Part shown: positions 1 to 64,000 of the stretch, one piece after another
Position numbering within the stretch: the first letter of the stretch is position 1
How the letters are laid out: every line of letters begins with the position of its first letter
Source of the DNA: Desulforapulum autotrophicum
GTDB lineage: Bacteria > Desulfobacterota > Desulfobacteria > Desulfobacterales > Desulfolunaceae
DNA: 64,000 bases
Assembly: GCA_020723285.1 (NCBI GenBank)
Contig: DYJE01000018.1
Span: 1-64,000 of the forward strand
Direction of reading: 5' to 3'
Position numbers and translations under genes: made by a program
The notes under the pieces: generated by a model
What the model saw: the letters and a program-made list of their open reading frames with translations, nothing else
Database searches by the model: none
Told to the model about the DNA's origin: nothing

Positions 1-58
1 CCGTTCAGCAGTCGTTGCCGCTTCCCAGCGCCCGGCCCCCTGAATTCTGGCGTTCGCA
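1..58 (+). other. attC site, right half (cut by window edge)
   Basis: This is the right arm of an attC-like recombination site whose left arm lies outside the window. It shares its GC-rich arm and the end GGCGTTCGC with the two full copies at 455-586 and 1025-1156. The core GTTCGCAAT (52-60) opens the first cassette and is exactly complementary to ATTGCGAAC at 455-463, the inner core of the attC that ends that cassette. The core departs from the textbook GTTRRRY. Confidence 0.7.
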
Positions 59-70
59 ATACAAAAAAAT

Positions 71-451
71 ATGATAAATTTAAAATATAAAAAATGTGAT
101 GTTTCTATAAATGGAGATTATTATCAAATCTCGTTTGATGATGATCCTCCTGAGCCAGAAAATTATGATGATATTGATGAAGTAATAAATTCAATAGGGC
201 CATATTTTCTTGTTCAGTTTAATTTCGAGTTTCCAGGGAAAGAGTGTTACATTGAAAGCAATAATGAAGAGCTGAGAGGGCATTATATTGTAAATCAAGT
301 GGTTATAGACTCTCGTACATTTACAATCAAATATGGTACTAATGACAGCTTTGTAGTAAATATTGAGTTCGATGCTACGGATGAAGAACAAAAAAAACTC
401 AAAAATGCATCAAAAGATATGTTTCGAAATGTGCTCCATATTAATGAATGA
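71..451 (+). CDS. Hypothetical cassette protein 1 (126 aa)
   Basis: This is an acidic 126-residue protein with no signal peptide or membrane segment, and I do not recognise the family. Residues about 20-36 are rich in Asp, Glu and Pro, and the rest reads like a small beta-rich cytosolic protein. The gene is AT-rich compared with the chromosomal genes after 2.9 kb. It fills the first cassette: the start codon is 19 bases after the cassette core at 52, and the stop codon ends 4 bases before the next attC core at 455. The ribosome-binding site is weak (an A-rich run), as is common for integron cassettes. An immunity-type or antiphage role is possible for a lone cassette gene, but nothing visible supports a specific function. 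Confidence 0.7.
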   Translation: MINLKYKKCDVSINGDYYQISFDDDPPEPENYDDIDEVINSIGPYFLVQFNFEFPGKECYIESNNEELRGHYIVNQVVIDSRTFTIKYGTNDSFVVNIEFDATDEEQKKLKNASKDMFRNVLHINE

Positions 452-454
452 TCA

Positions 455-586
455 ATTGCGAACAATTTATTCCAGTGGGACCGGGCGGGGGCTCAGTATT
501 TTGGACCTGCGTTTCACTTGCAACCTTTTACTGTTCAGCTGGCGGCGTCGCTCCTACCGCCCGGCTCCCTGAATAATTCGTTCGCC
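455..586 (+). other. attC site 1
   Basis: This is a 132-base imperfect inverted repeat bounded by GCGAAC (458-463) and GTTCGC (580-585). The left arm around 470-497 pairs with the right arm around 556-576, and the left arm has one unpaired extra C after ATTC, the extrahelical base expected in attC hairpins. It is about 90 percent identical by eye to the site at 1025-1156. The outer core GTTCGCCC belongs to the next cassette and matches GGGCGAAC at 1025-1032. Confidence 0.75.
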
Positions 587-595
587 CCATAACGT

Positions 596-1024
596 ATGAA
601 ACAAAAATGGCCAAAATTTGACGACGCAGTTATTCAATTTCAGAATTTGCTTTCAAGACAGCAATGGCCAACTGAAATTCGATGGATTCCTTCGGGTGGC
701 ATATTATTTTGGCGCGGGAGAATGTATATCCGTGGAAAGTCTGAAAAAGCTGAAAACAAAGATATTTATAATGTTGGTGTAGGCCGAAACTTAGGAGTAG
801 CATTGAATGGTATTTGTCATGATTCAGACGTGACTTGGGCTTATGTTTCATCGCCAATAAACAAAGATTCATCGGAAAGATTGTTGTATTCAGAATCTGA
901 TGTAAAGTTGAGCGTTTCAAAAGATTCATTAGACGGAACTTTAATCAATAATTCCCTGCAATGGTTTATATTGAAACTTGTGGGGAGAAAGTTGGGGAAA
1001 GCCCCCGGAAATAAAGATAATTAA
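596..1024 (+). CDS. Hypothetical cassette protein 2 (142 aa)
   Basis: This is a 142-residue soluble protein of unrecognised family. It is rich in Trp and aromatic residues near its N terminus and has a basic C-terminal stretch, without a signal peptide or transmembrane segment. It occupies the second cassette, starting 16 bases after the core at 580 and stopping (TAA, 1022-1024) directly before the core at 1025. Its base composition is AT-rich like its cassette neighbours and unlike the chromosomal genes after 2.9 kb, which fits acquisition as a cassette. No convincing Shine-Dalgarno precedes the ATG. No function can be assigned from the sequence. Confidence 0.7.
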   Translation: MKQKWPKFDDAVIQFQNLLSRQQWPTEIRWIPSGGILFWRGRMYIRGKSEKAENKDIYNVGVGRNLGVALNGICHDSDVTWAYVSSPINKDSSERLLYSESDVKLSVSKDSLDGTLINNSLQWFILKLVGRKLGKAPGNKDN

Positions 1025-1156
1025 GGGCGAACAAAAAATTCCAGTGGGACCGGGCGGGGGCTCAGTGTTTCGGACCTGCGTTTCACTTGCAACCTTTTAC
1101 TGTTCAGCAGTCGGCGTCGCTCTTTGCCGCCCGGCTCCCTGAATTTGGCGTTCGGC
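1025..1156 (+). other. attC site 2
   Basis: This full-length attC-like site closely resembles 455-586. The inner core GGGCGAAC (1025-1032) is the exact complement of the start of its own cassette (580-587). The outer core GTTCGGC (1150-1156) opens the TumE/TumA cassette. The arms around 1040-1057 and 1129-1144 pair with one extra C on the left, followed by a shared GC-rich stem. Confidence 0.75.
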
Positions 1157-1192
1157 TTTATCACTATCCCCGAAATTTATTTGTTGGAGTGT

Positions 1193-1221
1193 TTGACAAC
1201 GTTTTAAAACGTTGGTATTAT
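1193..1221 (+). promoter_or_regulatory. Sigma-70 promoter with palindromic operator for the TumE/TumA pair
   Basis: TTGACA (1193-1198) and TATTAT (1216-1221) are separated by exactly 17 bases. The spacer contains a perfect 18-base palindrome, CAACGTTTT followed by AAAACGTTG, at 1197-1214. An operator lying between -35 and -10 fits autorepression by the toxin-antitoxin complex. Transcription would begin about 1228-1229, at the second ATG of the toxin gene. Confidence 0.7.
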
Positions 1222-1228
1222 GTCCAAC

Positions 1229-1525
1229 ATGAAAGACATTCAACTCATTTCTACACGTATTATCTATTCTGAATTGGCATTTGCGGAGTTGGTATTGTGG
1301 CGGCTTCCAAAACAACTGCATGGGTCTCTACATTATTTCAAGTACAGGCTTGCGTATGTCGCATGTGGCGAATGCGTTTTACGCTATGATAATGAGACCG
1401 GAAAAGGCGATCACCGGCATTATTGTGGAAAAGAAAGTGCTTATAAGTTTACGACACCGGAGCAATTGGTCGTAGATTTCCAGAAAGATATCGAGAGGTG
1501 GAACTATGAAAACCGTAATTCTTGA
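1229..1525 (+). CDS. tumE: TumE-family toxin
   Basis: This small protein matches the TumE (DUF6516) toxin family, recognised by the central RYDNETGKGDHRH stretch, which carries the family's conserved acidic and His/Arg residues, followed by a Tyr-Phe segment and an ending DFQKDIERW. TumE proteins are toxins of type II pairs whose antitoxin is a winged-helix protein, as found immediately downstream. ATG 1220 would give three extra residues but lies inside the predicted -10 box. ATG 1229 coincides with the expected transcription start, suggesting a leaderless message. The gene overlaps its antitoxin by 20 bases and shares its cassette. The biochemical target cannot be read from the sequence. 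Confidence 0.8.
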   Translation: MKDIQLISTRIIYSELAFAELVLWRLPKQLHGSLHYFKYRLAYVACGECVLRYDNETGKGDHRHYCGKESAYKFTTPEQLVVDFQKDIERWNYENRNS

Positions 1526-1853
1526 TGTACGAGATCCTGCCGACTCAATGGCAGATTTTACACATGCCTGGAATACAGGAAAACCCCAAAAGTCTGCACA
1601 CATCTCCTTTGCATCTCCTGAATTGCTTTGGCGGGTATTAACAGAAAGACGGTGGGAATTGCTTAAGGTTCTCTGCGGAGCAGGCCCTGTATCAATTCGA
1701 GAAGCAGCGCGTCGTGTTGGACGTGATGTAAAGGCTGTCCACGGGGATGTAACAGCACTTCTAAATGCTGGAATACTTGAGCGTACCGATAATAGACGCA
1801 TCGTTTTCCCATTCGAAGCTGTTAAAGTCGAATTTCTTTTGCATGCGGCATAG
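1506..1853 (+). CDS. TumA-like winged-helix antitoxin
   Basis: This 115-residue protein is of the HVO_A0114/COG4190 type of predicted DNA-binding regulators, the usual partner of TumE toxins. A winged helix-turn-helix spans about residues 50-105: the segment SIREAARRVGRDVKAVHGDV contains the recognition helix, followed by a wing ending in RIVFPF. The N-terminal 40 residues probably bind the toxin. The start at 1506 has a GAGAGGTGG ribosome-binding site and lies inside the toxin gene, so translation is probably coupled. The protein probably represses from the palindrome at 1197-1214. The toxin-first gene order is reversed compared with VapBC. Confidence 0.75.
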   Translation: MKTVILDVRDPADSMADFTHAWNTGKPQKSAHISFASPELLWRVLTERRWELLKVLCGAGPVSIREAARRVGRDVKAVHGDVTALLNAGILERTDNRRIVFPFEAVKVEFLLHAA

Positions 1854-1957
1854 CGAACTGCCGCACTAATCAGCGGCAGCTTGTCACCCCGTGCCGGCGT
1901 ACACAAAAAAATGCACGGGGGCGCAAACAGCTGTGTCTCGTGATATTGGCGTTATAT
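1853..1957 (+). other. attC-like site 3 (divergent)
   Basis: This site of about 105 bases lies between the TumA-like stop codon and the vapB promoter. It begins with GCGAAC (1853-1858) and ends with GGCGTTATAT (1948-1957). Internal pairing includes CCCCGTGC with GCACGGGG and CTGCCGC with GCGGCAG. The inner core matches the cassette start at 1150 only over GTTCG, so this site has diverged or been rearranged. The outer core GTTATATG (1951-1958) is exactly complementary to CATATAAC at 2607-2614. Confidence 0.55.
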
Positions 1958-1984
1958 GTAAAAAGCTTTCACATCTCCCGAAAA

Positions 1985-2014
1985 ATGTGTATGTTATATA
2001 TATATTATACACAT
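1985..2014 (+). promoter_or_regulatory. Imperfect palindrome upstream of vapB
   Basis: ATGTGTAT (1985-1992) is mirrored by ATACACAT (2007-2014) around an alternating AT core that also supplies -10-like sequences. It lies directly before the vapB ribosome-binding site GGAGGG (2016-2021). This placement is typical of a VapBC autoregulatory operator. Confidence 0.55.
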
Positions 2015-2026
2015 GGAGGGTAAACA

Positions 2027-2221
2027 ATGAGGACGAATGTAGTTGTAGATGATGAACTGATGGCAATAGCACTTCAAGTATCAGGCCTCAAAACTAAAAA
2101 GGATGCCATAGAAGAAGGGTTAAAACTATTAGTACAAGTGAAGCGCCAGAAAGAAATCAAGCGGTTTCGAGGAAAATTGAAATGGTCTGGGAACCTTGAT
2201 GAGATGAGGCTGGATAAATGA
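2027..2221 (+). CDS. vapB: VapB-type antitoxin
   Basis: This 64-residue protein has the layout of a type II VapB antitoxin. The N-terminal ribbon-helix-helix (about residues 1-40) includes TNVVVDDELMAIALQVSG and the following KTKKDAIEEGLKLL helix, and a basic-then-acidic tail ends in a Trp-containing segment typical of the part that docks on VapC. The antitoxin neutralises the adjacent nuclease and, with it, probably binds the palindrome at 1985-2014. A strong ribosome-binding site (GGAGGG) lies 5 bases upstream. The stop codon overlaps the vapC start by 4 bases. The pair sits in an integron cassette bounded by cores at 1951 and 2607. Confidence 0.85.
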   Translation: MRTNVVVDDELMAIALQVSGLKTKKDAIEEGLKLLVQVKRQKEIKRFRGKLKWSGNLDEMRLDK

Positions 2222-2613
2222 TTCTCATAGATTCTTCAGTGTGGATTGACTACTTTAACGGTGTTCAAACACCCCATACTGACTGGCTTGATTCCTCGCT
2301 TGGGGAAAAACCAATAATCATTGGTGATCTTGTACTTACAGAGGTTCTTCAAGGTTTTAAGAGTGATAAGGACTTTAAGATTGCGAAAGATCTCCTTTTA
2401 AATATTCCATACATTGCAATGGGAGGTCAGCCATTATCTCTGCAGAGCGCCATAAACTACAGGTATTTGAGAAAAAAAGGGGTTACTGTAAGGAAAACAA
2501 TTGATGTTATCATCGGAACTTTTTGCATCCAAAATCAGTTTGCGTTGTTGCATTGCGACCGTGATTTTGATCCTATGGTGAGTTATTTAGGCTTGGAGAT
2601 AGTCGACATATAA
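2218..2613 (+). CDS. vapC: VapC PIN-domain ribonuclease toxin
   Basis: This 131-residue PIN-domain protein opens with MILIDSSVWIDYF, carrying the first catalytic Asp. A conserved Glu follows in VLTEVLQGF, a third acidic residue in KTIDVIIGTFC, and a fourth in HCDRDFD. These four acidic positions coordinate Mg2+ in VapC nucleases, which cut specific RNAs when free of VapB. Length and order are typical. The gene overlaps vapB by four bases, so translation is coupled. Its TAA stop (2611-2613) lies inside the attC core CATATAAC, so coding sequence and recombination site overlap. Confidence 0.9.
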   Translation: MILIDSSVWIDYFNGVQTPHTDWLDSSLGEKPIIIGDLVLTEVLQGFKSDKDFKIAKDLLLNIPYIAMGGQPLSLQSAINYRYLRKKGVTVRKTIDVIIGTFCIQNQFALLHCDRDFDPMVSYLGLEIVDI

Positions 2614-2668
2614 CGAATATGGATAGATCGTATGAGGAACGAACCACGATCTTATCCTGTGGTTGAAC
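2607..2668 (+). other. attC site 4, minimal type; end of array
   Basis: This compact site of about 62 bases has the inner core CATATAAC (2607-2614), arms GGATAGATCGT (2620-2630) and ACGATCTTATCC (2645-2656) that pair with one unpaired base, and the outer core GTTGAAC (2662-2668), which fits the canonical GTTRRRY. The inner core exactly complements the vapBC cassette start (1951-1958). No further attC is recognisable before the chemoreceptor gene, so the array ends here in this direction. Confidence 0.75.
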
Positions 2669-2896
2669 AAGCCCGGCAAATTTGATTCAAAGGTCAGAAC
2701 CACGAAATCAACCCCGTGGCCTTTTCGAACCCTCGGATCGCGTGCTGCCGGGCAAGTTCATGCGCATCTGACATTTCGGTCTTTTCCCCAACCGGAACCG
2801 GCGTCAAGATGGTGTCCTTCACCATCCCCTTGGTCCGCAAAATCCTGTTTGACGAGGTGCTGACGGGTTTGACGGCCGACAGGCGTATAGAAAAAA

Positions 2897-4852
2897 TCAG
2901 ATCCTGAAACGACCCACCAGAAGGTTGAGCGTTTCAGCCATGTTCGACAGATCTTCGGAATGGGTTCTGACCCGGACGCTGTTTTCAGCCATTTCACTGA
3001 TCTCGTGGGAAATCCGGGCCATATCCGAGGCGATTTCCCTGGACACACCGGCGCTCTGGGCCACATTGGAATTCACGTCGCTGATTCCCAAGGACGCCTG
3101 GGTCACGTTCCCACTGATTTCTTTGGTGGCCACAGCCTGCTCTTCGATGGAAGCGGCGATGGTGACCACGATTTCGTTGACGGTGTCCACCACCTGGGTG
3201 ATGGCTTCGATTTCAGATATCGTGGACTCTGTGGAGCTCTGGATCGCCCCCACCCGCTTCTTGATCTCGAAGGTGGCGTCCGATGTCTGTCTGGCCAGTT
3301 CCTTGATTTCGTTGGCCACAACCGCAAATCCCTTGCCGGCTTCACCGGCCCGTGCCGCTTCAATGGTGGCGTTCAGGGCCAGAAGATTGACCTGTTCGGA
3401 AATTTCCGTAATGGTTTCGATGACTTTTTCAATTTCGCGGGCTGCGTCACCCAGTCCGTTGATCTGCTCGGTAGCCCTGCCCGCCTGAGCCACGGCCATG
3501 CTGGTCGTTTCCCTGGCTTTTTCAGCGTTCTTTGCAATATCGGTGATGGTGGATTCCATTTCCTCCGTGGCCGCCGCCACCATATTGATGTTTTCCGTGG
3601 AATGGCTGGTGGACTGTGCGATGGATTCCATGCTGATGCTCATTTCTTCCCCGGCGGCTGAAACGGTGGATGTCCGTGAGGATATCTGGACAGTTCCCTG
3701 GGACATCTGGGTCGATATGGAGGACAGGGTTCGGGAAGACCCGGTGAGCTGGGATGCGTTTTTGGACACTTCGGTGATGATGTCCTGGATTTTTCCGATG
3801 AAGGTGTTGAACCACAGGGCCAGCTCTCCCACCTCATCTTCACTGGAAACAGCCAGCCGTTTCGTCAGGTCTCCGTCACCTTCCGCCGCATCCTTTAAGC
3901 CGTTGACCACCTGATTGACCGGTTTCACCATGGAAACAGCGATGAAGTAGACCGTCAGGCCCACAACAACCACAATGAAAATCGTGATGAAGATGTTGAT
4001 ATTCCGGAGATTAGCAACCGGGGCCAGAATTTCGCTTGAATTGCCCACAACCACGACGATCCAGCCGGTTTTTTCAATTTTTTTGAAGGCGGCCTGTCTT
4101 TCGACGCCTTTGAATGTATAGCTGATGTGACCGCTTCCCGCTGCCATGATATCCCGGCCGAAGTCCAGATCTTTGGCATTGAGGTTTAAGATCAGTTTTT
4201 CGTCAGGATGAGCGATGATCCGTCCGTCATAATCGATGATATAACCGTAGCCCGCTTCGCCAATTTTCACCGAATCAATGTAAACCTTTGAAAAGCTTCC
4301 CAGATCCACCACTGAAAAAATCACCCCAAGAACCTGTCCATCAATTTTCAGGGGTCTGGAAAAACAGATGATTGGTTTCCCAGTACCTTTGCTGACAACC
4401 ATTTCCGACAGGAAATCGTTTCCTTTCATGCTTTCCTTGAAATAGGCCCTGTCGGTGACATTGATTGTTCCGATGTGTGCGGGGTTTGCCGATGCCACGA
4501 CCTGACCGCTTGAATCCGCGATGCATATGTTTTCGTAATAGGGATAAATCGATTTGATATGGCTGAAAAACGCCGAGATTTTTTCTCTGGAGGTGGCTGT
4601 GTCATCACCGTTTTTTAACGAATCAATGGCCATGCCGAGCATGCTCCAGCCCGCCAGATCCGTTTTCCGGTCCGTCAGCCAGGTTTCAAGGTTCAGAACG
4701 GTGTAGGACAGTGTATTGTTCAGCAGCACGACCAGCTCTTTCATCAGGGCGTTTTTCGACTTCTGGTAAGAAACCAGATTCGAGACAACCATCCCAACGA
4801 TGACCAGGGTGATTGTGGGAACGAGAAATTTCATTTTCAAAGATTTTTTCAT
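2897..4852 (-). CDS. Methyl-accepting chemotaxis protein (Cache sensor)
   Basis: This is a 651-residue transmembrane chemoreceptor. A transmembrane helix at about residues 7-26 is followed by a periplasmic Cache region (about 40-275) with typical PAS-like features, a second membrane helix (about 283-305), a HAMP linker and a long MA signalling domain. The conserved hairpin tip lies in the [20 protein letters not shown] region, which docks CheA/CheW. There is no C-terminal CheR-docking pentapeptide; the chain ends in VGRFRI. It is a monocistronic minus-strand gene with ribosome-binding site AAGGGGA and a possible sigma-28 promoter upstream. The ligand is unknown; double Cache domains often bind amino or organic acids. 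Confidence 0.93.
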   Translation of the reverse strand: MKKSLKMKFLVPTITLVIVGMVVSNLVSYQKSKNALMKELVVLLNNTLSYTVLNLETWLTDRKTDLAGWSMLGMAIDSLKNGDDTATSREKISAFFSHIKSIYPYYENICIADSSGQVVASANPAHIGTINVTDRAYFKESMKGNDFLSEMVVSKGTGKPIICFSRPLKIDGQVLGVIFSVVDLGSFSKVYIDSVKIGEAGYGYIIDYDGRIIAHPDEKLILNLNAKDLDFGRDIMAAGSGHISYTFKGVERQAAFKKIEKTGWIVVVVGNSSEILAPVANLRNINIFITIFIVVVVGLTVYFIAVSMVKPVNQVVNGLKDAAEGDGDLTKRLAVSSEDEVGELALWFNTFIGKIQDIITEVSKNASQLTGSSRTLSSISTQMSQGTVQISSRTSTVSAAGEEMSISMESIAQSTSHSTENINMVAAATEEMESTITDIAKNAEKARETTSMAVAQAGRATEQINGLGDAAREIEKVIETITEISEQVNLLALNATIEAARAGEAGKGFAVVANEIKELARQTSDATFEIKKRVGAIQSSTESTISEIEAITQVVDTVNEIVVTIAASIEEQAVATKEISGNVTQASLGISDVNSNVAQSAGVSREIASDMARISHEISEMAENSVRVRTHSEDLSNMAETLNLLVGRFRI

Positions 4853-4947
4853 ATGAGCATTTCCCCTTCAAAAGGTGATTTTATTACGTATTGACTGGAT
4901 TGACAGTTTGGCTTTGTGAAAGGCTGATACAGGTGCTTATAGACAAT

Positions 4948-4975
4948 TTATCGGTCTTTGATCACCAATGCTTGA
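4948..4975 (-). promoter_or_regulatory. Sigma-28 (FliA)-like promoter of the chemoreceptor gene
   Basis: Read on the minus strand, TCAA and GACCGATAA are separated by 15 bases, resembling the TAAA/GCCGATAA flagellar class 3 consensus. It lies about 95 bases before the chemoreceptor start. Chemoreceptor genes commonly belong to the FliA regulon, but fliA itself is not in this window. Confidence 0.4.
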
Positions 4976-5004
4976 TCTATTTTTCGGCAATATCTTTAAT
5001 TCAT

Positions 5005-7614
5005 TCAGCAAAGAGCTTCCCTGATTTTGATGGCAAAATCGTTGAGGGAAAAGGGCTTATGAATGAAATGGACATCTTCTGAAAGGACTCCGTGATGCGT
5101 CATGAAATGGGCTGTATAGCCCGACATGAAAAGGTGTTTTATATTCGGGCACCGTGTGGTCAGTTTCTTTGAAAGATCGCTTCCCACCATTCCGGGCATC
5201 ACCACATCGGTTACCAGAAGATGGATTTCGTCATTGAACCGGTCTGCGATTTCAAGGGCCTCTTTGGGTGAACCCGCCATGATCACCCGATAGCCCAGCT
5301 GCTCCAGCATCAGTTTCGCCATATCAAGGAGAAACGGCTCGTCTTCAACCAGCAGGATGGTCTCCCGGCCTTCCGGGGGGTTGCCCGGCAAGTGCTTCCG
5401 GCCATCTTGCAGATCGTTGGTCGTGCTTCTTGGAATGTAGATCTTGAATGTGGTTCCCTGGTCTATTTCGCTGTAAACGTATACGAAGCCGTCATTCTGT
5501 TTGACGATGCCGTAGACCGTGGCAAGCCCCAGGCCTGTGCCTTTGCCGGTTTCCTTGGTGGTGTAAAACGGTTCGAATATGTTGGCCTGTGTTTCTTTGT
5601 CCATGCCACAGCCGGTATCGCTGACCGCCAGGAGGACGTATTCGCCCGGTCTGAACCCCGGATGGGTTTCACAGTATGTCTGGTCGAAAAAGGCATTGCC
5701 TGTTTCGAGGGTGACAAGTCCTGCGTTCACACCGATGGCGTCGCGGGCGTTCACCGTGAGGTTGGTCAGAATCTGTTCGACCTGAGTGGGGTCCATTCGC
5801 ACGGGCCAGAGATTGCCCGACGGTTTCCATTGAAGCTCCACGTTTTCACCGATGAGACGCCGGAGCATTTTGAGAAAATCCTCCACCACATGATTGAAAC
5901 AGAGTACTTTCGGCGCGATGGGTTGCTTCCTTGCAAAGGCAAGCAGTTGGCGGACCACCTCTTTGGACCGGTTTCCGGCAGAAATGATCTGGTTGAGGTT
6001 TTTGGTGATCCGGTCAGACGAATCGATCATGGTTCGGGTCAGTTCGGCATATCCCATGATAATGCTCAGCATGTTATTGAAATCATGGGCAACTCCTCCG
6101 GCAAGACGCCCGATGGATTCCATTTTCTGTGCCTGGGCCAGCATGTCGTGGAGTTTCTGTTTTTCATCTTCGGCCCGTCTTCGTTCGGTGATGTCCTGGT
6201 TGACACCGATCACCCTTTCAATGGCTCCGTTGCTGTTGAAAATTGGGGCGGCCCAATGGAGAATGGTTTTTCTGGTACCGTCGAAACATTCGATTTCAAT
6301 TTCTTCCTCGGAAGACGTTTCCCCGTTTTTTAATGCCCTGGCAATGCCCCATTCCCAGGGTTCCACAATTTTACCGGATTCCACCCATTTTCCTTTGTAT
6401 TCCCCGTACCGTTCAGGTCCCACGAAGAGGGCACCACCCCATATTTGACGTCCTGCGGGATTGCAGTCGATGATCCTTCCCTGATCATCGACGATCCATA
6501 CGCCCACAGGCAGGGTGTCCAGGATTTTCCGGAGAAGGCTTTCGTTCCTTCGAAGCGCGTTTTCCGTGATCTTGTGACCGGTTACCTCGCTTTTCAGTTC
6601 GGCCGTTCTTTCACGCACCTCACGCCTCAGCATCACAGACCAGAACAGAAGGATCAGCCCTGCTGCGGAAAATGCGGCGATACCCATTCCTGCGTATTTC
6701 AGCGCATCGCGTATGGAAATTCCCCGTGGTTCCAGCTGGCCGAACCACTGATCGTATATGGTTTTGTACTCCCCGGTGGACTTGATGATATTCAGGCCCT
6801 GGCTCAGCTTTTCAAGAAGAGGGAGATTTCCTTCCCTGGTGGCGAAGCAAAGCCGCCTCTCATAAGCCTCCACAACCACCGGGGTGGTGTCCACCCTTCG
6901 ATAACCCTGATTTTTGATGCAGACAAGTCCGGCCAGCTTGGGAAGGAGGGCCAGCGTCCCCCTGTTTTGTGAAAGCATGCCGAGAGCCGATTCCAGGGAA
7001 TCGGCTTCAAGGACTTTATTGTGATCTGACAGGCCGGAATTGCGGACGAACTCGTGAGCCAGGTCGTTTTTCATGACGATAATCGTCTGGTTTCGGATTT
7101 TTTCCACCGGACCGGGTGCGGGGGATCCTTTACGGATAAACAGGGCATCATAAACAAGGGTGTGGGGGCCTGAAAAATCATAGGCTTCATCCCTCTTCTT
7201 GGAGTAGGACATCATCGGCAGAAAATCGACGGCCCCATTTTTTAAGTCCCCCATGGACTGTTCCCGTGTCCCGGATCGGATGATCAGCTCCATGCCCATG
7301 GCCTTGGCCACGGCTTTGGCCAGGTCCACGGCATAACCGTCGGGCCGTCCTTTTTCGTTGATAAAAGAATAGGGCGGATAATGATCGATGATGGCCGCCC
7401 GGATGTGCCGGGTTTGGTTTTTAAGGGGTGATTCTTTTATTTCGTGAACGTGATTGTCCGGAATTGAAACAGGGAGCTGGTCGCCTTGAACATTCAGGGC
7501 CTGAGCCGAAGGGTTTTCGGGTCTGGTGAAATCCAAGGTGACGCCGTGTGGTGCATGCGCCGATACCACTATCGCTAAAATCGTAAAGATGATCGCTATA
7601 ACCGTGTATCTCAT
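5005..7614 (-). CDS. Hybrid histidine kinase with periplasmic SBP_bac_3 domain
   Basis: This is an 869-residue hybrid sensor kinase. A signal or first membrane segment (residues 1-20) precedes a family-3 solute-binding domain (about 65-295), then a membrane helix (about 305-328) and a PAS domain (about 360-475). A HisKA domain has its phospho-His in GGVAHDFNN, and the HATPase has the DTGCGMD and GTGLGLA boxes. A C-terminal receiver has its phospho-Asp in LLVTDVVMPGM. BvgS- and EvgS-like kinases share this binding-domain input. No cognate DNA-binding regulator is adjacent. The ribosome-binding site contains a run of ten G residues immediately before the ATG. It probably shares a transcript with the hypothetical gene upstream (75-base gap). 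Confidence 0.93.
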   Translation of the reverse strand: MRYTVIAIIFTILAIVVSAHAPHGVTLDFTRPENPSAQALNVQGDQLPVSIPDNHVHEIKESPLKNQTRHIRAAIIDHYPPYSFINEKGRPDGYAVDLAKAVAKAMGMELIIRSGTREQSMGDLKNGAVDFLPMMSYSKKRDEAYDFSGPHTLVYDALFIRKGSPAPGPVEKIRNQTIIVMKNDLAHEFVRNSGLSDHNKVLEADSLESALGMLSQNRGTLALLPKLAGLVCIKNQGYRRVDTTPVVVEAYERRLCFATREGNLPLLEKLSQGLNIIKSTGEYKTIYDQWFGQLEPRGISIRDALKYAGMGIAAFSAAGLILLFWSVMLRREVRERTAELKSEVTGHKITENALRRNESLLRKILDTLPVGVWIVDDQGRIIDCNPAGRQIWGGALFVGPERYGEYKGKWVESGKIVEPWEWGIARALKNGETSSEEEIEIECFDGTRKTILHWAAPIFNSNGAIERVIGVNQDITERRRAEDEKQKLHDMLAQAQKMESIGRLAGGVAHDFNNMLSIIMGYAELTRTMIDSSDRITKNLNQIISAGNRSKEVVRQLLAFARKQPIAPKVLCFNHVVEDFLKMLRRLIGENVELQWKPSGNLWPVRMDPTQVEQILTNLTVNARDAIGVNAGLVTLETGNAFFDQTYCETHPGFRPGEYVLLAVSDTGCGMDKETQANIFEPFYTTKETGKGTGLGLATVYGIVKQNDGFVYVYSEIDQGTTFKIYIPRSTTNDLQDGRKHLPGNPPEGRETILLVEDEPFLLDMAKLMLEQLGYRVIMAGSPKEALEIADRFNDEIHLLVTDVVMPGMVGSDLSKKLTTRCPNIKHLFMSGYTAHFMTHHGVLSEDVHFIHKPFSLNDFAIKIREALC

Positions 7615-7624
7615 AACCCCCCCC
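7615..7624 (-). repeat. Run of about 10 C on + strand (G tract in kinase ribosome-binding site)
   Basis: The homopolymer spans 7617-7626 by direct count. On the coding strand it reads AGA, then ten G, then TTATG, so it supplies the Shine-Dalgarno and sets its distance to the start codon. Tracts this long can slip during replication. Confidence 0.8.
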
Positions 7625-7689
7625 CCTCTTTTGGCTATGCGGACTAAGGTTGCTGGAATCGATGAAGGACCGCCGGTGGTGAAACCCGG

Positions 7690-8103
7690 TCACGCATGTC
7701 CTGTGGCTTCATTGGCCCAGGCCGTTCCTGCGCCCTCCAGAAAGAATCGTGACTCCTGCCTTGCGTGCTCCAGTGTAAAACAGATTTTGATGAGAAGAAG
7801 TTCACGGAAAAAATAATGCAGCGCGAAATGCTGTTCCTTGGCGATTTCTCCAAGGTCGAGAAGGTGGAACAGGTCCTTTTCAAGACATTCGCAGATGTGT
7901 TTGATGTCCATCTGAATCGTATCCAGCGGGTCTTTCCGGTCCGCGCCCCAGACAGCGGAGCTGATGTAACACGGCGGTTGCAGCATCAGCGTTGAAACAT
8001 GTTTGCGGCAGATGGTTTCAACCGCACCGGCAATGACCGGCCGTATTTGAATTGTGAGCGTTCGCAGGCCCTCACAGGGTGTTGATATTCCATTGTTTTC
8101 CAT
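7690..8103 (-). CDS. Hypothetical protein (137 aa)
   Basis: I do not recognise this soluble protein. The start at 8103 is preferred over the longer in-frame ATG at 8178 because TTGGAG lies eight bases before it, whereas 8178 has only a weak signal. The central part (residues about 40-125) is predicted largely helical with several His and Cys residues, and there is no signal peptide or membrane segment. It lies 75 bases upstream of the hybrid kinase on the same strand, so it may be co-transcribed and act with that pathway. Function is open, and the reading frame itself is only moderately certain. Confidence 0.55.
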   Translation of the reverse strand: MENNGISTPCEGLRTLTIQIRPVIAGAVETICRKHVSTLMLQPPCYISSAVWGADRKDPLDTIQMDIKHICECLEKDLFHLLDLGEIAKEQHFALHYFFRELLLIKICFTLEHARQESRFFLEGAGTAWANEATGHA

Positions 8104-8355
8104 TTTCGATTCTCCAATTCCAATCATGACGGTTTTATGAGATTTGATGTCCTCCCAGGCACTGGGGTAATAGACCATCCTGTCAAACGGCTTGTGCTTG
8201 ATTGATGAAGGTGAAAAAAGGGACAGGGTGCAACATGGGTATTATAGGGGGTTGATTGGTGTTGTAAATGCGACGTTTGCGCATTCTGACGGCGGCATTT
8301 ATGAAAACAGGAAGGGCGGTGGTCGTGTTGAAGGGGATATTTACGCAAAACGCAG

Positions 8356-8380
8356 AAAACCCGATTTATGGTAAATCAGG
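8356..8380 (-). terminator. Rho-independent terminator after the response regulator
   Basis: On the minus strand CCTGATTT pairs with AAATCGGG around a five-base loop and is followed by TTTTC. The stem overlaps the stop codon of the response regulator gene. The short T-run makes it a weak terminator. Confidence 0.45.
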
Positions 8381-9050
8381 TCTCTGCCAGCTCTTCTGCG
8401 TCGATCACATCGTGTTTCAAAGCGATTTTCATCAGGGAGACGAGGTCCCCGGCTTTCATTTTCCCCATGATGTGGGATTTGTGTTTGGCCACGGTTTTGG
8501 GACTGATGTTCAGGATGTCCGCGATGGTCTTGGTTCCCTGGCCTTTGACCAGCATCCTGAAAACCTGCTTTTCTCTACCGGAAAGAAGGTCGAAGGAATT
8601 GACGACCTTAGGCCCCTGTTCACGGGTGTTCAGGTAGGATTTGATCACAGTCCCGCTGATTTCGGTGCTCAGACAGAATTCCCCTTTGCTGACCATCCGT
8701 ACAGCCTGGATCAGTGCCGATGAGGAAGAGGTTTTAAGGATGTACCCCAAAGCACCGAATTCAAGTGCCTGACGGATGTAAGGTTCCTTGTGGGACATGG
8801 TGAGAACGAGGATCTTCGTGTCAGGCAGAAGGGGTTTGACAAGTTGTATCACATCGAGACCGTTGATCACCGGCATGGAAATGTCGATGCACATCACATC
8901 GGGTTTTGTTTTTCTGGCTTTTTGAATGGCGTCCTGGCCATCCCGGGCTTCAGCCACAACGTCGATGTCTTCTTCTTTGCTGAACAGTTCCTTGATGCCT
9001 TCAAGGACCATCAGATGATCATCGGCAATCAATACACGAATTTTTTTCAT
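8376..9050 (-). CDS. NarL/FixJ-family response regulator
   Basis: This is a 224-residue response regulator. The receiver (about 1-120) keeps the acidic pair in LIADDH, the phospho-acceptor Asp in MCIDISMP, and the Thr/Ser and Lys switch residues (LTMSH, GYILKTS). The C-terminal LuxR-type helix-turn-helix (about 150-210) contains LLSGREKQVFRML and the recognition helix NISPKTVAKHKSHI. The gene is 13 bases downstream of the histidine kinase at 9064-10545 and is almost certainly its partner. Activated dimers would bind promoter DNA. Target genes cannot be identified from this window. Confidence 0.93.
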   Translation of the reverse strand: MKKIRVLIADDHLMVLEGIKELFSKEEDIDVVAEARDGQDAIQKARKTKPDVMCIDISMPVINGLDVIQLVKPLLPDTKILVLTMSHKEPYIRQALEFGALGYILKTSSSSALIQAVRMVSKGEFCLSTEISGTVIKSYLNTREQGPKVVNSFDLLSGREKQVFRMLVKGQGTKTIADILNISPKTVAKHKSHIMGKMKAGDLVSLMKIALKHDVIDAEELAET

Positions 9051-9063
9051 GAAGCTCTATCTT

Positions 9064-10545
9064 TCATATGTTTGGGTGAATCGGAATTTTAACAATCAGC
9101 TTTGTTCCGCCTGTCGGTCCGGGTTCCATGGAGAACCTGCCCCCCAGGTCCTCCACACGTTCTCTCATGCTTAAAAGGCCGATTCCCATTCTTTTTCCGG
9201 TCACAATTGGACAAGTACCCCAGTTTTCAAGTCCGATCCCGTCGTCTGTCACCGCCATCCGGACCGTCTCTCCCACAGTCCGGAGTTCGACGGTCACATG
9301 CTTTGCCTGGGCGTGCTGAACCACGTTGTTGAGACTTTCCTGGAGAATTCTGTAAAGTGCGATGTCAATTTTCGGTCCGAAGCTCTTGGCCATGACATCG
9401 CATGAAAACGTGTGGTTCAGAAATCCGGCCCGGTTGAAGAACATGTCCAGATACCACTCCACCGCAGGAACCAGGCCAAAACGGTCAATGAGGTCAGGAT
9501 GGAGCTCCGATGAAATGTCCTTGATGATTTCACCCAGGTGTTTCACAACGGCCTGATACTTGGAACACAGGTCGCTCACCTGCCGGAGTTCATCGGGCAG
9601 TTCTTTCTGAATGATGGAAAGCCCGAGGCCGATCAGTGTCACCAGTTGTCCGCATTCGTCGTGAAGGTCTCGGGCGAGTTTTTTCCGCTCATCCTCGATG
9701 GTCGACAGAAGACGGCAGGTCAGCGAACGGTTGGATTCCGCAGTTTCGACAGTCTTTGAAATATCCCGGCAGAAAATAACGATTTTATCGACGCCCCCCT
9801 GATCGTTACGGATGGGGGTGATGAAATGCTCGAATGTGCCGTTGTTTTTGTCGCAGTCGCTGAAGGAAAGGGCCTCTCCCGTTGACATGACCCGCTCAAG
9901 CATCCGGGTTCGTTCAGGCACCAGATCCACAGGAATGCATTCAGTGAGCCCCCCATGAACGATTTCCTCAGGATTTTTACCTATCTTATCCGTGAGGTAG
10001 CGATTCACAGCCACGATATTCCCCTGGGCGTCAAGGACAAGGGCGATTTCAGGATAGGCGTCCACCACCTTCTGGTAGATTTCATGTTCCAGGGCCTCAG
10101 GCTGTTTATCCCTGATTGCGTTCAGAACGGCGGGTTTCCCGGAATACATCACGCTCTGCAAGTAGAGGACAGAGGGGGTGTAAAGTCCGTCGGCATTTCG
10201 GATTCGGATGCTCATGCGCCATGTGGGATTCTGGCCGGTCACCACCGAACGAGAACTGGCATAAAAGGGCGGCATATCGTCAGGGTGGATAAAACCCTCG
10301 ACTGAACGGCATGATCCGGATACGTTGACACCGGTTTTTTTCCGCATTGCACTGTTGGCGTATAAGATATCGAAAGACGTGTCGACGATGAAAAAACAGT
10401 TTCGAGATTGTTCAAGAAGGGTATGCAAACTGACAGATGGGAAGCAGACAGGTTTCTGGTTTTTCAGGCATCCGCAGCATTTTATACCTATGCAACCGGA
10501 GGTTCCTGCCTGGTGTTTTTCAATAATCGAGGTATCGTTTTCCAT
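9064..10545 (-). CDS. PAS-containing sensor histidine kinase (HisKA_3/NarX type)
   Basis: This 493-residue kinase appears cytoplasmic because no membrane helix is evident. Residues 18-34 hold five cysteines (C18, C23, C24, C26, C34), a possible metal or redox site. Two PAS domains follow (about 42-150 and 160-270), then a HisKA_3 dimerisation helix with phospho-His in RKKLARDLHDECGQ, and a HATPase domain with ESLNNVVQHA and DDGIGL boxes. It would phosphorylate the regulator encoded 13 bases downstream. The combination of an N-terminal Cys cluster with PAS domains suggests a cytoplasmic redox or gas signal, but that is inference. Confidence 0.9.
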   Translation of the reverse strand: MENDTSIIEKHQAGTSGCIGIKCCGCLKNQKPVCFPSVSLHTLLEQSRNCFFIVDTSFDILYANSAMRKKTGVNVSGSCRSVEGFIHPDDMPPFYASSRSVVTGQNPTWRMSIRIRNADGLYTPSVLYLQSVMYSGKPAVLNAIRDKQPEALEHEIYQKVVDAYPEIALVLDAQGNIVAVNRYLTDKIGKNPEEIVHGGLTECIPVDLVPERTRMLERVMSTGEALSFSDCDKNNGTFEHFITPIRNDQGGVDKIVIFCRDISKTVETAESNRSLTCRLLSTIEDERKKLARDLHDECGQLVTLIGLGLSIIQKELPDELRQVSDLCSKYQAVVKHLGEIIKDISSELHPDLIDRFGLVPAVEWYLDMFFNRAGFLNHTFSCDVMAKSFGPKIDIALYRILQESLNNVVQHAQAKHVTVELRTVGETVRMAVTDDGIGLENWGTCPIVTGKRMGIGLLSMRERVEDLGGRFSMEPGPTGGTKLIVKIPIHPNI

Positions 10546-10866
10546 CTCTAAAACTCAGTAACCTGCTATGGATGAAACACGTCGATTCCACAAAGATGCC
10601 ACAACGGAACTTCGTCACGACATTGGATCGGCAAGCCATCATCAATCAATGCTGTCCATGGCTTGTTTCAGTCCATACCAGGGTTGATGGGTCATGGTGT
10701 CTCATTCCCCATCACGCATTTCTTACGAGGTGCAATTCATTTATGGCATGGGTTTAGGTAATCCATAACACCCGCTTTGTAAATTATTAATTTTCGCATG
10801 GCCCTTTTCCCCGCATCACCTGCCGACTGAGCTTTTTTCTCATACGGATCATGTGGATGCATGATG
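10546..10866. other. Intergenic region upstream of the sensor kinase
   Basis: These 320 bases lie upstream of the minus-strand kinase gene and should hold its promoter. I see no confident promoter, terminator, repeat or RNA gene in it. Confidence 0.4.
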
Positions 10867-11130
10867 TCATTTATCTGATATTAAACCCATAATCCCGGCA
10901 ACCTTACAGGTTTGCCCGGTCATTCTTTCAATCATGAACAATGGTTCATATCTTTCACCATCCATATCATATTCAGCCGGACGACCGAACTGTTTTTTTT
11001 GATCACAAACCATACCATAAACTTCAAAGCAACGAAATTTTCGTGAACGGGCTATGGGCATGACTTCACGTAAAACCCTGGTCAAAGGTTTTTTTACAAT
11101 GCCCATTTCAGACCGGGCGGATCTGTCCAT
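10867..11130 (-). CDS. Possible small hypothetical protein (87 aa)
   Basis: This open frame of 87 codons could start at 11130 or at an internal ATG eight codons later. The translated chain is balanced in composition, with a basic first half and a segment with alternating acidic and aromatic residues, and it is more protein-like than shadow frames. However, no good ribosome-binding site is visible and base composition is more AT-rich than the neighbours. I do not recognise it. It could be a lone small gene or the remnant of a larger one. It sits in an otherwise empty gap of about 670 bases between the sensor kinase and the YccF gene. Confidence 0.3.
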   Translation of the reverse strand: MDRSARSEMGIVKKPLTRVLREVMPIARSRKFRCFEVYGMVCDQKKQFGRPAEYDMDGERYEPLFMIERMTGQTCKVAGIMGLISDK

Positions 11131-11215
11131 CAGGTTTGCACAGTGTAATGAATATGGACATGGGCAACATGGGTAGGGGGCGGAATGCGTTTATGTTTTT
11201 TTTAGGTATCAGGCG

Positions 11216-11644
11216 TCATCTCCTTCGGCGCGATGACGGAGACGCTGAACCGATGGGCACGATGGTTTTGCCGATGGGGGCGAGGGAAATCACCGCCAGT
11301 TTCAGGTGCTGGATTCCGAAGGGAATGCCGATGATGGTGACGAAGTTCATCATGGCTGCGGCAAGATGGCCCAGGGCCAGCCAGAAACCGGCGACGACGA
11401 ACCAGATCACGTTGCCGATCGCACCAAGGGTTCCTGTGCCGATGTCGTCCTTACGGGTGATGTCTTTCCGGTTCACGGCTTCTTTGCCGAAGGGAAAGAA
11501 GGTGAACTGGCCGATGACGAAACAGGCCTTGCCCCAGGGAATCCCCACGATGGAGACAACGGCGAGAATGCCGGTGAACCACCACGAAAGGCCCATGACG
11601 AAGCCTCCGAGAACAAACCAGAGCAGATTGAGCAGGGTGCGCAT
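11216..11644 (-). CDS. YccF domain-containing membrane protein
   Basis: This 142-residue inner membrane protein has two YccF domains in tandem. Each contains a hydrophobic pair with the conserved IxGIPxG signature (SIVGIPWGKA and TIIGIPFGIQ). Four membrane helices are likely, the N terminus begins with the family-typical MRTLLNLLWFVLGG, and a short Arg/Ser-rich tail ends the chain. YccF proteins are widespread, and their function is not established. The start is supported by AAGGAGG seven bases upstream. It is 22 bases downstream of the radical SAM gene and probably co-transcribed, though no functional link is known. Confidence 0.9.
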   Translation of the reverse strand: MRTLLNLLWFVLGGFVMGLSWWFTGILAVVSIVGIPWGKACFVIGQFTFFPFGKEAVNRKDITRKDDIGTGTLGAIGNVIWFVVAGFWLALGHLAAAMMNFVTIIGIPFGIQHLKLAVISLAPIGKTIVPIGSASPSSRRRR

Positions 11645-11666
11645 GATGCCTCCTTCGATGTCTCCA

Positions 11667-13049
11667 TCAGAAATAGTCGGTCAGGCCTTCCCGGATTTTT
11701 TCGTAATCCGAACAGGCGTCGTCGTTTTTGAGGTTCAGGATATCGTCACCTGTTAAAATAACACCCCGTTTCCGGACCTGGCGTTCCACATAGATTTTTT
11801 TGCCGTGGGCAAGGCGGATTTCCCTGAAGGGGTTGTGGTACGACAATCCGGGGGTGACCACGGCTTCGCTGTAGGTGACGCTGGCGGTACACCGGGAAAG
11901 TGCAAGGTGTTTCAGAAGATCGGAGTGGACAAGGAGGTTGCCTGGGCCTGAAGTCTGCCATGCGGTTTTGCCGGGATCATGGGCCGTAAGGGCCGCCATG
12001 ATTATCTCCATGGTGCCGGAATCCCCTGACACGGTGACGGTGCGGATGAAGCCGCTGGCCGTGAGGGACTCGTGGGGTTTCATGATGAAGGCCGCGTTTC
12101 GTTTCCGGCTGGCGGCTTTCTGGTGCTGGTTTTTGTAGACAAAGGCGCAGTAGTTGACGGGAAGTTTCCAGCGCTCGGTCACAGCCTGGTTCAGGAGGGA
12201 CAATGCGGTGAGCTCCGATTCCAGCACCGTCACACGTTCGCCGTGAAGGTAGGTGTAGTTCCGTTTCATGAGCGACCGGCTGTTGTGGGGCGTGAGTCGA
12301 AGCTGGTGCAGGTTCAGGTGGTTCACCCCTTCGTCGTGCATAATGGGTATCAGGGCGGCCAGAGTGTCCCGGTCTTCGGGAATGGCGGGGATTTCCACGG
12401 TGACCACGGGGATGTGGCCCACGGCCAGCCGGAGCTTTGTCAGGCTGTAATCCCAGGCGCTGATGTCGAATCGGATTTCGTTCAGTCCGGCGTCTTTCAG
12501 TTTCAGGACATGGTCTTTTGTGAGCAGGGTGCCGTTGGTGTACATCCAGATGTGGGTTCCGTCCCCGTTTTTCGCTCTCACGGTTTCGATGAACCGCCGG
12601 GTTTTGTCAAAGGTGAGAAGGGGCTCGCCGCCGCTGATGCTGACGCCGTTAAAGCCGAACTCTCGCGTGTAATCGCTGTATTCTTCCGCTTTTTCAAAGG
12701 TCAGGCGGTGGGTGGTGGGCACACTGACATCGTCCTGGGGTGTTGGGCAGTAAAAACACCGGCAGTTGCATTTCCCGTTAATGAACAGGCAGGACCAGGC
12801 CCCGTTTCCGCAGAGTGTGCATCCCGGTGAAAGTTCCCCGGTGTGGGGTTTGGTGCGGCTGAAACTCCAGTTCAGATGCTCGCCCAGGCCGTTCAGAAGG
12901 TCGTTGCGCTTTGTTTCGTATTCTTCCGCCATGGAATCTCTGAACCAGGACAGCTGGTCCCTGATGCCTTCGTACTCCGCGAGGTTCTGGGAAACCAGAC
13001 GCCCCCGCCGCTCGTTCTGCCGAATATCCGTCATGTGGCCATCCATCAA
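11667..13049 (-). CDS. Radical SAM protein
   Basis: This 460-residue protein has a radical SAM core. The CxxxCxxC motif lies in CNCRCFYC (near residue 95), where three cysteines bind the [4Fe-4S] cluster that cleaves S-adenosylmethionine. A Gly-rich SAM-binding segment (SISGGEPLLTF) follows. An extra upstream Cys group (CTLCGNGAWSC) may bind zinc or a second cluster. The arrangement resembles the uncharacterised group related to pyruvate formate-lyase activating enzyme (COG2108-like). The C-terminal third is unrecognised. Three closely spaced start codons exist with no clear Shine-Dalgarno. The substrate is unknown, and the neighbours (YccF, MsrAB) do not suggest one. Confidence 0.85.
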   Translation of the reverse strand: MMDGHMTDIRQNERRGRLVSQNLAEYEGIRDQLSWFRDSMAEEYETKRNDLLNGLGEHLNWSFSRTKPHTGELSPGCTLCGNGAWSCLFINGKCNCRCFYCPTPQDDVSVPTTHRLTFEKAEEYSDYTREFGFNGVSISGGEPLLTFDKTRRFIETVRAKNGDGTHIWMYTNGTLLTKDHVLKLKDAGLNEIRFDISAWDYSLTKLRLAVGHIPVVTVEIPAIPEDRDTLAALIPIMHDEGVNHLNLHQLRLTPHNSRSLMKRNYTYLHGERVTVLESELTALSLLNQAVTERWKLPVNYCAFVYKNQHQKAASRKRNAAFIMKPHESLTASGFIRTVTVSGDSGTMEIIMAALTAHDPGKTAWQTSGPGNLLVHSDLLKHLALSRCTASVTYSEAVVTPGLSYHNPFREIRLAHGKKIYVERQVRKRGVILTGDDILNLKNDDACSDYEKIREGLTDYF

Positions 13050-13326
13050 AAAGGGATAACGAACCCATGGCTCACGGGAGAATCGTGTCCGTGAAGCTTC
13101 GGGTGATGTGAGTGATCAGCCAACGAAAAAAGCGTATCGGGCGAAAGATGTCAAGAAGATAAATGCCAGGGCCAGCGGTGATATTGAAATTCCGAGGCTT
13201 CAGACTTCAGCGGACCGGCAATCCCGGAAGGCTTCTCTTGCCACCGGGATGAACGGTGATTATTTTTTTTCAAAACTCTCTGGGTTGATGTCTTTCCACG
13301 GACGATCATCGTGAAAGGAAGAGAAC

Positions 13327-14448
13327 ATGAAAAAAATCATCGCTATGATAGCCGGAGCCGCATGCGTTCTTGTGATGGCGGCTGTGACTGTTGACGGATA
13401 CAGAAAAAAGATGGATAAGGAGGCCCCGATGAACGACAAACACCAAAAACACCATCCGGGGAAAACGGAAACAGCCACCTTTGCCGGAGGCTGTTTCTGG
13501 TGCGTTGAAGCGGATCTTGAAAAAGTGGAGGGTGTCACAGCCGTGATATCCGGTTATGCCGGCGGGAAGGAAGTGAAGCCAAAGTACGAGGAGGTGTCCC
13601 GTGGTGCCACCGGGCACAGGGAAGCCGTTCAGGTGACGTATGACAGCTCAAGGGTGTCCTATGAGACGCTGCTCGACTTTTTTTTCAGGCATATGGACCC
13701 CACGGACAGCGGCGGTCAGTTTGTGGACCGGGGATTCCAGTACACAGGGGCTGTTTTTTACCATGACGGTAACCAGAAACAAAGCGCGGAACGGTACATG
13801 ATGCGGTTGAAGGCGTCGGGCCGCTTCGGCAGGCCCATCGTCACAGCGCTGCTCCCTTACACGGTGTTTTATCCGGCGGAAGGGTATCATCAGGATTTTT
13901 ATCTGAAGAATCCTGATCATTACAAACGATACAGAAACGGTTCGGGGCGTGATGCGTTTATTGAAAAAGCCTGGGGACGCGATCTCAATCATGGCAAACC
14001 CCGGGAATACAAAAAACCGGACGCAGCCCTGCTGAAGAAAACCCTCTCGCCCCTGGCTTTTCAGGTGACTCAGGAGAACGGCACCGAGCGGCCCTTTGAC
14101 AACCCTTACTGGGACAACAAAAAACAGGGAATTTACGTGGATGTGGTTTCTGGCGAACCCCTTTTCAGTTCGGTGGACAAGTTCGATTCCGGAACAGGCT
14201 GGCCCAGCTTCACCAGACCCCTCAATCCACGGTATATCGTTGAGAAGAAAGACCGGTCGCTGTTCATGGAGCGTGTCGAGGTTCGGAGTCTTGCCGGGGA
14301 TTCCCATCTGGGGCATGTTTTCCCGGACGGGCCCGCGCCGGGCGGTTTGAGGTACTGCATCAATTCCGCAGCGTTGCGATTCATCCCAAAAGATCGTCTT
14401 GCACAGGAAGGGTATGGAGATTTTACCTTCCTTTTCGAAGGGCCATGA
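13327..14448 (+). CDS. msrAB: Bifunctional methionine sulfoxide reductase MsrA/MsrB, exported
   Basis: This is a 373-residue fusion. An N-terminal hydrophobic helix (4-22) exports or anchors it, and a His/Lys-rich linker follows. MsrA (about 48-205) has its catalytic Cys56 in GGCFWC and the following YAGG and YHQ segments. MsrB (about 235-365) has its catalytic Cys344 in RYCINS plus the GWPSF and HLGHVF motifs. The zinc-binding CxxC pairs of many MsrB proteins are absent. MsrA reduces Met-S-sulfoxide and MsrB reduces Met-R-sulfoxide, so the fusion repairs both, here probably in the periplasm. No electron-supplying thioredoxin-like domain is attached. The start has GGAAGAG nine bases upstream. 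It is a single gene followed by a terminator. Confidence 0.93.
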
Positions 14449-14456
14449 CAAACCGC

Positions 14457-14503
14457 GCCGCTCCGCTGTTCTGGCATCATCAAAGGAGTGGAGCGGCTTT
14501 GTT
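14457..14503 (+). terminator. Terminator after msrAB
   Basis: GCCGCTCC (14457-14464) pairs perfectly with GGAGCGGC (14490-14497) and is followed by TTTGTT. The loop is about 25 bases, long for an intrinsic terminator. Confidence 0.5.
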
Positions 14504-14795
14504 CATTAACGGGCCTGTAAACGGATGATCCCTTTCAAGATACGGCAGTGTTTTTCAGTGTAATTGGGCTGTCGCATCATTTATTCCTTTACAACTCACG
14601 ATGACTTTGCTTATAACAACCACACCGGCGCGTGACGCGCAAAAAAATACCGATGCGAAGCTGTGTTGTACCCGTAGATAGTTTGTTATTCCATTGATCT
14701 GTGAATCGAATATCCTGTCCTGCCTGAGCTGTATCTTTGTTTTCAGGCGATATGCGGGATATGTGATCTCTTTTTGACGCATCATCGAGGTTAAT
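14504..14795. other. Intergenic region before the TetR gene
   Basis: About 290 AT-leaning bases lie between the msrAB terminator and the TetR gene. I see no RNA gene or confident operator. Confidence 0.4.
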
Positions 14796-15434
14796 ATGAC
14801 CCAACCCATTTTTAAACAATTACGCTTGGTTGAAAAAGAAAACAGGCGTCTTGCCATTGTGGATGTGGCGGAGCGGATACTCAACGACGAAGGTCTGGAA
14901 GCGGTGACGATCCGCCGTGTCGCGAAGCAGGCGGGCTTGTCTTCCGGGGCCATGTACATGTATTTCAAGAACAAGGAAGAGCTCATGCTCTGCATGCTCG
15001 TTCAGAATCTCCGGCTTCTCAAGAAAGACATGAGCGCCTGCATCGATGACAACAACCCCGTGGAAGCCATTAAAAAAATGGGCTACCATTACATGCGGTA
15101 TTTCGTAAGGTTCGGAAAACACATCAATATCCTGAGCTTTGCCGTGAAAAACAAAGAAAAATACGGCGATCTGAACCCCCAGATGCTAAGCGATCTTGAG
15201 GCGGTTCTTTCAGAACTCCTGTCCCTTGTTCAGGGACTTCTTTCAACGCCGTCCATGTCAGGGGCTCTTCAGGGCATTCCTCCCGAGCGGGCTGTCCCGG
15301 TTCTCTGGGCCTTGATTCAGGGCCTTGTCCAGATCACGCTGCCCATCCAGTCCACGGAAGCGCCCACCTACAATTTTGATCAGGTGATCGACGACGCGAC
15401 CCGGATATTTACCTACCGCTCCGCCCGGCCGTGA
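14796..15434 (+). CDS. TetR/AcrR-family regulator
   Basis: This 212-residue regulator has an N-terminal TetR helix-turn-helix (about residues 20-65: VTIRRVAKQAGLSSGAMYMYF followed by KNKEEL). A helical ligand-binding and dimerisation domain forms the rest. Such proteins usually repress nearby genes and release DNA on binding a small hydrophobic ligand. No obvious target is adjacent: the next gene, a membrane protein, points toward it from the other strand. The start at 14796 is the first ATG of the frame, with weak Shine-Dalgarno (GAGG nine bases upstream). Confidence 0.88.
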   Translation: MTQPIFKQLRLVEKENRRLAIVDVAERILNDEGLEAVTIRRVAKQAGLSSGAMYMYFKNKEELMLCMLVQNLRLLKKDMSACIDDNNPVEAIKKMGYHYMRYFVRFGKHINILSFAVKNKEKYGDLNPQMLSDLEAVLSELLSLVQGLLSTPSMSGALQGIPPERAVPVLWALIQGLVQITLPIQSTEAPTYNFDQVIDDATRIFTYRSARP

Positions 15435-15585
15435 TCCAGGGTCATTCCTCCGCCGTTTCCTTACGTTGATCACAACATGATCATTGCCGGCCGGGTGTAA
15501 GCCCGGCCAACACGTTTAAGAAATGCACCGATCCCTTGTATCAAGAAGGATCCTCATCACGAAACCCACGGCATTCCACCAAAGC

Positions 15586-16098
15586 CTAACTGTTTTTTCC
15601 GAAAAGTTTCCCCGATGCGTACTTGAACACAGCAAATAGCAGAATACCCGCAAGCAGAAGGCTTTCAATGGATCCAAAAAAACCGATAAAAAAACTGAGC
15701 CGGTATAAAAACAAAAGAAAAACACAGACAATTCCCGTCAGGATCATAAATCCCGACAAACGTCCAAATCCAGGGAGGCGGTTGAAATCCGTTTTACGGC
15801 TTATCAGGTAAAAGACGATGCACATTGAGATGACAGGCAAGAAATAAAGAATGACATTAACCTCAAGCATATTCTTCCTGACGATGAACATCGAATAAAA
15901 CGTCAGAACCCCCGAGAGAATGCCGGGAATGCCAGACAAATAGATCAGAACGGAATAAAGACAATCAAGAAAAGATATTCGCGGCGTCGGCTTGTAAAAA
16001 ATGCCCGTGACAAATGATGCCACGGGAAGGATCATGAAGTAGAACAAAATGAGTCCATAGTGTTGATCCAGTACCGACAAGAAATCATGAACGGTCAC
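15586..16098 (-). CDS. Multi-pass membrane protein of unknown function
   Basis: This 170-residue, strongly hydrophobic protein has about four to five membrane helices (near residues 14-32, 47-68, 78-97, 115-133 and 138-157). The last helix is followed by a short basic C terminus. I do not recognise the family. A GAGAAAACAACC stretch precedes the ATG, giving a weak ribosome-binding site. The gene stands alone, convergent with the TetR gene at 14796-15434. No charged transporter motif or catalytic residue pattern is visible. Confidence 0.7.
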   Translation of the reverse strand: MTVHDFLSVLDQHYGLILFYFMILPVASFVTGIFYKPTPRISFLDCLYSVLIYLSGIPGILSGVLTFYSMFIVRKNMLEVNVILYFLPVISMCIVFYLISRKTDFNRLPGFGRLSGFMILTGIVCVFLLFLYRLSFFIGFFGSIESLLLAGILLFAVFKYASGKLFGKNS

Positions 16099-16617
16099 GG
16101 TTGTTTTCTCCTTTTGTAAAGTCGCAGGGAATATCCGAAGATTGGGAATACAGTATACCCCGAATTCCGACGGAAGACACAGGTTTTTTAGGAGGATGTA
16201 TCCACTTTCCTTGACCTATGGCCATCCCATGATCGCGGTATGTGATGACTCGCCTGTTTGCATGATTATTCTTGACACCTGTAAAAAACTGACATATCAG
16301 TTTTAAAAATCCAGGCTTGATGCACAATTGGGGGAAACGGGGGAGCTTGTTTGGGTCAGAGGGCTTTTTGCATCTGTCCGATCATGACGCCAGACAATGA
16401 AACGTCGTTTTTTGGGGTGAACCATGAACGTCCTCTGTTGACACGGGACTGTTTGTGGGATTTATATACAGCTTCGAAATGACATGGGCCAGCCGGAACG
16501 GGTTACGGTTTCGGGGCATGATTCCTGGGGTGGTTAGGGTGTGCCGGCGGTGGAGTGGCCGGAGTGGAACATAGGCATGTAACAGCGGCGGGGGAAAGCC
16601 AGATCTCCTCCCGTCAC
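16099..16617. other. Divergent intergenic region
   Basis: This 519-base gap separates the membrane protein and the CoA-transferase. It contains TTGACA (16272-16277) and a weak -10 (TATCAG) 17 bases later. This overlaps a perfect inverted repeat, AAAACTG/CAGTTTT (16285-16304), that could be a promoter-operator on the plus strand. Nothing else is recognised. Confidence 0.35.
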
Positions 16618-18333
16618 ATGAACAGGAAACACAGGATTATGGAATGGATTGAAACAACGAAACTGGTGGCGCATCTCGCGGCTTACAAACTGACCCAGAA
16701 ACGCTACGACATCGACTACAAACCCGAAGGTCTTGATCCTGCCAAGTTCATCAGCGCAAGACAAGCGGTGCTGCTGGTTGACGACAATTCGACCGTCATT
16801 TCCACAGGTATGGCGTCCCATGCCCGTGGTGCCATATTTTATTGGGCGTTCAGGGACGTTTACAAAAAAAAGAAGTATCCGAAAAATCTCACCTGGATCA
16901 CCGTCAGCGCCCAGGGGGGCCGGGGAAAAGCGCCGGGAACCATCGAAGAACTGGGGATTCCCGGTCTTTTGAAAGAATACATCTGCGGCCACGTGGAAAC
17001 GGCGAAGTCCCTTCTGGCTCTGGGAGATCAGGGTGATCTGGAGATACACACCCTGCCCCAGGGGGAAATCACGGCCCTTCTTATCGCCCAGGCCAACGGT
17101 CGCACCACGGTGGAAAGCCGCACAGGTGTCGGCACGTTTTACGATCCCGAGCTGGGTGGCACAACCGCCATCACGAAAAACGCGAACAAAAGCTACATCG
17201 CCCGGAGCAACGGGCTTCTGTCCTTCACCATGCCCAAAGTGGATTCGGCGTTCATGGTGGCTCCCTATGCTGACCGTGAAGGCAACATCTACTTCAAACA
17301 CGCCGCCACCATCACGGAAAACGTCGAAGCCGCCGAAGCCGCACACAGAAACGGCGGCAAGGTGTTTGTGACGGTGTCGGATATCATCGACAAGGATGAA
17401 AAGAGTATCCGCATCCCCAAGGAATGGGTGACGGGCATCGTGGTGAATCCCTGGAACGAGCAGACCGGCGCGGTCCGCCAGAAACAGTTCTGGCCTCTAT
17501 TTACGGAAGGTGCCAGGGTGGATACCCAGAAAGCCGTGAAAAAGCTGAAGCTCGTCAACAAGCTGGCCCGGATCACACCGGCAAGGGGCGCTGTTGAAAA
17601 CACCATGGCCCGTATGGCGGCGTCGTTATTCACCAAAGAAGCGAAAAAAGGGGATCTGATCAATCTGGGCATCGGGTTGCCCGAAGAAGTGGGGCGTCTG
17701 ATTTACGAGGGCGGCCTTCACCACGACCTGACCTTCAGCTCGGAAACCGGTGCCCTGGGCGGGATTCCCACCCCCGGACTTTATTTCGGCGGTGCCATCA
17801 ACCCCATCAAGCTGAACAGCTCAGCCTGGATGTTCGAACATTACAAGGACAATCTGGACATGACGGTCCTTGGCATTCTCCAGGTGGATTCCGACGGCAA
17901 CGTCAACGTGTCCAAACGGGGCAAGAGGGTGTACGACTACGTCGGCCCCGGCGGCTTCATGAATATTTCGTCAAGCGCAAAGAAAATCATTTTTCTCGGC
18001 AGTTTCATGGCCAAGGCGGATTTCCAGCTGAAAAACGGCAAGCTGAAGATCGTTAAAAAAGGCATTCCCAAGTTCGTGGATACGCTGAACGAAGTGACCT
18101 TCAACGCCAAAGAAGCTTTGAAACAGGGGAAAAAAGTGTACTACGTGACCACCGTGGGGATTTTCAGGCTCACGGAAAAGGGCGTGGAACTCTACCGGGT
18201 CATGCCGGGCGTGGACATTAAAAAGGATATCCTGGCCAACAGCTCGGCGCGAATCATCATTCCTGAAAATGTGGACGTGGTGGGCCAGGACATCGTCACC
18301 GGCGCAGGATACAAACTGAGCTGGCCCGATTGA
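16618..18333 (+). CDS. Fused alpha/beta acyl-CoA transferase (family I)
   Basis: This 571-residue CoA-transferase has its alpha and beta halves in one chain, as in propionate CoA-transferases. The catalytic Glu is in LTFSSETGALGG (Glu376 from this start), the residue that forms the glutamyl-CoA thioester. An oxyanion and CoA-binding Gly-rich loop (GLPEEVG) precedes it. The enzyme moves CoA between an acyl-CoA and a free carboxylic acid. ATG 16618 and ATG 16639 are both possible, and a GTG at 16555 gives an unlikely long tail. With the dehydratase and dehydrogenase genes nearby, activating a 4-carbon hydroxy acid is plausible, but it is not in the same operon. A terminator follows. Confidence 0.88.
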   Translation: MNRKHRIMEWIETTKLVAHLAAYKLTQKRYDIDYKPEGLDPAKFISARQAVLLVDDNSTVISTGMASHARGAIFYWAFRDVYKKKKYPKNLTWITVSAQGGRGKAPGTIEELGIPGLLKEYICGHVETAKSLLALGDQGDLEIHTLPQGEITALLIAQANGRTTVESRTGVGTFYDPELGGTTAITKNANKSYIARSNGLLSFTMPKVDSAFMVAPYADREGNIYFKHAATITENVEAAEAAHRNGGKVFVTVSDIIDKDEKSIRIPKEWVTGIVVNPWNEQTGAVRQKQFWPLFTEGARVDTQKAVKKLKLVNKLARITPARGAVENTMARMAASLFTKEAKKGDLINLGIGLPEEVGRLIYEGGLHHDLTFSSETGALGGIPTPGLYFGGAINPIKLNSSAWMFEHYKDNLDMTVLGILQVDSDGNVNVSKRGKRVYDYVGPGGFMNISSSAKKIIFLGSFMAKADFQLKNGKLKIVKKGIPKFVDTLNEVTFNAKEALKQGKKVYYVTTVGIFRLTEKGVELYRVMPGVDIKKDILANSSARIIIPENVDVVGQDIVTGAGYKLSWPD

Positions 18334-18346
18334 TGGAAAGGGGGCG

Positions 18347-18385
18347 GCGCGGGGTTCATCATGCGTTGAACTCCGCGCTTTTTTT
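18347..18385 (+). terminator. Intrinsic terminator after the CoA-transferase
   Basis: GCGCGG.GTTCA (from 18347) pairs with TGAAC.CCGCGC (to 18378) and is followed by seven T residues (18379-18385). It is a strong terminator 14 bases after the stop codon, separating this gene from the convergent helicase gene. Confidence 0.85.
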
Positions 18386-18396
18386 AGAACTGCACG

Positions 18397-20184
18397 TCAC
18401 TGGGCGTGATGCGACGATTTGGCCCGTTTCTGGCTTTTGGATTTGGGCCGGTCCTTCATTTTTTTCTTTTCAGGTTTCTTGCGCTCAAACGAGGGCTGCT
18501 GTGCGGAACGGGGTGCCGCATAGTCGATGACGATTTTCCGGCCTTCGAAGGTGATGTCCTTAAGGGCATTCCGCACCCTGTCGGCCACGGATGCGTGAAT
18601 TTCAAAAAACGAAAATTCCCTTAAAATTTCTATGGTTCCGATTTTGTTGGAGCGGATTCCCGCCCGGTCGCAGATCAGCCTCACAATGGCTCCCTTGTTC
18701 AGGTTGTCCATGTGGCCGATCCCGGCGAAAAAGCGGCGCATGTCTTCCGGCGTGCTTTCTCCGCGGCTGTCAAAGCGTCCTGCGGGGCGTTCAAATCCTT
18801 TATTCTTTTTTCCTTTGTAGTCGGCGTCGTCGCGATTTTTTCTCCGCCCCTCCTCGTGATGGGACACGTTGATGTCTTCGGAATCTTTGTAGTACGTAAG
18901 GAACCGGTTGAATTCGATGCTGACGAACCGCTTGATGATGTCTTCCCTGGAAAGCCCTTCAAGGGTGCTGTAAACCGGGGGAAGAAAACGGCCGATTTCC
19001 TCTTCGTTGACATCCACTTCCACCAGTTTTTCCACCATGGCGTAAAGCTGGTTTTCGCACACGGCCCGTCCGCCCGGCACCCGTTTCTGGGTGAAGCGGA
19101 TGCCTGTGCTCCGTTCCACCTCCTTGAGCTTCCGGCTTTCTTTGGTGTTCATCAGAACAATGGCAAGCCCCGATTTCCCGGCACGGGCCGTGCGGCCGCT
19201 CCGGTGGGTGTAGCTTTCGATTTCATCCGGTAGTTTGTAATGGATGACGTGGGTGAGATCCTTGACGTCGATGCCCCGTGCCGCCACATCGGTGGCCACA
19301 AGGATCTGCAAGTTGCCTTCACGGAAACGGCCCATGACCTTGTCACGCATGGCCTGGCTCAGGTCGCCGTGCAGGGATTCGGCGTTGTAACCGTCCTTGA
19401 TGAGTTTTTCCGCCACTTCCTGGGTCTCCACCCGGGTCCGGCAGAAGATGAGGCCGTAGATGTCCGGATAGTAGTCGATGATCCGTTTCAGGGCCTGATA
19501 ACGGTCTTTTTCCTTGACGATATAATTGACATGCTCGATGTTGGACGCGCCGCTGTTCAGGTCTCCCACGACGATCTCCAGCGGATCGTTCATGTAATCC
19601 GCCGCGATGTTTGAAACTTCGTCCGGCATGGTGGCGGAAAACAGCCAGGTGCGTCGTTCCGTCGGAGCCGCTTCGAGAATGATGTCCAGGTCTTCCTGGA
19701 AACCCATGTTCAGCATTTCGTCGGCTTCGTCAAGGACAAGGTAGGCCACCTGGTCCAGGCGGGCCACTTTGCGGTTCATCAGGTCGATGAGGCGGCCCGG
19801 TGTGGCCACGATGATCTGTGCCCCTTTCTTGATGCTCCGGATCTGGACCTCCATGCTCGCCCCGCCGTACACGGCGACGATGGAGGCGTTTTTGGTTTTT
19901 GCGCAGAATTTGTTCATGTCCGCCGTGATCTGAAGGCACAGCTCCCGGGTGGGGCAAAGGACAAGACCCTGGGTGTTCCGCTGGGAAAAGTCGATCAGCT
20001 GGATCATGGGGAGCCCGAAAGCCGCCGTTTTGCCCGTACCCGTCTGGGCAAGCCCCACCATATCCCTTTGGCCGCCGATGATTTCAGGAATGGCCTTTTC
20101 CTGGATGGGGGTGGGATTCTCGAAGCCGAGCTCGGTGACCGCTTCGACCAGTTCGTTGTTCAGACCTAATTCTTTAAAACCCAT
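18397..20184 (-). CDS. deaD: DEAD-box ATP-dependent RNA helicase (DeaD/CsdA-like)
   Basis: This 595-residue helicase has the full set of motifs: Q-motif FENPTPIQ, Walker A AQTGTGKT, DEAD in VLDEADEM, SAT in FSATMP, and the motif VI HRSGRTARAG. A DbpA-type RNA-binding domain (about residues 465-540) follows, then a Lys/Arg-rich tail of about 30 residues. Such proteins unwind RNA duplexes during ribosome assembly, mRNA decay and cold adaptation. The start is set at 20184, where AGGAAAG lies four bases upstream; an upstream in-frame ATG at 20238 lacks a ribosome-binding site. The unstructured insert around residues 430-460 is rich in charged residues. Confidence 0.93.
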   Translation of the reverse strand: MGFKELGLNNELVEAVTELGFENPTPIQEKAIPEIIGGQRDMVGLAQTGTGKTAAFGLPMIQLIDFSQRNTQGLVLCPTRELCLQITADMNKFCAKTKNASIVAVYGGASMEVQIRSIKKGAQIIVATPGRLIDLMNRKVARLDQVAYLVLDEADEMLNMGFQEDLDIILEAAPTERRTWLFSATMPDEVSNIAADYMNDPLEIVVGDLNSGASNIEHVNYIVKEKDRYQALKRIIDYYPDIYGLIFCRTRVETQEVAEKLIKDGYNAESLHGDLSQAMRDKVMGRFREGNLQILVATDVAARGIDVKDLTHVIHYKLPDEIESYTHRSGRTARAGKSGLAIVLMNTKESRKLKEVERSTGIRFTQKRVPGGRAVCENQLYAMVEKLVEVDVNEEEIGRFLPPVYSTLEGLSREDIIKRFVSIEFNRFLTYYKDSEDINVSHHEEGRRKNRDDADYKGKKNKGFERPAGRFDSRGESTPEDMRRFFAGIGHMDNLNKGAIVRLICDRAGIRSNKIGTIEILREFSFFEIHASVADRVRNALKDITFEGRKIVIDYAAPRSAQQPSFERKKPEKKKMKDRPKSKSQKRAKSSHHAQ

Positions 20185-20354
20185 GTTCTTTCCTGTACCT
20201 TGTATGTTGTTGACGACAAAAACCGTGCACATTAGCATTTACGGAGGATCTTGGCAAGCCATATCTGACCTTCTTTTTTTCGGAAGATGCTGTGGGGAAC
20301 TTGATGGATTATTTTAGGATCTTTTCATTTGGGGTGTGAAGACCGGTGGACGAT

Positions 20355-20378
20355 GAACGCCCACCGGCGGGCGTTTTA
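20355..20378 (-). terminator. Hairpin at the end of the abfD-like gene
   Basis: On the minus strand AACGCCC pairs with GGGCGTT around GCCGGT, directly after the stop codon. There is no proper T-run, so termination is uncertain. Confidence 0.35.
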
Positions 20379-21818
20379 TTCGATGATTCCCGAGAGTTTC
20401 TTTGCGTGCTGTTGTTTTTCCTTCATGTTCACCTGCCGGGCGATCATGATGCGCTGGGCCTGGGGAGATCCCGCACCGTGCATGGACTCGGTGAGGTAAC
20501 CCACGGCGGCGGTGCCTAAGGTGATGTTCTCGATGAGGCGGAGCATGCGCATCCGGTGTTCGGTGGGAACGGAGGCGTTGCCCTTGAGGTATTTTTCGAT
20601 GATGGGGCCGGTTTCGGGGGATCTGAAATCCTGCTCCGAGGGCAGGGTCACCACCAGGCCGCCGGCGATGTCCTGGGCGAGCCTCGCGATTTCGTATGGG
20701 AAACGGGTGACGTTCTGCTTGCAGACGTTGGCGAGAAGCGTGTTGACGCAGAAAGTTCCGCTGGGTTCCCGGTAGCCCTCGCAGGCGCAGGCGATGGAGC
20801 CGCAGAACAGGGTCTCGTTCAGGTGGTTCATTTCGATGATTTTGTCCTTCACATGGGAGGCTTTTTCGATGCCGTTGAATTCGGCGACGGTCTGGGCGGC
20901 CCCGATGAGCACGTCGCCCACACCCACTTTGCAGGCGTAGCTCTGGCGGTGGTAGGACGCGAAGATCTCCACCAGTTTTCCTGCGAACTCGTATTCCTTG
21001 TACATGAAAACCCTGTGCCAGGGGACGAACACGTCGTCGAACACCACCAGGGCCTCGTGGCCGCCGAAGAAACGGTTGCCCATGTCCAGGGTTCCGCCTT
21101 CCAGCTTCCGCGTGTCGCAGGACTGGCGGCCCATGATGTAGGTGATGCCTTCCGCGTCGCTGGGCAGGGCGAAGCTTATGGCGTAATCTTTGTCCTCTTC
21201 CCTCAAGGAAATCGTGGGCATGACGATGATTTCGTGGGAATTCAGGGCTCCGGTCTGGTGGACCTTGGCCCCGCGCACCACGATGCCGTCGGCGCGTTCG
21301 TCCACCACCCGGAGGAACATGTCGGGATCGGGCTGCTTGTGGGGGGGAAGGCTCCGGTCGCCTTTGGGGTCGGTCATGGCCCCGTCCATCACCAGGTCTT
21401 TGTCCTGCACCATGGCAAGATAGTCGAGAAACCGCCGGTTGTATAAGGTGCCGTGTTTGCAGTCGATATCGAAGGTGACGATGGACAGGGCGTTCAGGCT
21501 GTCCATGCCCACGCAGCGCTGGAAACAGCAGCCGGTGTGGGAACCCAGGAGGCGCCCCATCTTCGTTTTCATGATCAGGTCGCTGGTGTTCTGGTGGATG
21601 TGGGTAAAGCGGTTGATGGTTTTTCCGGTGATGTGGCTCGTCGCGGTCATGATGTCCGCGTATTCCGGGTCGGCGGCCAGTTTGTACGTGTAGGCCACGG
21701 CGTTCATGGACGGGCGGATGATGGGGTTGTCCACCACGTTTTCGATCCGTTTGCCGAACATGTAAACTTTGAGGTTCAGTTTTCTTAAACTGTCTTCGTA
21801 CTCTTTGGGGGTCATCAT
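20376..21818 (-). CDS. abfD: 4-hydroxybutyryl-CoA dehydratase / vinylacetyl-CoA isomerase-like protein
   Basis: This 480-residue flavoprotein is of the 4-hydroxybutyryl-CoA dehydratase family, which converts 4-hydroxybutyryl-CoA to crotonyl-CoA through a radical mechanism using FAD and a [4Fe-4S] cluster. Cluster ligands appear as Cys98 and Cys102 in GCCFQRC and as His290 and Cys296 in YHRQSYACKVG. These Cys positions distinguish it from HpaB-type hydroxylases of the same fold. The His-to-Cys spacing is one residue shorter than the His292/Cys299 spacing reported for the Clostridium enzyme. The gene is 24 bases downstream of an acyl-CoA dehydrogenase and shares its promoter at 23735-23764. A hairpin overlaps its stop codon. 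Confidence 0.88.
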   Translation of the reverse strand: MMTPKEYEDSLRKLNLKVYMFGKRIENVVDNPIIRPSMNAVAYTYKLAADPEYADIMTATSHITGKTINRFTHIHQNTSDLIMKTKMGRLLGSHTGCCFQRCVGMDSLNALSIVTFDIDCKHGTLYNRRFLDYLAMVQDKDLVMDGAMTDPKGDRSLPPHKQPDPDMFLRVVDERADGIVVRGAKVHQTGALNSHEIIVMPTISLREEDKDYAISFALPSDAEGITYIMGRQSCDTRKLEGGTLDMGNRFFGGHEALVVFDDVFVPWHRVFMYKEYEFAGKLVEIFASYHRQSYACKVGVGDVLIGAAQTVAEFNGIEKASHVKDKIIEMNHLNETLFCGSIACACEGYREPSGTFCVNTLLANVCKQNVTRFPYEIARLAQDIAGGLVVTLPSEQDFRSPETGPIIEKYLKGNASVPTEHRMRMLRLIENITLGTAAVGYLTESMHGAGSPQAQRIMIARQVNMKEKQQHAKKLSGIIE

Positions 21819-21842
21819 AGGTCATCTTCTCCCGTTAATACA

Positions 21843-23648
21843 TCAATCGTTGAAATGGGCGGACACGCATTCGCAGGTGAGCGGGTCTTTCGCCGTGAGG
21901 CGCTCGGCCAGGGCCTGAACTTTCGGGAGTTCATAGCCCAGAAAATAACGGAAGGCGAAAATTTTGCCTTCGTAGAAATCCGCGTCTTTCCTGGATGCCG
22001 GCCCTGAAAGGGCTATTTTCGCGGCCAGGGCCTGAACCAGCCACTGCCAGGACACGGCGATGAGGCCGAACAGGTCGAGGTACAGCACCGCGTCGGCGAG
22101 AAAAATTTCAGTTCCGTCCGTCCCTGCCACGCTTTTGAGGTGGCCGGTGACCCGATCCAGGGTTTTCAGGCTTTCGCCCAGTTTTTCCACATACATCGAA
22201 AATTCGGGGTAAGCTTCGGCTTTTTTCATGGCGGAGGTCACTTCCGTGACAAACAGATCGTAGGCCTTTCCGTTGGCCATGATCACTTTCCGGCCCAGGA
22301 GATCCATGCCCTGAATGGCTGTGGTGCCTTCGTGGATGGGATGAATCCGGGCGTCCCGGTACAGCTGTTCCACGGGAAAATCGTCGCAGTACCCGTAGCC
22401 GCCGAAACACTGGATGCTCTGGCTGGTTGCGTGGATGCCGTACTCGGACGGAAACGTCTTGGCGATGGGCGTGAGCAGTTCAAGAAGAAGGTGGTAACGC
22501 TCTTTTTCTTCACCCGCTGTGACCCGTTCCAGGTCGGCATAGGCGTAACACTGCATGATCAGGCCCAGGGCCCCTTCGGTGACGGCCCGCTGGAACAAAA
22601 GCATGCGTTTTACGTCGGCATGTTCGATGATGGGGACCATGGGGCTTGCCGGATCTTTCTGGCCAGGTTTCCGTCCCTGCTTTCGTCCCCGTGTATATTC
22701 AAGAGCAGCGTAATACGCCGCGCTGGCGATGGCGGTAGCACCCAGGCCCACGCCCAGGCGGCTTTCGTTCATCATCTGGAACATGTAGGCCAGGCCTTTG
22801 TGTTTTTCACCCACGAGCCAGCCCCGGCAGTCGCCTTTGTCGCCCATGACCAGCTGGGTGATGGGGCAGCCCCGATATCCCATTTTGTGGTAGATCTGGG
22901 ACACGGCCACGTCATTTGACGTAAAATTACCGGTGTCGTCTTTTCTCAGTTTCGGCACCACGAACAGGGAGATGCCTTTGACCCCGGCAGGTGCACCCTC
23001 GATTTTGGCTAACATCAGGTGAACCACGTTGTCCACGCCGTCGTGGTCTCCGCCGGAGATGAACACTTTCTGGCCGGTCAGCGTGTAATATCCGTCCGCG
23101 TGGGGTTTTGCCGTGGTGCTGATGTCGGCCAGCGAGCTTCCCGCCTCGGGTTCGGTGAGGGCCATGGTGCCCTGGAAACGTCCGGACAGCATGTCGGGAA
23201 TCCAGGTTTGCCTGAGACGGTCGTCGCCGAATTCCGCGATGAGGCTGGCTGCCCCCCGGGTCAGTTCGGGATAGACTCCGGCGGAATAATTCGCGGCGAA
23301 AAAAATGTACGAACAGGCCCCGGCCACGATCCAGGGCAGCTGGTCTCCGCCGTTTTCCTTTGAAAATGTGGTGCCGATCCAGCCGCCTTTTCCCGATTCC
23401 GTCATGATTTTCCGGACCTGGGGATGGACTTTTACCGTTCCGTTTTCGTATTCAGGCCCCTTGCGATCCATGTCCGCGAAAATCGGGTGGAACAGGTTCC
23501 TGGCCAGTTTCAGCGCTTCGGATACCACCATGTCGAACATTTTTCGGCTGTGCTGGCTGTACAGATCGTAACGGCAAAGCGATTCAGCGTCGAACACCTC
23601 GTGGAGAAGAAATTTCACATTTTTTTCACTGACGAATTTTCCCTGCAT
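21843..23648 (-). CDS. Acyl-CoA dehydrogenase, long (DmdC-like) form
   Basis: This 601-residue flavin-dependent acyl-CoA dehydrogenase is about 200 residues longer than the classic form, resembling the DmdC/large-ACAD group with an added C-terminal domain. Signatures include ALTEPEAGSS (FAD and substrate), MGYRGCPI and ARIHPIHEGTTAIQG. Glu440 in HEGT is the likely catalytic base. It would introduce a 2,3 double bond into an acyl-CoA and pass electrons to ETF, which is not in the window. It is the first gene of a two-gene operon with the AbfD-like dehydratase, read from a strong sigma-70 promoter and divergent from the double-TetR regulator. The natural substrate is not evident. Confidence 0.92.
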   Translation of the reverse strand: MQGKFVSEKNVKFLLHEVFDAESLCRYDLYSQHSRKMFDMVVSEALKLARNLFHPIFADMDRKGPEYENGTVKVHPQVRKIMTESGKGGWIGTTFSKENGGDQLPWIVAGACSYIFFAANYSAGVYPELTRGAASLIAEFGDDRLRQTWIPDMLSGRFQGTMALTEPEAGSSLADISTTAKPHADGYYTLTGQKVFISGGDHDGVDNVVHLMLAKIEGAPAGVKGISLFVVPKLRKDDTGNFTSNDVAVSQIYHKMGYRGCPITQLVMGDKGDCRGWLVGEKHKGLAYMFQMMNESRLGVGLGATAIASAAYYAALEYTRGRKQGRKPGQKDPASPMVPIIEHADVKRMLLFQRAVTEGALGLIMQCYAYADLERVTAGEEKERYHLLLELLTPIAKTFPSEYGIHATSQSIQCFGGYGYCDDFPVEQLYRDARIHPIHEGTTAIQGMDLLGRKVIMANGKAYDLFVTEVTSAMKKAEAYPEFSMYVEKLGESLKTLDRVTGHLKSVAGTDGTEIFLADAVLYLDLFGLIAVSWQWLVQALAAKIALSGPASRKDADFYEGKIFAFRYFLGYELPKVQALAERLTAKDPLTCECVSAHFND

Positions 23649-24070
23649 GGTCCCTCATCTGTTTTTTATGTCGGTTTCAACCTTGATAGCCCTTCGCACG
23701 ATAGCACTGACCGTTTTGGCTTGAGTAAAATTCTATTATATTGAAGGGCGTGCCATTCTGTCAATTCTTATTTAAGGTCAGGAAAGATCTGGGTCATATA
23801 TATTGTAAATAGCTAATATTGCATTGTAAGAAAGATAAATAATCCTCTGATTTCCACGTTCGTTGTCTGGTAATAATAAAGAAGGGTATGGAGAAAATGA
23901 TATTGAATTATACTCAGTTTTCGGGTTATGATTCGGTCAAAGAAACGGGCCATCAGCCTATGACCCGGAAAAAAACTTCGAAAATCCCATTTACACGTTT
24001 GCCGTATGCTAAAAATAAGGTAAGACAAAAAGTGTGATCAGCACATTCAGCACATCCACCGGGAGGACAT
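23649..24070. other. Divergent control region between acyl-CoA dehydrogenase and double TetR
   Basis: This 422-base AT-rich region contains the acyl-CoA dehydrogenase promoter (23735-23764) and should carry binding sites for the divergent regulator. No clean palindrome was found by eye. Confidence 0.5.
23735..23764 (-). promoter_or_regulatory. Sigma-70 promoter of the acyl-CoA dehydrogenase operon
   Basis: On the minus strand a perfect TTGACA (23759-23764) and a perfect TATAAT (23735-23740) are separated by 18 bases. Transcription would start near 23728, leaving a leader of about 80 bases before the ATG at 23648. Confidence 0.75.
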
Positions 24071-25288
24071 TTGACAAGCATACCGAGCCACGGACAAAAC
24101 GGCAGGGAAAGGAACAAGGATTCGAAAAAAGACAAGATCCTTCAGGCCGCAGTGGATATTTTTCGTGAGAAAGGAAAAAAGACAACCATTTCAGAAATCG
24201 GTAAGCGTGCCGGTGTTACAGATTCCATCATCTACCATTATTACGAGAACAAGGACGATCTGCTGTTCCACTCTGCGGGCGAACAGCTTCGGGGCCTGAT
24301 CGATGTTTTGAAAAGTCATCTCGAAGGCTGGACCGATCCCCTGGACCGGTTCAGGGAATTTATGTTTCTTCAGCTTCATTACCACGATAAAAATCCCAAT
24401 TACACCAACCTCACCATTTTTGAGTGCCGGGCCAAAGAGCATTTTTTCAGGCACGAAGCGTTCGCGTATTTCAGGGAATGGACGGTCTACATGAGAGAGA
24501 TCATCGCGGAATGCATGGACAGGGCAATTTTTCGCAACGACCTTCACATCCCGGTGGTCCGCGATGCGGTGTTCGGTCTTCTGGACATGGAGTCCATCCA
24601 CAGTCTGGCGGCGGGAGAAATTTCCGAAGCCCATCAGGACATGGATGACATCATGACCCTTATCCTGCCCATGCTTGTCCGGGAAGAATCGAAGCCGGAC
24701 GCCGATTCTGACAAATCCGCCAGAATATTGAGGGCTGCGGAAGCGATTTTCGCTGAAAAAGGCTTCGACTGCACCACCACCCTGGACATCGCAAGGCGGG
24801 CGGGTGTGGCGGAGGGCACCTTGTACGAGTACTTCAAGAACAAGGAAGACCTTCTGTTTTCAACCCTGGGCCACCGCCTTTCCGACCATTCGGCGATTTT
24901 CAAGGAGATCGGCAGTAGACAGAGTCCTTTGTGGCGGCTCAAACAGATGATCCAGCACCACTTTTTCATTTACCTCAGCCAGCCGGAATTCATGAAGATC
25001 TTTATTTTCGACGGTATTTTCAACAAGCGTTTTTACAAATCCACGGCCCGGAAAAGTTACGCATCCTACGTGAACGCCTTTTATCCCATTCTGGACCAGG
25101 GGAAAAAAGACGGCAGCATCCGCCCGGAAATCAACAACCGCATTTTCAAGAACCTGTTCATGGGCATCATGAGCCATATGATCCTCAGATGGTATTTCAA
25201 ATCCGACGACACACGCATCGACAAGTTTTTCGAGATCAACGAAGCGGTGAATCTTCTGATGCGGGCGGTTGTTCGCGTTCATTCATGA
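24071..25288 (+). CDS. Double TetR regulator: two TetR units fused in one chain
   Basis: This 405-residue protein is composed of two consecutive TetR-family modules. The first helix-turn-helix (about residues 20-65) contains TTISEIGKRAGVTDSIIYHYY. The second (about 214-262) contains TTLDIARRAGVAEGTLYEYF. Each is followed by its own helical ligand and dimerisation domain of about 140 residues. A single TetR protein is normally about 200 residues, so this chain may fold as an intramolecular pseudo-dimer. Translation probably starts at TTG 24071, with GGGAGG four bases upstream. It is divergent from the acyl-CoA dehydrogenase/AbfD operon, its likeliest target. The effector may be an acyl-CoA, by analogy to FadR-type TetR proteins. 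Confidence 0.88.
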   Translation: MTSIPSHGQNGRERNKDSKKDKILQAAVDIFREKGKKTTISEIGKRAGVTDSIIYHYYENKDDLLFHSAGEQLRGLIDVLKSHLEGWTDPLDRFREFMFLQLHYHDKNPNYTNLTIFECRAKEHFFRHEAFAYFREWTVYMREIIAECMDRAIFRNDLHIPVVRDAVFGLLDMESIHSLAAGEISEAHQDMDDIMTLILPMLVREESKPDADSDKSARILRAAEAIFAEKGFDCTTTLDIARRAGVAEGTLYEYFKNKEDLLFSTLGHRLSDHSAIFKEIGSRQSPLWRLKQMIQHHFFIYLSQPEFMKIFIFDGIFNKRFYKSTARKSYASYVNAFYPILDQGKKDGSIRPEINNRIFKNLFMGIMSHMILRWYFKSDDTRIDKFFEINEAVNLLMRAVVRVHS

Positions 25289-25631
25289 TTGACACGTCAT
25301 GGTGTAAAAATTTATTTTTACAGGCGGATTGCCCTGATGGTCTCCATATTTCCCCTTTACATGCCAGCAGGTACAGGGTAATATTGATCAAAAAAAATAA
25401 AACCGGCCTTCACAAAAAACAAAATCCATATCCTTACTCAGTTTTGATCGATTTCTTGGAACAGCAGATCTTTTATTGACGTTTTTTCTTGCGGTTTTAT
25501 CGATAAGCTTCTGAAACGTATCATGATTCAGTAATCATCCTTTGTGGCGGAAGATTTTTCCGGCCATTTTCTCAGAACGTTGTGGCAAGGTTAGAACATC
25601 ATCCAATATGTATCTGTGACAGGAGGCGGAA
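25289..25631. other. Intergenic region before the orphan binding protein
   Basis: About 340 AT-rich bases. I checked for sigma-54 and sigma-28 promoters and for terminator hairpins and saw none that are convincing. A GACAGGAGG ribosome-binding site lies at its end. Confidence 0.4.
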
Positions 25632-27386
25632 ATGAACGTGGAAACCCAAAGAAAGCGTTTGATTGGCCGTGTTTTCGGAAAGATTGCCTGGCCAGTTATC
25701 GGACTTCTCATTGTTGCTTCAAACGGCTATGCAGACATCGAAGCCGCGAAAAAATGGATCGACAAGGAGTTCCAGCCCAGCACCCTGAGCAAGGAAGAAC
25801 AGCTGAAAGAGATGCAATGGTTCATCGATGCGGCCAAGTCTTTTAAGAACCTGGATATCAAGGTGGTTTCTGAAACCATCGCCACCCATCAGTACGAATC
25901 CAAGACCCTGGCAAAGGCGTTCACCGAAATCACCGGAATCAAGGTCAGCCACGAACTCACCGAAGAAGGCCATGTGGTGAACAAGATTCTCAACCAGTAC
26001 AAAGGGGCCGTTCTCTACGACGGCTACATCAACGACAGTGATCTGATCGGCCAGCATTACCGTTACGGCAAAGTGATCTCCCTCACGGACTTCATGAAAA
26101 AGGACGGGAAGGATGTGACCAATCCCATGCTGGATCTCAAGGACTTCATGGGGAAAAGTTTCTGCACGGGACCTGACGGCAATCTGTACCAGCTTCCCGA
26201 CCAGCAGTTCGCCAATCTCTACTGGTTCCGATACGACTGGTTCAGCCGGCCGGACCTGAAAAAGAAGTTCAAGGACAAATACGGCTATGAACTGGGGGTT
26301 CCTGTCAACTGGTCCGCTTATGAGGACATCGCCAATTTCTTCACCAACGATGTGAAGGACATCGACGGCAAAAAAGTCTATGGCCACATGGACTATGGGA
26401 AACGTCATTTCTCTCTGGGGTGGCGGTTCTCCGACGCCTGGTTTTCCATGGCGGGCATGGGCAGCAAAGGGCTTCCCAACGGCCTTCCTGTGGATGAATG
26501 GGGGATTCGTGTCGAAGGGTGCAGCCCGGTGGGGGCTTCAGTGACAAGGGGCGGGCAGATCAACAGTCCGGCCGCTGTTTACGGGCTCCAGAAATTCATC
26601 GATTGGCTGAACAATTATGCCCCTAAAAATGCACGGGAAATGGATTTCTCGACGGCGGGCTCCGTACCGGCGCAGGGCAATATCGCCCAGCAGATCTTCT
26701 GGTACACGGCGTTTACCGCCGACATGATCAAACCCGGAGCCGCCGTGGTCAACGCCGACGGCACACCCAAATGGCGCATGGCTCCCTCGCCCAAAGGGGC
26801 GTACTGGACCAAGGGCATGAAGCTGGGGTATCAGGATTGCGGTTCATGGACCTATTTTAAAAACGTCCCCCTTGAACGGACCAAAGCCGCCTGGCTTTAC
26901 GGGCAGTTCTGCACCAGCAAGACCGTGTCTCTCAAAAAATTCCTGGTGGGCTTAACCCCCATCCGCATATCGGACATCAAATCCAAGCATCTTGATAAAC
27001 TGGCGCCCAAATACGGCGGACTTATCGAATTTTACAGAAGTCCCGCAAGGGTTTCATGGACCCCCACCGGCACCAACGTTCCGGACTACGCCGGGATGGC
27101 TCCCTACTGGTGGCAGGAACTGGGAACCGCCACCTACGCCCAGCGTAAAACAGCCAAGGAAGCCCTGGATTCCCTGGCTGAAAAATTCGACGCACACATG
27201 GAAAAACTTCAGAAGTCCGGTGAACTCACCCACTGCAACGTGAAAATGAATCCGCAAAAAGGGGAGAAATATTGGATTGGCAAGCCTGACGGCCCCAAAG
27301 CGAAGCTGGCCGATGAAAAACCCAAAGGACAGACCGTGCCCTATGAAGAACTTCTGAAAAACTGGCGGGAGGGCCGTGCCGAATAA
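25632..27386 (+). CDS. Large extracellular solute-binding protein, orphan
   Basis: This 584-residue exported protein has a signal sequence (hydrophobic core about residues 17-33, cleavage near GYA-DI) followed by a family-1 (sugar/polyol-type) ABC solute-binding fold: about residues 60-400 include [13 protein letters not shown], the [10 protein letters not shown] region and a conserved aromatic-rich C-terminal lobe. The protein is longer than the usual 420-450 residues. No permease or ATPase gene follows; instead a chemoreceptor gene starts 86 bases downstream. It may therefore deliver a ligand to the receptor rather than to a transporter, or serve a transporter encoded elsewhere. The ribosome-binding site is AGGAGG. 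Confidence 0.85.
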
Positions 27387-27393
27387 ACCGTAC

Positions 27394-27443
27394 ACCCCCT
27401 CTTTTCATATCGTATGTTCGCATTCGGAATGAGAAAAGGGGGT
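27394..27443 (+). repeat. Inverted repeat between binding protein and chemoreceptor genes
   Basis: ACCCCCTCTTTTCAT (27394-27408) pairs imperfectly with ATGAGAAAAGGGGGT (27428-27443). There is no T-run after it, so it may stabilise the upstream mRNA or lower readthrough into the chemoreceptor gene. Confidence 0.45.
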
Positions 27444-27472
27444 ATCACCTAACATCACGAATTGAGGATTTT

Positions 27473-29191
27473 ATGAAAGCCATACTCAAGAGCGACAAAA
27501 TCGGTATTGCGGAAAAAACATCTTTGATCAGCGGAATCATCGTTTTTGTCCTTCTCGCGATTGTCAGCATCGTTCTTATTCTGTTCCAGTTCGGCCTGAT
27601 AACATCGGTCATTTCAACATACACCACCAACGTCAACGAAGCCATCGACCAGCAGGGTGCGAACCAGAAGGCGGATATGGAGACCGCGTTCAAGATCAAT
27701 GCGGACATTACAGCAGGGATCGCGGCCCAGTATCTTTACAACGTGGACCCCACAAGCCTTCAGGAAGCCTTGAAACCTTTCATGAAACTTCCGGGAATTG
27801 TGGCTGTTAAAGTCACAGACGCCGACAATCAGAATTTTGCGGCCTCCTGGAACGCCAATGGCGACATTCAGGCCGGCCAGGCGTTCCCGGATACTGTGAA
27901 GCCGGATGAAAGCCGTTCTTTCAAGAGTCCGGCGGCCCAGGGCGACCAGAACATAGGGACGGTTCAGCTGTTTTACTCCGAGGAAGCCCTGGCCAAACAG
28001 CTCGAAAACGCCAAGGCCAAGTCCGAGGAAACGGTCACAGATTTCAGGAAAACCATTAAAAAACGTCTGTTCACCGGGTTGGGTGTTCAGGTGGTGATGT
28101 TCATCGTGGTGGTGGTGGTCCTGAATTTCACCATTGTTTTCTGTCTCAAGGTTCTTGTCATTTCCCCCATCAAACGGGTTATCGAGGGGCTGAAAGACAT
28201 GGCCGAAGGGGAAGGCGACCTCACGCGGAGATTAAAAATCAAAAACATGGATGAAATCGGGATGCTGGCGTCCTGGTTCAACATGTTTGTGGAAAAGCTT
28301 CAAACCATCATCAAAGACGTCATAGGGACGGCGGAAACCCTGGGCGTGTCGGCCAACGAACTGACCACCCTTTCCGCAACCATGAAGACCGGAGCCGGGG
28401 AGCTGTCTAAGAATTCAAACAATGTGACAACAGCCACGTCCCAGATGAGCGGGAACATGAACTCCATTTCCGCGGCCATGGAAGAGGCGTCGGCCAATGT
28501 GAACATGGTGGCCTCTGCGGCTGAGGAAATGACATCGACCATCAACGAAATCGCCGAGAATTCCAGCAGGGCGAGGAATGTCAGCGAAAAAGCCGTCAGC
28601 CAGGTTTCAGACGCCACGGAAAAAGTCTCTTCCCTGGGCAAGGCCGCCCTTGAAATCAACAAGTTCACCGAAGTCATCACGGAAATCTCCGAGCAGACCA
28701 ATCTCCTTGCCCTCAATGCCACCATCGAAGCGGCCCGTGCCGGAGAAGCCGGAAAAGGCTTCAGTGTGGTGGCCAATGAAATCAAGGAACTGGCCAAACA
28801 GACGGCCGAGGCCACTCTGGATATAAAAAACAGGATCACCGGCATCCAGAATTCCACCACCGACACCACCCAGGGTATCGGTCAGATTGCGTCTGTCATT
28901 TCAGACATTTCAAACATTGTGGCCACCATTGCCGCGTCCATCGAGGAACAGTCGGCCACCACCCGTGAAATCGCGGGGAACGTGTCCCAGGTGTCCCTGG
29001 GCATCCAGGAAGTCAACGAAAACGTGGCGCAAAGCTCCCATGTTTCGGTGACTATTTCAAAAGACATCAGCCAGATGAACGGTAAGGTCAATGATATTTC
29101 GAACCACAGTTCCAAGGTCAGTGCCAATGCCCAGGATTTGTCCAGTCTGGCCGGAAAGCTCAACGGCCTTGTGGGGAGATTCAAAGTGTAG
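27473..29191 (+). CDS. Methyl-accepting chemotaxis protein
   Basis: This 572-residue chemoreceptor has a first membrane helix (about 22-45), a periplasmic domain of about 150 residues, a second helix (about 200-224), a HAMP linker with the [19 protein letters not shown] pattern, and an MA domain with the conserved [20 protein letters not shown] tip. It ends in VGRFKV without a CheR pentapeptide, like the receptor at 2897-4852, and the two share a nearly identical signalling half. The periplasmic domain is smaller than double Cache and unassigned. It is flanked by two binding-protein genes on the same strand and may take input from one of them. The ribosome-binding site is TTGAGGA. Confidence 0.92.
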
Positions 29192-29246
29192 GATGCTCGT
29201 CGGGAATGGGAAAACTGTGATGACACTTAGAGTAAGGAGAACCGGG

Positions 29247-29993
29247 ATGAAAAAAAAGGGATCATGGATTGTGCTTTGGCTCGCGTTCATGGGGATGGCG
29301 ATTCCGTCAACGTCAGACGCGTTTAAAATCAAACTCAGCACCACGGACTGGAAGCCCTATATCGGAAAAACGATGAAAAACAATGGCTATGTCGCGGAAC
29401 TGGTGAAGAAGGCGTTCAAGAATTCCGGTTACGACGTAGACATTGATTTCGTGCCCTGGGCCAGGGCTGTGAAAATGGCTCAGGACAACAAGGTCAACGG
29501 GTATTTCCCCGAATACTACTCGGACAGCCTCAAGGACAACTTTCTTGTATCGGTTCCGTTTCCCGGAGGGCCCTTAGGCTTTTTCATGCGGAAGGGGGAG
29601 CCGATCACGTTTAAAACCCTGAAGGATTTATCTTCTTATAAAATCGGTGTGGTCCGGGGGTATATCAATACGGCGGAATTCGATTCGGCGACGTATCTAA
29701 CCAAAGACGAAGCCACAGACGATCTGATGAATTTCAACAAACTTGTCAAAAAGAGAATTGATCTGGTGGTTTGCGATAAATTTGTCGGGCTGTTCATCCT
29801 CGGCCAGGATCTTCCGGCTCACAAGGATTCCATTGTGTTTATGAACCCTCCATTGGAAGAAAAAAAGCTCTATATCTGCATTTCCAAAAAAGATCCCAAG
29901 GCGGAAATACTGATGAAAGCGTTTAACGCAGGGTATCAAAAGATGAAGGATGCCGGGGATGTTGATCTGATCATGAAAAAGAACGGCTTCTGA
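29247..29993 (+). CDS. Family-3 (amino-acid-type) solute-binding protein
   Basis: This 248-residue exported protein has a cleavable signal peptide (residues 1-25, MKKKG basic start, cleavage after SDA) and a compact SBP_bac_3 domain covering the rest. The motif YVAELVKKAFKNSGYDVD and the PWARAVKMAQ segment are typical of this group. The start at 29247 is preferred because AAGGAG lies seven bases upstream. No transporter genes follow. Its position 55 bases after the chemoreceptor suggests a shared transcript and a sensing role. A terminator follows it. Confidence 0.9.
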   Translation: MKKKGSWIVLWLAFMGMAIPSTSDAFKIKLSTTDWKPYIGKTMKNNGYVAELVKKAFKNSGYDVDIDFVPWARAVKMAQDNKVNGYFPEYYSDSLKDNFLVSVPFPGGPLGFFMRKGEPITFKTLKDLSSYKIGVVRGYINTAEFDSATYLTKDEATDDLMNFNKLVKKRIDLVVCDKFVGLFILGQDLPAHKDSIVFMNPPLEEKKLYICISKKDPKAEILMKAFNAGYQKMKDAGDVDLIMKKNGF

Positions 29994-30027
29994 TTCAGGG
30001 TCGTAGTCAATAATCGTTTAGCGGGGG

Positions 30028-30055
30028 GGGCAGGCCTTGTGTCTGCCCTTTTTTT
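30028..30055 (+). terminator. Intrinsic terminator after the chemoreceptor/binding-protein genes
   Basis: GGGCAG (30028-30033) pairs with CTGCCC (30043-30048) and is followed by seven T residues. It closes the 25.6-30.0 kb transcript. Confidence 0.85.
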
Positions 30056-30333
30056 GTCATTTTCATCCAGAAGTCCGGGTGCCAAAATATTGGCGATTTT
30101 CGGATTGGCAGGCGTGGTCCGGGAAGGCTTGAACATGGGTCAGGAGAGGATGACATGACGGTTTTTTAGGAATAAGTGATAAGATTTCAGGCAGATAGAT
30201 GAAATGCATGGCGATGGGTGTTTTGCCGGATTTCAGGATGGGATTCAACATGTTATGGCATATGGCTTGCAATGTAATCAGGCCAAGGCTCAGACAGCAT
30301 GCACAATTCTTCATAATTAACGGCGGCTTGACC
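30056..30333. other. Upstream region of the AMIN/TPR gene
   Basis: This holds the sigma-54 promoter described at 30256-30271. No other gene is evident in it, and an in-frame upward extension of the TPR gene (from 30199) would start above that promoter. Confidence 0.5.
30256..30271 (+). promoter_or_regulatory. Sigma-54 promoter upstream of the AMIN/TPR gene
   Basis: TGGCAT-N5-TTGCA has GG at 30257-30258 and GC at 30269-30270 with the invariant 10-base spacing. It places transcription start near 30282, about 50 bases before ATG 30334. Confidence 0.8.
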
Positions 30334-33219
30334 ATGATCCGAAAAAACGTGATCGTTACGATTTTTTTTACCGCACTTTCCGTGGCGTGTGCCGTGGTGT
30401 TTTCCCCCCACGCCCATTCAAGCGAAATGGAGAAAATCGACGTGACGGACGAGCCCTGTGCCATTCGTTTTATCTTGTCTGAACGGGTCCCGTTCAAAGT
30501 CATCCGTTTCGACAGGCGTGAGGTTCTCGTGGCGTTTCAGGATGTTGAATGGTCCGACTCGTTTTCCGAAAAAAGCGTCGGAAAGGGGTGTATCCGCTCT
30601 TTGCATGTCACCCGGACCCCTGGAGGAGTCGTTTCCGTCGTCATCACCTCGGAACGCGATATCGCGTCCATTTCGTCGGGTTGGATAGGTGAAGGAGCCA
30701 CCCTTGCGGTATCACCGCGCTGGGATGTCAAAAAACCAACAGGCCGTCCTCCGGAAAAAGAACCGGCTCACCGGGCGATGGCGAAAAGCGGCGGTCATGA
30801 TGGCGATCATGATACGGTTTCACGAAAAAGACATGGCAATGATACGGCCGTGTCAGCCGGATCAAAAAAACATGCCGTGCATGAAACGGCCCATCCGGAG
30901 AAAGAAAAGGGACACCTGCCGGCCCCCCACGGGGAAGGCACCGCACCGGTTTCTTCAGATCATCTTTCGGCAGACAGAAAGGCCACGGAGCATTCGGAGT
31001 CCGGACATGGGGAAAAACCTCATCATTTACCCGGCGGCCATGGTGAAACCCATGGGGTCGGCGATCATGGGAAACCGGCGGTTGCCGAACACGGCCAAGG
31101 GGAAAAAAAGCAGGACAGCCATGGAACCGCTGTCAATGAACATGGCGGGGAAAACCACGGTACGGCTGGGAAAACAACGCATGATAATCAGGGCCATGGT
31201 GAGAAAAAAAGAGCCGTCACTTACGATTCAAGTCATGCCAAAGCCTTGTTTCAAGGTTTGAAAAACAAGGGCGGCGGCCTCAAGACAAGCGACGACCTGT
31301 ATCTTGAGATCGAGCCCCAGGGCTGTGAAGACAGGCCAAACATTCTCAAGGCCAGAGACCTGGCAAGACAGGGGAATTGGTCGGAAGCGCTTGAAATTTT
31401 CAACACCATGATGGAGGACCCGGCCTTGAAACCTGCCTGCCGGGAATACACGACCCTTCTCAAGGCCCAGAGTTATTACAAGGAAATGGACGAAGGAAGC
31501 CATGAGAAAGATTATGTGAAAGCGGCGGATCATTTTCAGGATGTGATCAGCTTTTATCCCCAGTCGGTTTACAGGCCCTTTGCCTTGACGTCCCTTGGAA
31601 AACTCTACCGAGCCATGGGCGACAACAACCAGGCTGAAGGGTATTATCAGATCGTCAAGACAACATACAAGGATACGTATCCGGGCATTCCGGAGATCAT
31701 GTTCGAACTGGGCTGGATCTATACGGAAAAAAATGACGCCCAGCTGGCCATCGACACGTTGAAGGATGTTGTGGCCAGATTCCCCGAGGGGTCGTTCATC
31801 GGGAAAGCGAAGCTCAAGCTGGGGAAAGCCCTTTTCAACACCGGAGATTATGCCTCGGCGATCAGTATTTTTGAAGAGCTGATCAAGGAACAACCCGAGA
31901 TGGTGCTCCAGTCTTCGGAGCTTCTGCTTCATCTCGGCAACGCATATTACCAGACGGGGAAACCTGAAAAGGCCATGGAAAATCTTCTGAAGGTCTACAA
32001 TCTCTACCCGGACATCGCGAAGCGGGACACTCTGCTGACCCGGATCGGAGATATTCTTGTTGAGACAGGCCACAAGGACAAGGCGGTCAAGATTTTCAAG
32101 ATCGTGACCAAAAAATTCCCGAAAACCGACGGTTTCGCCATCAGCACCATGCGGCTCGCGGAATATCTTGAAAGCCCTGAAGAAAAGGAAAAAATGTATA
32201 CCCAGGTCATTGACGAGTATCCGCTAAGCCCCCTGGCCAGACTGGCCATGATGCGGCTTGCCGTTCTTCAGAACCAGAATGGCGAGTATGAAAAGAGCAT
32301 CGAAACGGTAAGGTCCCTCATCGCAATGAAACCCAGGGAGCTCCAGAAGGATGCGGTGCGGGTTCTCCAGGATTCGTCAGGGTATATCTATAAAAAAATG
32401 TTCAATAACGATGAAATCACGGAACTGGTGACGCAATACGAGGCCGACAGAAAATATCTGGACGATATGGAGTCGCCGGATATTTTTTTGACGGCGGGCA
32501 TGGCCTACCTGTCGTCGAAGCTCTACGCCAACGCCGTGGACACATTGCTCAAGGCCTACAACCGTCTGGGGGAAAGGCGGAGGACCAAGGAACTGATCTA
32601 TTCCCTGGGTGTGGCCATGGACGAGGCGGAACGGGATGACGAAGCCATCGAGATGTTTGCCGGGTTTCTTAAACGTTTTCCCACAAGTGCGGAGGTTCTG
32701 GATGTGCATATCAGAATGGGCCGGATGTACACCGAAAAGAATCAGCACACCAAGGCTGTGGCCAGCCTGAAAAAGGCTTACGAACTGACGGCGGACAACA
32801 GAAGCAGGGTCCGCATTCTGTCGGACATTTCGAAAAATTACAAGGAACTTGGGGATTACGGGACAGCCGCAGCCACCCTCGAAAACGCGGCGGCGCTGCT
32901 TTCGGGCAATCCTGAAGGGAATGCCGAGGAGCTTGTTCCGGTCTACATCAGTCTTGCGGACCATTTCATGAAAATGAAACAGTGGGGAAAGGCTTCGAAT
33001 GTTCTTCAGAAAGCCCTTCAGATCGGAACCGAACCTTCGGATCTGACGGAAATCCATTTTATGCTGGGGGAGTCCTACCAGCACTTGAAAAAAAACGACG
33101 AAGCCGTGGGTTCGTATACGTTTGTGGCGGACAACGGGGATTCGTTCTGGAGCGGCATGGCCAGGGAACGCCTGAGGATCATGGCCCTCAAGGACAAGGT
33201 GGAAAAAAACCAGCATTGA
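30334..33219 (+). CDS. Exported AMIN/TPR-repeat protein with His-Gly-rich linker
   Basis: This 961-residue exported protein has a signal peptide at residues 1-28. Residues about 32-125 resemble an AMIN domain, which in other proteins localises to peptidoglycan or septa. Residues about 143-295 form a low-complexity linker very rich in His, Gly, Glu and Lys (repeated GHGEK and HGE units). The remainder is a long series of tetratricopeptide repeats (about 320-955), typical protein-interaction solenoids. It is the first gene of the motility cluster, 34 bases before the sigma-54 activator, and has a sigma-54 promoter. A role in flagellar or envelope assembly is inferred from this position. A longer frame from 30199 is less likely because it lacks a signal peptide. 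Confidence 0.85.
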   Translation: MIRKNVIVTIFFTALSVACAVVFSPHAHSSEMEKIDVTDEPCAIRFILSERVPFKVIRFDRREVLVAFQDVEWSDSFSEKSVGKGCIRSLHVTRTPGGVVSVVITSERDIASISSGWIGEGATLAVSPRWDVKKPTGRPPEKEPAHRAMAKSGGHDGDHDTVSRKRHGNDTAVSAGSKKHAVHETAHPEKEKGHLPAPHGEGTAPVSSDHLSADRKATEHSESGHGEKPHHLPGGHGETHGVGDHGKPAVAEHGQGEKKQDSHGTAVNEHGGENHGTAGKTTHDNQGHGEKKRAVTYDSSHAKALFQGLKNKGGGLKTSDDLYLEIEPQGCEDRPNILKARDLARQGNWSEALEIFNTMMEDPALKPACREYTTLLKAQSYYKEMDEGSHEKDYVKAADHFQDVISFYPQSVYRPFALTSLGKLYRAMGDNNQAEGYYQIVKTTYKDTYPGIPEIMFELGWIYTEKNDAQLAIDTLKDVVARFPEGSFIGKAKLKLGKALFNTGDYASAISIFEELIKEQPEMVLQSSELLLHLGNAYYQTGKPEKAMENLLKVYNLYPDIAKRDTLLTRIGDILVETGHKDKAVKIFKIVTKKFPKTDGFAISTMRLAEYLESPEEKEKMYTQVIDEYPLSPLARLAMMRLAVLQNQNGEYEKSIETVRSLIAMKPRELQKDAVRVLQDSSGYIYKKMFNNDEITELVTQYEADRKYLDDMESPDIFLTAGMAYLSSKLYANAVDTLLKAYNRLGERRRTKELIYSLGVAMDEAERDDEAIEMFAGFLKRFPTSAEVLDVHIRMGRMYTEKNQHTKAVASLKKAYELTADNRSRVRILSDISKNYKELGDYGTAAATLENAAALLSGNPEGNAEELVPVYISLADHFMKMKQWGKASNVLQKALQIGTEPSDLTEIHFMLGESYQHLKKNDEAVGSYTFVADNGDSFWSGMARERLRIMALKDKVEKNQH

Positions 33220-33253
33220 TGAACAACCTTTTGAACAGAATCTGGAAACGAAC

Positions 33254-34648
33254 ATGAGTGAACCGAGAAACGTGCTTGTGGTGGACGGAAATCAGGCATC
33301 CAGGCGGGACGTGACGGGAATCCTCGAAAACTGGGGCTGCCCGGTGACGGCATCCCAGGATAAGATCGACGCCCTCGTGAAGGTGGAGAACGCAGCCTTT
33401 TCCCTTGTGGTTCTGTCTGCCGAAGCCCCGGGCATGGATGCCGGAAATTTTTTGCGAAGTGTCAAAGAACGACGGCCTGACCTGGATGTCATTGTTCACA
33501 TGGCGCAGCCGTCTGTGACGGATGCCATCACCTTGATGCGGGCGGGCGCGTTCGATGTTCTTTCAGGCTCAGTGACGGCGGAGCATCTTTTAGGGGCCGT
33601 TGAGCAAATCTTCAAAAAGCACGAGGAACGCCAAAACGGGGGTGGCCGGGGGAAAAAGGTCCGGATCATTACGCGGAATCCGGACATGCAAAGAATCCAG
33701 GCTCTGGTGGACCAGGTGGCGGACAGCACAGCCTCCATCTTGATCAAGGGAGAGAGCGGAACGGGTAAGGAGCTGTTCGCGCGGTACATTCACGAAAAAA
33801 GCAGGCGAAGCAGAAACCCCTTTGTGGCGGTGAACTGTGCGGCTCTTCCAGAGAATCTTCTTGAAAGCGAACTGTTCGGCCACGAAAAAGGGGCGTTCAC
33901 CGGTGCCATCGCCAGGAAAGCGGGAAAGTTCGAGCAGGCGGACAAGGGCACGCTGCTTCTCGATGAAATCACGGAAATGCAGCTCCACCTCCAGTCCAAG
34001 CTTCTCCGGGTGATCCAGGAAAAGGAGGTGGACCGGGTGGGCGGCGGAGCGCCGGTTCCCGTGGATGTCCGTATCATCGCCACCACCAACCGGAACATTG
34101 CCGAATGGGTGGAGAAAGGCGAGTTCAGGGAAGACCTGTTCTACCGCCTGAACGTCATCCCCCTTTCCATTCCTCCGTTGCGGATGCGGCTCGATGATGT
34201 GGAGCTTCTTTGCGATCATTTTATCCGCAAGTTCAACGCTGTTGACGGCCGGAATGTCAAATGTTTGACGAAGGAGGCTCTGGACCAGGTGAAACGTCTG
34301 CCGCTCAAGGGCAATGTCCGTGAACTTGAGAACATTATCCAGCGCGCCGTTCTTCTGGCCCGGACCGATGTGATCACGTCCGAAGACTTGTTTCTTGAAA
34401 CGGGGGGAGCGACCCAGGCTCCGTCACCTCCGGTTCAACAATCCGGAATTCCGGACGATCTTCTTTCATCACCCCTGAGGGACGTGGAGCGGAAAATGAT
34501 CTTCCACACCCTAGACAAAACAGGCTGGAACCGTACCCATGCAGCCACGCTTCTGGGCATCAGCGTCAGGACGCTCAGGAACAAGCTCAACGAGTACAAG
34601 GAAAGCGGCGAAGGGGTTCAGATGGTGGAGGAGGACGGTGAGCCCTGA
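33254..34648 (+). CDS. Sigma-54 activator (FlrC/NtrC type) with pseudo-receiver
   Basis: This 464-residue protein has a receiver-like N terminus, an AAA+ sigma-54 activator domain and a Fis-type DNA-binding helix. The AAA+ core is intact: Walker A GESGTGKE, GAFTGA (213-218), and Walker B in TLLLDEI. The receiver, however, lacks its phospho-acceptor: the DxxMP position reads S55-A-E-A-P, the acidic pair is D11-G12, and the switch Lys is replaced by Gly. Phosphorylation control therefore looks lost. As the gene just before flgB, next to two sigma-54 promoters, it is the probable flagellar master activator of this cluster. The DNA-binding helix is RTHAATLLGISVRTLRNKL. Confidence 0.93.
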   Translation: MSEPRNVLVVDGNQASRRDVTGILENWGCPVTASQDKIDALVKVENAAFSLVVLSAEAPGMDAGNFLRSVKERRPDLDVIVHMAQPSVTDAITLMRAGAFDVLSGSVTAEHLLGAVEQIFKKHEERQNGGGRGKKVRIITRNPDMQRIQALVDQVADSTASILIKGESGTGKELFARYIHEKSRRSRNPFVAVNCAALPENLLESELFGHEKGAFTGAIARKAGKFEQADKGTLLLDEITEMQLHLQSKLLRVIQEKEVDRVGGGAPVPVDVRIIATTNRNIAEWVEKGEFREDLFYRLNVIPLSIPPLRMRLDDVELLCDHFIRKFNAVDGRNVKCLTKEALDQVKRLPLKGNVRELENIIQRAVLLARTDVITSEDLFLETGGATQAPSPPVQQSGIPDDLLSSPLRDVERKMIFHTLDKTGWNRTHAATLLGISVRTLRNKLNEYKESGEGVQMVEEDGEP

Positions 34649-34656
34649 CTGTGATC

Positions 34657-34672
34657 AGGCATGCATGTTGCA
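34657..34672 (+). promoter_or_regulatory. Sigma-54 promoter of the flgB operon
   Basis: AGGCAT-N5-TTGCA has GG at 34658-34659 and GC at 34670-34671 with the required 10-base gap. It lies 75 bases before the flgB ATG and only 9 bases after the activator's stop codon. Confidence 0.75.
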
Positions 34673-34745
34673 CCTGAAATTCAGCATGTCAAATGACGTT
34701 GGCCTTCGTATACGTTCAATGATCCATGATGAGGAGGGGTGGTCC

Positions 34746-35147
34746 ATGACCGATTCCTATCTGTTCGACAACACCATGCGGACCCTTGAAAAATCCGTGG
34801 GGGTGGCAGCCCGGCGGCACAGCCTGATTTCGGGCAATATCGCCAATCTGGATACGGTGGGATTTACACCGAGAGATCTGGATTTCCAGAAAACCCTGGC
34901 GGCAGAAATGTCCCGCCAGACAGAAAAACTTGCCAGGACCGATGAACGTCATTTCGCCGTCGGTCCTTCGAACTCACTGTCGGCGAACACGTACACCAAA
35001 CAGGACCCGTTTTATCCCGACCCGGTGAACATCGACACGGAAATGAGTCATCTTGTTGAAAACAATATCAAATACAGGACCAGTGTTGAAATGCTCAAAC
35101 GGAAAATCAACATTCTCAAACATGCCATCACCGAAGGAGGCCGTTAA
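34746..35147 (+). CDS. flgB: Flagellar basal-body rod protein FlgB
   Basis: This 133-residue proximal rod subunit has the conserved N-terminal rod signature, ISGNIANLDTVGFTPRD, and a C-terminal segment (VENNIKYRTSVEMLKRKINILKHAI) that form the coiled-coil ends shared by axial proteins. FlgB joins the rod to the MS ring and FliE. The start at 34746 follows GAGGAGGGG. The stop codon overlaps the flgC start by one base (TAATG). It is the first gene of the flgB-flgC-fliE-fliF-fliG-fliH-fliI-fliJ operon, preceded by a sigma-54 promoter. Confidence 0.97.
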   Translation: MTDSYLFDNTMRTLEKSVGVAARRHSLISGNIANLDTVGFTPRDLDFQKTLAAEMSRQTEKLARTDERHFAVGPSNSLSANTYTKQDPFYPDPVNIDTEMSHLVENNIKYRTSVEMLKRKINILKHAITEGGR

Positions 35148-35578
35148 TGGATCTGATCAAATCCCTTGATATCAGTGCCACCGCTCTTTCCGCCCACCGG
35201 ACCAAGGTGAACGTCATCTCCGAGAATCTCGCCAATTCCGAAACCACGCGGACGGAGAACGGCGAACCCTACCGGCGAAAACTGGTGGTGTTTAAAAGCA
35301 AGGACATGGGCTTCAGGGAAACCTTTGACCAGGTGCGGCGGGATTACAAAGGCGTGGCGGTGGACGAGGTGGTGGAATCCCAGGAAAGCTTCAGGCTGGT
35401 CCACAACCCGGCCCATCCCGACGCGGACAAGGTGACGGGTTATGTGAGAATGCCCAATGTGGACACGCTGTCTGAAATGGCGGACATGATCGTGGCCAAA
35501 CGCTCCTACGACGCCAGCGTGAAAGTCATGGAAAACACGAAAAGCATGATCCGGCGGGCTCTGACAATCGGTGAATAG
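35147..35578 (+). CDS. flgC: Flagellar basal-body rod protein FlgC
   Basis: This 143-residue rod protein of the axial family has ALSAHRTKVNVISENLANSETTRT as its N-terminal signature and a DMIVAKRSYDASVKVMENTKSMI C terminus. Both ends form the helical core of the rod, and the central domain faces outward. It overlaps flgB by one base and precedes fliE by 10 bases, so it is translationally coupled. The order flgB-flgC-fliE is the standard bacterial arrangement. Confidence 0.97.
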   Translation: MDLIKSLDISATALSAHRTKVNVISENLANSETTRTENGEPYRRKLVVFKSKDMGFRETFDQVRRDYKGVAVDEVVESQESFRLVHNPAHPDADKVTGYVRMPNVDTLSEMADMIVAKRSYDASVKVMENTKSMIRRALTIGE

Positions 35579-35588
35579 GAGATGACAG

Positions 35589-35882
35589 ATGATCGATTCC
35601 ATCAGCAAAAAAAATTTCGGCCTGCCCGCGGCCGTGAAAAAGGACAGCGGCGGCGATGCGACGAATCCCGATTTCAGCGAGCGGCTCAAGGCCATGCTCA
35701 CCGATGTGAACAACAAACAGCACCATGCCGACGATTCCATAAAGAAGGTGATTCGGGGTGAAATGGACATCCATGACGGGATGATTTCAGTCAGCGAAGC
35801 AGACATTTCCCTGCGCTATCTGATCCAGGTTCGGTCCAAGGTGATGCAGGCGTACAACGAGATCATCAAAATGCAGATTTAA
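35589..35882 (+). CDS. fliE: Flagellar hook-basal body complex protein FliE
   Basis: This 97-residue FliE homologue links the MS ring to the rod and export gate. The family-typical C-terminal region is present: helical LRYLIQVRSKVMQAYNEIIKM, ending with the conserved Met/Ile tail. A helical segment with ADDSIKKVIRGE lies in the middle, and the N terminus is polar. AGGAGATGA lies just before ATG. It is 10 bases downstream of flgC and 9 bases upstream of fliF. Confidence 0.95.
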   Translation: MIDSISKKNFGLPAAVKKDSGGDATNPDFSERLKAMLTDVNNKQHHADDSIKKVIRGEMDIHDGMISVSEADISLRYLIQVRSKVMQAYNEIIKMQI

Positions 35883-35891
35883 AAGGGACTT

Positions 35892-37496
35892 ATGGCCAAT
35901 CCGCTTGTACAAGTGATGAACAACTTCAGGGATGTTCCCCTTTCCCGGAAAATCGCCACCGGGGCCATCGTGTTTTTTGTGGTGGCCGGTTTCGGCGGGA
36001 TATTTCTTTGGGCCAACAAAGCGGAATACAAAACCCTTTTGACGGGACTTGTACCTGAAGAGTCCGCCGCCGTGGTGGAAAAACTCAAGGAACTCAAGAT
36101 TCCGTATAAATTCGGTCAGAGCGAAAGCGTGATCCTGGTTCCTGACGGGAAAATTCACGAAGCCCGGCTGGGTCTGGCGGAAGCCGGTCTTCCGAAGTCC
36201 GGTGTGGGTTTCGAAATCTTCGACAAAACCGATTTCGGCACCACGGAATTCGTCCAGAAGCTTAATTTTCAGAGGGCCATCCAGGGTGAACTGGCCCGCA
36301 CCATCAAGGAAATGGAAGAGGTCAAGGACGCACGGGTCATCATCGTGCTGCCCAAGGATTCGGTGTTTGTGGAAGACGTGAAACCGCCGTCGGCGTCAGT
36401 TTTTCTCAAGCTGAGAACCAGTCTGCCCAAAGAAAAAGTGGAAGCGGTGGTGCACCTGGTGGCCAGCGCCGTGGAGGACCTGAAGCCCGAACTGGTGACG
36501 GTGGTGGATTCCGACGGCAAGGTGTTGTCCAAGGGCCTGGGACTTGACGAATCCGAATCCCCCATGAACAAGCAGTTCGAATACAAGCTGAACTTCGAGA
36601 AGAGCATGTCGGGAAGGATCCAGACCATGCTTGAGGAAATCGTGGGGCCGGGCAAAGCCATTGTCCGGGTCACGGCGGATATGGATTTCGCCAAAGTGGA
36701 CATGAACGAAGAGATCTTCGACCCCGACGCCCAGGTGATCCGGAGCCGGCAGACCGCAGGCGACAAGTCGGACAAACGTCCGGGCAATCCCGCGAACGTC
36801 TCCAGTGTAAACCCCATCGCCGGAACGACGCAGGGAGCGGGAGGGGCCGGTGAGACCGCCGAACACCAGGACGAGACCGTCAACTACGAGATCAGCAAGA
36901 CGGTCCGTGTGACCCAGAACCCCGTGGGTAAGGTGATGCGGCTTTCTGTGGCCGCGGTGCTGGACGGTACCTACAAAATGGAGAAGGACGAACAGGGCGA
37001 TATGAAATCGGTGTATGTTCCAAGGACGCCCGAGGAACTGGCCCGGTTCGAAACCCTGGTGAAACAGGCCATGGGATACAATGCCGACCGGGAAGACCAG
37101 GTGTCCCTTGAATCCATTCCTTTTTCGGCGGGCGAAATCTGGAGCAAGGCGGATCAGGAAAATGCGGGTTTAAACTGGGACGACATCAAGAAGGAATACG
37201 GCAAGCCCATCGCCAATATCGTCCTGATCGCCCTGATTTTTCTGTTCGTTGTTAGACCGCTGCTGAAGACGTTCCAGCAGGTCACATCGTCTGAAAGCGA
37301 TAAACTCCTGCCGGAGCTCGAACCTGAAAAACTGCTTCTGGACGGCCAGGGCAAACCCATGCTGCCCAAACCCAGGGCAGCCACGGTCCAGGATAAAGCC
37401 GTGCTGCTGGCCCGCGAGGACATCAACCGATCCGCGAACATTATCCGTGGCTGGCTGAGCGAAGGAGGCGGAGGAGGAGAGGAAAAAGATGAGTGA
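35892..37496 (+). CDS. fliF: Flagellar MS-ring protein FliF
   Basis: This 534-residue membrane protein builds the MS ring, the base of the flagellum and platform for FliG. One membrane helix lies at about residues 20-42 and a second at about 438-458, with a large periplasmic region between them containing the secretin-like ring-building motifs (NFQRAIQGELARTIKEMEEV). The cytoplasmic C terminus, which binds FliG, ends in acidic and Gly-rich residues. Its stop codon overlaps the fliG start by 8 bases. A Gly/Thr-rich low-complexity patch (about 305-325) precedes the last periplasmic segment. Confidence 0.97.
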   Translation: MANPLVQVMNNFRDVPLSRKIATGAIVFFVVAGFGGIFLWANKAEYKTLLTGLVPEESAAVVEKLKELKIPYKFGQSESVILVPDGKIHEARLGLAEAGLPKSGVGFEIFDKTDFGTTEFVQKLNFQRAIQGELARTIKEMEEVKDARVIIVLPKDSVFVEDVKPPSASVFLKLRTSLPKEKVEAVVHLVASAVEDLKPELVTVVDSDGKVLSKGLGLDESESPMNKQFEYKLNFEKSMSGRIQTMLEEIVGPGKAIVRVTADMDFAKVDMNEEIFDPDAQVIRSRQTAGDKSDKRPGNPANVSSVNPIAGTTQGAGGAGETAEHQDETVNYEISKTVRVTQNPVGKVMRLSVAAVLDGTYKMEKDEQGDMKSVYVPRTPEELARFETLVKQAMGYNADREDQVSLESIPFSAGEIWSKADQENAGLNWDDIKKEYGKPIANIVLIALIFLFVVRPLLKTFQQVTSSESDKLLPELEPEKLLLDGQGKPMLPKPRAATVQDKAVLLAREDINRSANIIRGWLSEGGGGGEEKDE

Positions 37497-38517
37497 CGGC
37501 GATAAAAAAGACGGCGGTTCACGGAAACTGACCGGGCCCCAGAAAGCGGCGATGTTCCTTCTGAACATGGGAGAAAGCTACGCTTCCGAGATTTTCAAGA
37601 AAATGAGCAACAGTGAAATCAAGAAGGTGGCGGAGGCCATGACCCAGATTGAAACCATCGCCCCTGACCAGCTGGCGGCCATCTCCCAGGAGTTCGTGAA
37701 TCTCTACGAAGGGGAATCCAAGCTGGTGGTGGAGTCCAACGGCTTCCTCAAGAATGTCATCGAACGGACCCTGGACCCAGAACGGGCCGAAATGATTCTG
37801 AAGGACATCGAGGAACGGAAACGGGAGAAACCCTTTGTTTGGAGCCGGGAAGTGAGTATCTCTGCCCTGGCCTCCACGCTCTCCACCGAACATCCCCAGA
37901 CCATCGCCATGGTCATGGCCCATCTTCCGGCGGACATCGCCTCGGATGTCATGGTGTCGTTCCCCTCGGAACTGAAAGGGGATATCGCCTTGCGTGTGGC
38001 CCAGCTGGGCCAGGTTCCCGAGGAAATCGTCCGGGACGTGGACACGGCCCTCAAGGCGGAAATGAAGAACATGGTGAGTTCCGGCGGAAAAGTCGGCGGT
38101 CTTCAGGTGCTGGTGGATATCCTGAACGGCGTGGACAAAGCCACGGAAGAAGCCATCATGGAGGCCATCGAGGAAGAGGACGCCGAAATGGCGGGAAGCG
38201 TCAGGGATATGATGTTCGTGTTCGAAGACATGATCAACGTGGACGACCGGGGCATGCGGGAAATCCTGAAGAAAGTGGAAGGGCCGCAGCTGACCATGGC
38301 CATGAAGACCGCCAGCGAGGAGATGAAGAACAAGATCCTGGGCAACCTGTCGTCACGCGCCGCCGAAATGATCCTGGAAGATCTGGAGGTCATGGGGCCT
38401 GTGAAGCTGTCGGAAGTGGAGGAAGCTCAGCAGGCCGTGGTCCAGGCCGCCAAGGAGCTGGAGGCCGAGGGCACCATCACCCTGGGCGGAAAGGGAAAAG
38501 ACGATGTCCTTGTCTGA
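37489..38517 (+). CDS. fliG: Flagellar motor switch protein FliG
   Basis: This 342-residue switch protein transmits torque from the stator and reverses rotation under CheY control. It has the FliF-binding N terminus (about 12-110), the middle domain with the EHPQTIA motif and the C-terminal torque domain with charged residues that face MotA (VFEDMINVDDRGMREIL). The gene overlaps fliF by 8 bases and fliH by 14 bases, implying coupled translation. Its C terminus has an extended acidic and Gly/Lys tail (about residues 320-342), compared with classic FliG. Confidence 0.97.
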   Translation: MSDGDKKDGGSRKLTGPQKAAMFLLNMGESYASEIFKKMSNSEIKKVAEAMTQIETIAPDQLAAISQEFVNLYEGESKLVVESNGFLKNVIERTLDPERAEMILKDIEERKREKPFVWSREVSISALASTLSTEHPQTIAMVMAHLPADIASDVMVSFPSELKGDIALRVAQLGQVPEEIVRDVDTALKAEMKNMVSSGGKVGGLQVLVDILNGVDKATEEAIMEAIEEEDAEMAGSVRDMMFVFEDMINVDDRGMREILKKVEGPQLTMAMKTASEEMKNKILGNLSSRAAEMILEDLEVMGPVKLSEVEEAQQAVVQAAKELEAEGTITLGGKGKDDVLV

Positions 38518-39334
38518 TGACAAACCTGTTCCGGCTGGCGATACGGCATGGCAGCCGCTTGTTCCCGCCCAGCTTGATCATTTCGACCGGGAGATCGTCA
38601 GCGGTCCTGATATGGAGGACCCTGAGGTGGCCAAAGCTTTCAAGGCTCTCTACGAACGGTCAGGAGATGGGGTGGAACAGCCGTTTTCCCTGTTGTACGG
38701 CCCGAAAAAGGAGTTTGAAAAAGAAAAACGGTCGGCTCCTGAAGTGGGCCATGAGCCAGGAGATGAACTCCCTGCGGAAGTGCCTCACGAACAGGTTGAA
38801 GACGTCGACCCCGGCCCGGACCCGGAAATGGTCCGGCAGGAAGCCTTTGCCCAGGGGTTCGCCCAGGGACGGGACGAGGGGTTTCAGGCCGGTCTTGCGG
38901 ATGCCCGTGAAAAAACCGAGCGGCTCGCCGCCATTCTCGGCGATGTGGACGGCATGTGGCACAGAATCGTCAGGATTTACGAGGACAAGATCATCGGCCT
39001 GGTGGCGAAGGTGGCGGAAAAAGTGGTTTACGGCCGGGTGGAAGTGGACCATGAGATGGTCACCCGCGCCATTTTGAGCGTGTTCGAACAGATCAAGGAT
39101 CCGGTCCACGCCACAATCAGCGTTCATCCCCTGGATTACGAGTACATGGAGCTGGTGAAAGAGGATTTTTTTGAAAAGATAAAAGGGTTAAAGCAGGTGA
39201 CTCTTATTTCCGATCATTTGGTAACACCTGGCGGATGCCGGATCGAAACGCCTTCCGGCGAAGTGAGTACGTCCATCGAAGAGCGACTGGACGCGGTGAA
39301 GCGGAGCATCATGGAACTGGGGCGCACGCGTTGA
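38504..39334 (+). CDS. fliH: Flagellar assembly protein FliH
   Basis: This 276-residue FliH homologue holds the FliI ATPase at the export gate. The N-terminal half (about 1-110) is acidic and poorly conserved. Residues about 112-130 (QEAFAQGFAQGRDEGFQAG) show the Gly-x-x-x-Gly-type repeats of FliH, followed by a helical region and a C-terminal FliH/YscL domain (about 165-270, CRIETPSGEVSTSIEERL). It overlaps fliG by 14 bases and precedes fliI by 19 bases. Confidence 0.92.
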   Translation: MSLSDDKPVPAGDTAWQPLVPAQLDHFDREIVSGPDMEDPEVAKAFKALYERSGDGVEQPFSLLYGPKKEFEKEKRSAPEVGHEPGDELPAEVPHEQVEDVDPGPDPEMVRQEAFAQGFAQGRDEGFQAGLADAREKTERLAAILGDVDGMWHRIVRIYEDKIIGLVAKVAEKVVYGRVEVDHEMVTRAILSVFEQIKDPVHATISVHPLDYEYMELVKEDFFEKIKGLKQVTLISDHLVTPGGCRIETPSGEVSTSIEERLDAVKRSIMELGRTR

Positions 39335-39353
39335 CAGATCAAAAGAAGGTCGC

Positions 39354-40685
39354 ATGACACAGGCCATGGATTACAACATCGATTTCGACAGATACATGAA
39401 AGCCGTGGACCGGTGCATCAGCGTCGAGCTGTCGGGCCGTGTGGTGAAGGTGGTGGGCCTGATCGTGGAGGCCACGGGCCTCAACATGGGGGTGGGGTCC
39501 CTCTGCTCGGTCTTCGCCGACACCGGGGAGGTGATTCTGGCGGAAGTGGTGGGGTTCAGGGAAGACCGTGTTCTGCTCATGCCCTACGGCGACGTCCGGG
39601 GCATCCGGGCCGGGAGCCGGATCACTCTCCTGGAGAAAGGTCCGGAAGCCGAGGTGGGCGACAGTCTTCTTGGGCGGGTGGTGGACGGCATGGGACAGCC
39701 TATTGACGGCAAAGCCCCGCCTGGGGACACTGTTCGTTATTCGCTTTACGGCAAACCCGTAAACCCCCTTCAGCGCAAGCCCATCACCGAGATGATGGAT
39801 GTGGGGGTTTCGGCCATCAACACCATGATTCCCCTGGGCCGGGGCCAGCGCGTGGCTATCATGGCGGGCTCGGGGGTGGGAAAAAGCGTGCTCATGGGCA
39901 TGATGGCCAAACATACCGAGGCTGACGTGACGGTGATCGGGCTTGTGGGTGAACGCGGACGCGAAGTCAAGGATTTCGTGGAACACAACCTGGGTGTCGA
40001 AGGCCTCAAAAAGTCCGTGGTGGTGGCCGCCACGTCGGATACCCCGCCCCTGGTGCGTATGCGGGGGGCGTACCTCGCCACCACCATCGCCGAATATTTC
40101 AGGGACCAGGGCAAGCATGTGCTCCTGATCATCGACTCCATCACCCGTTTCGCCATGTCGTCAAGGGATGTGGGGCTTTCCGCAGGGGAACCTCCGACGA
40201 ACAGGGGGTACACCTCGTCGTTTTTTGTCAGGATTCCCATCTTGCTGGAGCGGGCGGGGAATATTGAAGGCAAAGGCAGTATCACGGGGATTTACACGGT
40301 TCTTGTTGAAGGGGACGACCTGAACGATCCGGTGGGGGACACGGTCAGGTCCATTGTGGACGGGCATATCGTGCTTTCGCGGAAACTGGCCAACCGGGGC
40401 CACTACCCGGCCATCGAAGTGCTGGAAAGTGTGAGCCGAGTGGCCCGTGATGTTTCAGCGTCCGAGCATATCGAGCTAAGGGGCAGGACCATCCAGATTC
40501 TGTCGGCCTATGCTGCAGCGGAAGACATGATTTCCATCGGAGCCTATGCCAGGGGATCGAATCCCCTGATCGACCAGGCCATCGCCCTCAAACCCAAGCT
40601 GGACGATCTGTTGCGCCAGCCCATGGACCGTCGGGAGAATTGTGCTGTTTCTTTGAACAAACTCAAAGCGGTGTATTTTTCATAG
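39354..40685 (+). CDS. fliI: Flagellar type III export ATPase FliI
   Basis: This 443-residue F1-beta-like ATPase powers export of flagellar substrates. Walker A is GSGVGKSV, Walker B is in LLIIDSITR, and the RDVGLSAGEPPTNRGY segment and the catalytic Glu in GERGREVKDFVE match FliI. The substrate is exported unfolded with help from FliH and FliJ. It directly abuts fliJ, whose ATG follows the fliI stop without a gap. The length is normal. Confidence 0.97.
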   Translation: MTQAMDYNIDFDRYMKAVDRCISVELSGRVVKVVGLIVEATGLNMGVGSLCSVFADTGEVILAEVVGFREDRVLLMPYGDVRGIRAGSRITLLEKGPEAEVGDSLLGRVVDGMGQPIDGKAPPGDTVRYSLYGKPVNPLQRKPITEMMDVGVSAINTMIPLGRGQRVAIMAGSGVGKSVLMGMMAKHTEADVTVIGLVGERGREVKDFVEHNLGVEGLKKSVVVAATSDTPPLVRMRGAYLATTIAEYFRDQGKHVLLIIDSITRFAMSSRDVGLSAGEPPTNRGYTSSFFVRIPILLERAGNIEGKGSITGIYTVLVEGDDLNDPVGDTVRSIVDGHIVLSRKLANRGHYPAIEVLESVSRVARDVSASEHIELRGRTIQILSAYAAAEDMISIGAYARGSNPLIDQAIALKPKLDDLLRQPMDRRENCAVSLNKLKAVYFS

Positions 40686-41162
40686 ATGAAGAAATTCCAG
40701 TTCAGTCTGAAAGCCTTGTTGAGCTATCGGGAACACCAGGAGCAGATCGCCATGCAGGAGCTGGCCAAATCCCAGTCCGACGTGAACCAGGTGACGGAAT
40801 ATATCGAAGAGCTTGAAGCGGAGTTCAGGAAAGCCAGAAATGATCTGGAGCTGGAATCGGAAAAAGGAATCACGTCGGAACAGCTGGGGCGGTATATCGA
40901 TTACCTGAACGGCCTTGAGCAGCGAACCTTTGAAGCAAAGACGGTTCTGGAGACGTTGATGGCGATTCTGGAGAAAAAACGTGTGGCTCTCAACACCCGG
41001 TCCATCGAACGGAAGATCATCCAGAATCTGAAGGACAAGCGGCGGAAAGAGTATGTGGACGAAACCCTGAAGCAGCAGCAGAGCGATTCCGATGAAATGG
41101 TTTTGCTGTCGGGGGCGTTCGTGAAAAAGTCGGATAGCGATGCCGGGACTGTGACATCATGA
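40686..41162 (+). CDS. fliJ: Flagellar export protein FliJ
   Basis: This 158-residue, almost entirely helical coiled-coil protein matches FliJ, the stalk inserted into the FliI hexamer. It begins FQFSLKALLSYREHQEQIAMQE, the conserved N-terminal pattern, followed by a long antiparallel coiled coil rich in Glu, Lys and Gln. It immediately follows fliI and overlaps the next gene by four bases (ATGA). Its sequence conservation is low in this family, so the assignment also relies on position. Confidence 0.9.
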   Translation: MKKFQFSLKALLSYREHQEQIAMQELAKSQSDVNQVTEYIEELEAEFRKARNDLELESEKGITSEQLGRYIDYLNGLEQRTFEAKTVLETLMAILEKKRVALNTRSIERKIIQNLKDKRRKEYVDETLKQQQSDSDEMVLLSGAFVKKSDSDAGTVTS

Positions 41163-41941
41163 ATCATGAAACAAATGAAAAAAAGACGCTGAAAGCAAAG
41201 AAAATGGTGAAGGCGGCCGTATGGGGTCTTGTGCTGTTTGCCGCTGTGTCGTTCCTTGTTTTGAAATTTCAGGGCCGGAACGATTTGTCCATCGGCCTTG
41301 AGTCCGCCAGCGCTGAGAACACGGCTCACGGCGGGGGAGAAGAGAAGAAAGCCGAAACCGAGGGCCATGGCGAGAAGAAGGCTGAGGAAGGCCAGGGAGA
41401 GAAAAAAGCGGAAGGCGGCCATGACGGTGGTGAGGGGGGGAAAGCCGCCGAAGGCCCCGACCCCAAGGCCGAAGCGGAAAGACGGAGACGGGAGGCTGCG
41501 GAATCAAGGCGTGAACTGATGGGGCTTGAGGAAAAGCGGCTGTACATCAAGAAACAGGAGGAAAAACTGAAGGCGGAGCAGGAACGGCTCAAGGCCTTGA
41601 AGCAGGAAATGACGGAAAAGGTTTCGGAACTTGAAGCCATGCACCGGAAGATCGAGGAAAGCCTTCAGAAGATCGAGAGGAAACGTTCTGAAAAAGAAGT
41701 GGTGAGCAAGGAAGTTCAGGACAAGAAAATCAAGCAGCTCGTAAAAATGTATTCAACCATGAAACCCAAGCAGGCCGGATTGATATTCAACAGCATGGAT
41801 ATCGTCATTGCCGAAAAAATCCTGATGAACATGAAAGGTGACGCGGCGGGAAAAATCCTGGCCTATGTGGAGAGCAACAAGGCCGCCCTGATCAGCGAGC
41901 GGCTGGCCATCAGCGTCGGAAGGACCGAAGGAAGGCCCTGA
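41159..41941 (+). CDS. MotE-like flagellar membrane protein with MgtE_N domain
   Basis: This 260-residue protein has one membrane helix (about 17-37), a low-complexity Glu/Lys/Gly/His-rich stretch (about 57-110), a long coiled coil (about 105-185), and a C-terminal MgtE_N-like helical domain (about 190-250). The domain order matches MotE-type proteins, which act as periplasmic chaperones of MotC and the stator in some bacteria. It overlaps fliJ by four bases, so it belongs to the operon. The repeats GHGEKK and GQGEKK resemble those of the AMIN/TPR protein that opens the cluster. The function in this organism is inferred from position. Confidence 0.8.
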   Translation: MNHETNEKKTLKAKKMVKAAVWGLVLFAAVSFLVLKFQGRNDLSIGLESASAENTAHGGGEEKKAETEGHGEKKAEEGQGEKKAEGGHDGGEGGKAAEGPDPKAEAERRRREAAESRRELMGLEEKRLYIKKQEEKLKAEQERLKALKQEMTEKVSELEAMHRKIEESLQKIERKRSEKEVVSKEVQDKKIKQLVKMYSTMKPKQAGLIFNSMDIVIAEKILMNMKGDAAGKILAYVESNKAALISERLAISVGRTEGRP

Positions 41942-41950
41942 CGGTGCCAT

Positions 41951-41975
41951 CATCGTTTGAGCACTTGAAACGATG
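41951..41975 (+). repeat. Hairpin before the DUF3141 gene
   Basis: CATCGTTT (41951-41958) pairs perfectly with AAACGATG (41968-41975). It lies between the MotE-like stop and the DUF3141 ribosome-binding site AAGGAG. With no T-run it may limit or tune readthrough from the flagellar operon rather than end it. Confidence 0.45.
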
Positions 41976-41989
41976 AAAGGAGACAAACC

Positions 41990-44113
41990 ATGGAAACGTC
42001 ATTCAATGTGAAAGAGATATATCCTTTATGGGGCTGGATGGAAGAGGCCCTGGAATACAGCGTGGACACTTTTCAGCGCCTTATGCTGTACACCGATGTG
42101 ATCCGCCAGCAGGGCACGGATTTTATCGAGGAAAACGACAAGGGGCTTCCCCCGGTCCTGGATTTCGATTACCAGGTCATTTTTGACGGCAGGGATCTGG
42201 ACCGGCCCGTGAACTATTCCCTGGCCCGGATCATGCCCGAAGACGACTGGGACATTCCCGAGGAGTCCCGGCCCATCATCATCATCGATCCCAGGGCCGG
42301 ACACGGTCCCGGTGTGGGCGGACTTAAAAAGGAATCGGAAGTGGGGCTGGCCATGAAGAAAAAGCACCCGGTGTACTTCATGATCTTTTCCCAGTTTCCC
42401 GTTCCGGGGCAGACGCTGGAAGACGTGGCCGAAGCAGAGGTTCAGTTCATCGAGGTGGTTCGTCGTTTTCATCCCAAAGCGGAGAAACCGGCAGTCATCG
42501 GCAACTGTCAGGCCGGGTGGGCTGCGGCCCTCATTGCCGCCGACCGGCCGGACATCACCGGCCCCCTGTTTCTGAACGGGTCGCCTCTGTCCTACTGGGC
42601 GGGAAAGGATGTTCGAAACCCCATCCGCTACAAAGGCGGACTTCTGGGCGGGATCTGGCCCGCCTCGCTCAGCGCCGATCTGGGCAACGGCTATTTCGAC
42701 GGCGCCAATCTGGTGAAAAATTTCGAGGACTTGAACCCCGCCAACACCTGGTGGAAGAAGAGATACAACCTTTACGCCCATGTGGATGACGAAGCCGAGC
42801 GCTTTCTCCGTTTCGAAAAATGGTGGAACGGTTTTTTCTTTTTATCCAAGGAGGAGATCCGCTTCATCACCCGGGACCTGTTCGTGGGCAACAAACTGGA
42901 AACGGGTGACATCACGTTCAGGGACGGCCGGAATGTGGACCTGAAGCAGATGAGGGACCCCATTTTCGTGTTCGCTTCCGACGGGGACAATATCACGGCC
43001 CCCCAGCAGGCCCTGAACTGGGTGATGCGGGTCTGGGGTTCGGTGGATGAAATCAAACGGAACGGGCAGGTGATCATCTACCTGCTTCACAAGGACATCG
43101 GGCATTTGGGAATCTTCGTGTCCAGCAAGGTGATCAACCGGGAACATCATGAGATGATCGGCCATGTGGACCTGGTGGACTATCTGGCACCGGGTCTGTA
43201 CGAAATGATCATCGAAGATCGGGAAGACGGGGAATTCGATGTCCGGTTTGAAGCCCGTGAGTTCGAGGATATCCGCGATCTCAACGAAACCAGAGGTGAG
43301 CTTGAATTCAAGTACGTCAGCCGGATATCCGAACTCAACGACCATGCCTACCGGACTCTGGTCAGCCCCTGGCTCCGGATGCTGACCACGGAATTCAGTG
43401 CAGAACTTCTCCGCCGCTTGCATCCCCTGCGCATGGAACGCTACCTGTTTTCTGACATGAATCCGCTGTTCATTCCCGTCAAGGCCTTTGCCCCCTACAT
43501 TCGCAAGACACGGATGCCGGTTGCCGCTGACAACATGTTCAGAAACGTCGAGCGGGCCCTGTCCGTGAGCATCGCGTCCATATTGGATTACTACCGGGAC
43601 ATGCGTGATCTCACCCATTATCAGATGTTTTACCTGCTTTATGGTAATCCGGCCATGGCGCTGATTTTCGGTGGTGATGAACGAAAGGAAAGGGAAGCCG
43701 GAGCCGGGGTCAGGATGCGCGGCCACCGTCCGGAGCTCATCGGAAAGATCGGCGAGGGAAGCATGGCCGAAGGCCTGATCCGCTGTCTCACGGCCATGAG
43801 TTTCAAGAAGAAAACCAGTTATAAGAACCAGCTGATCTTCATCAAGAAACTGGTGGATTCCAGCCAGCATCTGGTGAACCTCGACAAGCAGGCCGTGAAA
43901 AAACTCATCAACGAGCAGGCCGCCATTCTGAAAGCCGATTACGAAAGGGCCATCGACGCGATTCCCACCCTGATCACCTCCCCGGAAGACAGGCTGGTGG
44001 CCTGCCACATTCTGAAACTCAGCGTGGAACACCAGGCGTCGGTCACATCGGAAGAAAAGGCGCTTTTGTCGAAACTCCTCCGGCTGCTGCATGACAGACA
44101 GACGCTGGATTGA
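41990..44113 (+). CDS. DUF3141 alpha/beta-hydrolase-like protein
   Basis: This 707-residue cytosolic protein of the DUF3141 family is related in fold to class III PHA synthases. Its nucleophile elbow is GNCQAGW near residue 170, with Cys in place of the usual Ser, as in PHA synthases. The IIIIDPRAGHGPGVGG segment precedes it, and a helical C-terminal half (about 430-700) is family specific. A polyester or related ester-transfer role is possible, but the biochemical function of DUF3141 is not established. It sits 48 bases after the MotE-like gene on the same strand; whether it is part of the flagellar transcript is unclear. The ribosome-binding site is AAGGAG. Confidence 0.88.
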   Translation: METSFNVKEIYPLWGWMEEALEYSVDTFQRLMLYTDVIRQQGTDFIEENDKGLPPVLDFDYQVIFDGRDLDRPVNYSLARIMPEDDWDIPEESRPIIIIDPRAGHGPGVGGLKKESEVGLAMKKKHPVYFMIFSQFPVPGQTLEDVAEAEVQFIEVVRRFHPKAEKPAVIGNCQAGWAAALIAADRPDITGPLFLNGSPLSYWAGKDVRNPIRYKGGLLGGIWPASLSADLGNGYFDGANLVKNFEDLNPANTWWKKRYNLYAHVDDEAERFLRFEKWWNGFFFLSKEEIRFITRDLFVGNKLETGDITFRDGRNVDLKQMRDPIFVFASDGDNITAPQQALNWVMRVWGSVDEIKRNGQVIIYLLHKDIGHLGIFVSSKVINREHHEMIGHVDLVDYLAPGLYEMIIEDREDGEFDVRFEAREFEDIRDLNETRGELEFKYVSRISELNDHAYRTLVSPWLRMLTTEFSAELLRRLHPLRMERYLFSDMNPLFIPVKAFAPYIRKTRMPVAADNMFRNVERALSVSIASILDYYRDMRDLTHYQMFYLLYGNPAMALIFGGDERKEREAGAGVRMRGHRPELIGKIGEGSMAEGLIRCLTAMSFKKKTSYKNQLIFIKKLVDSSQHLVNLDKQAVKKLINEQAAILKADYERAIDAIPTLITSPEDRLVACHILKLSVEHQASVTSEEKALLSKLLRLLHDRQTLD

Positions 44114-44224
44114 CGTTAAAGGGATTGCAGAGACCTCGACCCTGTGATGATCCGTGTGCGTATTTCAGGTCGCAGTCAGAATGATTCCGATAGGTTTGGT
44201 GGGCTGGATGCATTATTCGGCCCA

Positions 44225-44271
44225 TGTGACCGGAAATCGGACAGGTCTGACTGTGACCGATTTTCCGACAC
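44225..44271 (+). promoter_or_regulatory. Pair of 20-bp repeats, candidate upstream activator sites
   Basis: TGTGACCGGAAATCGGACAG (44225-44244) and TGTGACCGATTTTCCGACAC (44252-44271) share TGTGACCG and CGACA/CGGACA ends. Their centres are 27 bases apart. They lie about 215-275 bases before the sigma-54 -24 element, a usual enhancer distance. Confidence 0.55.
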
Positions 44272-44484
44272 ACGGTCAAGTCACGGTTTTTTATCTTTTA
44301 TTCCGGGATATTAATCAAAACAACCGCTAACGTTGTCAGATTATCGTACAGAAACGATCATGTCTTTTATCACCATCGGAGCCTTGACTCCGCAGCCCAC
44401 CATAAAATTTAATCTGGAAAAATCTCTGTAAATACAAGTCATTACACTCATTTAAGCATGTGGATCACTGAGTCTTGAAAACAT

Positions 44485-44500
44485 CGGCACACCCCTTGCG
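44485..44500 (+). promoter_or_regulatory. Sigma-54 promoter of the PEP-CTERM gene
   Basis: GGCAC-N5-TTGC has GG at 44486-44487 and GC at 44498-44499 with 10 bases between them. It is about 67 bases before the ATG. Sigma-54 control of PEP-CTERM genes is known from XrtA systems. Confidence 0.75.
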
Positions 44501-44566
44501 ATAGTGAAAGGCGAATCCCGGACTTTTAATCCGAAAACAAATGCATAGAAAATAAAAGGGGGAAAC

Positions 44567-45361
44567 ATGAAAAAAGCCGCAACCGCAATCATCCTGTCCT
44601 TGGTGTTTATTTTACCCGCACGTCTTCACGCCGCGTCCTTCGCTGACATGGTGTTCGTGGTCGACCAGTCGGGAAGTATGTACGACGAGTTCAGATGGAT
44701 CAGCAACAGCCTCCGCTATATTGACGCCATCGTCAAGTCAAAGGGGATAACGGCCAATTACGGAATCGCCGGATACGAGTTTTTCTCCGGAACCCAGAGA
44801 GGCTTTTTCGGAGAGAAAAACGCCTGGGCCGACGTCCCGGCCGAAATCGATGGGGTCATCGCCGAAGCGGACTGGGCCGCCCGTAACGTCTATGGCGGCA
44901 TTGAGAGAAGCTACCATGCAGCGTCCTGGGCTGCGGACAATTTTTCATGGACAGGCGGAGACTACGCCAAAGTCATGGTCCTTATCACCGACGAGGACGT
45001 CGATATGGGGGACACGTATTCCTACAACGGCAAGAGGGGCGAGCTGGCACTCAACGACAAAATGAACGACAGCGACATTCTTCTCAACGTGATCACAAGT
45101 TCCTGTTTCAACACGTTCTGGGATGACGCGGCCTTCAGGAAAGGCGACTACATCGGCCTGTTCGACCTGAATTACCTGAGAGAACATCCATCGGAATTCA
45201 CAGCGGATTTCACCCAGGCCAAAATCAATGAAATCATCGAATATCAGCCGACCCAGGCCACCCCCACACCCGAACCCGGCACCCTTTTTCTCCTCGGGTC
45301 AGGCCTTATCGGCATCGGAGCCGTGTCACGGAAAAAAAGAGTGAGAACCGTTCAGCCTTGA
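44567..45361 (+). CDS. PEP-CTERM protein with von Willebrand A domain
   Basis: This 264-residue exported protein has a signal peptide (1-22), a vWA domain (about 26-220) whose metal-binding DxSxS motif is DQSGS at residues 33-37, and a C-terminal PEP-CTERM sorting signal: TPEPGT, a hydrophobic helix, then RKKR (about 231-256). Exosortase would cut at the PEP motif and transfer the protein to the surface or matrix. No exosortase gene is in the window. The promoter is sigma-54 type. A following gene set for exopolysaccharide synthesis supports the link. It may bind a surface ligand through the MIDAS metal. Confidence 0.92.
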   Translation: MKKAATAIILSLVFILPARLHAASFADMVFVVDQSGSMYDEFRWISNSLRYIDAIVKSKGITANYGIAGYEFFSGTQRGFFGEKNAWADVPAEIDGVIAEADWAARNVYGGIERSYHAASWAADNFSWTGGDYAKVMVLITDEDVDMGDTYSYNGKRGELALNDKMNDSDILLNVITSSCFNTFWDDAAFRKGDYIGLFDLNYLREHPSEFTADFTQAKINEIIEYQPTQATPTPEPGTLFLLGSGLIGIGAVSRKKRVRTVQP

Positions 45362-45413
45362 TAAGAATGAAAAAAACATACTGGAATCATGCTTAAAACA
45401 AGGAGAATAGGAC

Positions 45414-46904
45414 ATGGCGCACCGATTTAACCTTCTGAAATCCATGATCCCCAATACCCACCCGCTGCATGGGGATGGCGAATGCGGAAACACGGATATG
45501 AAAACAAGCGGAACTCAGGCCGGGTCGTCCGGTTTCGACAGGCAAAAGCTTGAAATCCTTACGCGGACCGTCTGTGCCATCGAGCCCCACCGGTTTCCTT
45601 CCGTGATCGTCGTGGCGAACGCCGCGCCCAGGAAAAACAAAGGAATCGTCGCGGCACATCTGGCCATGGCCGTTTCGGGCATGCCCGGCCAGAACGTTCT
45701 CCTTATCGACGCGGATTTCACTTCACCCACCCTCCACAATGCTTTCGGATATCCCGAAATCCAGGGTCTTTCGGAATACCTTGCCGACAAAAAGACGCTG
45801 GCCGAGCTTGTAAGAGGAACGGCGAACGATTCCCTTCAGCTTCTTCCCGCCGGTCGTCAGAACCGTTCAGCCGCTGAGCTCCTCTGTTCGAAAAAAATGG
45901 ACCGCTTTGTCGAAGTCCTGAAAAAACGCTGCCAGGACCTTGTCCTTATCATCAACACGGACTTCGAAACGCTGTCGAAAACAGCGCCTTCTTTCGCCCG
46001 GCATGTGGACGGCTTTGTTTCGGTGATCGACGAATCCGTCATCACAGACTTAGGAGGCGATTCACCTTACACATTTCCCGGAAAGGCGAAGCTCCTGGGG
46101 TCCATCCGGAAAAGAAAAACGGTCCACCCTGTTTTTTCGGCCGTTGACGCTATGGAAAAAGACAGAACGGAAAATTCTCGATCGGCCGACCGCCGTGTTT
46201 TAACAGCGTCCACTGTGGAAGAGGGCCCTTTTCTTATTAAAAAACCGGGCTCCGCTGAATCGGACAGGTTCGACAAGCTCACGGCGGACATGATTAAAGC
46301 GGGTGTTTTCAAGGGAAACCCTGTGCTGATGTTCACGAGCCCCAGTTCGGGGGATGGAAAAAGTTTTGTAACGGTGAACGCCGCCGCGAGCATCGCCAGG
46401 AACTCCGGCAGGCAGGTCCTTGTCATCGACTGTGACCTCAGGGCTCCGTCCATCCACACGTATTTCAAGTCGGACAACCTGACCGGCCTCAGCCGTTACC
46501 TTGGAGACGACCGCTTCAGTTTTTCGGACTGCGTCCGGCAGACGGAAATCGACAACCTCTTCCTGATGGCGGCCGGCCCGTCCGTGCCCAACCCTCTCCA
46601 GCTGCTCTCATCTCCTAAAATGGCCCGGCTCGTCGAAGGCCTGAAAAAAGCGTCCAAAGAGATGATCGTCATTCTCGATGCGGCACCTCCCACCCTGATG
46701 GCCGAAGGGAGCGTGATTTCACAGTTCGCGGATACCGTGACCCTCGTGGTCAGTCACCAGAAGACCCACCGTGACGATGTGCGGAAGCTGGTGGATATGT
46801 TCGAACAAAAAAAGGTTTTCGGAGTGGTTTACAACCATTTCAAAGAAAGGCAGAACCTTGCCTCCATCTATAAAAAATACGGTCAACGACTGAAGGCGGC
46901 ATGA
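45414..46904 (+). CDS. Double BY-kinase/CpsD-like ATPase
   Basis: This 496-residue protein contains two MinD/CpsD-type P-loop domains in one chain. The second (about 295-480) is intact: Walker A SPSSGDGKS (309-317), Walker A' VLVIDCD (335-341) and Walker B IVILDAAP. The first (about 60-215) keeps a Walker A'-like VLLIDAD (95-101) but its Walker A is degenerate (ANAAPRKNKGIV, with no GKS). Such kinases phosphorylate tyrosines and control chain length and export of exopolysaccharide. There is only a short tail (YKKYG) instead of the Tyr-rich cluster of Wzc. It has an AAGGAG ribosome-binding site and is followed by the sugar transferase one base later. Confidence 0.88.
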   Translation: MAHRFNLLKSMIPNTHPLHGDGECGNTDMKTSGTQAGSSGFDRQKLEILTRTVCAIEPHRFPSVIVVANAAPRKNKGIVAAHLAMAVSGMPGQNVLLIDADFTSPTLHNAFGYPEIQGLSEYLADKKTLAELVRGTANDSLQLLPAGRQNRSAAELLCSKKMDRFVEVLKKRCQDLVLIINTDFETLSKTAPSFARHVDGFVSVIDESVITDLGGDSPYTFPGKAKLLGSIRKRKTVHPVFSAVDAMEKDRTENSRSADRRVLTASTVEEGPFLIKKPGSAESDRFDKLTADMIKAGVFKGNPVLMFTSPSSGDGKSFVTVNAAASIARNSGRQVLVIDCDLRAPSIHTYFKSDNLTGLSRYLGDDRFSFSDCVRQTEIDNLFLMAAGPSVPNPLQLLSSPKMARLVEGLKKASKEMIVILDAAPPTLMAEGSVISQFADTVTLVVSHQKTHRDDVRKLVDMFEQKKVFGVVYNHFKERQNLASIYKKYGQRLKAA

Positions 46905-46905
46905 C

Positions 46906-48330
46906 ATGATCCGACTGTTCAACCGGCATTATCCGGTAAGAAACGTGTTTTTCGTCATCGGTGAAGGTGCCCTCATCTTCGCCTCCATCCTGGCCGCGGC
47001 TTCGGTCTTCCGTTTCTGGGCGTCCGTCCCTTCAGGATTCTCATTTTTCATGGAAACCGTCCTTGTCACGCTGATCTGCCAGGTCTTTCTCTTCTACCAC
47101 GGGATGTACGACATCAACGCGCTGAACAGCATGGCCGACCACGCCGCAAGGCTTCTCCAGGCCCTGGGTTTTACCACGGTGATCCTTGGAGGAATCCACC
47201 TGTGGATCGGGCATGAGATCATCCCATCGAAGATCTTCATCACCGGGCTCGTTACCATGGCCGTCCTCGTCCTGGTCTGGCGTTTCATCTATTCCCAGGC
47301 CCTTTCCCGGCATTTTCTGGACAAGACGGTTCTCATCCTGGGCGACAGCCCCCTTATCCGTTCGATCATTCGCTCGGCTTCGGCCCAGAGGGACTGCGGC
47401 TTTGCCCTGACCCATCTTATTTCAACTGCCGCGACCGGTCCTGGAAGCATCGCTGACGGGGAAAACGGTTTCAGCGGAATTCAAGGGCTTTCGTCGTACT
47501 GCCGCGAACACGCCATCCGGATGATCGTCGCGGACGACGCCATGGACGGCTGGGACGAAACCATCGAAAACGAGCTTCTCGCCTGCCGGACAGACGGCAT
47601 TCGCGTCATGGACGCCCAGGCCTTTTTCGAAATGCTCACCGGGAAGCTCCATGCCGAAAAGCTTAAGGCGGGCTGGATTATCTTTTCCGGCGGATTCCAC
47701 CGCTCGGTTCTCCATCACGCATTCAAACTCCTGTTCGACTACGCGGTGTCCGGTTTTCTTCTTTTTCTCCTGTCCCCGGGCATTCTTCTCACAGCCGTCC
47801 TGATCAAGCTCGATTCCAGCGGCCCTGTTTTCTACAGCCAGGAACGCCTGGGGAAAAACAAGAAACCCTATAAAATATACAAGTTCCGATCCATGGTGGT
47901 TGATGCTGAAAAAAACGGCGGCCCCGCATGGTCCAAAAGCGGCGACACCCGAGTCACCCGGATCGGGAATTTTATCAGGAACTGGCGGATCGACGAAATC
48001 CCCCAGCTTGTCAACGTGCTCAAAGGGGATATGAGTTTTGTGGGGCCGAGGCCGGAAAGGGATTTCTTTGTGAAGAGGCTTGAAAGAGACATCCCGTTTT
48101 ACGGGGTGCGGTTCACGGTGAAACCGGGAATTACGGGCTGGGCGCAGATCAACTACGGATACGGTTCGACGGACGAAGACGCCCTGGAAAAGCTGAACTA
48201 TGACCTGTACTACATCAAGAATTCAACGGTGTTCATGGACCTTTTCATCGTGTTCAGGACGACGAGGACCGTCATCCTGGGTGTTGAACACGGAAACGGG
48301 GAAACGGCCGTCCGGAACGCTGCGCATTGA
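46906..48330 (+). CDS. XrtA-type polyprenyl-phosphate sugar phosphotransferase
   Basis: This 474-residue membrane enzyme is of the WcaJ/WbaP type, probably the TIGR03013 XrtA-associated subgroup, judged by the IRLFNRHYPVRNVFFVIGE start. Four N-terminal membrane helices precede a CoA-binding-like segment, a fifth helix (about 272-292) and a C-terminal catalytic domain with the KxxYxSMxxD-type KIYKFRSMVVDAE and PRPERDFF motifs. It transfers a hexose-1-phosphate to undecaprenyl phosphate, the first step of exopolysaccharide synthesis. Its ATG is one base after the kinase stop, so the two are translationally coupled. It is the last gene of the locus on this strand. Confidence 0.92.
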   Translation: MIRLFNRHYPVRNVFFVIGEGALIFASILAAASVFRFWASVPSGFSFFMETVLVTLICQVFLFYHGMYDINALNSMADHAARLLQALGFTTVILGGIHLWIGHEIIPSKIFITGLVTMAVLVLVWRFIYSQALSRHFLDKTVLILGDSPLIRSIIRSASAQRDCGFALTHLISTAATGPGSIADGENGFSGIQGLSSYCREHAIRMIVADDAMDGWDETIENELLACRTDGIRVMDAQAFFEMLTGKLHAEKLKAGWIIFSGGFHRSVLHHAFKLLFDYAVSGFLLFLLSPGILLTAVLIKLDSSGPVFYSQERLGKNKKPYKIYKFRSMVVDAEKNGGPAWSKSGDTRVTRIGNFIRNWRIDEIPQLVNVLKGDMSFVGPRPERDFFVKRLERDIPFYGVRFTVKPGITGWAQINYGYGSTDEDALEKLNYDLYYIKNSTVFMDLFIVFRTTRTVILGVEHGNGETAVRNAAH

Positions 48331-48365
48331 TACCTGAAAAAAGGAATTGGAGTACGGGTATGAAC

Positions 48366-49730
48366 TCAGATCGCGTACTTTTCCATCTTCTTGTAGAGCG
48401 TGTCCCGTGAAATGCCCAGAAGCTTTGCGGCCATGACCTTGTTGCCGCCGGATTTTTCAAGGGCTGTGGCGATATGTTTTTTCTCCATTTCCTCAAGAGA
48501 CGGGAAACTGTCGTCCGAAAGCGGCGCGGCCGGTTTCACTTTTTCAATTGGGCCGGTCATGTCCATCAGGTGGGTGGGTTCGATCGTTTCCTTCGAATTC
48601 CTGATCGCCGCCCGCAGAAGAACGTTCCGCAGTTCCCTCACGTTTCCCGGCCATGGGTAGCTCAAAAGAACCTTCCTGGCGTTGTCGGAAAGTTTCTGTT
48701 TTTTGATGTTATGGTCTTTCACGAACTGTTTCAGGAAGAATTCGGCCATGGGGACGATATCCTCCTTCCTGTCCCTTAACGGCGGAATGGTGAGCTTGAT
48801 GCAGGCCAGTCTCTGGAACAGATCGTCCCTGAACCGTTTCTGGACGATCATGGCGTTGAGGTCCTGGTTCGTCGCCGCAACGACGCGGACGTTCAAGGTC
48901 CTTGGGCGTGTGTCCCCGAGCCGTGTGATCTTTCTGTCCTCCAGGAATCTCAAAAGTTTCGGCTGGACAGTCAGGGCCATGTCACCGATTTCATCGAGGA
49001 AAATGGTCCCGTTGTCGGCCTGTTCCAGTTTTCCGGGCTTGTCCTGGGCCTGGTGGAACGCACCCTTGACCGAACCGAAAAGCTCGCTTTCGAATATACC
49101 TTCGGGGATGGCTGAACAGTTCAGGGCCACAAGTTCCCCCCCGGTCCCCGAGAACCGGTGAAGGGCGTCGGCGACTTTTTCCTTGCCCGTTCCCGGTTCG
49201 CCAGTGATCATCACCGGTACGTTGATCCGGGCCAGTTCCATGATATCCATGTAAAGGGCCACCATGGCGTCGTTCCGGATCACGATTCCATGGAGTTTCA
49301 TGGCGTCCCGGAATTCTTTCCTCTCTTTTTCCGCTTCGTCCGGCAGCTTGGACATGATCAGGGTGGACGTCTTGTCCAGGGACTGTTCGGTGAAACAGAC
49401 CTGCTTCCTGCCGTCTGCCTCGGCCCGAACGATGACGCTGTCGGAATCCCCGTCGTCCACGAAAGAGAAGTTGTAGTTCGTGATGTGAAACACGTCTCCG
49501 TGGGAAAGCCTGTACTCCGTCACCCTGTCTTCGTTGACGAAGGTTCCGTTGCTGCTAGAATCGAACAGTCTGTATCCGTCAGTCGTTTTCCTGATCGTCG
49601 CGTGGTTCCGCGAAATGGACGAGTCCTCGATAAGGATGTCGCTTTCAGCCCCCCTTCCGATGGTTATTTCACCGTCGAAGCGGACGACCTTGTAGCCCCT
49701 TTGGTTCCTGTCCACAATCAGGGAAGGCAT
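48366..49730 (-). CDS. FHA-domain EBP-like regulator with GAFHQA loop
   Basis: This 454-residue regulator has an FHA domain (about 15-95; EITIGRGAESDILIEDSSISRNHA), an AAA+ domain (about 140-380) and a Fis-type DNA-binding tail (KVMAAKLLGISRDTLYKKM). FHA domains bind phosphothreonine, so a Ser/Thr kinase could control it. Walker A GEPGTGKE and Walker B TIFLDEIG are intact. The sigma-54 contact loop, however, reads GAFHQA (223-228) rather than GAFTGA, so it may not activate sigma-54 directly. It is convergent with the sugar transferase and lies 9 bases downstream of the small gene at 49740-50045. Confidence 0.9.
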   Translation of the reverse strand: MPSLIVDRNQRGYKVVRFDGEITIGRGAESDILIEDSSISRNHATIRKTTDGYRLFDSSSNGTFVNEDRVTEYRLSHGDVFHITNYNFSFVDDGDSDSVIVRAEADGRKQVCFTEQSLDKTSTLIMSKLPDEAEKERKEFRDAMKLHGIVIRNDAMVALYMDIMELARINVPVMITGEPGTGKEKVADALHRFSGTGGELVALNCSAIPEGIFESELFGSVKGAFHQAQDKPGKLEQADNGTIFLDEIGDMALTVQPKLLRFLEDRKITRLGDTRPRTLNVRVVAATNQDLNAMIVQKRFRDDLFQRLACIKLTIPPLRDRKEDIVPMAEFFLKQFVKDHNIKKQKLSDNARKVLLSYPWPGNVRELRNVLLRAAIRNSKETIEPTHLMDMTGPIEKVKPAAPLSDDSFPSLEEMEKKHIATALEKSGGNKVMAAKLLGISRDTLYKKMEKYAI

Positions 49731-49739
49731 GGTTTTCCA

Positions 49740-50045
49740 TTACGCGATAAGTTGAAGGGCGCTTTTCTGTTCGTCGAAGCTGTGGTTCAGGACGTAAATT
49801 GAAGCGGCCATCTTGAGGGGTACGCCCCCGGAGCCCGACGCGAGATTGGCGTTTCCCTGGCTGCCCGATCCGCCGTCGTCAACCGGGGGGGGCGGGGCCG
49901 TTATTTCACTGAGGGAATCCGCAGGCCGGGATTCTTCCGCCGGAACGGGCCGGGGTGCCGGGGTTTCCGTTTCAGGCGGCGGAGCCTGCATGGGCGTTGC
50001 TGTCTGTACGGTATACGCCGCTGAAGATATCTGTGAGATATTCAT
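49740..50045 (-). CDS. Small Pro-rich protein, possibly YjfB-like
   Basis: This 101-residue protein has an N terminus (NISQISSAAYTVQTATP) and a C-terminal helix (AASIYVLNHSFDEQKSALQLIA) that resemble the YjfB putative motility protein family, joined by an unusual Pro/Glu/Gly-rich linker of about 55 residues. The start at 50045 follows AAGGTG; a longer frame to 50120 adds a basic N terminus. It lies 9 bases upstream of the FHA regulator, so the two are probably co-transcribed. Its function is unknown, and the YjfB match is weak. Confidence 0.55.
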   Translation of the reverse strand: MNISQISSAAYTVQTATPMQAPPPETETPAPRPVPAEESRPADSLSEITAPPPPVDDGGSGSQGNANLASGSGGVPLKMAASIYVLNHSFDEQKSALQLIA

Positions 50046-50242
50046 GGTTTTCACCTTGTAAACGCCGACAAGTTCATTTTGGCGTTTCCTTTCCTTGTGG
50101 GTATAATATCGGACGGACAAGGCATAACATTTAGCGTTGATTCAATGGGTTTTAAGTTTATAACATTATCAGTCAACCGATGTAGAAAATAAAAAAAAAG
50201 ATGTTTTCAAAATTGGTCCGGGTGTCGACGCAAGGAGGGGGA

Positions 50243-50289
50243 GGCGCATTGCGGTATCGGGATGAACTCCCAAAAACATGCAATGCGCC
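50243..50289. repeat. Inverted repeat after the LRR lipoprotein gene
   Basis: GGCGCATTG (50243-50251) is exactly complementary to CAATGCGCC (50281-50289), with an inner GGGA/TCCC hairpin. It lies 11 bases downstream of the minus-strand stop codon. It lacks a T-run and could stabilise mRNA or act as a weak terminator. Confidence 0.4.
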
Positions 50290-50299
50290 AAGGGCGTGG

Positions 50300-52555
50300 C
50301 TATCTGCACATCAATTGCCAGGAATCGTATTTGTACCCTTCATAATAAACGGTCACCCCGTTATCGACCAGTGTGAAAATATCTTCGCAGTTTGCTCTGG
50401 TAAGAGGATTGTGATCCAGAGTAATGGTGTCGGGTAAACCTGCGCCTGTTTGATCGGGATCTTTGATGCCGATGCCTCCGGCGTTAGAGTTCGCGGCAAG
50501 GGGGGCTATGTCGTCGATGAAATCGTCATCAAGATAAATATCCCTCAGATTTGTCAGGTTCGTAAGGGCTGAAACGTCGTTGACTTGGAAGTTGGATCCC
50601 AGGTCAAGAGTCCTGAGCTTGGTTAGTGTGGCAAGGGGAGAGATGTTGCCTGTAAGAAGAACTCCCTGTAAATTCAGGCTTATCAGATTTACAAGGCCCG
50701 AAAGTGGCGCAGTGTTGGAAATTCTATGGGTCTGGTTGAACAGGCTGAGATGGCGGAGATTGACAAGACCGGACAAGGGGGAGATATCTGAGACTTGGCA
50801 ATCACTTAAATCCAGGTGGGTCAGTTTTGTAAGGTTTGAAAGAGGCGCAATGTCGCTGATCGGATTGTCACTGCTGCCATTTTCATAAGTGTAACCGCGT
50901 AAGGCGAGGTTTTGAAGATTACTCAGACCAGCCAGAGGGGAAATATCTTCGATCAGATTTCGAGAGATATTGAGTGTTGTGAGTTGAGCCATCCGGGAAA
51001 GAGCTGAAATGCGGCTGATGGCATAGTTGTGGGATAAATCCAGCCATTTCAGGTTGACCATGCCGGCCAACGGGCTGACATCGTTGATTTTATTTTGACT
51101 TAAATCGAGCTGCTCCAAGTTGACAAGGCCTGATAGCTTCATGATATCCGTTAGTTTTCCGGCTTCATTATAATATCCTGAAAGGTCGAGGGTCTTGAGC
51201 CGGGTCAGTCCGGCCAGCGGAGTGATGTCGGTTAATGCAGCACTCTTGATTTTGAGACCCTGAAGGTTGGTTAGTTTAGACAAGGGCGATAATGATACCA
51301 GGGCCGGGCAGATGATTTTCAGTTCGGTGATACCCGTCAAAGATGAGATCGGGGTCAGGTCGGTTACCTTTGAACAATTGAGGGTCAGGTCCTTGAGATT
51401 GACAAGTTTCGAAAGTGCGGAAACGCTGGTTATTTCATATCCTCTAAGGGCAAATTTTTGGAGTTTGACTAACTTCGACAGGCCTGAGATGCTCCGCACG
51501 TCAGAGCTGAGATCAAGATCGAGTTTGTCGAGATTTGTGCATTGAGATAAGAGTGACATGTCGGTTGAATTTTTTGCGAAAACTCCTAATTGAACAATTT
51601 TTGGCAGTTTCTGGATCGGTGAATAATCATTGATCAGCATGTTTCCATACAGATTTAATCTGGATAAATACTGCAGACTGGCAAGAGGTCCGATGTCTGT
51701 GATCTGGTTGTGGTTCAGCTCTAACGTTGTCAAACTGACAAGACCTGAAATGGAGGAAACATCTGAAATATTATTCCAGCCGAGATTGAGGGATTTCAAG
51801 CGGGAAAGCACAGCGAGAGCAGATATGTCCGACAGTGAGTTGAACGAAAGGTCAAGGGTTTCCAGTTTTTTTAATTTTTTTACAAAAGAAATATTATGCA
51901 CTTTTCCATGATAGCTGACGGATTCGCTCGCAAGACCCATGGGGTCGTTGAACAAATTTGAATCAAATGTGTGAAATCCACTCAGACTCAATTCCTTCAG
52001 GTCGGCGGCATACTCGATGCCTGAATATTCAAAGTATTTGTATTCATTAAGATCGGGAATGCTGAGTGATGTCAGCTTAATCATGTCCCGGTTGGTTACG
52101 GGTGTAGGCGTGGCGATGCCCAGCGCGGACCGGATCACTGTTTCAAAATCACCGGGACCGAATTTAACGATTTCTTCTTCATCCACCGTTCCGTTGCAGT
52201 TGTTGTCTTTTGAATCGTTGCTGATTTCGGGCGCTCCTGCGTAAACCAGAGAATCCAGCTCATCGCAGTCACTTGCGTTGTCGACGCCGTCACCGTCGAT
52301 GTCCGTGTCACAGGTGTCCCCGATTCCGTCTTTGTCCAGATCCTCCTGGGCGGGATTATACATTTGTTTGCAATCGTCACAGGTATCGCCGACTCCGTCG
52401 TTGTCACCATCAAGCTGGTCGGGATTGTAAACATTCGGGCAGTTGTCGGATGCTGTGGCGATTCCGTCGTTGTCCACATCGGAATCGTCGGTGTCGCAGG
52501 ATGCGATGGCCAGAACCAGAATACACAGCATGAGCAGAGCAATAAACTTTTTCAC
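50300..52555 (-). CDS. Thrombospondin-3/LRR lipoprotein
   Basis: This 751-residue lipoprotein has a signal with lipobox LAIASC (Cys20). Residues about 22-125 hold three calcium-binding thrombospondin type 3 repeats (DNDGIATASDNCPN, DGDNDGVGDTCDDC and similar), with paired Cys and Asp residues. A short linker leads to about 20 leucine-rich repeats of the SDS22/internalin type (residues about 145-720), each about 22 residues with the DISPLAGLxNLxxLDLS pattern. Such solenoids bind proteins on surfaces or partner cells. It is a single gene with a weak ribosome-binding site. Confidence 0.93.
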   Translation of the reverse strand: MKKFIALLMLCILVLAIASCDTDDSDVDNDGIATASDNCPNVYNPDQLDGDNDGVGDTCDDCKQMYNPAQEDLDKDGIGDTCDTDIDGDGVDNASDCDELDSLVYAGAPEISNDSKDNNCNGTVDEEEIVKFGPGDFETVIRSALGIATPTPVTNRDMIKLTSLSIPDLNEYKYFEYSGIEYAADLKELSLSGFHTFDSNLFNDPMGLASESVSYHGKVHNISFVKKLKKLETLDLSFNSLSDISALAVLSRLKSLNLGWNNISDVSSISGLVSLTTLELNHNQITDIGPLASLQYLSRLNLYGNMLINDYSPIQKLPKIVQLGVFAKNSTDMSLLSQCTNLDKLDLDLSSDVRSISGLSKLVKLQKFALRGYEITSVSALSKLVNLKDLTLNCSKVTDLTPISSLTGITELKIICPALVSLSPLSKLTNLQGLKIKSAALTDITPLAGLTRLKTLDLSGYYNEAGKLTDIMKLSGLVNLEQLDLSQNKINDVSPLAGMVNLKWLDLSHNYAISRISALSRMAQLTTLNISRNLIEDISPLAGLSNLQNLALRGYTYENGSSDNPISDIAPLSNLTKLTHLDLSDCQVSDISPLSGLVNLRHLSLFNQTHRISNTAPLSGLVNLISLNLQGVLLTGNISPLATLTKLRTLDLGSNFQVNDVSALTNLTNLRDIYLDDDFIDDIAPLAANSNAGGIGIKDPDQTGAGLPDTITLDHNPLTRANCEDIFTLVDNGVTVYYEGYKYDSWQLMCR

Positions 52556-53107
52556 AATGAACCTCCATAATTAAAAAAAGATGATGGGTTTTTGGAACAT
52601 TTAAAGCAATAAATCTAACCGTACATACGGTGTGCGTATCAAAGATGCTCTGCTAATTTGGGTGATACAGGTGATGACAACGTATTAGGGTTGAACGTAT
52701 CAGAAACGTTATTCGTTTATGAATATGAAGTATTTCAACGGAACTCGTAGTTGTTGATCTGCACCTTAATCGAACGGCTACGATATTTCAACATGAATTA
52801 AACCATTGTATAAAAATTATTTCACGCGAATAAAAAAACAACTGCGGTCATTTTTACAACGTAATGAAATCAGGATATTTCTTAAAATTTTGCCCTGCAG
52901 TTTCTACCAATAAAATTTTTTTTAGCACGGGTGTGCAATCATCGAATTTTTTGAAAAAGACATTGGCATCAGCGGGTTTTTGTTTCCGGAAAAGTGATCA
53001 TTGTGATCATCACTGATGACCGGCCGTGGATTGGCGGACTATTATAGCTACGAAAGATTATTGATGATCGGGTGGCGTGGGATTCGATCTTGTTATATCC
53101 TGAACTT
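52556..53107. other. AT-rich intergenic region
   Basis: These 552 AT-rich bases precede the LRR lipoprotein (minus strand) and follow the minus-strand gene at 53108. I see no convincing RNA gene, repeat or reading frame in it. Confidence 0.4.
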
Positions 53108-53623
53108 CTAAAGAGTTTTAAGATGCCAGACCTCTTTTCTCCCTCTGGGGCTGCCCAGAACGATTTCCCCTTTGTCCTTGTCGATGTCAAGGCGTGCAAG
53201 GGGCTTCATGTTTTCAGGGAAAACCACCACCGGGTCTTTGATGGAGATTTTTTTCATGCCCATGGAGAATTCGGCCTTGGCCTTGGTGGCTTTCAGACGG
53301 AGGCTGTTGTTGATGTAGACGGAGATTGTGAAATTTTCAGCGACTATTTTTTTGAAAAGGGCATTGTTGAAAGAGCCGAATTTGGTCTTTTTGAGATAGA
53401 GCTTGTCCGCTTCCAGAGTGTAGCGGCAACGGCCTTCGTTGACCGTGAATGTGACATGTTTGCCGTAGGGGCCGTTTCTAAGGAGGGACAAGGGGCTTTT
53501 GTCTGAAAAGCCATCAAATCCGGCTGGTTCGTTCTGGCCATGGCGTGTCAGGGTATAATAGCCGAAAAGTCCAATGGACAGGATGATGACGGAATAAAAG
53601 GCGACGAGGATTTTTTTTTTCAT
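53108..53623 (-). CDS. Small exported or anchored protein, possibly LptC-like
   Basis: This 171-residue protein has an N-terminal membrane anchor (about 5-24) and a beta-rich remainder. The pattern of alternating hydrophobic residues (EADKLYLKKTKFGSFN...ISVYINNSLRLKATKAKAEF) resembles the LptC/LptA-type jellyroll of envelope export proteins, but sequence similarity is weak. No adjacent lpt genes are visible. Its ATG is unusually placed: a perfect 10-bp hairpin (53636-53661) ends 12 bases upstream, and no Shine-Dalgarno lies between them. Expression of this gene may depend on that structure. Confidence 0.6.
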   Translation of the reverse strand: MKKKILVAFYSVIILSIGLFGYYTLTRHGQNEPAGFDGFSDKSPLSLLRNGPYGKHVTFTVNEGRCRYTLEADKLYLKKTKFGSFNNALFKKIVAENFTISVYINNSLRLKATKAKAEFSMGMKKISIKDPVVVFPENMKPLARLDIDKDKGEIVLGSPRGRKEVWHLKTL

Positions 53624-53635
53624 GGATTAGTTTCA

Positions 53636-53661
53636 GCGGAGCACCGGAGAAGGTGCTCCGC
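53636..53661 (-). promoter_or_regulatory. Strong hairpin just before the 53108-53623 start
   Basis: GCGGAGCACC pairs perfectly with GGTGCTCCGC around a six-base loop. On the minus strand it is 17 bases after the upstream stop codon and 12 bases before the next ATG, leaving no room for a normal ribosome-binding site. The T-run that follows it lies on the plus strand, where no upstream gene uses it. Confidence 0.6.
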
Positions 53662-53678
53662 CCGAATTTTTTTAGACG

Positions 53679-56033
53679 TTAGTTGGTGAGTTTGACTGCG
53701 CCCGAGTTGCCGTAGTATGCGCCGGAATAATCAACAGAATAACTGAAACCGTTAAGCAGATTATCGTCAATCAACTCACTGGCAGCATCCGATGGGAGTG
53801 AGACCTCAATACCCGCACCGCTGTTGACCGTTTGGGAAGTGACCCCGCTGGTGCTTCCGTCATATCTTGCACTCCAGTTTGGCGTATCGTAGCTGTTGAA
53901 ATAAATTTGGATTCCATGCAGCGATGTCCAATAGTCATCCCAGTAGCCTGAGGCAAGGCCAAAATAAACATAATACGGCGATCCGCTTTTTTCGATCAGA
54001 GCGCACATTTTGCCACTGCCATTGATGGCCAGTTTGGCTTTCAGTTCGTTTGTGTTGATGAAGTAGGGTACGGAGGCCCAGTCACTTATACTGCCGTCAA
54101 TGGTTATTGACGCACTGGGTACTTCAGGGGCTGGGATGGGCTCATCCCAGTCGATTTCAACGACGCCCGTAGCGACATTTGTTCTGCTTCCCCTGATGTA
54201 GAGTTCGATGTCGTCTTCTGTCTGGTCCGCAACATCCAACCAGTTTCTGACCGATTTATCGCCGTTGGCGAAGTCGAACAGGGTGTAATTCGCGTAGTCC
54301 GGATTGATGGTGTAGGTGTAATAGAAAATGGTGTGTGTGATTTTCTCGTAAGCAAAACCATCGCCGGGGACATATATTTCAGGATCCGCTTCATCGGAAT
54401 CCACACTTTTGATCGGAGTGTTTTTGGTGTCCAGGGCTGCGATGATGGACGCGATGGTGTGGGTGTTCAGTGCGCTGGCTATCTGGGCGTCAAAGGCGTC
54501 GTCCATGGAAAAGGCGTTCCGGACTCGGGCTTTTTTCGCGGCATCAGACAAGGCGGCCAGGGCGGTGCATGCTTTGCCGTAAGTGGTGGCCGCGTTTTTC
54601 AGGGCCGAACGGAAAATTTCCAGCTTGGTTGTGCTGCCCACGCCCAGAAGGCCCGGATTGCTGGTGATGAATTCCTCTTCCTGGTCTTCGGTGACATCGT
54701 CAATGGTGCGGATATCCACCTGGTTGCCGCCGGAAGTGACGGTCCAGTCGCTGACGGTGTAATCGACGGATTCAACAAAGGCGCATGCGGCGATCATGAG
54801 GTTGGTCATGGTTTCAAGAACCTTGACGTCGATGTCGTCCATGTGGATGGTGTCGAAGCCGGCCAGGGAGATGGTGGTGTGCGCCCCTTCGGCCTTGGCG
54901 AAATAGGTGTTGGCTGTCTGAAGTCGCCCGCGAAGTTCTGAAAATGTTCCGATGATGGCGTCTTCCTGGGCAGATGTTGAAAGATTGACGATGCTCTCAG
55001 TGATGCCGTTCATGATGGTTTCATTGTCGAAATCGGTGTCAAAGTCGATTCCCAGATCCTTGAAGAATTCACCGGCCTCACTGTTGTAGATGAAAGCCAG
55101 TTCTGCAACACCCCTGAACAGATTTTCTTCGGGAGTGTCCGGTGTGAAGGTGAGATACGCCACAAAGGCGGCCAGGTTGGCGGTTGTGGGGTCGTTAAGA
55201 AGGGTGAGCAGTCTGTTTTTGAGTTCGGCGAGATCTCCCGTGGCAGCAAATCCGCCATCGATGATATCGTCAAGATGGCCGAAATTGTCGGATAGCCCGT
55301 TTTCGTTGTTCTCATTGCCGATGAAGTCGGTGATGGCATCGTTTATCATGGCACCCTGATCATCGAGTTCATTGTCTTCAAGATCATCTTCCAGAAGGTC
55401 AAGCACTTCTTCAGGTGTCATGTTGCCGTTATCACCGGCCTGGGACAGTGCGGCGAGAAGAAGGGTATAAATGACTTCAGATTCCGTTGCGCCGTCGTCA
55501 GCTCCTGCTACTGTCGGATCGAAGGGACGGTCTTTCAGGATATCCCCATCGGGGCCGAGGAGCTGGGAAATCATCTTGTTTGCTGCATCGATGGCTGCAG
55601 GATCGAGGTACGAACCGGCTTTTCTGACAGCCAGTTCCGTGAGCGGCGTTACGCAGACGGACACTTCCCCACCCACAGAGGAGGGTAAGGCAGCCCGGCG
55701 GACTTCGGTCAAAGTCCGCGTCTCGCCTGTGGCCTCGTCGATGTATGTTCCGCCTGTGGCCTCGATAAGAATGGCACCCGTGTAAGTTCCCACATTGGCC
55801 GTGTAATCCCCGTTGCTGTCTGTGGTTGCCGTTGTGATGAGCGTTCCTTTGATACCGTTTTCAATTTTATAGATACTGATTGTGGCTCCGGCCACAGGGC
55901 CTTCGGAAACGGTTCCTGAAAGTGTCGTTGATACCGGCTTGGGCGGATCGTCGTCATCGCTGCACCCCCACACATTTAAAAGCGCCAGAAGGCAAAGAAA
56001 ATACAAAGACCATCGCAATTTTCCTCGTTTCAT
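53679..56033 (-). CDS. Large exported lipoprotein with carboxypeptidase-like N domain
   Basis: This 784-residue lipoprotein has a lipobox ending LLNVWGC (Cys24) and an acidic Asp-rich stretch after it. Residues about 33-130 form a carboxypeptidase-regulatory-like beta-sandwich (TLSGTVSEGPVAGATISIYK). The central part (about 140-590) is helical and acidic, and I do not recognise it. The C terminus (about 655-780) resembles a family-9 carbohydrate-binding-like domain (ASITIDGSISDWASVP). It is probably a cell-surface protein binding sugars or proteins. It is the upstream gene of the 53108-53623 gene on the minus strand. Confidence 0.85.
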   Translation of the reverse strand: MKRGKLRWSLYFLCLLALLNVWGCSDDDDPPKPVSTTLSGTVSEGPVAGATISIYKIENGIKGTLITTATTDSNGDYTANVGTYTGAILIEATGGTYIDEATGETRTLTEVRRAALPSSVGGEVSVCVTPLTELAVRKAGSYLDPAAIDAANKMISQLLGPDGDILKDRPFDPTVAGADDGATESEVIYTLLLAALSQAGDNGNMTPEEVLDLLEDDLEDNELDDQGAMINDAITDFIGNENNENGLSDNFGHLDDIIDGGFAATGDLAELKNRLLTLLNDPTTANLAAFVAYLTFTPDTPEENLFRGVAELAFIYNSEAGEFFKDLGIDFDTDFDNETIMNGITESIVNLSTSAQEDAIIGTFSELRGRLQTANTYFAKAEGAHTTISLAGFDTIHMDDIDVKVLETMTNLMIAACAFVESVDYTVSDWTVTSGGNQVDIRTIDDVTEDQEEEFITSNPGLLGVGSTTKLEIFRSALKNAATTYGKACTALAALSDAAKKARVRNAFSMDDAFDAQIASALNTHTIASIIAALDTKNTPIKSVDSDEADPEIYVPGDGFAYEKITHTIFYYTYTINPDYANYTLFDFANGDKSVRNWLDVADQTEDDIELYIRGSRTNVATGVVEIDWDEPIPAPEVPSASITIDGSISDWASVPYFINTNELKAKLAINGSGKMCALIEKSGSPYYVYFGLASGYWDDYWTSLHGIQIYFNSYDTPNWSARYDGSTSGVTSQTVNSGAGIEVSLPSDAASELIDDNLLNGFSYSVDYSGAYYGNSGAVKLTN

Positions 56034-56417
56034 TGAGTCCTCCTCTAAAAAGTATAGTTCTTGTATTCGTGAAACTTTTTGAAGAATTAAATAACGGCTG
56101 TCTCTTCAGTGGTCTATTTCCGTAAAACGGAATAGATACTAATAGAATAATAGATAATTGTCGAGATAAAAATTACTCGTGTCAGGTTTGATGATCGAAC
56201 CAATGAGAAATATAAGAAATCCTTAAATGGTATGGGAACGGTGGTGTGCATGGCCGGGGATAGGCTATTGCCAGAATCTCTAAAAAACCAAAATCAATAA
56301 AGATAATTTGAAAAAAAAGATGGCGGGATTGGTGATTGACAACTTCATGATGTTCATATTAAAGAAACCCATCCGTCGACTTTTTTTAATGACATTCTTC
56401 TGAAAAACCGGGAGGAA
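56034..56417. other. Divergent promoter region
   Basis: These 384 AT-rich bases separate the lipoprotein and the first START gene. TTGACA at 56336-56341 lies 17 bases before TTAAAG, a possible promoter for the START genes. Nothing else stands out. Confidence 0.45.
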
Positions 56418-57086
56418 ATGATGAATAACAGATCGTTGTGGGCTACCGTTATTTTTTTTCTTGTATTACAATACCAAGGTTCGGCTGCAGAGAACTCATG
56501 GAGACAGACCGGAGACAAAGGGGGAGTGAAATGCTACGAAAGGGCCGTTGAGGATTCCGGAATCAGGGAATACCGATCTGTTTCAGTGATGAATCATTCC
56601 ATCGAAACCCTTCTTGAAGTGCTCATCGATGTCCCGTCTTATCCCCAGTGGATGCCGGACTGCATGGAGGCCCGTATACTGAGGGAATTCAAAAAAGGCC
56701 TCGAAAGGGGAAACTATTACATTTACTTGAAAATGAACGGAATATGGCCGGCTGACAACAGGGATCTCGTCATTGAGTCGTTACCGAAAACCGACTGGGA
56801 GGGCGGTGTTTCAGTGATTCGGCTGAAAAAACTCGATGACGGTGTGTTGCCTCAACAGCCGGGATTGGTTCGGATCGCTGATTTTATGTCGGAATTCAAA
56901 CTTGAAATCATCTCACGGGATAAAACCATGGTGACCATGACCACGTATGTGGATGTGGGGGGGATGATTCCGTCTTTCATGGCCGCCATCCAGACGAAAA
57001 GTGTTCCGTTCGGAACGCTTGCAGGGCTGAACCGTATGGCTTCTGACCCCCGATATCGGAAAGCGGCTGCAAAAGATTACTTTTGA
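56418..57086 (+). CDS. Exported START-domain protein 1
   Basis: This 222-residue protein has a signal peptide (about 1-24, cleavage near SAA) followed by one START domain (about 32-218). Characteristic START pieces include VPSYPQWMPDCMEA, the IWPADNRDLVIE segment and the C-terminal helix, which cups a hydrophobic ligand such as a lipid or steroid-like molecule. The presence of a signal peptide puts it in the periplasm. A paralogue of similar length follows at 57330-57992. The ribosome-binding site is GGGAGG. Lipid handling is the likely role, but no ligand can be named. Confidence 0.9.
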   Translation: MMNNRSLWATVIFFLVLQYQGSAAENSWRQTGDKGGVKCYERAVEDSGIREYRSVSVMNHSIETLLEVLIDVPSYPQWMPDCMEARILREFKKGLERGNYYIYLKMNGIWPADNRDLVIESLPKTDWEGGVSVIRLKKLDDGVLPQQPGLVRIADFMSEFKLEIISRDKTMVTMTTYVDVGGMIPSFMAAIQTKSVPFGTLAGLNRMASDPRYRKAAAKDYF

Positions 57087-57329
57087 AGGCCATTTATGCC
57101 AATTCCACCGCCGGTTCTCTGACCGGACGCGGGCTGTGCCTCACGTCACGCATAAACATTTTTTATTCATGCGAACAATGAATCTAAATTCTTGACTATG
57201 TCAGTCCGCCATAGTACACAAAAATTGTACATCAGGAAAAAAAGTGCCGGGTGGATCTAAACGCCTGGCCAGGCAGCATCATTTTTTCCCTGTATGCGGT
57301 GAACGAGGGTTCGGGTTAAAGGGGGGGGC

Positions 57330-57992
57330 ATGCGGATTATCATATGGGGGGTGGTGTTATTATTGATTTCCGCCTCGGCGTGGTGCGGTGAAACGGGCTA
57401 TCAGTGGGAACTGATCAAGAAAAAAGACGGAATTGACGTGTATTCCAGCAGAACTCCGGGTTCGGATTTCAGGACGTATAAAGCTCAGAGCATCATTGAA
57501 AGACCCTGGGAAGTTCTTTTTGAGGTGCTGCTCGACGTTCCCGGTTACTCCGGATGGATGCCGGGTTGCCGGTCATCGTCCATCGTCAAAATGGTCCATG
57601 ATGATCCCATCAAAGGGAATTTTATCATCCATTTTGTCTGGGACGCCATATGGCCGGTAAAAAACCGTGATCTGGTCGTGGCGGTCAATTCGGATCATGA
57701 CTGGGATAACGATCATGTATCCGTCGTTCTGCAGGCCACCGATCAGCACAACATACCGGTTCCTGAAGGACTTGTCCGGCTTAACGCTTTTTTCGCGCGA
57801 TTTGATTTTAAATACATTGACAGAAACAGGACAGAGGTTGTTTTTGTCACCATGATCGATCCTGGTGGTATCGTTCCATCGGGAGTTGCGGATATTCAGA
57901 CAGCGACAGTTCCCTTTGACACACTCAAAGGCCTCGCCAAGCAGGCAGGGAATCCCAAGTACTACAAACAGGCCGTGATGGATTACTTCTGA
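57330..57992 (+). CDS. Exported START-domain protein 2
   Basis: This 220-residue protein is a tandem paralogue of START protein 1: a signal peptide (about 1-18) and one START domain, sharing motifs such as DVPGYSGWMPGC and IWPVKNRDLVV. The two copies diverge in much of the ligand pocket. The gene begins after a run of eight G residues (57321-57328) that acts as its ribosome-binding site, leaving only one base before ATG. The YadA-like gene begins 22 bases after it and is probably co-transcribed. Whether the two copies bind different ligands is unknown. Confidence 0.9.
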   Translation: MRIIIWGVVLLLISASAWCGETGYQWELIKKKDGIDVYSSRTPGSDFRTYKAQSIIERPWEVLFEVLLDVPGYSGWMPGCRSSSIVKMVHDDPIKGNFIIHFVWDAIWPVKNRDLVVAVNSDHDWDNDHVSVVLQATDQHNIPVPEGLVRLNAFFARFDFKYIDRNRTEVVFVTMIDPGGIVPSGVADIQTATVPFDTLKGLAKQAGNPKYYKQAVMDYF

Positions 57993-58014
57993 CATTTTAA
58001 TGAGGTGAAGTGGT

Positions 58015-59112
58015 ATGAAACAGAACGTGTTTATCGGTATTCTATGTTTAGTTGGGATTTCGCTGCTGGTCATCCAGTCGGCTCAAGCCAAGAAAATCAG
58101 CAATTACGAAGAAATGTACGCCCTTTTCCCTGGGGGGGCGGCCCACTCCGACATGAACAGGGCTGTTGTCGAAAACGCACAGAAGCTCGTGGCAGAAAGG
58201 CAGATGTTAAGAAAACGGCGGACCATACGCTTCATGAAACCAGTGTCGGTCGACGTCATGAATGAGAAATATATCTCCGTGGCATTCGATGTTCAGATAA
58301 TGCCGGCCAAACCTTCTGTCTTTGCCCTTTTGTTTGAAACGAGCGGTGATAATCCTGTTGCGTTTCCAAATACGACGTATCTCCATTGGGTCGGGGCAAA
58401 CGATCTGAAAATTTTCAGTGCGATGGACATGGCCGGTCTCTATAAAAGTTACCAGGAAATGGGAATTGAGGACTGCAAACCGGGTTTCGAGAGATCTGGT
58501 CTTGAAAAAGCGCTGCTTGGCAAGGCGGATATCAATCATACTCATGATGTGTCCACCCTGGTTTCGGGAATTCTTCCGGAAACCAGGGTCGATGACAGCA
58601 TCGCCCGGGACAAGGAAGTGGGAGATATGATGAAATCATACGTGGCGGGTCTTGAACGTAAAATCGATCAGCTTGAACGCAAACTGGCCGCTGTGAATGA
58701 CCTGCTGAACGGAGTCACTCGAAGCAACGGCACCATCACGTTCAGCAACGTGAATCTCCAGATTGTCAACGGCAAAGGGGCAACGGGCGAGATAAACGGA
58801 AAAGGGAATCTCATTGTGGGCTACAATGAATACAGGGGCGGTGGCGATGTCCGAAACGGTTCGCATAACATCATCGTTGGCAGTCGAAACAATTATTCCT
58901 CGTTTGGCGGAATTGTTTCAGGAACGGCAAACGATATCACCGGGCGTTACGCTTCGGTGGTTGGTGGCCACACCAACTCGGCAGGGGGTGAATTTTCAAC
59001 CATCGTGGGCGGAGCCAAAAACAAAGCCAAGGGCAAGTATGCCAGCATCAACGGCCAGACTGATCGAACGAAAGTGGATACGGCGGGAAATCCTCATTTC
59101 ATAAACAACTGA
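58015..59112 (+). CDS. Exported protein with coiled coil and YadA-head-like repeats
   Basis: This 365-residue exported protein has a signal peptide (about 1-25), an N-terminal domain of unknown function (about 30-165), a KADINHTHD segment similar to phage tail-fibre repeats (about 170-180), a coiled coil (about 203-232), and about four YadA-head/Hag-type beta-roll repeats near residues 280-345 (SGTANDITGRYASVVGGHTNSAGG). The C terminus has no membrane-anchor domain, so it is not a full trimeric autotransporter. A trimeric surface or secreted fibre is plausible. It is part of the START cluster and is followed by a strong bidirectional terminator. Confidence 0.8.
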   Translation: MKQNVFIGILCLVGISLLVIQSAQAKKISNYEEMYALFPGGAAHSDMNRAVVENAQKLVAERQMLRKRRTIRFMKPVSVDVMNEKYISVAFDVQIMPAKPSVFALLFETSGDNPVAFPNTTYLHWVGANDLKIFSAMDMAGLYKSYQEMGIEDCKPGFERSGLEKALLGKADINHTHDVSTLVSGILPETRVDDSIARDKEVGDMMKSYVAGLERKIDQLERKLAAVNDLLNGVTRSNGTITFSNVNLQIVNGKGATGEINGKGNLIVGYNEYRGGGDVRNGSHNIIVGSRNNYSSFGGIVSGTANDITGRYASVVGGHTNSAGGEFSTIVGGAKNKAKGKYASINGQTDRTKVDTAGNPHFINN

Positions 59113-59113
59113 T

Positions 59114-59159
59114 TAAAAAATCCCCCGAATTCAGAGCGTTGAATCCGGGGGATTTTTTT
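59114..59159. terminator. Bidirectional terminator
   Basis: ATCCCCCGAATTCA pairs with TTGAATCCGGGGGAT, flanked by six A residues on one side and seven T residues on the other. It works for the plus-strand fibre gene and for the minus-strand response regulator that converge here. Confidence 0.88.
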
Positions 59160-59205
59160 CGGTATTCATCACCCTTCATGACATTCAATCCACAGGGTTG
59201 GTCTG

Positions 59206-59871
59206 TTATCGGTCAAGCGTGGTCAATCCTTCCTGAACAGCGAATTTTGTCAGTTTTGCAATGCTGTGTATGTTCAGCTTTTCCATGATCTGGCGGCGAT
59301 GGGTGTTGACGGTGGACTCACTGACGAAAAGACGCTGGCCGATATCACGGGAAGAAACCCCTTCTGCGATGAGCTGGAGAACTTCCCGCTCCCGGCCTGT
59401 GAGTTCCGGCGTGGCAGTGACGGCGGAGCGTGAGGCAGAGGCGTGGAGATAGTCCTGGACCACGGTATGAGCGATCAGCGGGCTCAGGTATGTTTTATCT
59501 TCTGCAACGGTTACGATGGCGTGTCGTAACTCATCGACAGAACAGCTTTTCAGCAGATAACCTTTGGCTCCGGATTTGAGCATCCCGGCAACAAACTGGC
59601 GATGGGTGCTCATGGTCAGCGCGATAACATCGATGCCCAGATTCAGTGCGACGATCTGTCTGGCCGCGTCCACCCCGTTTAATTCAGGAAGATTCACCTC
59701 CATAATGACGATTCGAGGTCTGAGATCCTGGGCAGCTTTTAGCGCCTCGCGACCTGTGGATGCTTCGCCGGTTATAAAAATTCGTTCGTCTTTTTCGAAC
59801 AGTGCTTTGAGGCCTGAGCGGGTGATGGTCTGATCATCGGCCAGGATAACACTGATACGTTCTTGGGTCAT
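59206..59871 (-). CDS. NarL/FixJ regulator with Glu in place of phospho-Asp
   Basis: This 221-residue response regulator has a receiver (1-120) and a LuxR-type helix-turn-helix (about 145-205). In the receiver the phospho-acceptor position reads Glu58 (IMEVNLPEL instead of IMDxxMP), while the acidic pair D12/D13 and the switch Lys in GYLLKS are kept. Glu often mimics phosphorylated Asp, so this may be constitutively active. There is no adjacent kinase. The start at 59871 is preferred (GCAGGA upstream) over a GTG at 59886. It converges on the START/fibre genes. Confidence 0.88.
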   Translation of the reverse strand: MTQERISVILADDQTITRSGLKALFEKDERIFITGEASTGREALKAAQDLRPRIVIMEVNLPELNGVDAARQIVALNLGIDVIALTMSTHRQFVAGMLKSGAKGYLLKSCSVDELRHAIVTVAEDKTYLSPLIAHTVVQDYLHASASRSAVTATPELTGREREVLQLIAEGVSSRDIGQRLFVSESTVNTHRRQIMEKLNIHSIAKLTKFAVQEGLTTLDR

Positions 59872-60208
59872 GGTTATATCCTGCACTGGTTAAGGATGAT
59901 GTTTATTGAAGCCTGCACATCGTTTCCTATCACAGTTGAACATTCGTGTAAACGACCTGTTGGCAGGGCATGGAGAACTTTGGGAGAGGGCTGTAAATCA
60001 CGGATATGTTACTTTTTTTTGACGCCGGCAATTATTTTTTCGATCGTATAAAAGATTATATTAGTTTGCTATCATTGTTTATTAAGCTTGATTATTGTCC
60101 ATTGGATAAACTATAATAACATAATTTTTATCGGATTATTCAGTGAGGCCCAGGGGGGGCCGATACGTATTATAAAGAATGAACCGACGATCAATTTTTG
60201 GGGGAAAC
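59872..60208. other. Divergent intergenic region
   Basis: These 337 AT-rich bases include a possible promoter for the following TetR gene: TTGATT (60088-60093), 18 bases, then TATAAT (60112-60117). A GGGGGAAAC ribosome-binding site lies at the end. Confidence 0.45.
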
Positions 60209-60559
60209 ATGTCAAAAAAGACCTTCGACGAGCTGCGCGAAGAGGCCAGGGAAGCCCGAAAAGAAATCATTCTGGACGCTACGGCTAAATTATTTAAAAA
60301 AAAATCGATTTTCAAAATCAGCATGCGTGACATCGCCATGGAAGCCGGGATGTCTGCAGGCAACATCTATTTTTATTTTGAAGACCGTGAAGCCATTGTC
60401 AGAGAGTTGATGCTGCGGGATGAAAAAAACATTATCGATATTTTCAGGTCCATCATTAAAATCGACAGCGATGATGCCAAGCTGCTTCAGCAGAAAATCA
60501 TGGTGGCGGAACATGAGCTGGCGAACGATTTTTCCCGACCCGGAACCCGTGCGGTGTAA
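60209..60559 (+). CDS. Truncated TetR-family regulator
   Basis: This 116-residue protein contains a complete TetR helix-turn-helix (about 27-68: KISMRDIAMEAGMSAGNIYFYF) and only the first helix or two of the ligand-binding domain. TetR proteins are usually 190-220 residues. The stop codon falls after SRPGTRAV with no continuing frame seen, so it is either a decayed gene or a naturally short repressor. The start at 60209 follows GGGGGAAAC. An inverted repeat, its possible operator, lies downstream at 60641-60661. Confidence 0.75.
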   Translation: MSKKTFDELREEAREARKEIILDATAKLFKKKSIFKISMRDIAMEAGMSAGNIYFYFEDREAIVRELMLRDEKNIIDIFRSIIKIDSDDAKLLQQKIMVAEHELANDFSRPGTRAV

Positions 60560-60879
60560 GGAGATATTGTACGTAAGTTAAAAATCATATTTTCGGAACA
60601 AAAAAATCACAAATTTGACGATTGGCCATTGGGCCTAAATATGTTTATTTAACGTAAACATTGTTTATAAATTTGTGTTTTTTTTGTGCCAGCGGATTGG
60701 ACGATTGTATAAATGAATGCCTGCACGTACCCTATTCCGCTGGTTTTTTTGGGCTTCACGATCAAGAAACAGACGGTTGCCACAGTTATGCGATCAAACC
60801 TGTGACAGTGGTCGTGAGACCGGGTGCGAATGAATGGTCCATATTGTCCTGCTGAAGATAGTTTTCAAGGGGGAGTCGT
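60560..60879. other. Control region of the large secreted protein
   Basis: These 320 bases contain the inverted repeat ATGTTTA/TAAACAT (60641-60661). It sits about 20 bases after TTGACG (60615-60620), so it would overlap the -10 area of a promoter for the downstream gene. Confidence 0.45.
60641..60661 (+). promoter_or_regulatory. Inverted repeat, candidate operator
   Basis: ATGTTTA (60641-60647) and TAAACAT (60655-60661) form perfect 7-base arms around a 7-base spacer. It sits between the truncated TetR gene and the large secreted protein gene. Confidence 0.45.
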
Positions 60880-63800
60880 ATGTTTATTTTTAACAGCAGG
60901 TTCAGCATGGCCCTGCGTGTTTTGTGTCTTGTCCTGATCTGCGCCGCAACCTCAGAGGCAACGATCCGAACAGTATCAAAGACTTCAGGTCCGTACACCA
61001 GCATTAAGGCTGCGATAACTGCAAGTAACAATGGGGATACCATCAGCATCACCCCGGACACGTACAATGAATCCAACATAGACCTTCAGAGCAAAACCCT
61101 GACAATCACATCGTCGGATGGCGTGGCGTCTACCTGTATCGTGCAGAGCAATATCAACGACCAGTCGACATTCTGGATCCAGGCGGACGACTCTCCCGCC
61201 TCGGTCATTGACGGTCTGACAATCCGCGGTGATGCGGATTTCAGGCTCAGCGGCGGTGCCATGTATGTCAACGCCGGGATTACAGTGAAAAACTGTGTCA
61301 TAAGCAACTCGTACGCAAAAGACGGCGGCGGGGTTTACGTCACCGGATGCAGACCGAAATTTGAAAACTGTAAATTTATCAACAACCGTTCGGTGAGTGG
61401 TGATGGTGGAGCTGCCTATGTTTACCATGACAGCGTGACTGTTTTCAGCAACTGCGTTTTCACGCAGAACGACGCCACCGGTTCAGGGGCCAACGGAGAC
61501 GTCATCTACGTTCAGGGTGCCGTGGGCATGTCCTCAGACGCCATCCATCCGGCCACCGCCTATTTGATCAACTGTACCGTGGTGGGTAATAATTCAAGTA
61601 ATACCCTGATATACCAGTACGATTCCGTGATGCCTATGATTCTGACCAACACCATCGTCATCGCATCGTCCACATCCGACGAGGCTGTGGAATCCCTCGT
61701 TTCCGGGCTGTCCTGGTTTGTTCAGGCGTTTCTCGAAGGTCTTCTGGGAACGGGTGATCCCTTCCCTGATCCCACGATAAACAACACGTACATCAGCGGA
61801 AATTACGATGTCAATTCCGCGTCCAGTGGAAATATCTACACCCCCGGCACATCGGGTTTCAACGTGGGATTCTTTAACAGCGGTTCCGGTGATTACCATC
61901 TGACCATGGCCTCGTCGTGCATCGACGCCGGTGGAAACGGAAGTTCGGCCGACATGGATCGGCAGCCTCGTCCGTATTATCTCGGTTCCGGAACGGACGT
62001 CGGTGCGGACGAATTCAATTTCTGCTATCTGGTGGATCATGAAGCCGCAGGAACCAACTGGTTCAATGTGACGGCATCCCAGGCCTCACCCTATCGGGTG
62101 GACACTGCACGGGCCATCCGGACAACGGTTCAGACCGGAAAAATCAGGTTTTACCGGATTCTGGCCCCCGCTTCGGGTGTACTGAGAATCTGGTCTGACA
62201 ACGCCGGAGATCTTGACCTGAAGGGTATGCTTGTCGAAGACTGCAACGGGACGGTCGTCCGTGGAAACGATGACAACGGTGGGGACGGATCGAATTTCAA
62301 AATTGATTACACCGGTGCCGAAGCGGGAATGTATTACTATCTCGCGGTCACCAACAAATCGTCGACGCAAGGGACTTTTGATCTGTATGTCCGCATTGAG
62401 ACGGATGGCCTGGACAACATCTGCTCCAACAGCGTTTCCGCCACTGAAATGTCGTTTCCGCAAACCTATTTTAACGCTCCGGCGGGTGAAAAGGAAAAAA
62501 GCGCAGACGGCGTACTTGATTTTGAAGACGACATCGACCATTTCAAAATCGCTCTGACTCAGCCCGGCACCCTGATGATCACGTCAAAAACCGGGACGGA
62601 ACCCGATCAGGTTCTGGCCACACTCAAAGACGAAAACTGCCTGGACGTCGCAACGAATGTGGGCACCGATTCCATCATTATTGAGCATGACAACCGAGAC
62701 GGCACGACATACTATCTGGCCGTCGAAAAAAACAGGGATTACAGTTTCAGCGGAACGCTGTCCTACGGTTTTACCGTCAGGTATTATCCGCTGGATGACA
62801 GAGTCAATGAAGTGACAAGCGCCATCACGCCGGAAAGCTGGACTGACGGCGGTGTGGCCACAGGCGGATCTGTCGTTTCATCATCGCCCCTTGAAGGTCT
62901 TTTTACATTGAAAGGCAACGGCATAGACATCGGCTCCGATACATTCGATGAATTTTATTATGTGGGCAAACAGGTGGCGGGTGATTTTGTTCTCACGGCC
63001 AATGTGGTTCAGCTGGCCCAGGCCAGCGGCGTGACTTTGAGCCCTGAAGCCAAAGCCGGTGTCATGTTACGGGAAATCCTCGATAAAAGCTCCAGGTGCG
63101 GCCTTTCGAGCATCACGGCGTCCAACGGCTTCAAGTTCAATCTCAGAAGCCAGTATGATAGCACTGGCACGACTCTCGGTACCAATGCATCCGAAAGCGT
63201 ACCCGAATGGCTGAGGATTCAGAGGGAAGATAACACCGTCACGGCGTTTTACAGTAACAATGGCACCGACTGGTTCGGTTACGGCAATGCAGGTTCGGGA
63301 ACCGGTGTGTATGAAAAACAATTCATGGCCCTCGACGAAACCCTGGCCCATAAAACCTATGCCATGCTGGCGGTGACATCCAACGATCCCACCCGTGACA
63401 TGACGAATATCCCCGGTCACAACAACTACACCTACCGGTGCAAGATCGACCACACATCCAGCCAGGCCACACGACCGCGTGACCTGGTGGTGTCCATGGC
63501 TTATTCAGGGCTCGGGACGAAATACTACATCTGTCAGAAAGACCATACGGCTGTGGACAATTTCCCGAACGACACGGACAATCGCCCAAGACTGGCCAAT
63601 GTGAAAGTGGGAACCAAGGATTTCGAGTGTATCGGTCCCCATACCTCAAGCGAAAGCAACAGGCCCAGAGCGTATCATTACGTGTCCTACAGCAACGGAG
63701 TTCTTGGGACCAGATATTACCGCTGTATAAGAAATAATTATGACGAAACACCATACAACTGGCTGGGCCAGAACAACACCACCTATTGGACCGTTATTAC

Positions 63801-64000
63801 AGAAAATGATTACAATGTTGTTTCCGCGGGCGACAAGCAGGAGTGGAATTCATCGACGTACTACGGCCCTCCCAACGGCAGCGACTGGACGCCTTACTGG
63901 CGGGTTGCCGGAACCGCAGCCACATCCCAGGACGACTGGGCAGTGGGTCGGGTTTACAGCTCTGCATGGAAACCTTACTGGAGACTTGACAGTGACGCGA
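60880..64000 (+). CDS. Large secreted mosaic protein (3' end beyond the window)
   Basis: The frame is open from ATG 60880 to the window end, at least 1,040 codons, with no stop. A signal peptide (about 1-26) is followed by a right-handed beta-helix like pectate-lyase-type proteins (about 28-370; repeated NCxFxNN-type turns), two PPC-like beta-sandwich segments (about 390-640), a DUF1349/concanavalin-like domain (about 660-850, containing GVMLRE), and Tyr/Trp-rich C-terminal repeats. I see no classical catalytic triad. The parts suggest a polysaccharide-binding or cell-surface protein. The ribosome-binding site is AGGGGGAG. Confidence 0.85.
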   Translation, partial: MFIFNSRFSMALRVLCLVLICAATSEATIRTVSKTSGPYTSIKAAITASNNGDTISITPDTYNESNIDLQSKTLTITSSDGVASTCIVQSNINDQSTFWIQADDSPASVIDGLTIRGDADFRLSGGAMYVNAGITVKNCVISNSYAKDGGGVYVTGCRPKFENCKFINNRSVSGDGGAAYVYHDSVTVFSNCVFTQNDATGSGANGDVIYVQGAVGMSSDAIHPATAYLINCTVVGNNSSNTLIYQYDSVMPMILTNTIVIASSTSDEAVESLVSGLSWFVQAFLEGLLGTGDPFPDPTINNTYISGNYDVNSASSGNIYTPGTSGFNVGFFNSGSGDYHLTMASSCIDAGGNGSSADMDRQPRPYYLGSGTDVGADEFNFCYLVDHEAAGTNWFNVTASQASPYRVDTARAIRTTVQTGKIRFYRILAPASGVLRIWSDNAGDLDLKGMLVEDCNGTVVRGNDDNGGDGSNFKIDYTGAEAGMYYYLAVTNKSSTQGTFDLYVRIETDGLDNICSNSVSATEMSFPQTYFNAPAGEKEKSADGVLDFEDDIDHFKIALTQPGTLMITSKTGTEPDQVLATLKDENCLDVATNVGTDSIIIEHDNRDGTTYYLAVEKNRDYSFSGTLSYGFTVRYYPLDDRVNEVTSAITPESWTDGGVATGGSVVSSSPLEGLFTLKGNGIDIGSDTFDEFYYVGKQVAGDFVLTANVVQLAQASGVTLSPEAKAGVMLREILDKSSRCGLSSITASNGFKFNLRSQYDSTGTTLGTNASESVPEWLRIQREDNTVTAFYSNNGTDWFGYGNAGSGTGVYEKQFMALDETLAHKTYAMLAVTSNDPTRDMTNIPGHNNYTYRCKIDHTSSQATRPRDLVVSMAYSGLGTKYYICQKDHTAVDNFPNDTDNRPRLANVKVGTKDFECIGPHTSSESNRPRAYHYVSYSNGVLGTRYYRCIRNNYDETPYNWLGQNNTTYWTVITENDYNVVSAGDKQEWNSSTYYGPPNGSDWTPYWRVAGTAATSQDDWAVGRVYSSAWKPYWRLDSDA

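Follow-up and report, generated by a model that had tools for sequence, protein, structure and literature searches.

Do two exported START-domain proteins and the YadA-head-like protein encoded next to them form a functional unit, and is such a unit a new lipid-binding and surface-exposed system, as an earlier note had suggested? The question was raised by three genes near the end of a 64,000 nucleotide stretch of Desulforapulum autotrophicum DNA, here called the window (genome G000, contig C15). Three open reading frames transcribed in the same direction were confirmed, encoding proteins of 222, 220, and 365 amino acids:

56418..57086, + strand: START-A, START-domain protein with a signal-like start, 222 aa (PF01852, signal-like N-terminus, reciprocal best hit in G001:C289)
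57330..57992, + strand: START-B, START-domain protein with a signal-like start, 220 aa (PF01852, AF2, Foldseek)
58015..59112, + strand: the third gene, exported-type coiled-coil/beta-roll protein, 365 aa (ORF, phmmer, alignment, hydropathy, family profile)

Both START proteins exceed the Pfam cut-off of 22 bits for PF01852, START-A with 27.4 and START-B with 33.6 bits. Their scores for the related family Polyketide_cyc (22.7 and 21.8, respectively) are close to its cut-off of 23.4, yet below it. The two proteins are 35% identical to each other. An AF2 model of START-B (mean pLDDT 82.6, pTM 0.79) was matched by Foldseek to the bacterial START structure 3qsz with an E-value of 1.4e-15 and a TM-score by target length of 0.88, and it also matched human START proteins; the model supports a START fold for START-B. 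3qsz, from Xanthomonas axonopodis, belongs to the same fold and family and is the best match of START-B both by sequence and by structure, with 25% identity in the structure alignment. According to its entry title it was crystallised as residues 25-204, which suggests that a signal segment had been removed. The phosphatidylcholine transfer protein and the StAR/STARD proteins share the START fold, and a START-A/B profile matches 1ln1 (E 5.7e-11), but these proteins are eukaryotic and their ligands cannot be transferred to START-A and START-B.

A hydropathy heuristic finds a hydrophobic, signal-like N-terminus on START-A, START-B, and the third protein, and beyond it no 19-residue stretch in any of the three exceeds the hydropathy limit applied. 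START-A and START-B would then be soluble, exported proteins. An excerpt of PMC2577659 describes START domains as binding membrane lipids and other bulky hydrophobic compounds, and two exported START proteins are most simply read as carrying a hydrophobic compound in the periplasm. We infer both the location and the ligand from this: each protein would most likely hold a hydrophobic molecule, probably a membrane lipid, in its cavity.

The earlier note had called tandem exported START domains unusual in bacteria, and this turned out to be right for the tandem arrangement and wrong for the export. START profile matches were found in 47 of the 389 genomes of the order (E <= 1e-15, at most five candidates scored per genome). 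A strongly hydrophobic, signal-like segment is present near the start of all 18 START genes that were read from relatives; these represent 18 of the 19 places outside the window, the START ORF of G021 (L042) being left out. Exported START proteins are ordinary in this order. In a phylum sample, 15 of 297 genomes match the Pfam START family at E <= 1e-6. Tandem pairs are on the other hand rare. Judged by eye, the window and G001:C289 have them among the places listed for the 389 genomes, and the 297 genomes of the phylum sample contain one tandem exported pair, in another order (G418:C18). The signal segments of the G418 pair are near-identical, which points to a separate duplication. L072:7234-8103 and L073:6884-7567 encode another START protein whose N-terminus looks like a signal segment and which is 41-43% identical to START-B; several genes of the response-regulator/kinase type surround the L072 gene.

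Could the ligand be a hopanoid or another product of a squalene cyclase? START proteins elsewhere bind sterols, according to the excerpt of PMC2577659, and bacterial sterol-binding proteins of other families are described in the excerpt of PMC10942540. No squalene-hopene cyclase match was, however, found in G000 or G001. Among 31 of the 47 START-positive genomes, picked for completeness (the equally complete G215 was left out), one had a match, against none of 31 START-negative genomes. The cyclase search thus largely refutes a hopanoid ligand, unless it is taken up from outside, and we regard such a ligand as very improbable.

The third protein is composed of several distinct parts:

58015..58089, + strand: signal-peptide-like segment, residues 1-25, ending SAQA (hydropathy; A-X-A type site read directly)
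58096..58479, + strand: N-terminal domain, about residues 28-155 (alignment; without a Pfam family; in the samples searched, its matches are confined to the order)
58522..58614, + strand: hinge with HTHD, family-conserved motif around IA/ITRD.E, residues 170-200, tail-repeat-like (alignment; PF12789 in 1/15 members)
58609..58707, + strand: coiled coil, residues 199-231 (heptads read directly; RhxxhE in homologues)
58750..59052, + strand: conserved NGKGNLIVGYNE/SHN box and YadA-like beta-roll repeats, residues 246-346 (UspA1 match; LbR_Ice_bind in 8/15 members)

The window copy matches no Pfam family at E <= 0.1, and PHROGs and NCBIfam gave nothing useful. The head of UspA1 (3pr7) was matched by phmmer with an E-value of 1.7e-6, and with 3.8e-16 when a profile of 15 family members was used. 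LbR_Ice_bind was matched by eight of these 15 members; the likeness to the grass ice-recrystallisation-inhibition beta-roll 3ult is confined to the repeat, which does not imply that the third protein binds ice. The Pfam family 'Phage tail repeat like' (PF12789), which contains an HTHD stretch like that of the third protein, was matched by one of the 15 (3.3e-5). This member is not the window copy, where the HTHD stretch can be read directly in the sequence. An AF2 model made from an alignment of two rows (the window and L007, which is the same contig as G001:C289 and was counted once; the viral-contig loci, which have nothing but the C-terminal module in common with it, were left out) is poor, with a pLDDT of 37.4, so the fold is taken from sequence profiles. 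The short strands at residues 305-346 of this model fit a beta-roll, and are not evidence alone. Pfam, phmmer, the profile, and direct reading together bear out the order first described for the locus, two START genes and then a gene encoding HTHD, a coiled coil, and YadA-head-like repeats.

Heads of the UspA1 type are trimeric. Residues 213-231 of the coiled coil display, when read directly, a hydrophobic spacing of 4-3-4-3-4. The motif RhxxhE, which we take to be a trimer-type coiled-coil motif, occurs in 19 of the 25 homologues, where shuffled segments would lead one to expect 0.58, although the homologues are related and thus not independent. The window copy has KIDQLE, with K for R, so the exact motif is absent there. 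Judged from these signs the third protein is probably a trimer. It would be exported and lack an outer-membrane anchor, with a coiled coil and, at the C-terminus, a left-handed beta-roll. Most likely it serves the envelope as a scaffold or binding protein, either in the periplasm or after release.

The lack of a membrane anchor had been noticed from the window copy, and it held when homologues were included: the families listed for the 15 members scanned, with a limit of E <= 0.01, include neither a YadA anchor nor another membrane-anchor family; the window copy is one of these members. This bears on whether the third protein is a reduced fibre of the trimeric adhesin type, standing outside the cell with the START proteins as incidental neighbours. 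It does resemble UspA1 and YadA in its YadA-like beta-roll head repeats and in an apparent coiled coil that follows a signal-like segment. In trimeric autotransporter adhesins, as described in an excerpt of PMC2942831, the passenger is N-terminal and the anchor C-terminal. In the third protein, by contrast, no C-terminal beta-barrel anchor was found; the roll itself is at the C-terminus, and the protein ends 19 residues past it. Furthermore, the beta-roll head repeats are absent from three family members encoded next to HEAT-repeat proteins and from the copy in G020. The head does then not seem to be the common function of the family, and the shared work should rather lie in the N-terminal domain, the coiled coil, and the GNLIVGY/SHN box. 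A C-terminal module like that of the third protein is also present in exported-looking proteins on viral contigs, which speaks for a surface fibre, but on balance we find this alternative unlikely.

The viral-contig module comes from one scan with one pattern, in which five loci share only the C-terminal module of the third protein. It lies in an exported-looking ORF at four of the five, L134 having no clear ORF. The proteins of L132, L133, L135, and L136 are small, have a signal-like start, and contain the same GNLIVGY/SHN beta-roll module, while their N-terminal parts are different. By eye, L132, L133, and L135 have a common gene order. A phage origin of the third protein was considered and rejected, as a search of 50,697 phage records gave no hit for it at E <= 0.01. 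A role as phage tail fibre was likewise rejected, as no virion genes were seen among the genes scanned within about 15 kb of the trio; those scanned encode START proteins, a response regulator, a TetR-type regulator, an LRR protein, exopolysaccharide-type proteins, and DUF3141.

The family of the third protein is found in 24 of the 389 genomes of the order (E <= 1e-6) and in 15 of the 395 genomes of a phylum sample (E <= 1e-10). Matches outside the order begin at profile position 184 or later, and thus do not include the N-terminal domain. This domain is present in 25 copies from 20 genomes of the order, a set that excludes G203, G212, G225, and G336, where only the C-terminal module matches. 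The match in G074 contains stop codons, and an open ORF of 366 residues found there was used instead. The search used did not find the box in G054 and G040.

The genes found in the same cluster as these 25 copies show which company the family keeps. Porin-type proteins are encoded at 16 of the loci, proteins with PEGA and FGE domains (PEGA-FGE) at 13, short PstS-like proteins at 12, HEAT-repeat proteins at three, and START proteins at two, while four loci have none of these types. These counts are lower bounds since some contigs are short; G040 and G102 are cut by contig ends, and the contigs of G007 and G261 measure 4.5 and 5.8 kb, which hides some neighbours. A PEGA-FGE relative at L067 is on the other strand and further off, and was not counted. 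The usual neighbours of the third-protein family are a porin and a PEGA-FGE protein.

The porin label is based on matches to Porin_O_P in nine of 15 sequences (best E 6.2e-6) and to Porin_4 in two of 15; no solved structure was matched by the porin-type proteins. Outer-membrane barrels characteristically end in a phenylalanine, and all 15 porin-type proteins do so. Judged by its genes, this company suggests that the family may work at the outer-membrane side of the envelope. FGE and PEGA domains were found in 13 of 13 FGE partners, six of which also have a caspase domain. PBP_like_2 was found in nine of the 12 short PstS-like proteins, and one of them scores just below the curated cut-off. At 11 of the 25 loci these genes form a conserved four-gene cassette encoding a PstS-like protein, a Porin_O_P-like porin, a member of the third-protein family, and a PEGA-FGE protein (with caspase in some):

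L056:5068-10465: cassette locus; equivalents at L058, L061, L063, L065, L066, L068, L069, L107, L108, and L109

The cassette spans four families of the order (f1, f20, f26, and f52). Apart from work on FGE-type proteins, nothing was found on it in the literature searched; an excerpt of PMC5915273 describes FGE proteins with PEGA or caspase extensions. Copies without the head are encoded beside large HEAT-repeat proteins at L057, L059, and L067, where the HEAT label of L067 comes from clustering alone, and L059 has a porin as well.

The window genome itself encodes two more copies of the third protein, one on C85 with a full cassette and one on C25 with a HEAT-repeat neighbour. The window copy lacks the porin, PstS-like, and PEGA-FGE genes that accompany the C85 paralogue. 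When the 25 copies are placed in a tree, the two with START neighbours group together in a single clade (support 100/100). This clade is nested among cassette-linked copies, where the forks have moderate support (83/85) and the root is placed at the midpoint. The simplest reading is that the association with START genes arose later and locally, and that one copy of the third gene came to adjoin the START pair in this lineage.

Among the genomes searched, the trio is found in two of one family, G000 and G001, and all three genes are reciprocal best hits in the same order. START-A is 64% identical to its reciprocal best hit in G001:C289. Both START proteins have their own closer counterpart in G001, and the duplication would thus predate the split of G000 and G001. 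When the window is compared with L007, differences at the third codon position predominate in all three genes, as expected for genes constrained at the protein level; the codon-position pattern alone was used here, dS being saturated or undefined for these pairs. Two features follow the third gene:

59115..59158, no strand: palindrome with A/T runs, lying where the third gene and the response regulator converge (read directly)
59206..59886, - strand: NarL-type response regulator, conserved neighbour (PF00072, PF00196; 63% identical reciprocal best hit in G001)

From its sequence the palindrome is likely to be a bidirectional terminator. A terminator scan gave only a short minus-strand stem in it, and total terminator counts are near those of shuffles. 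The promoter scan (9 vs. 5.5 in shuffles) and the terminator scan (6 vs. 4.6) were not used as evidence, and Rfam gave no RNA element at 55900-60200. At L007:9130-10742, the counterpart region in G001, the third gene and the regulator are separated by a histidine kinase gene. There is none at this position in the window, and the best match elsewhere in the window genome is 35% identical.

The trio does not stand alone in the two genomes, but is a part of a longer collinear block common to G000:C15 and G001:C289 and comprising flagellar genes (FliF, FliG, a FliI-type ATPase, and FliJ), DUF3141, the trio itself, the response regulator, and, further downstream, a large gene. The START pair and the third gene might accordingly be independent neighbours whose order has been kept together with the chromosome around them. 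This explanation, which agrees with the structure of the three proteins given above and denies only the link between them, has several observations in its favour. A START gene is found at only two of 25 third-gene loci, the START pair of G418 occurs without a third gene (G418 is not among the 15 matching genomes of the phylum search), and single START genes are found in other genomes. Against it, START-B and the third gene are separated by only 22 bp, from which we infer that they are likely co-transcribed. The trio has also stayed intact although about 12 kb directly upstream of START-A have no reciprocal best hits on the G001 contig (1,999 bases are uncompared). We regard chance neighbours as a serious possibility, if somewhat short of an even one. 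The upstream region, 44567-56033, encodes a PEP-CTERM protein, a ParA-like protein, a sugar transferase, an FHA sigma-54 regulator, an LRR protein, and a protein of 784 aa whose start resembles that of a lipoprotein.

That the trio has been kept in two genomes of one family, inside a conserved block, argues only weakly for a functional link. START-A and START-B are 243 bp apart, which speaks against a single unit, and a functional unit of three genes is weakly supported. The co-occurrence check proposed for a specific three-gene unit largely went against it: START genes stand at two of 25 loci, and both of these belong to the same family and are part of a longer collinear block. One could still imagine a three-protein lipid system, where the START proteins load and deliver a lipid and the trimeric third protein, at the outer membrane or the cell surface, receives it or gives them a place to dock. 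All three proteins look exported and are encoded next to each other in both genomes having them, and an envelope role is plausible given the porins beside related copies of the third protein. As 23 of the 25 copies have no START neighbours, and any binding is putative, we consider this system doubtful, more so than a surface fibre. A more specific version, a lineage-specific envelope shuttle in which two divergent periplasmic START carriers would pass lipid to an unanchored, trimeric coiled-coil/beta-roll protein from a porin-linked family, seems more improbable still.

The best explanation is in our opinion that a pair of duplicated periplasmic START carriers is encoded next to an envelope or secreted protein that has no anchor, is probably a trimer, and comes from a family linked to porins and PEGA-FGE proteins, and we give this reading as a whole a probability of roughly 0.55. 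The trio looks like a real, but local, variation on familiar parts and not like a new system. The parts are of known kinds, and the arrangement is found in two genomes. No description of it was found in the literature searched, and the part of it on bacterial or exported START proteins gave no START-based envelope lipid path. The cassette of PstS-like protein, porin, third-protein family, and PEGA-FGE protein is a more interesting and more general observation than the trio. If the three proteins cooperate, they would represent a START-based lipid path in the bacterial envelope. If they do not, the locus still defines a protein family whose N-terminal domain has no Pfam family, and which is mostly found in an envelope cassette with a porin and a PEGA-FGE protein.
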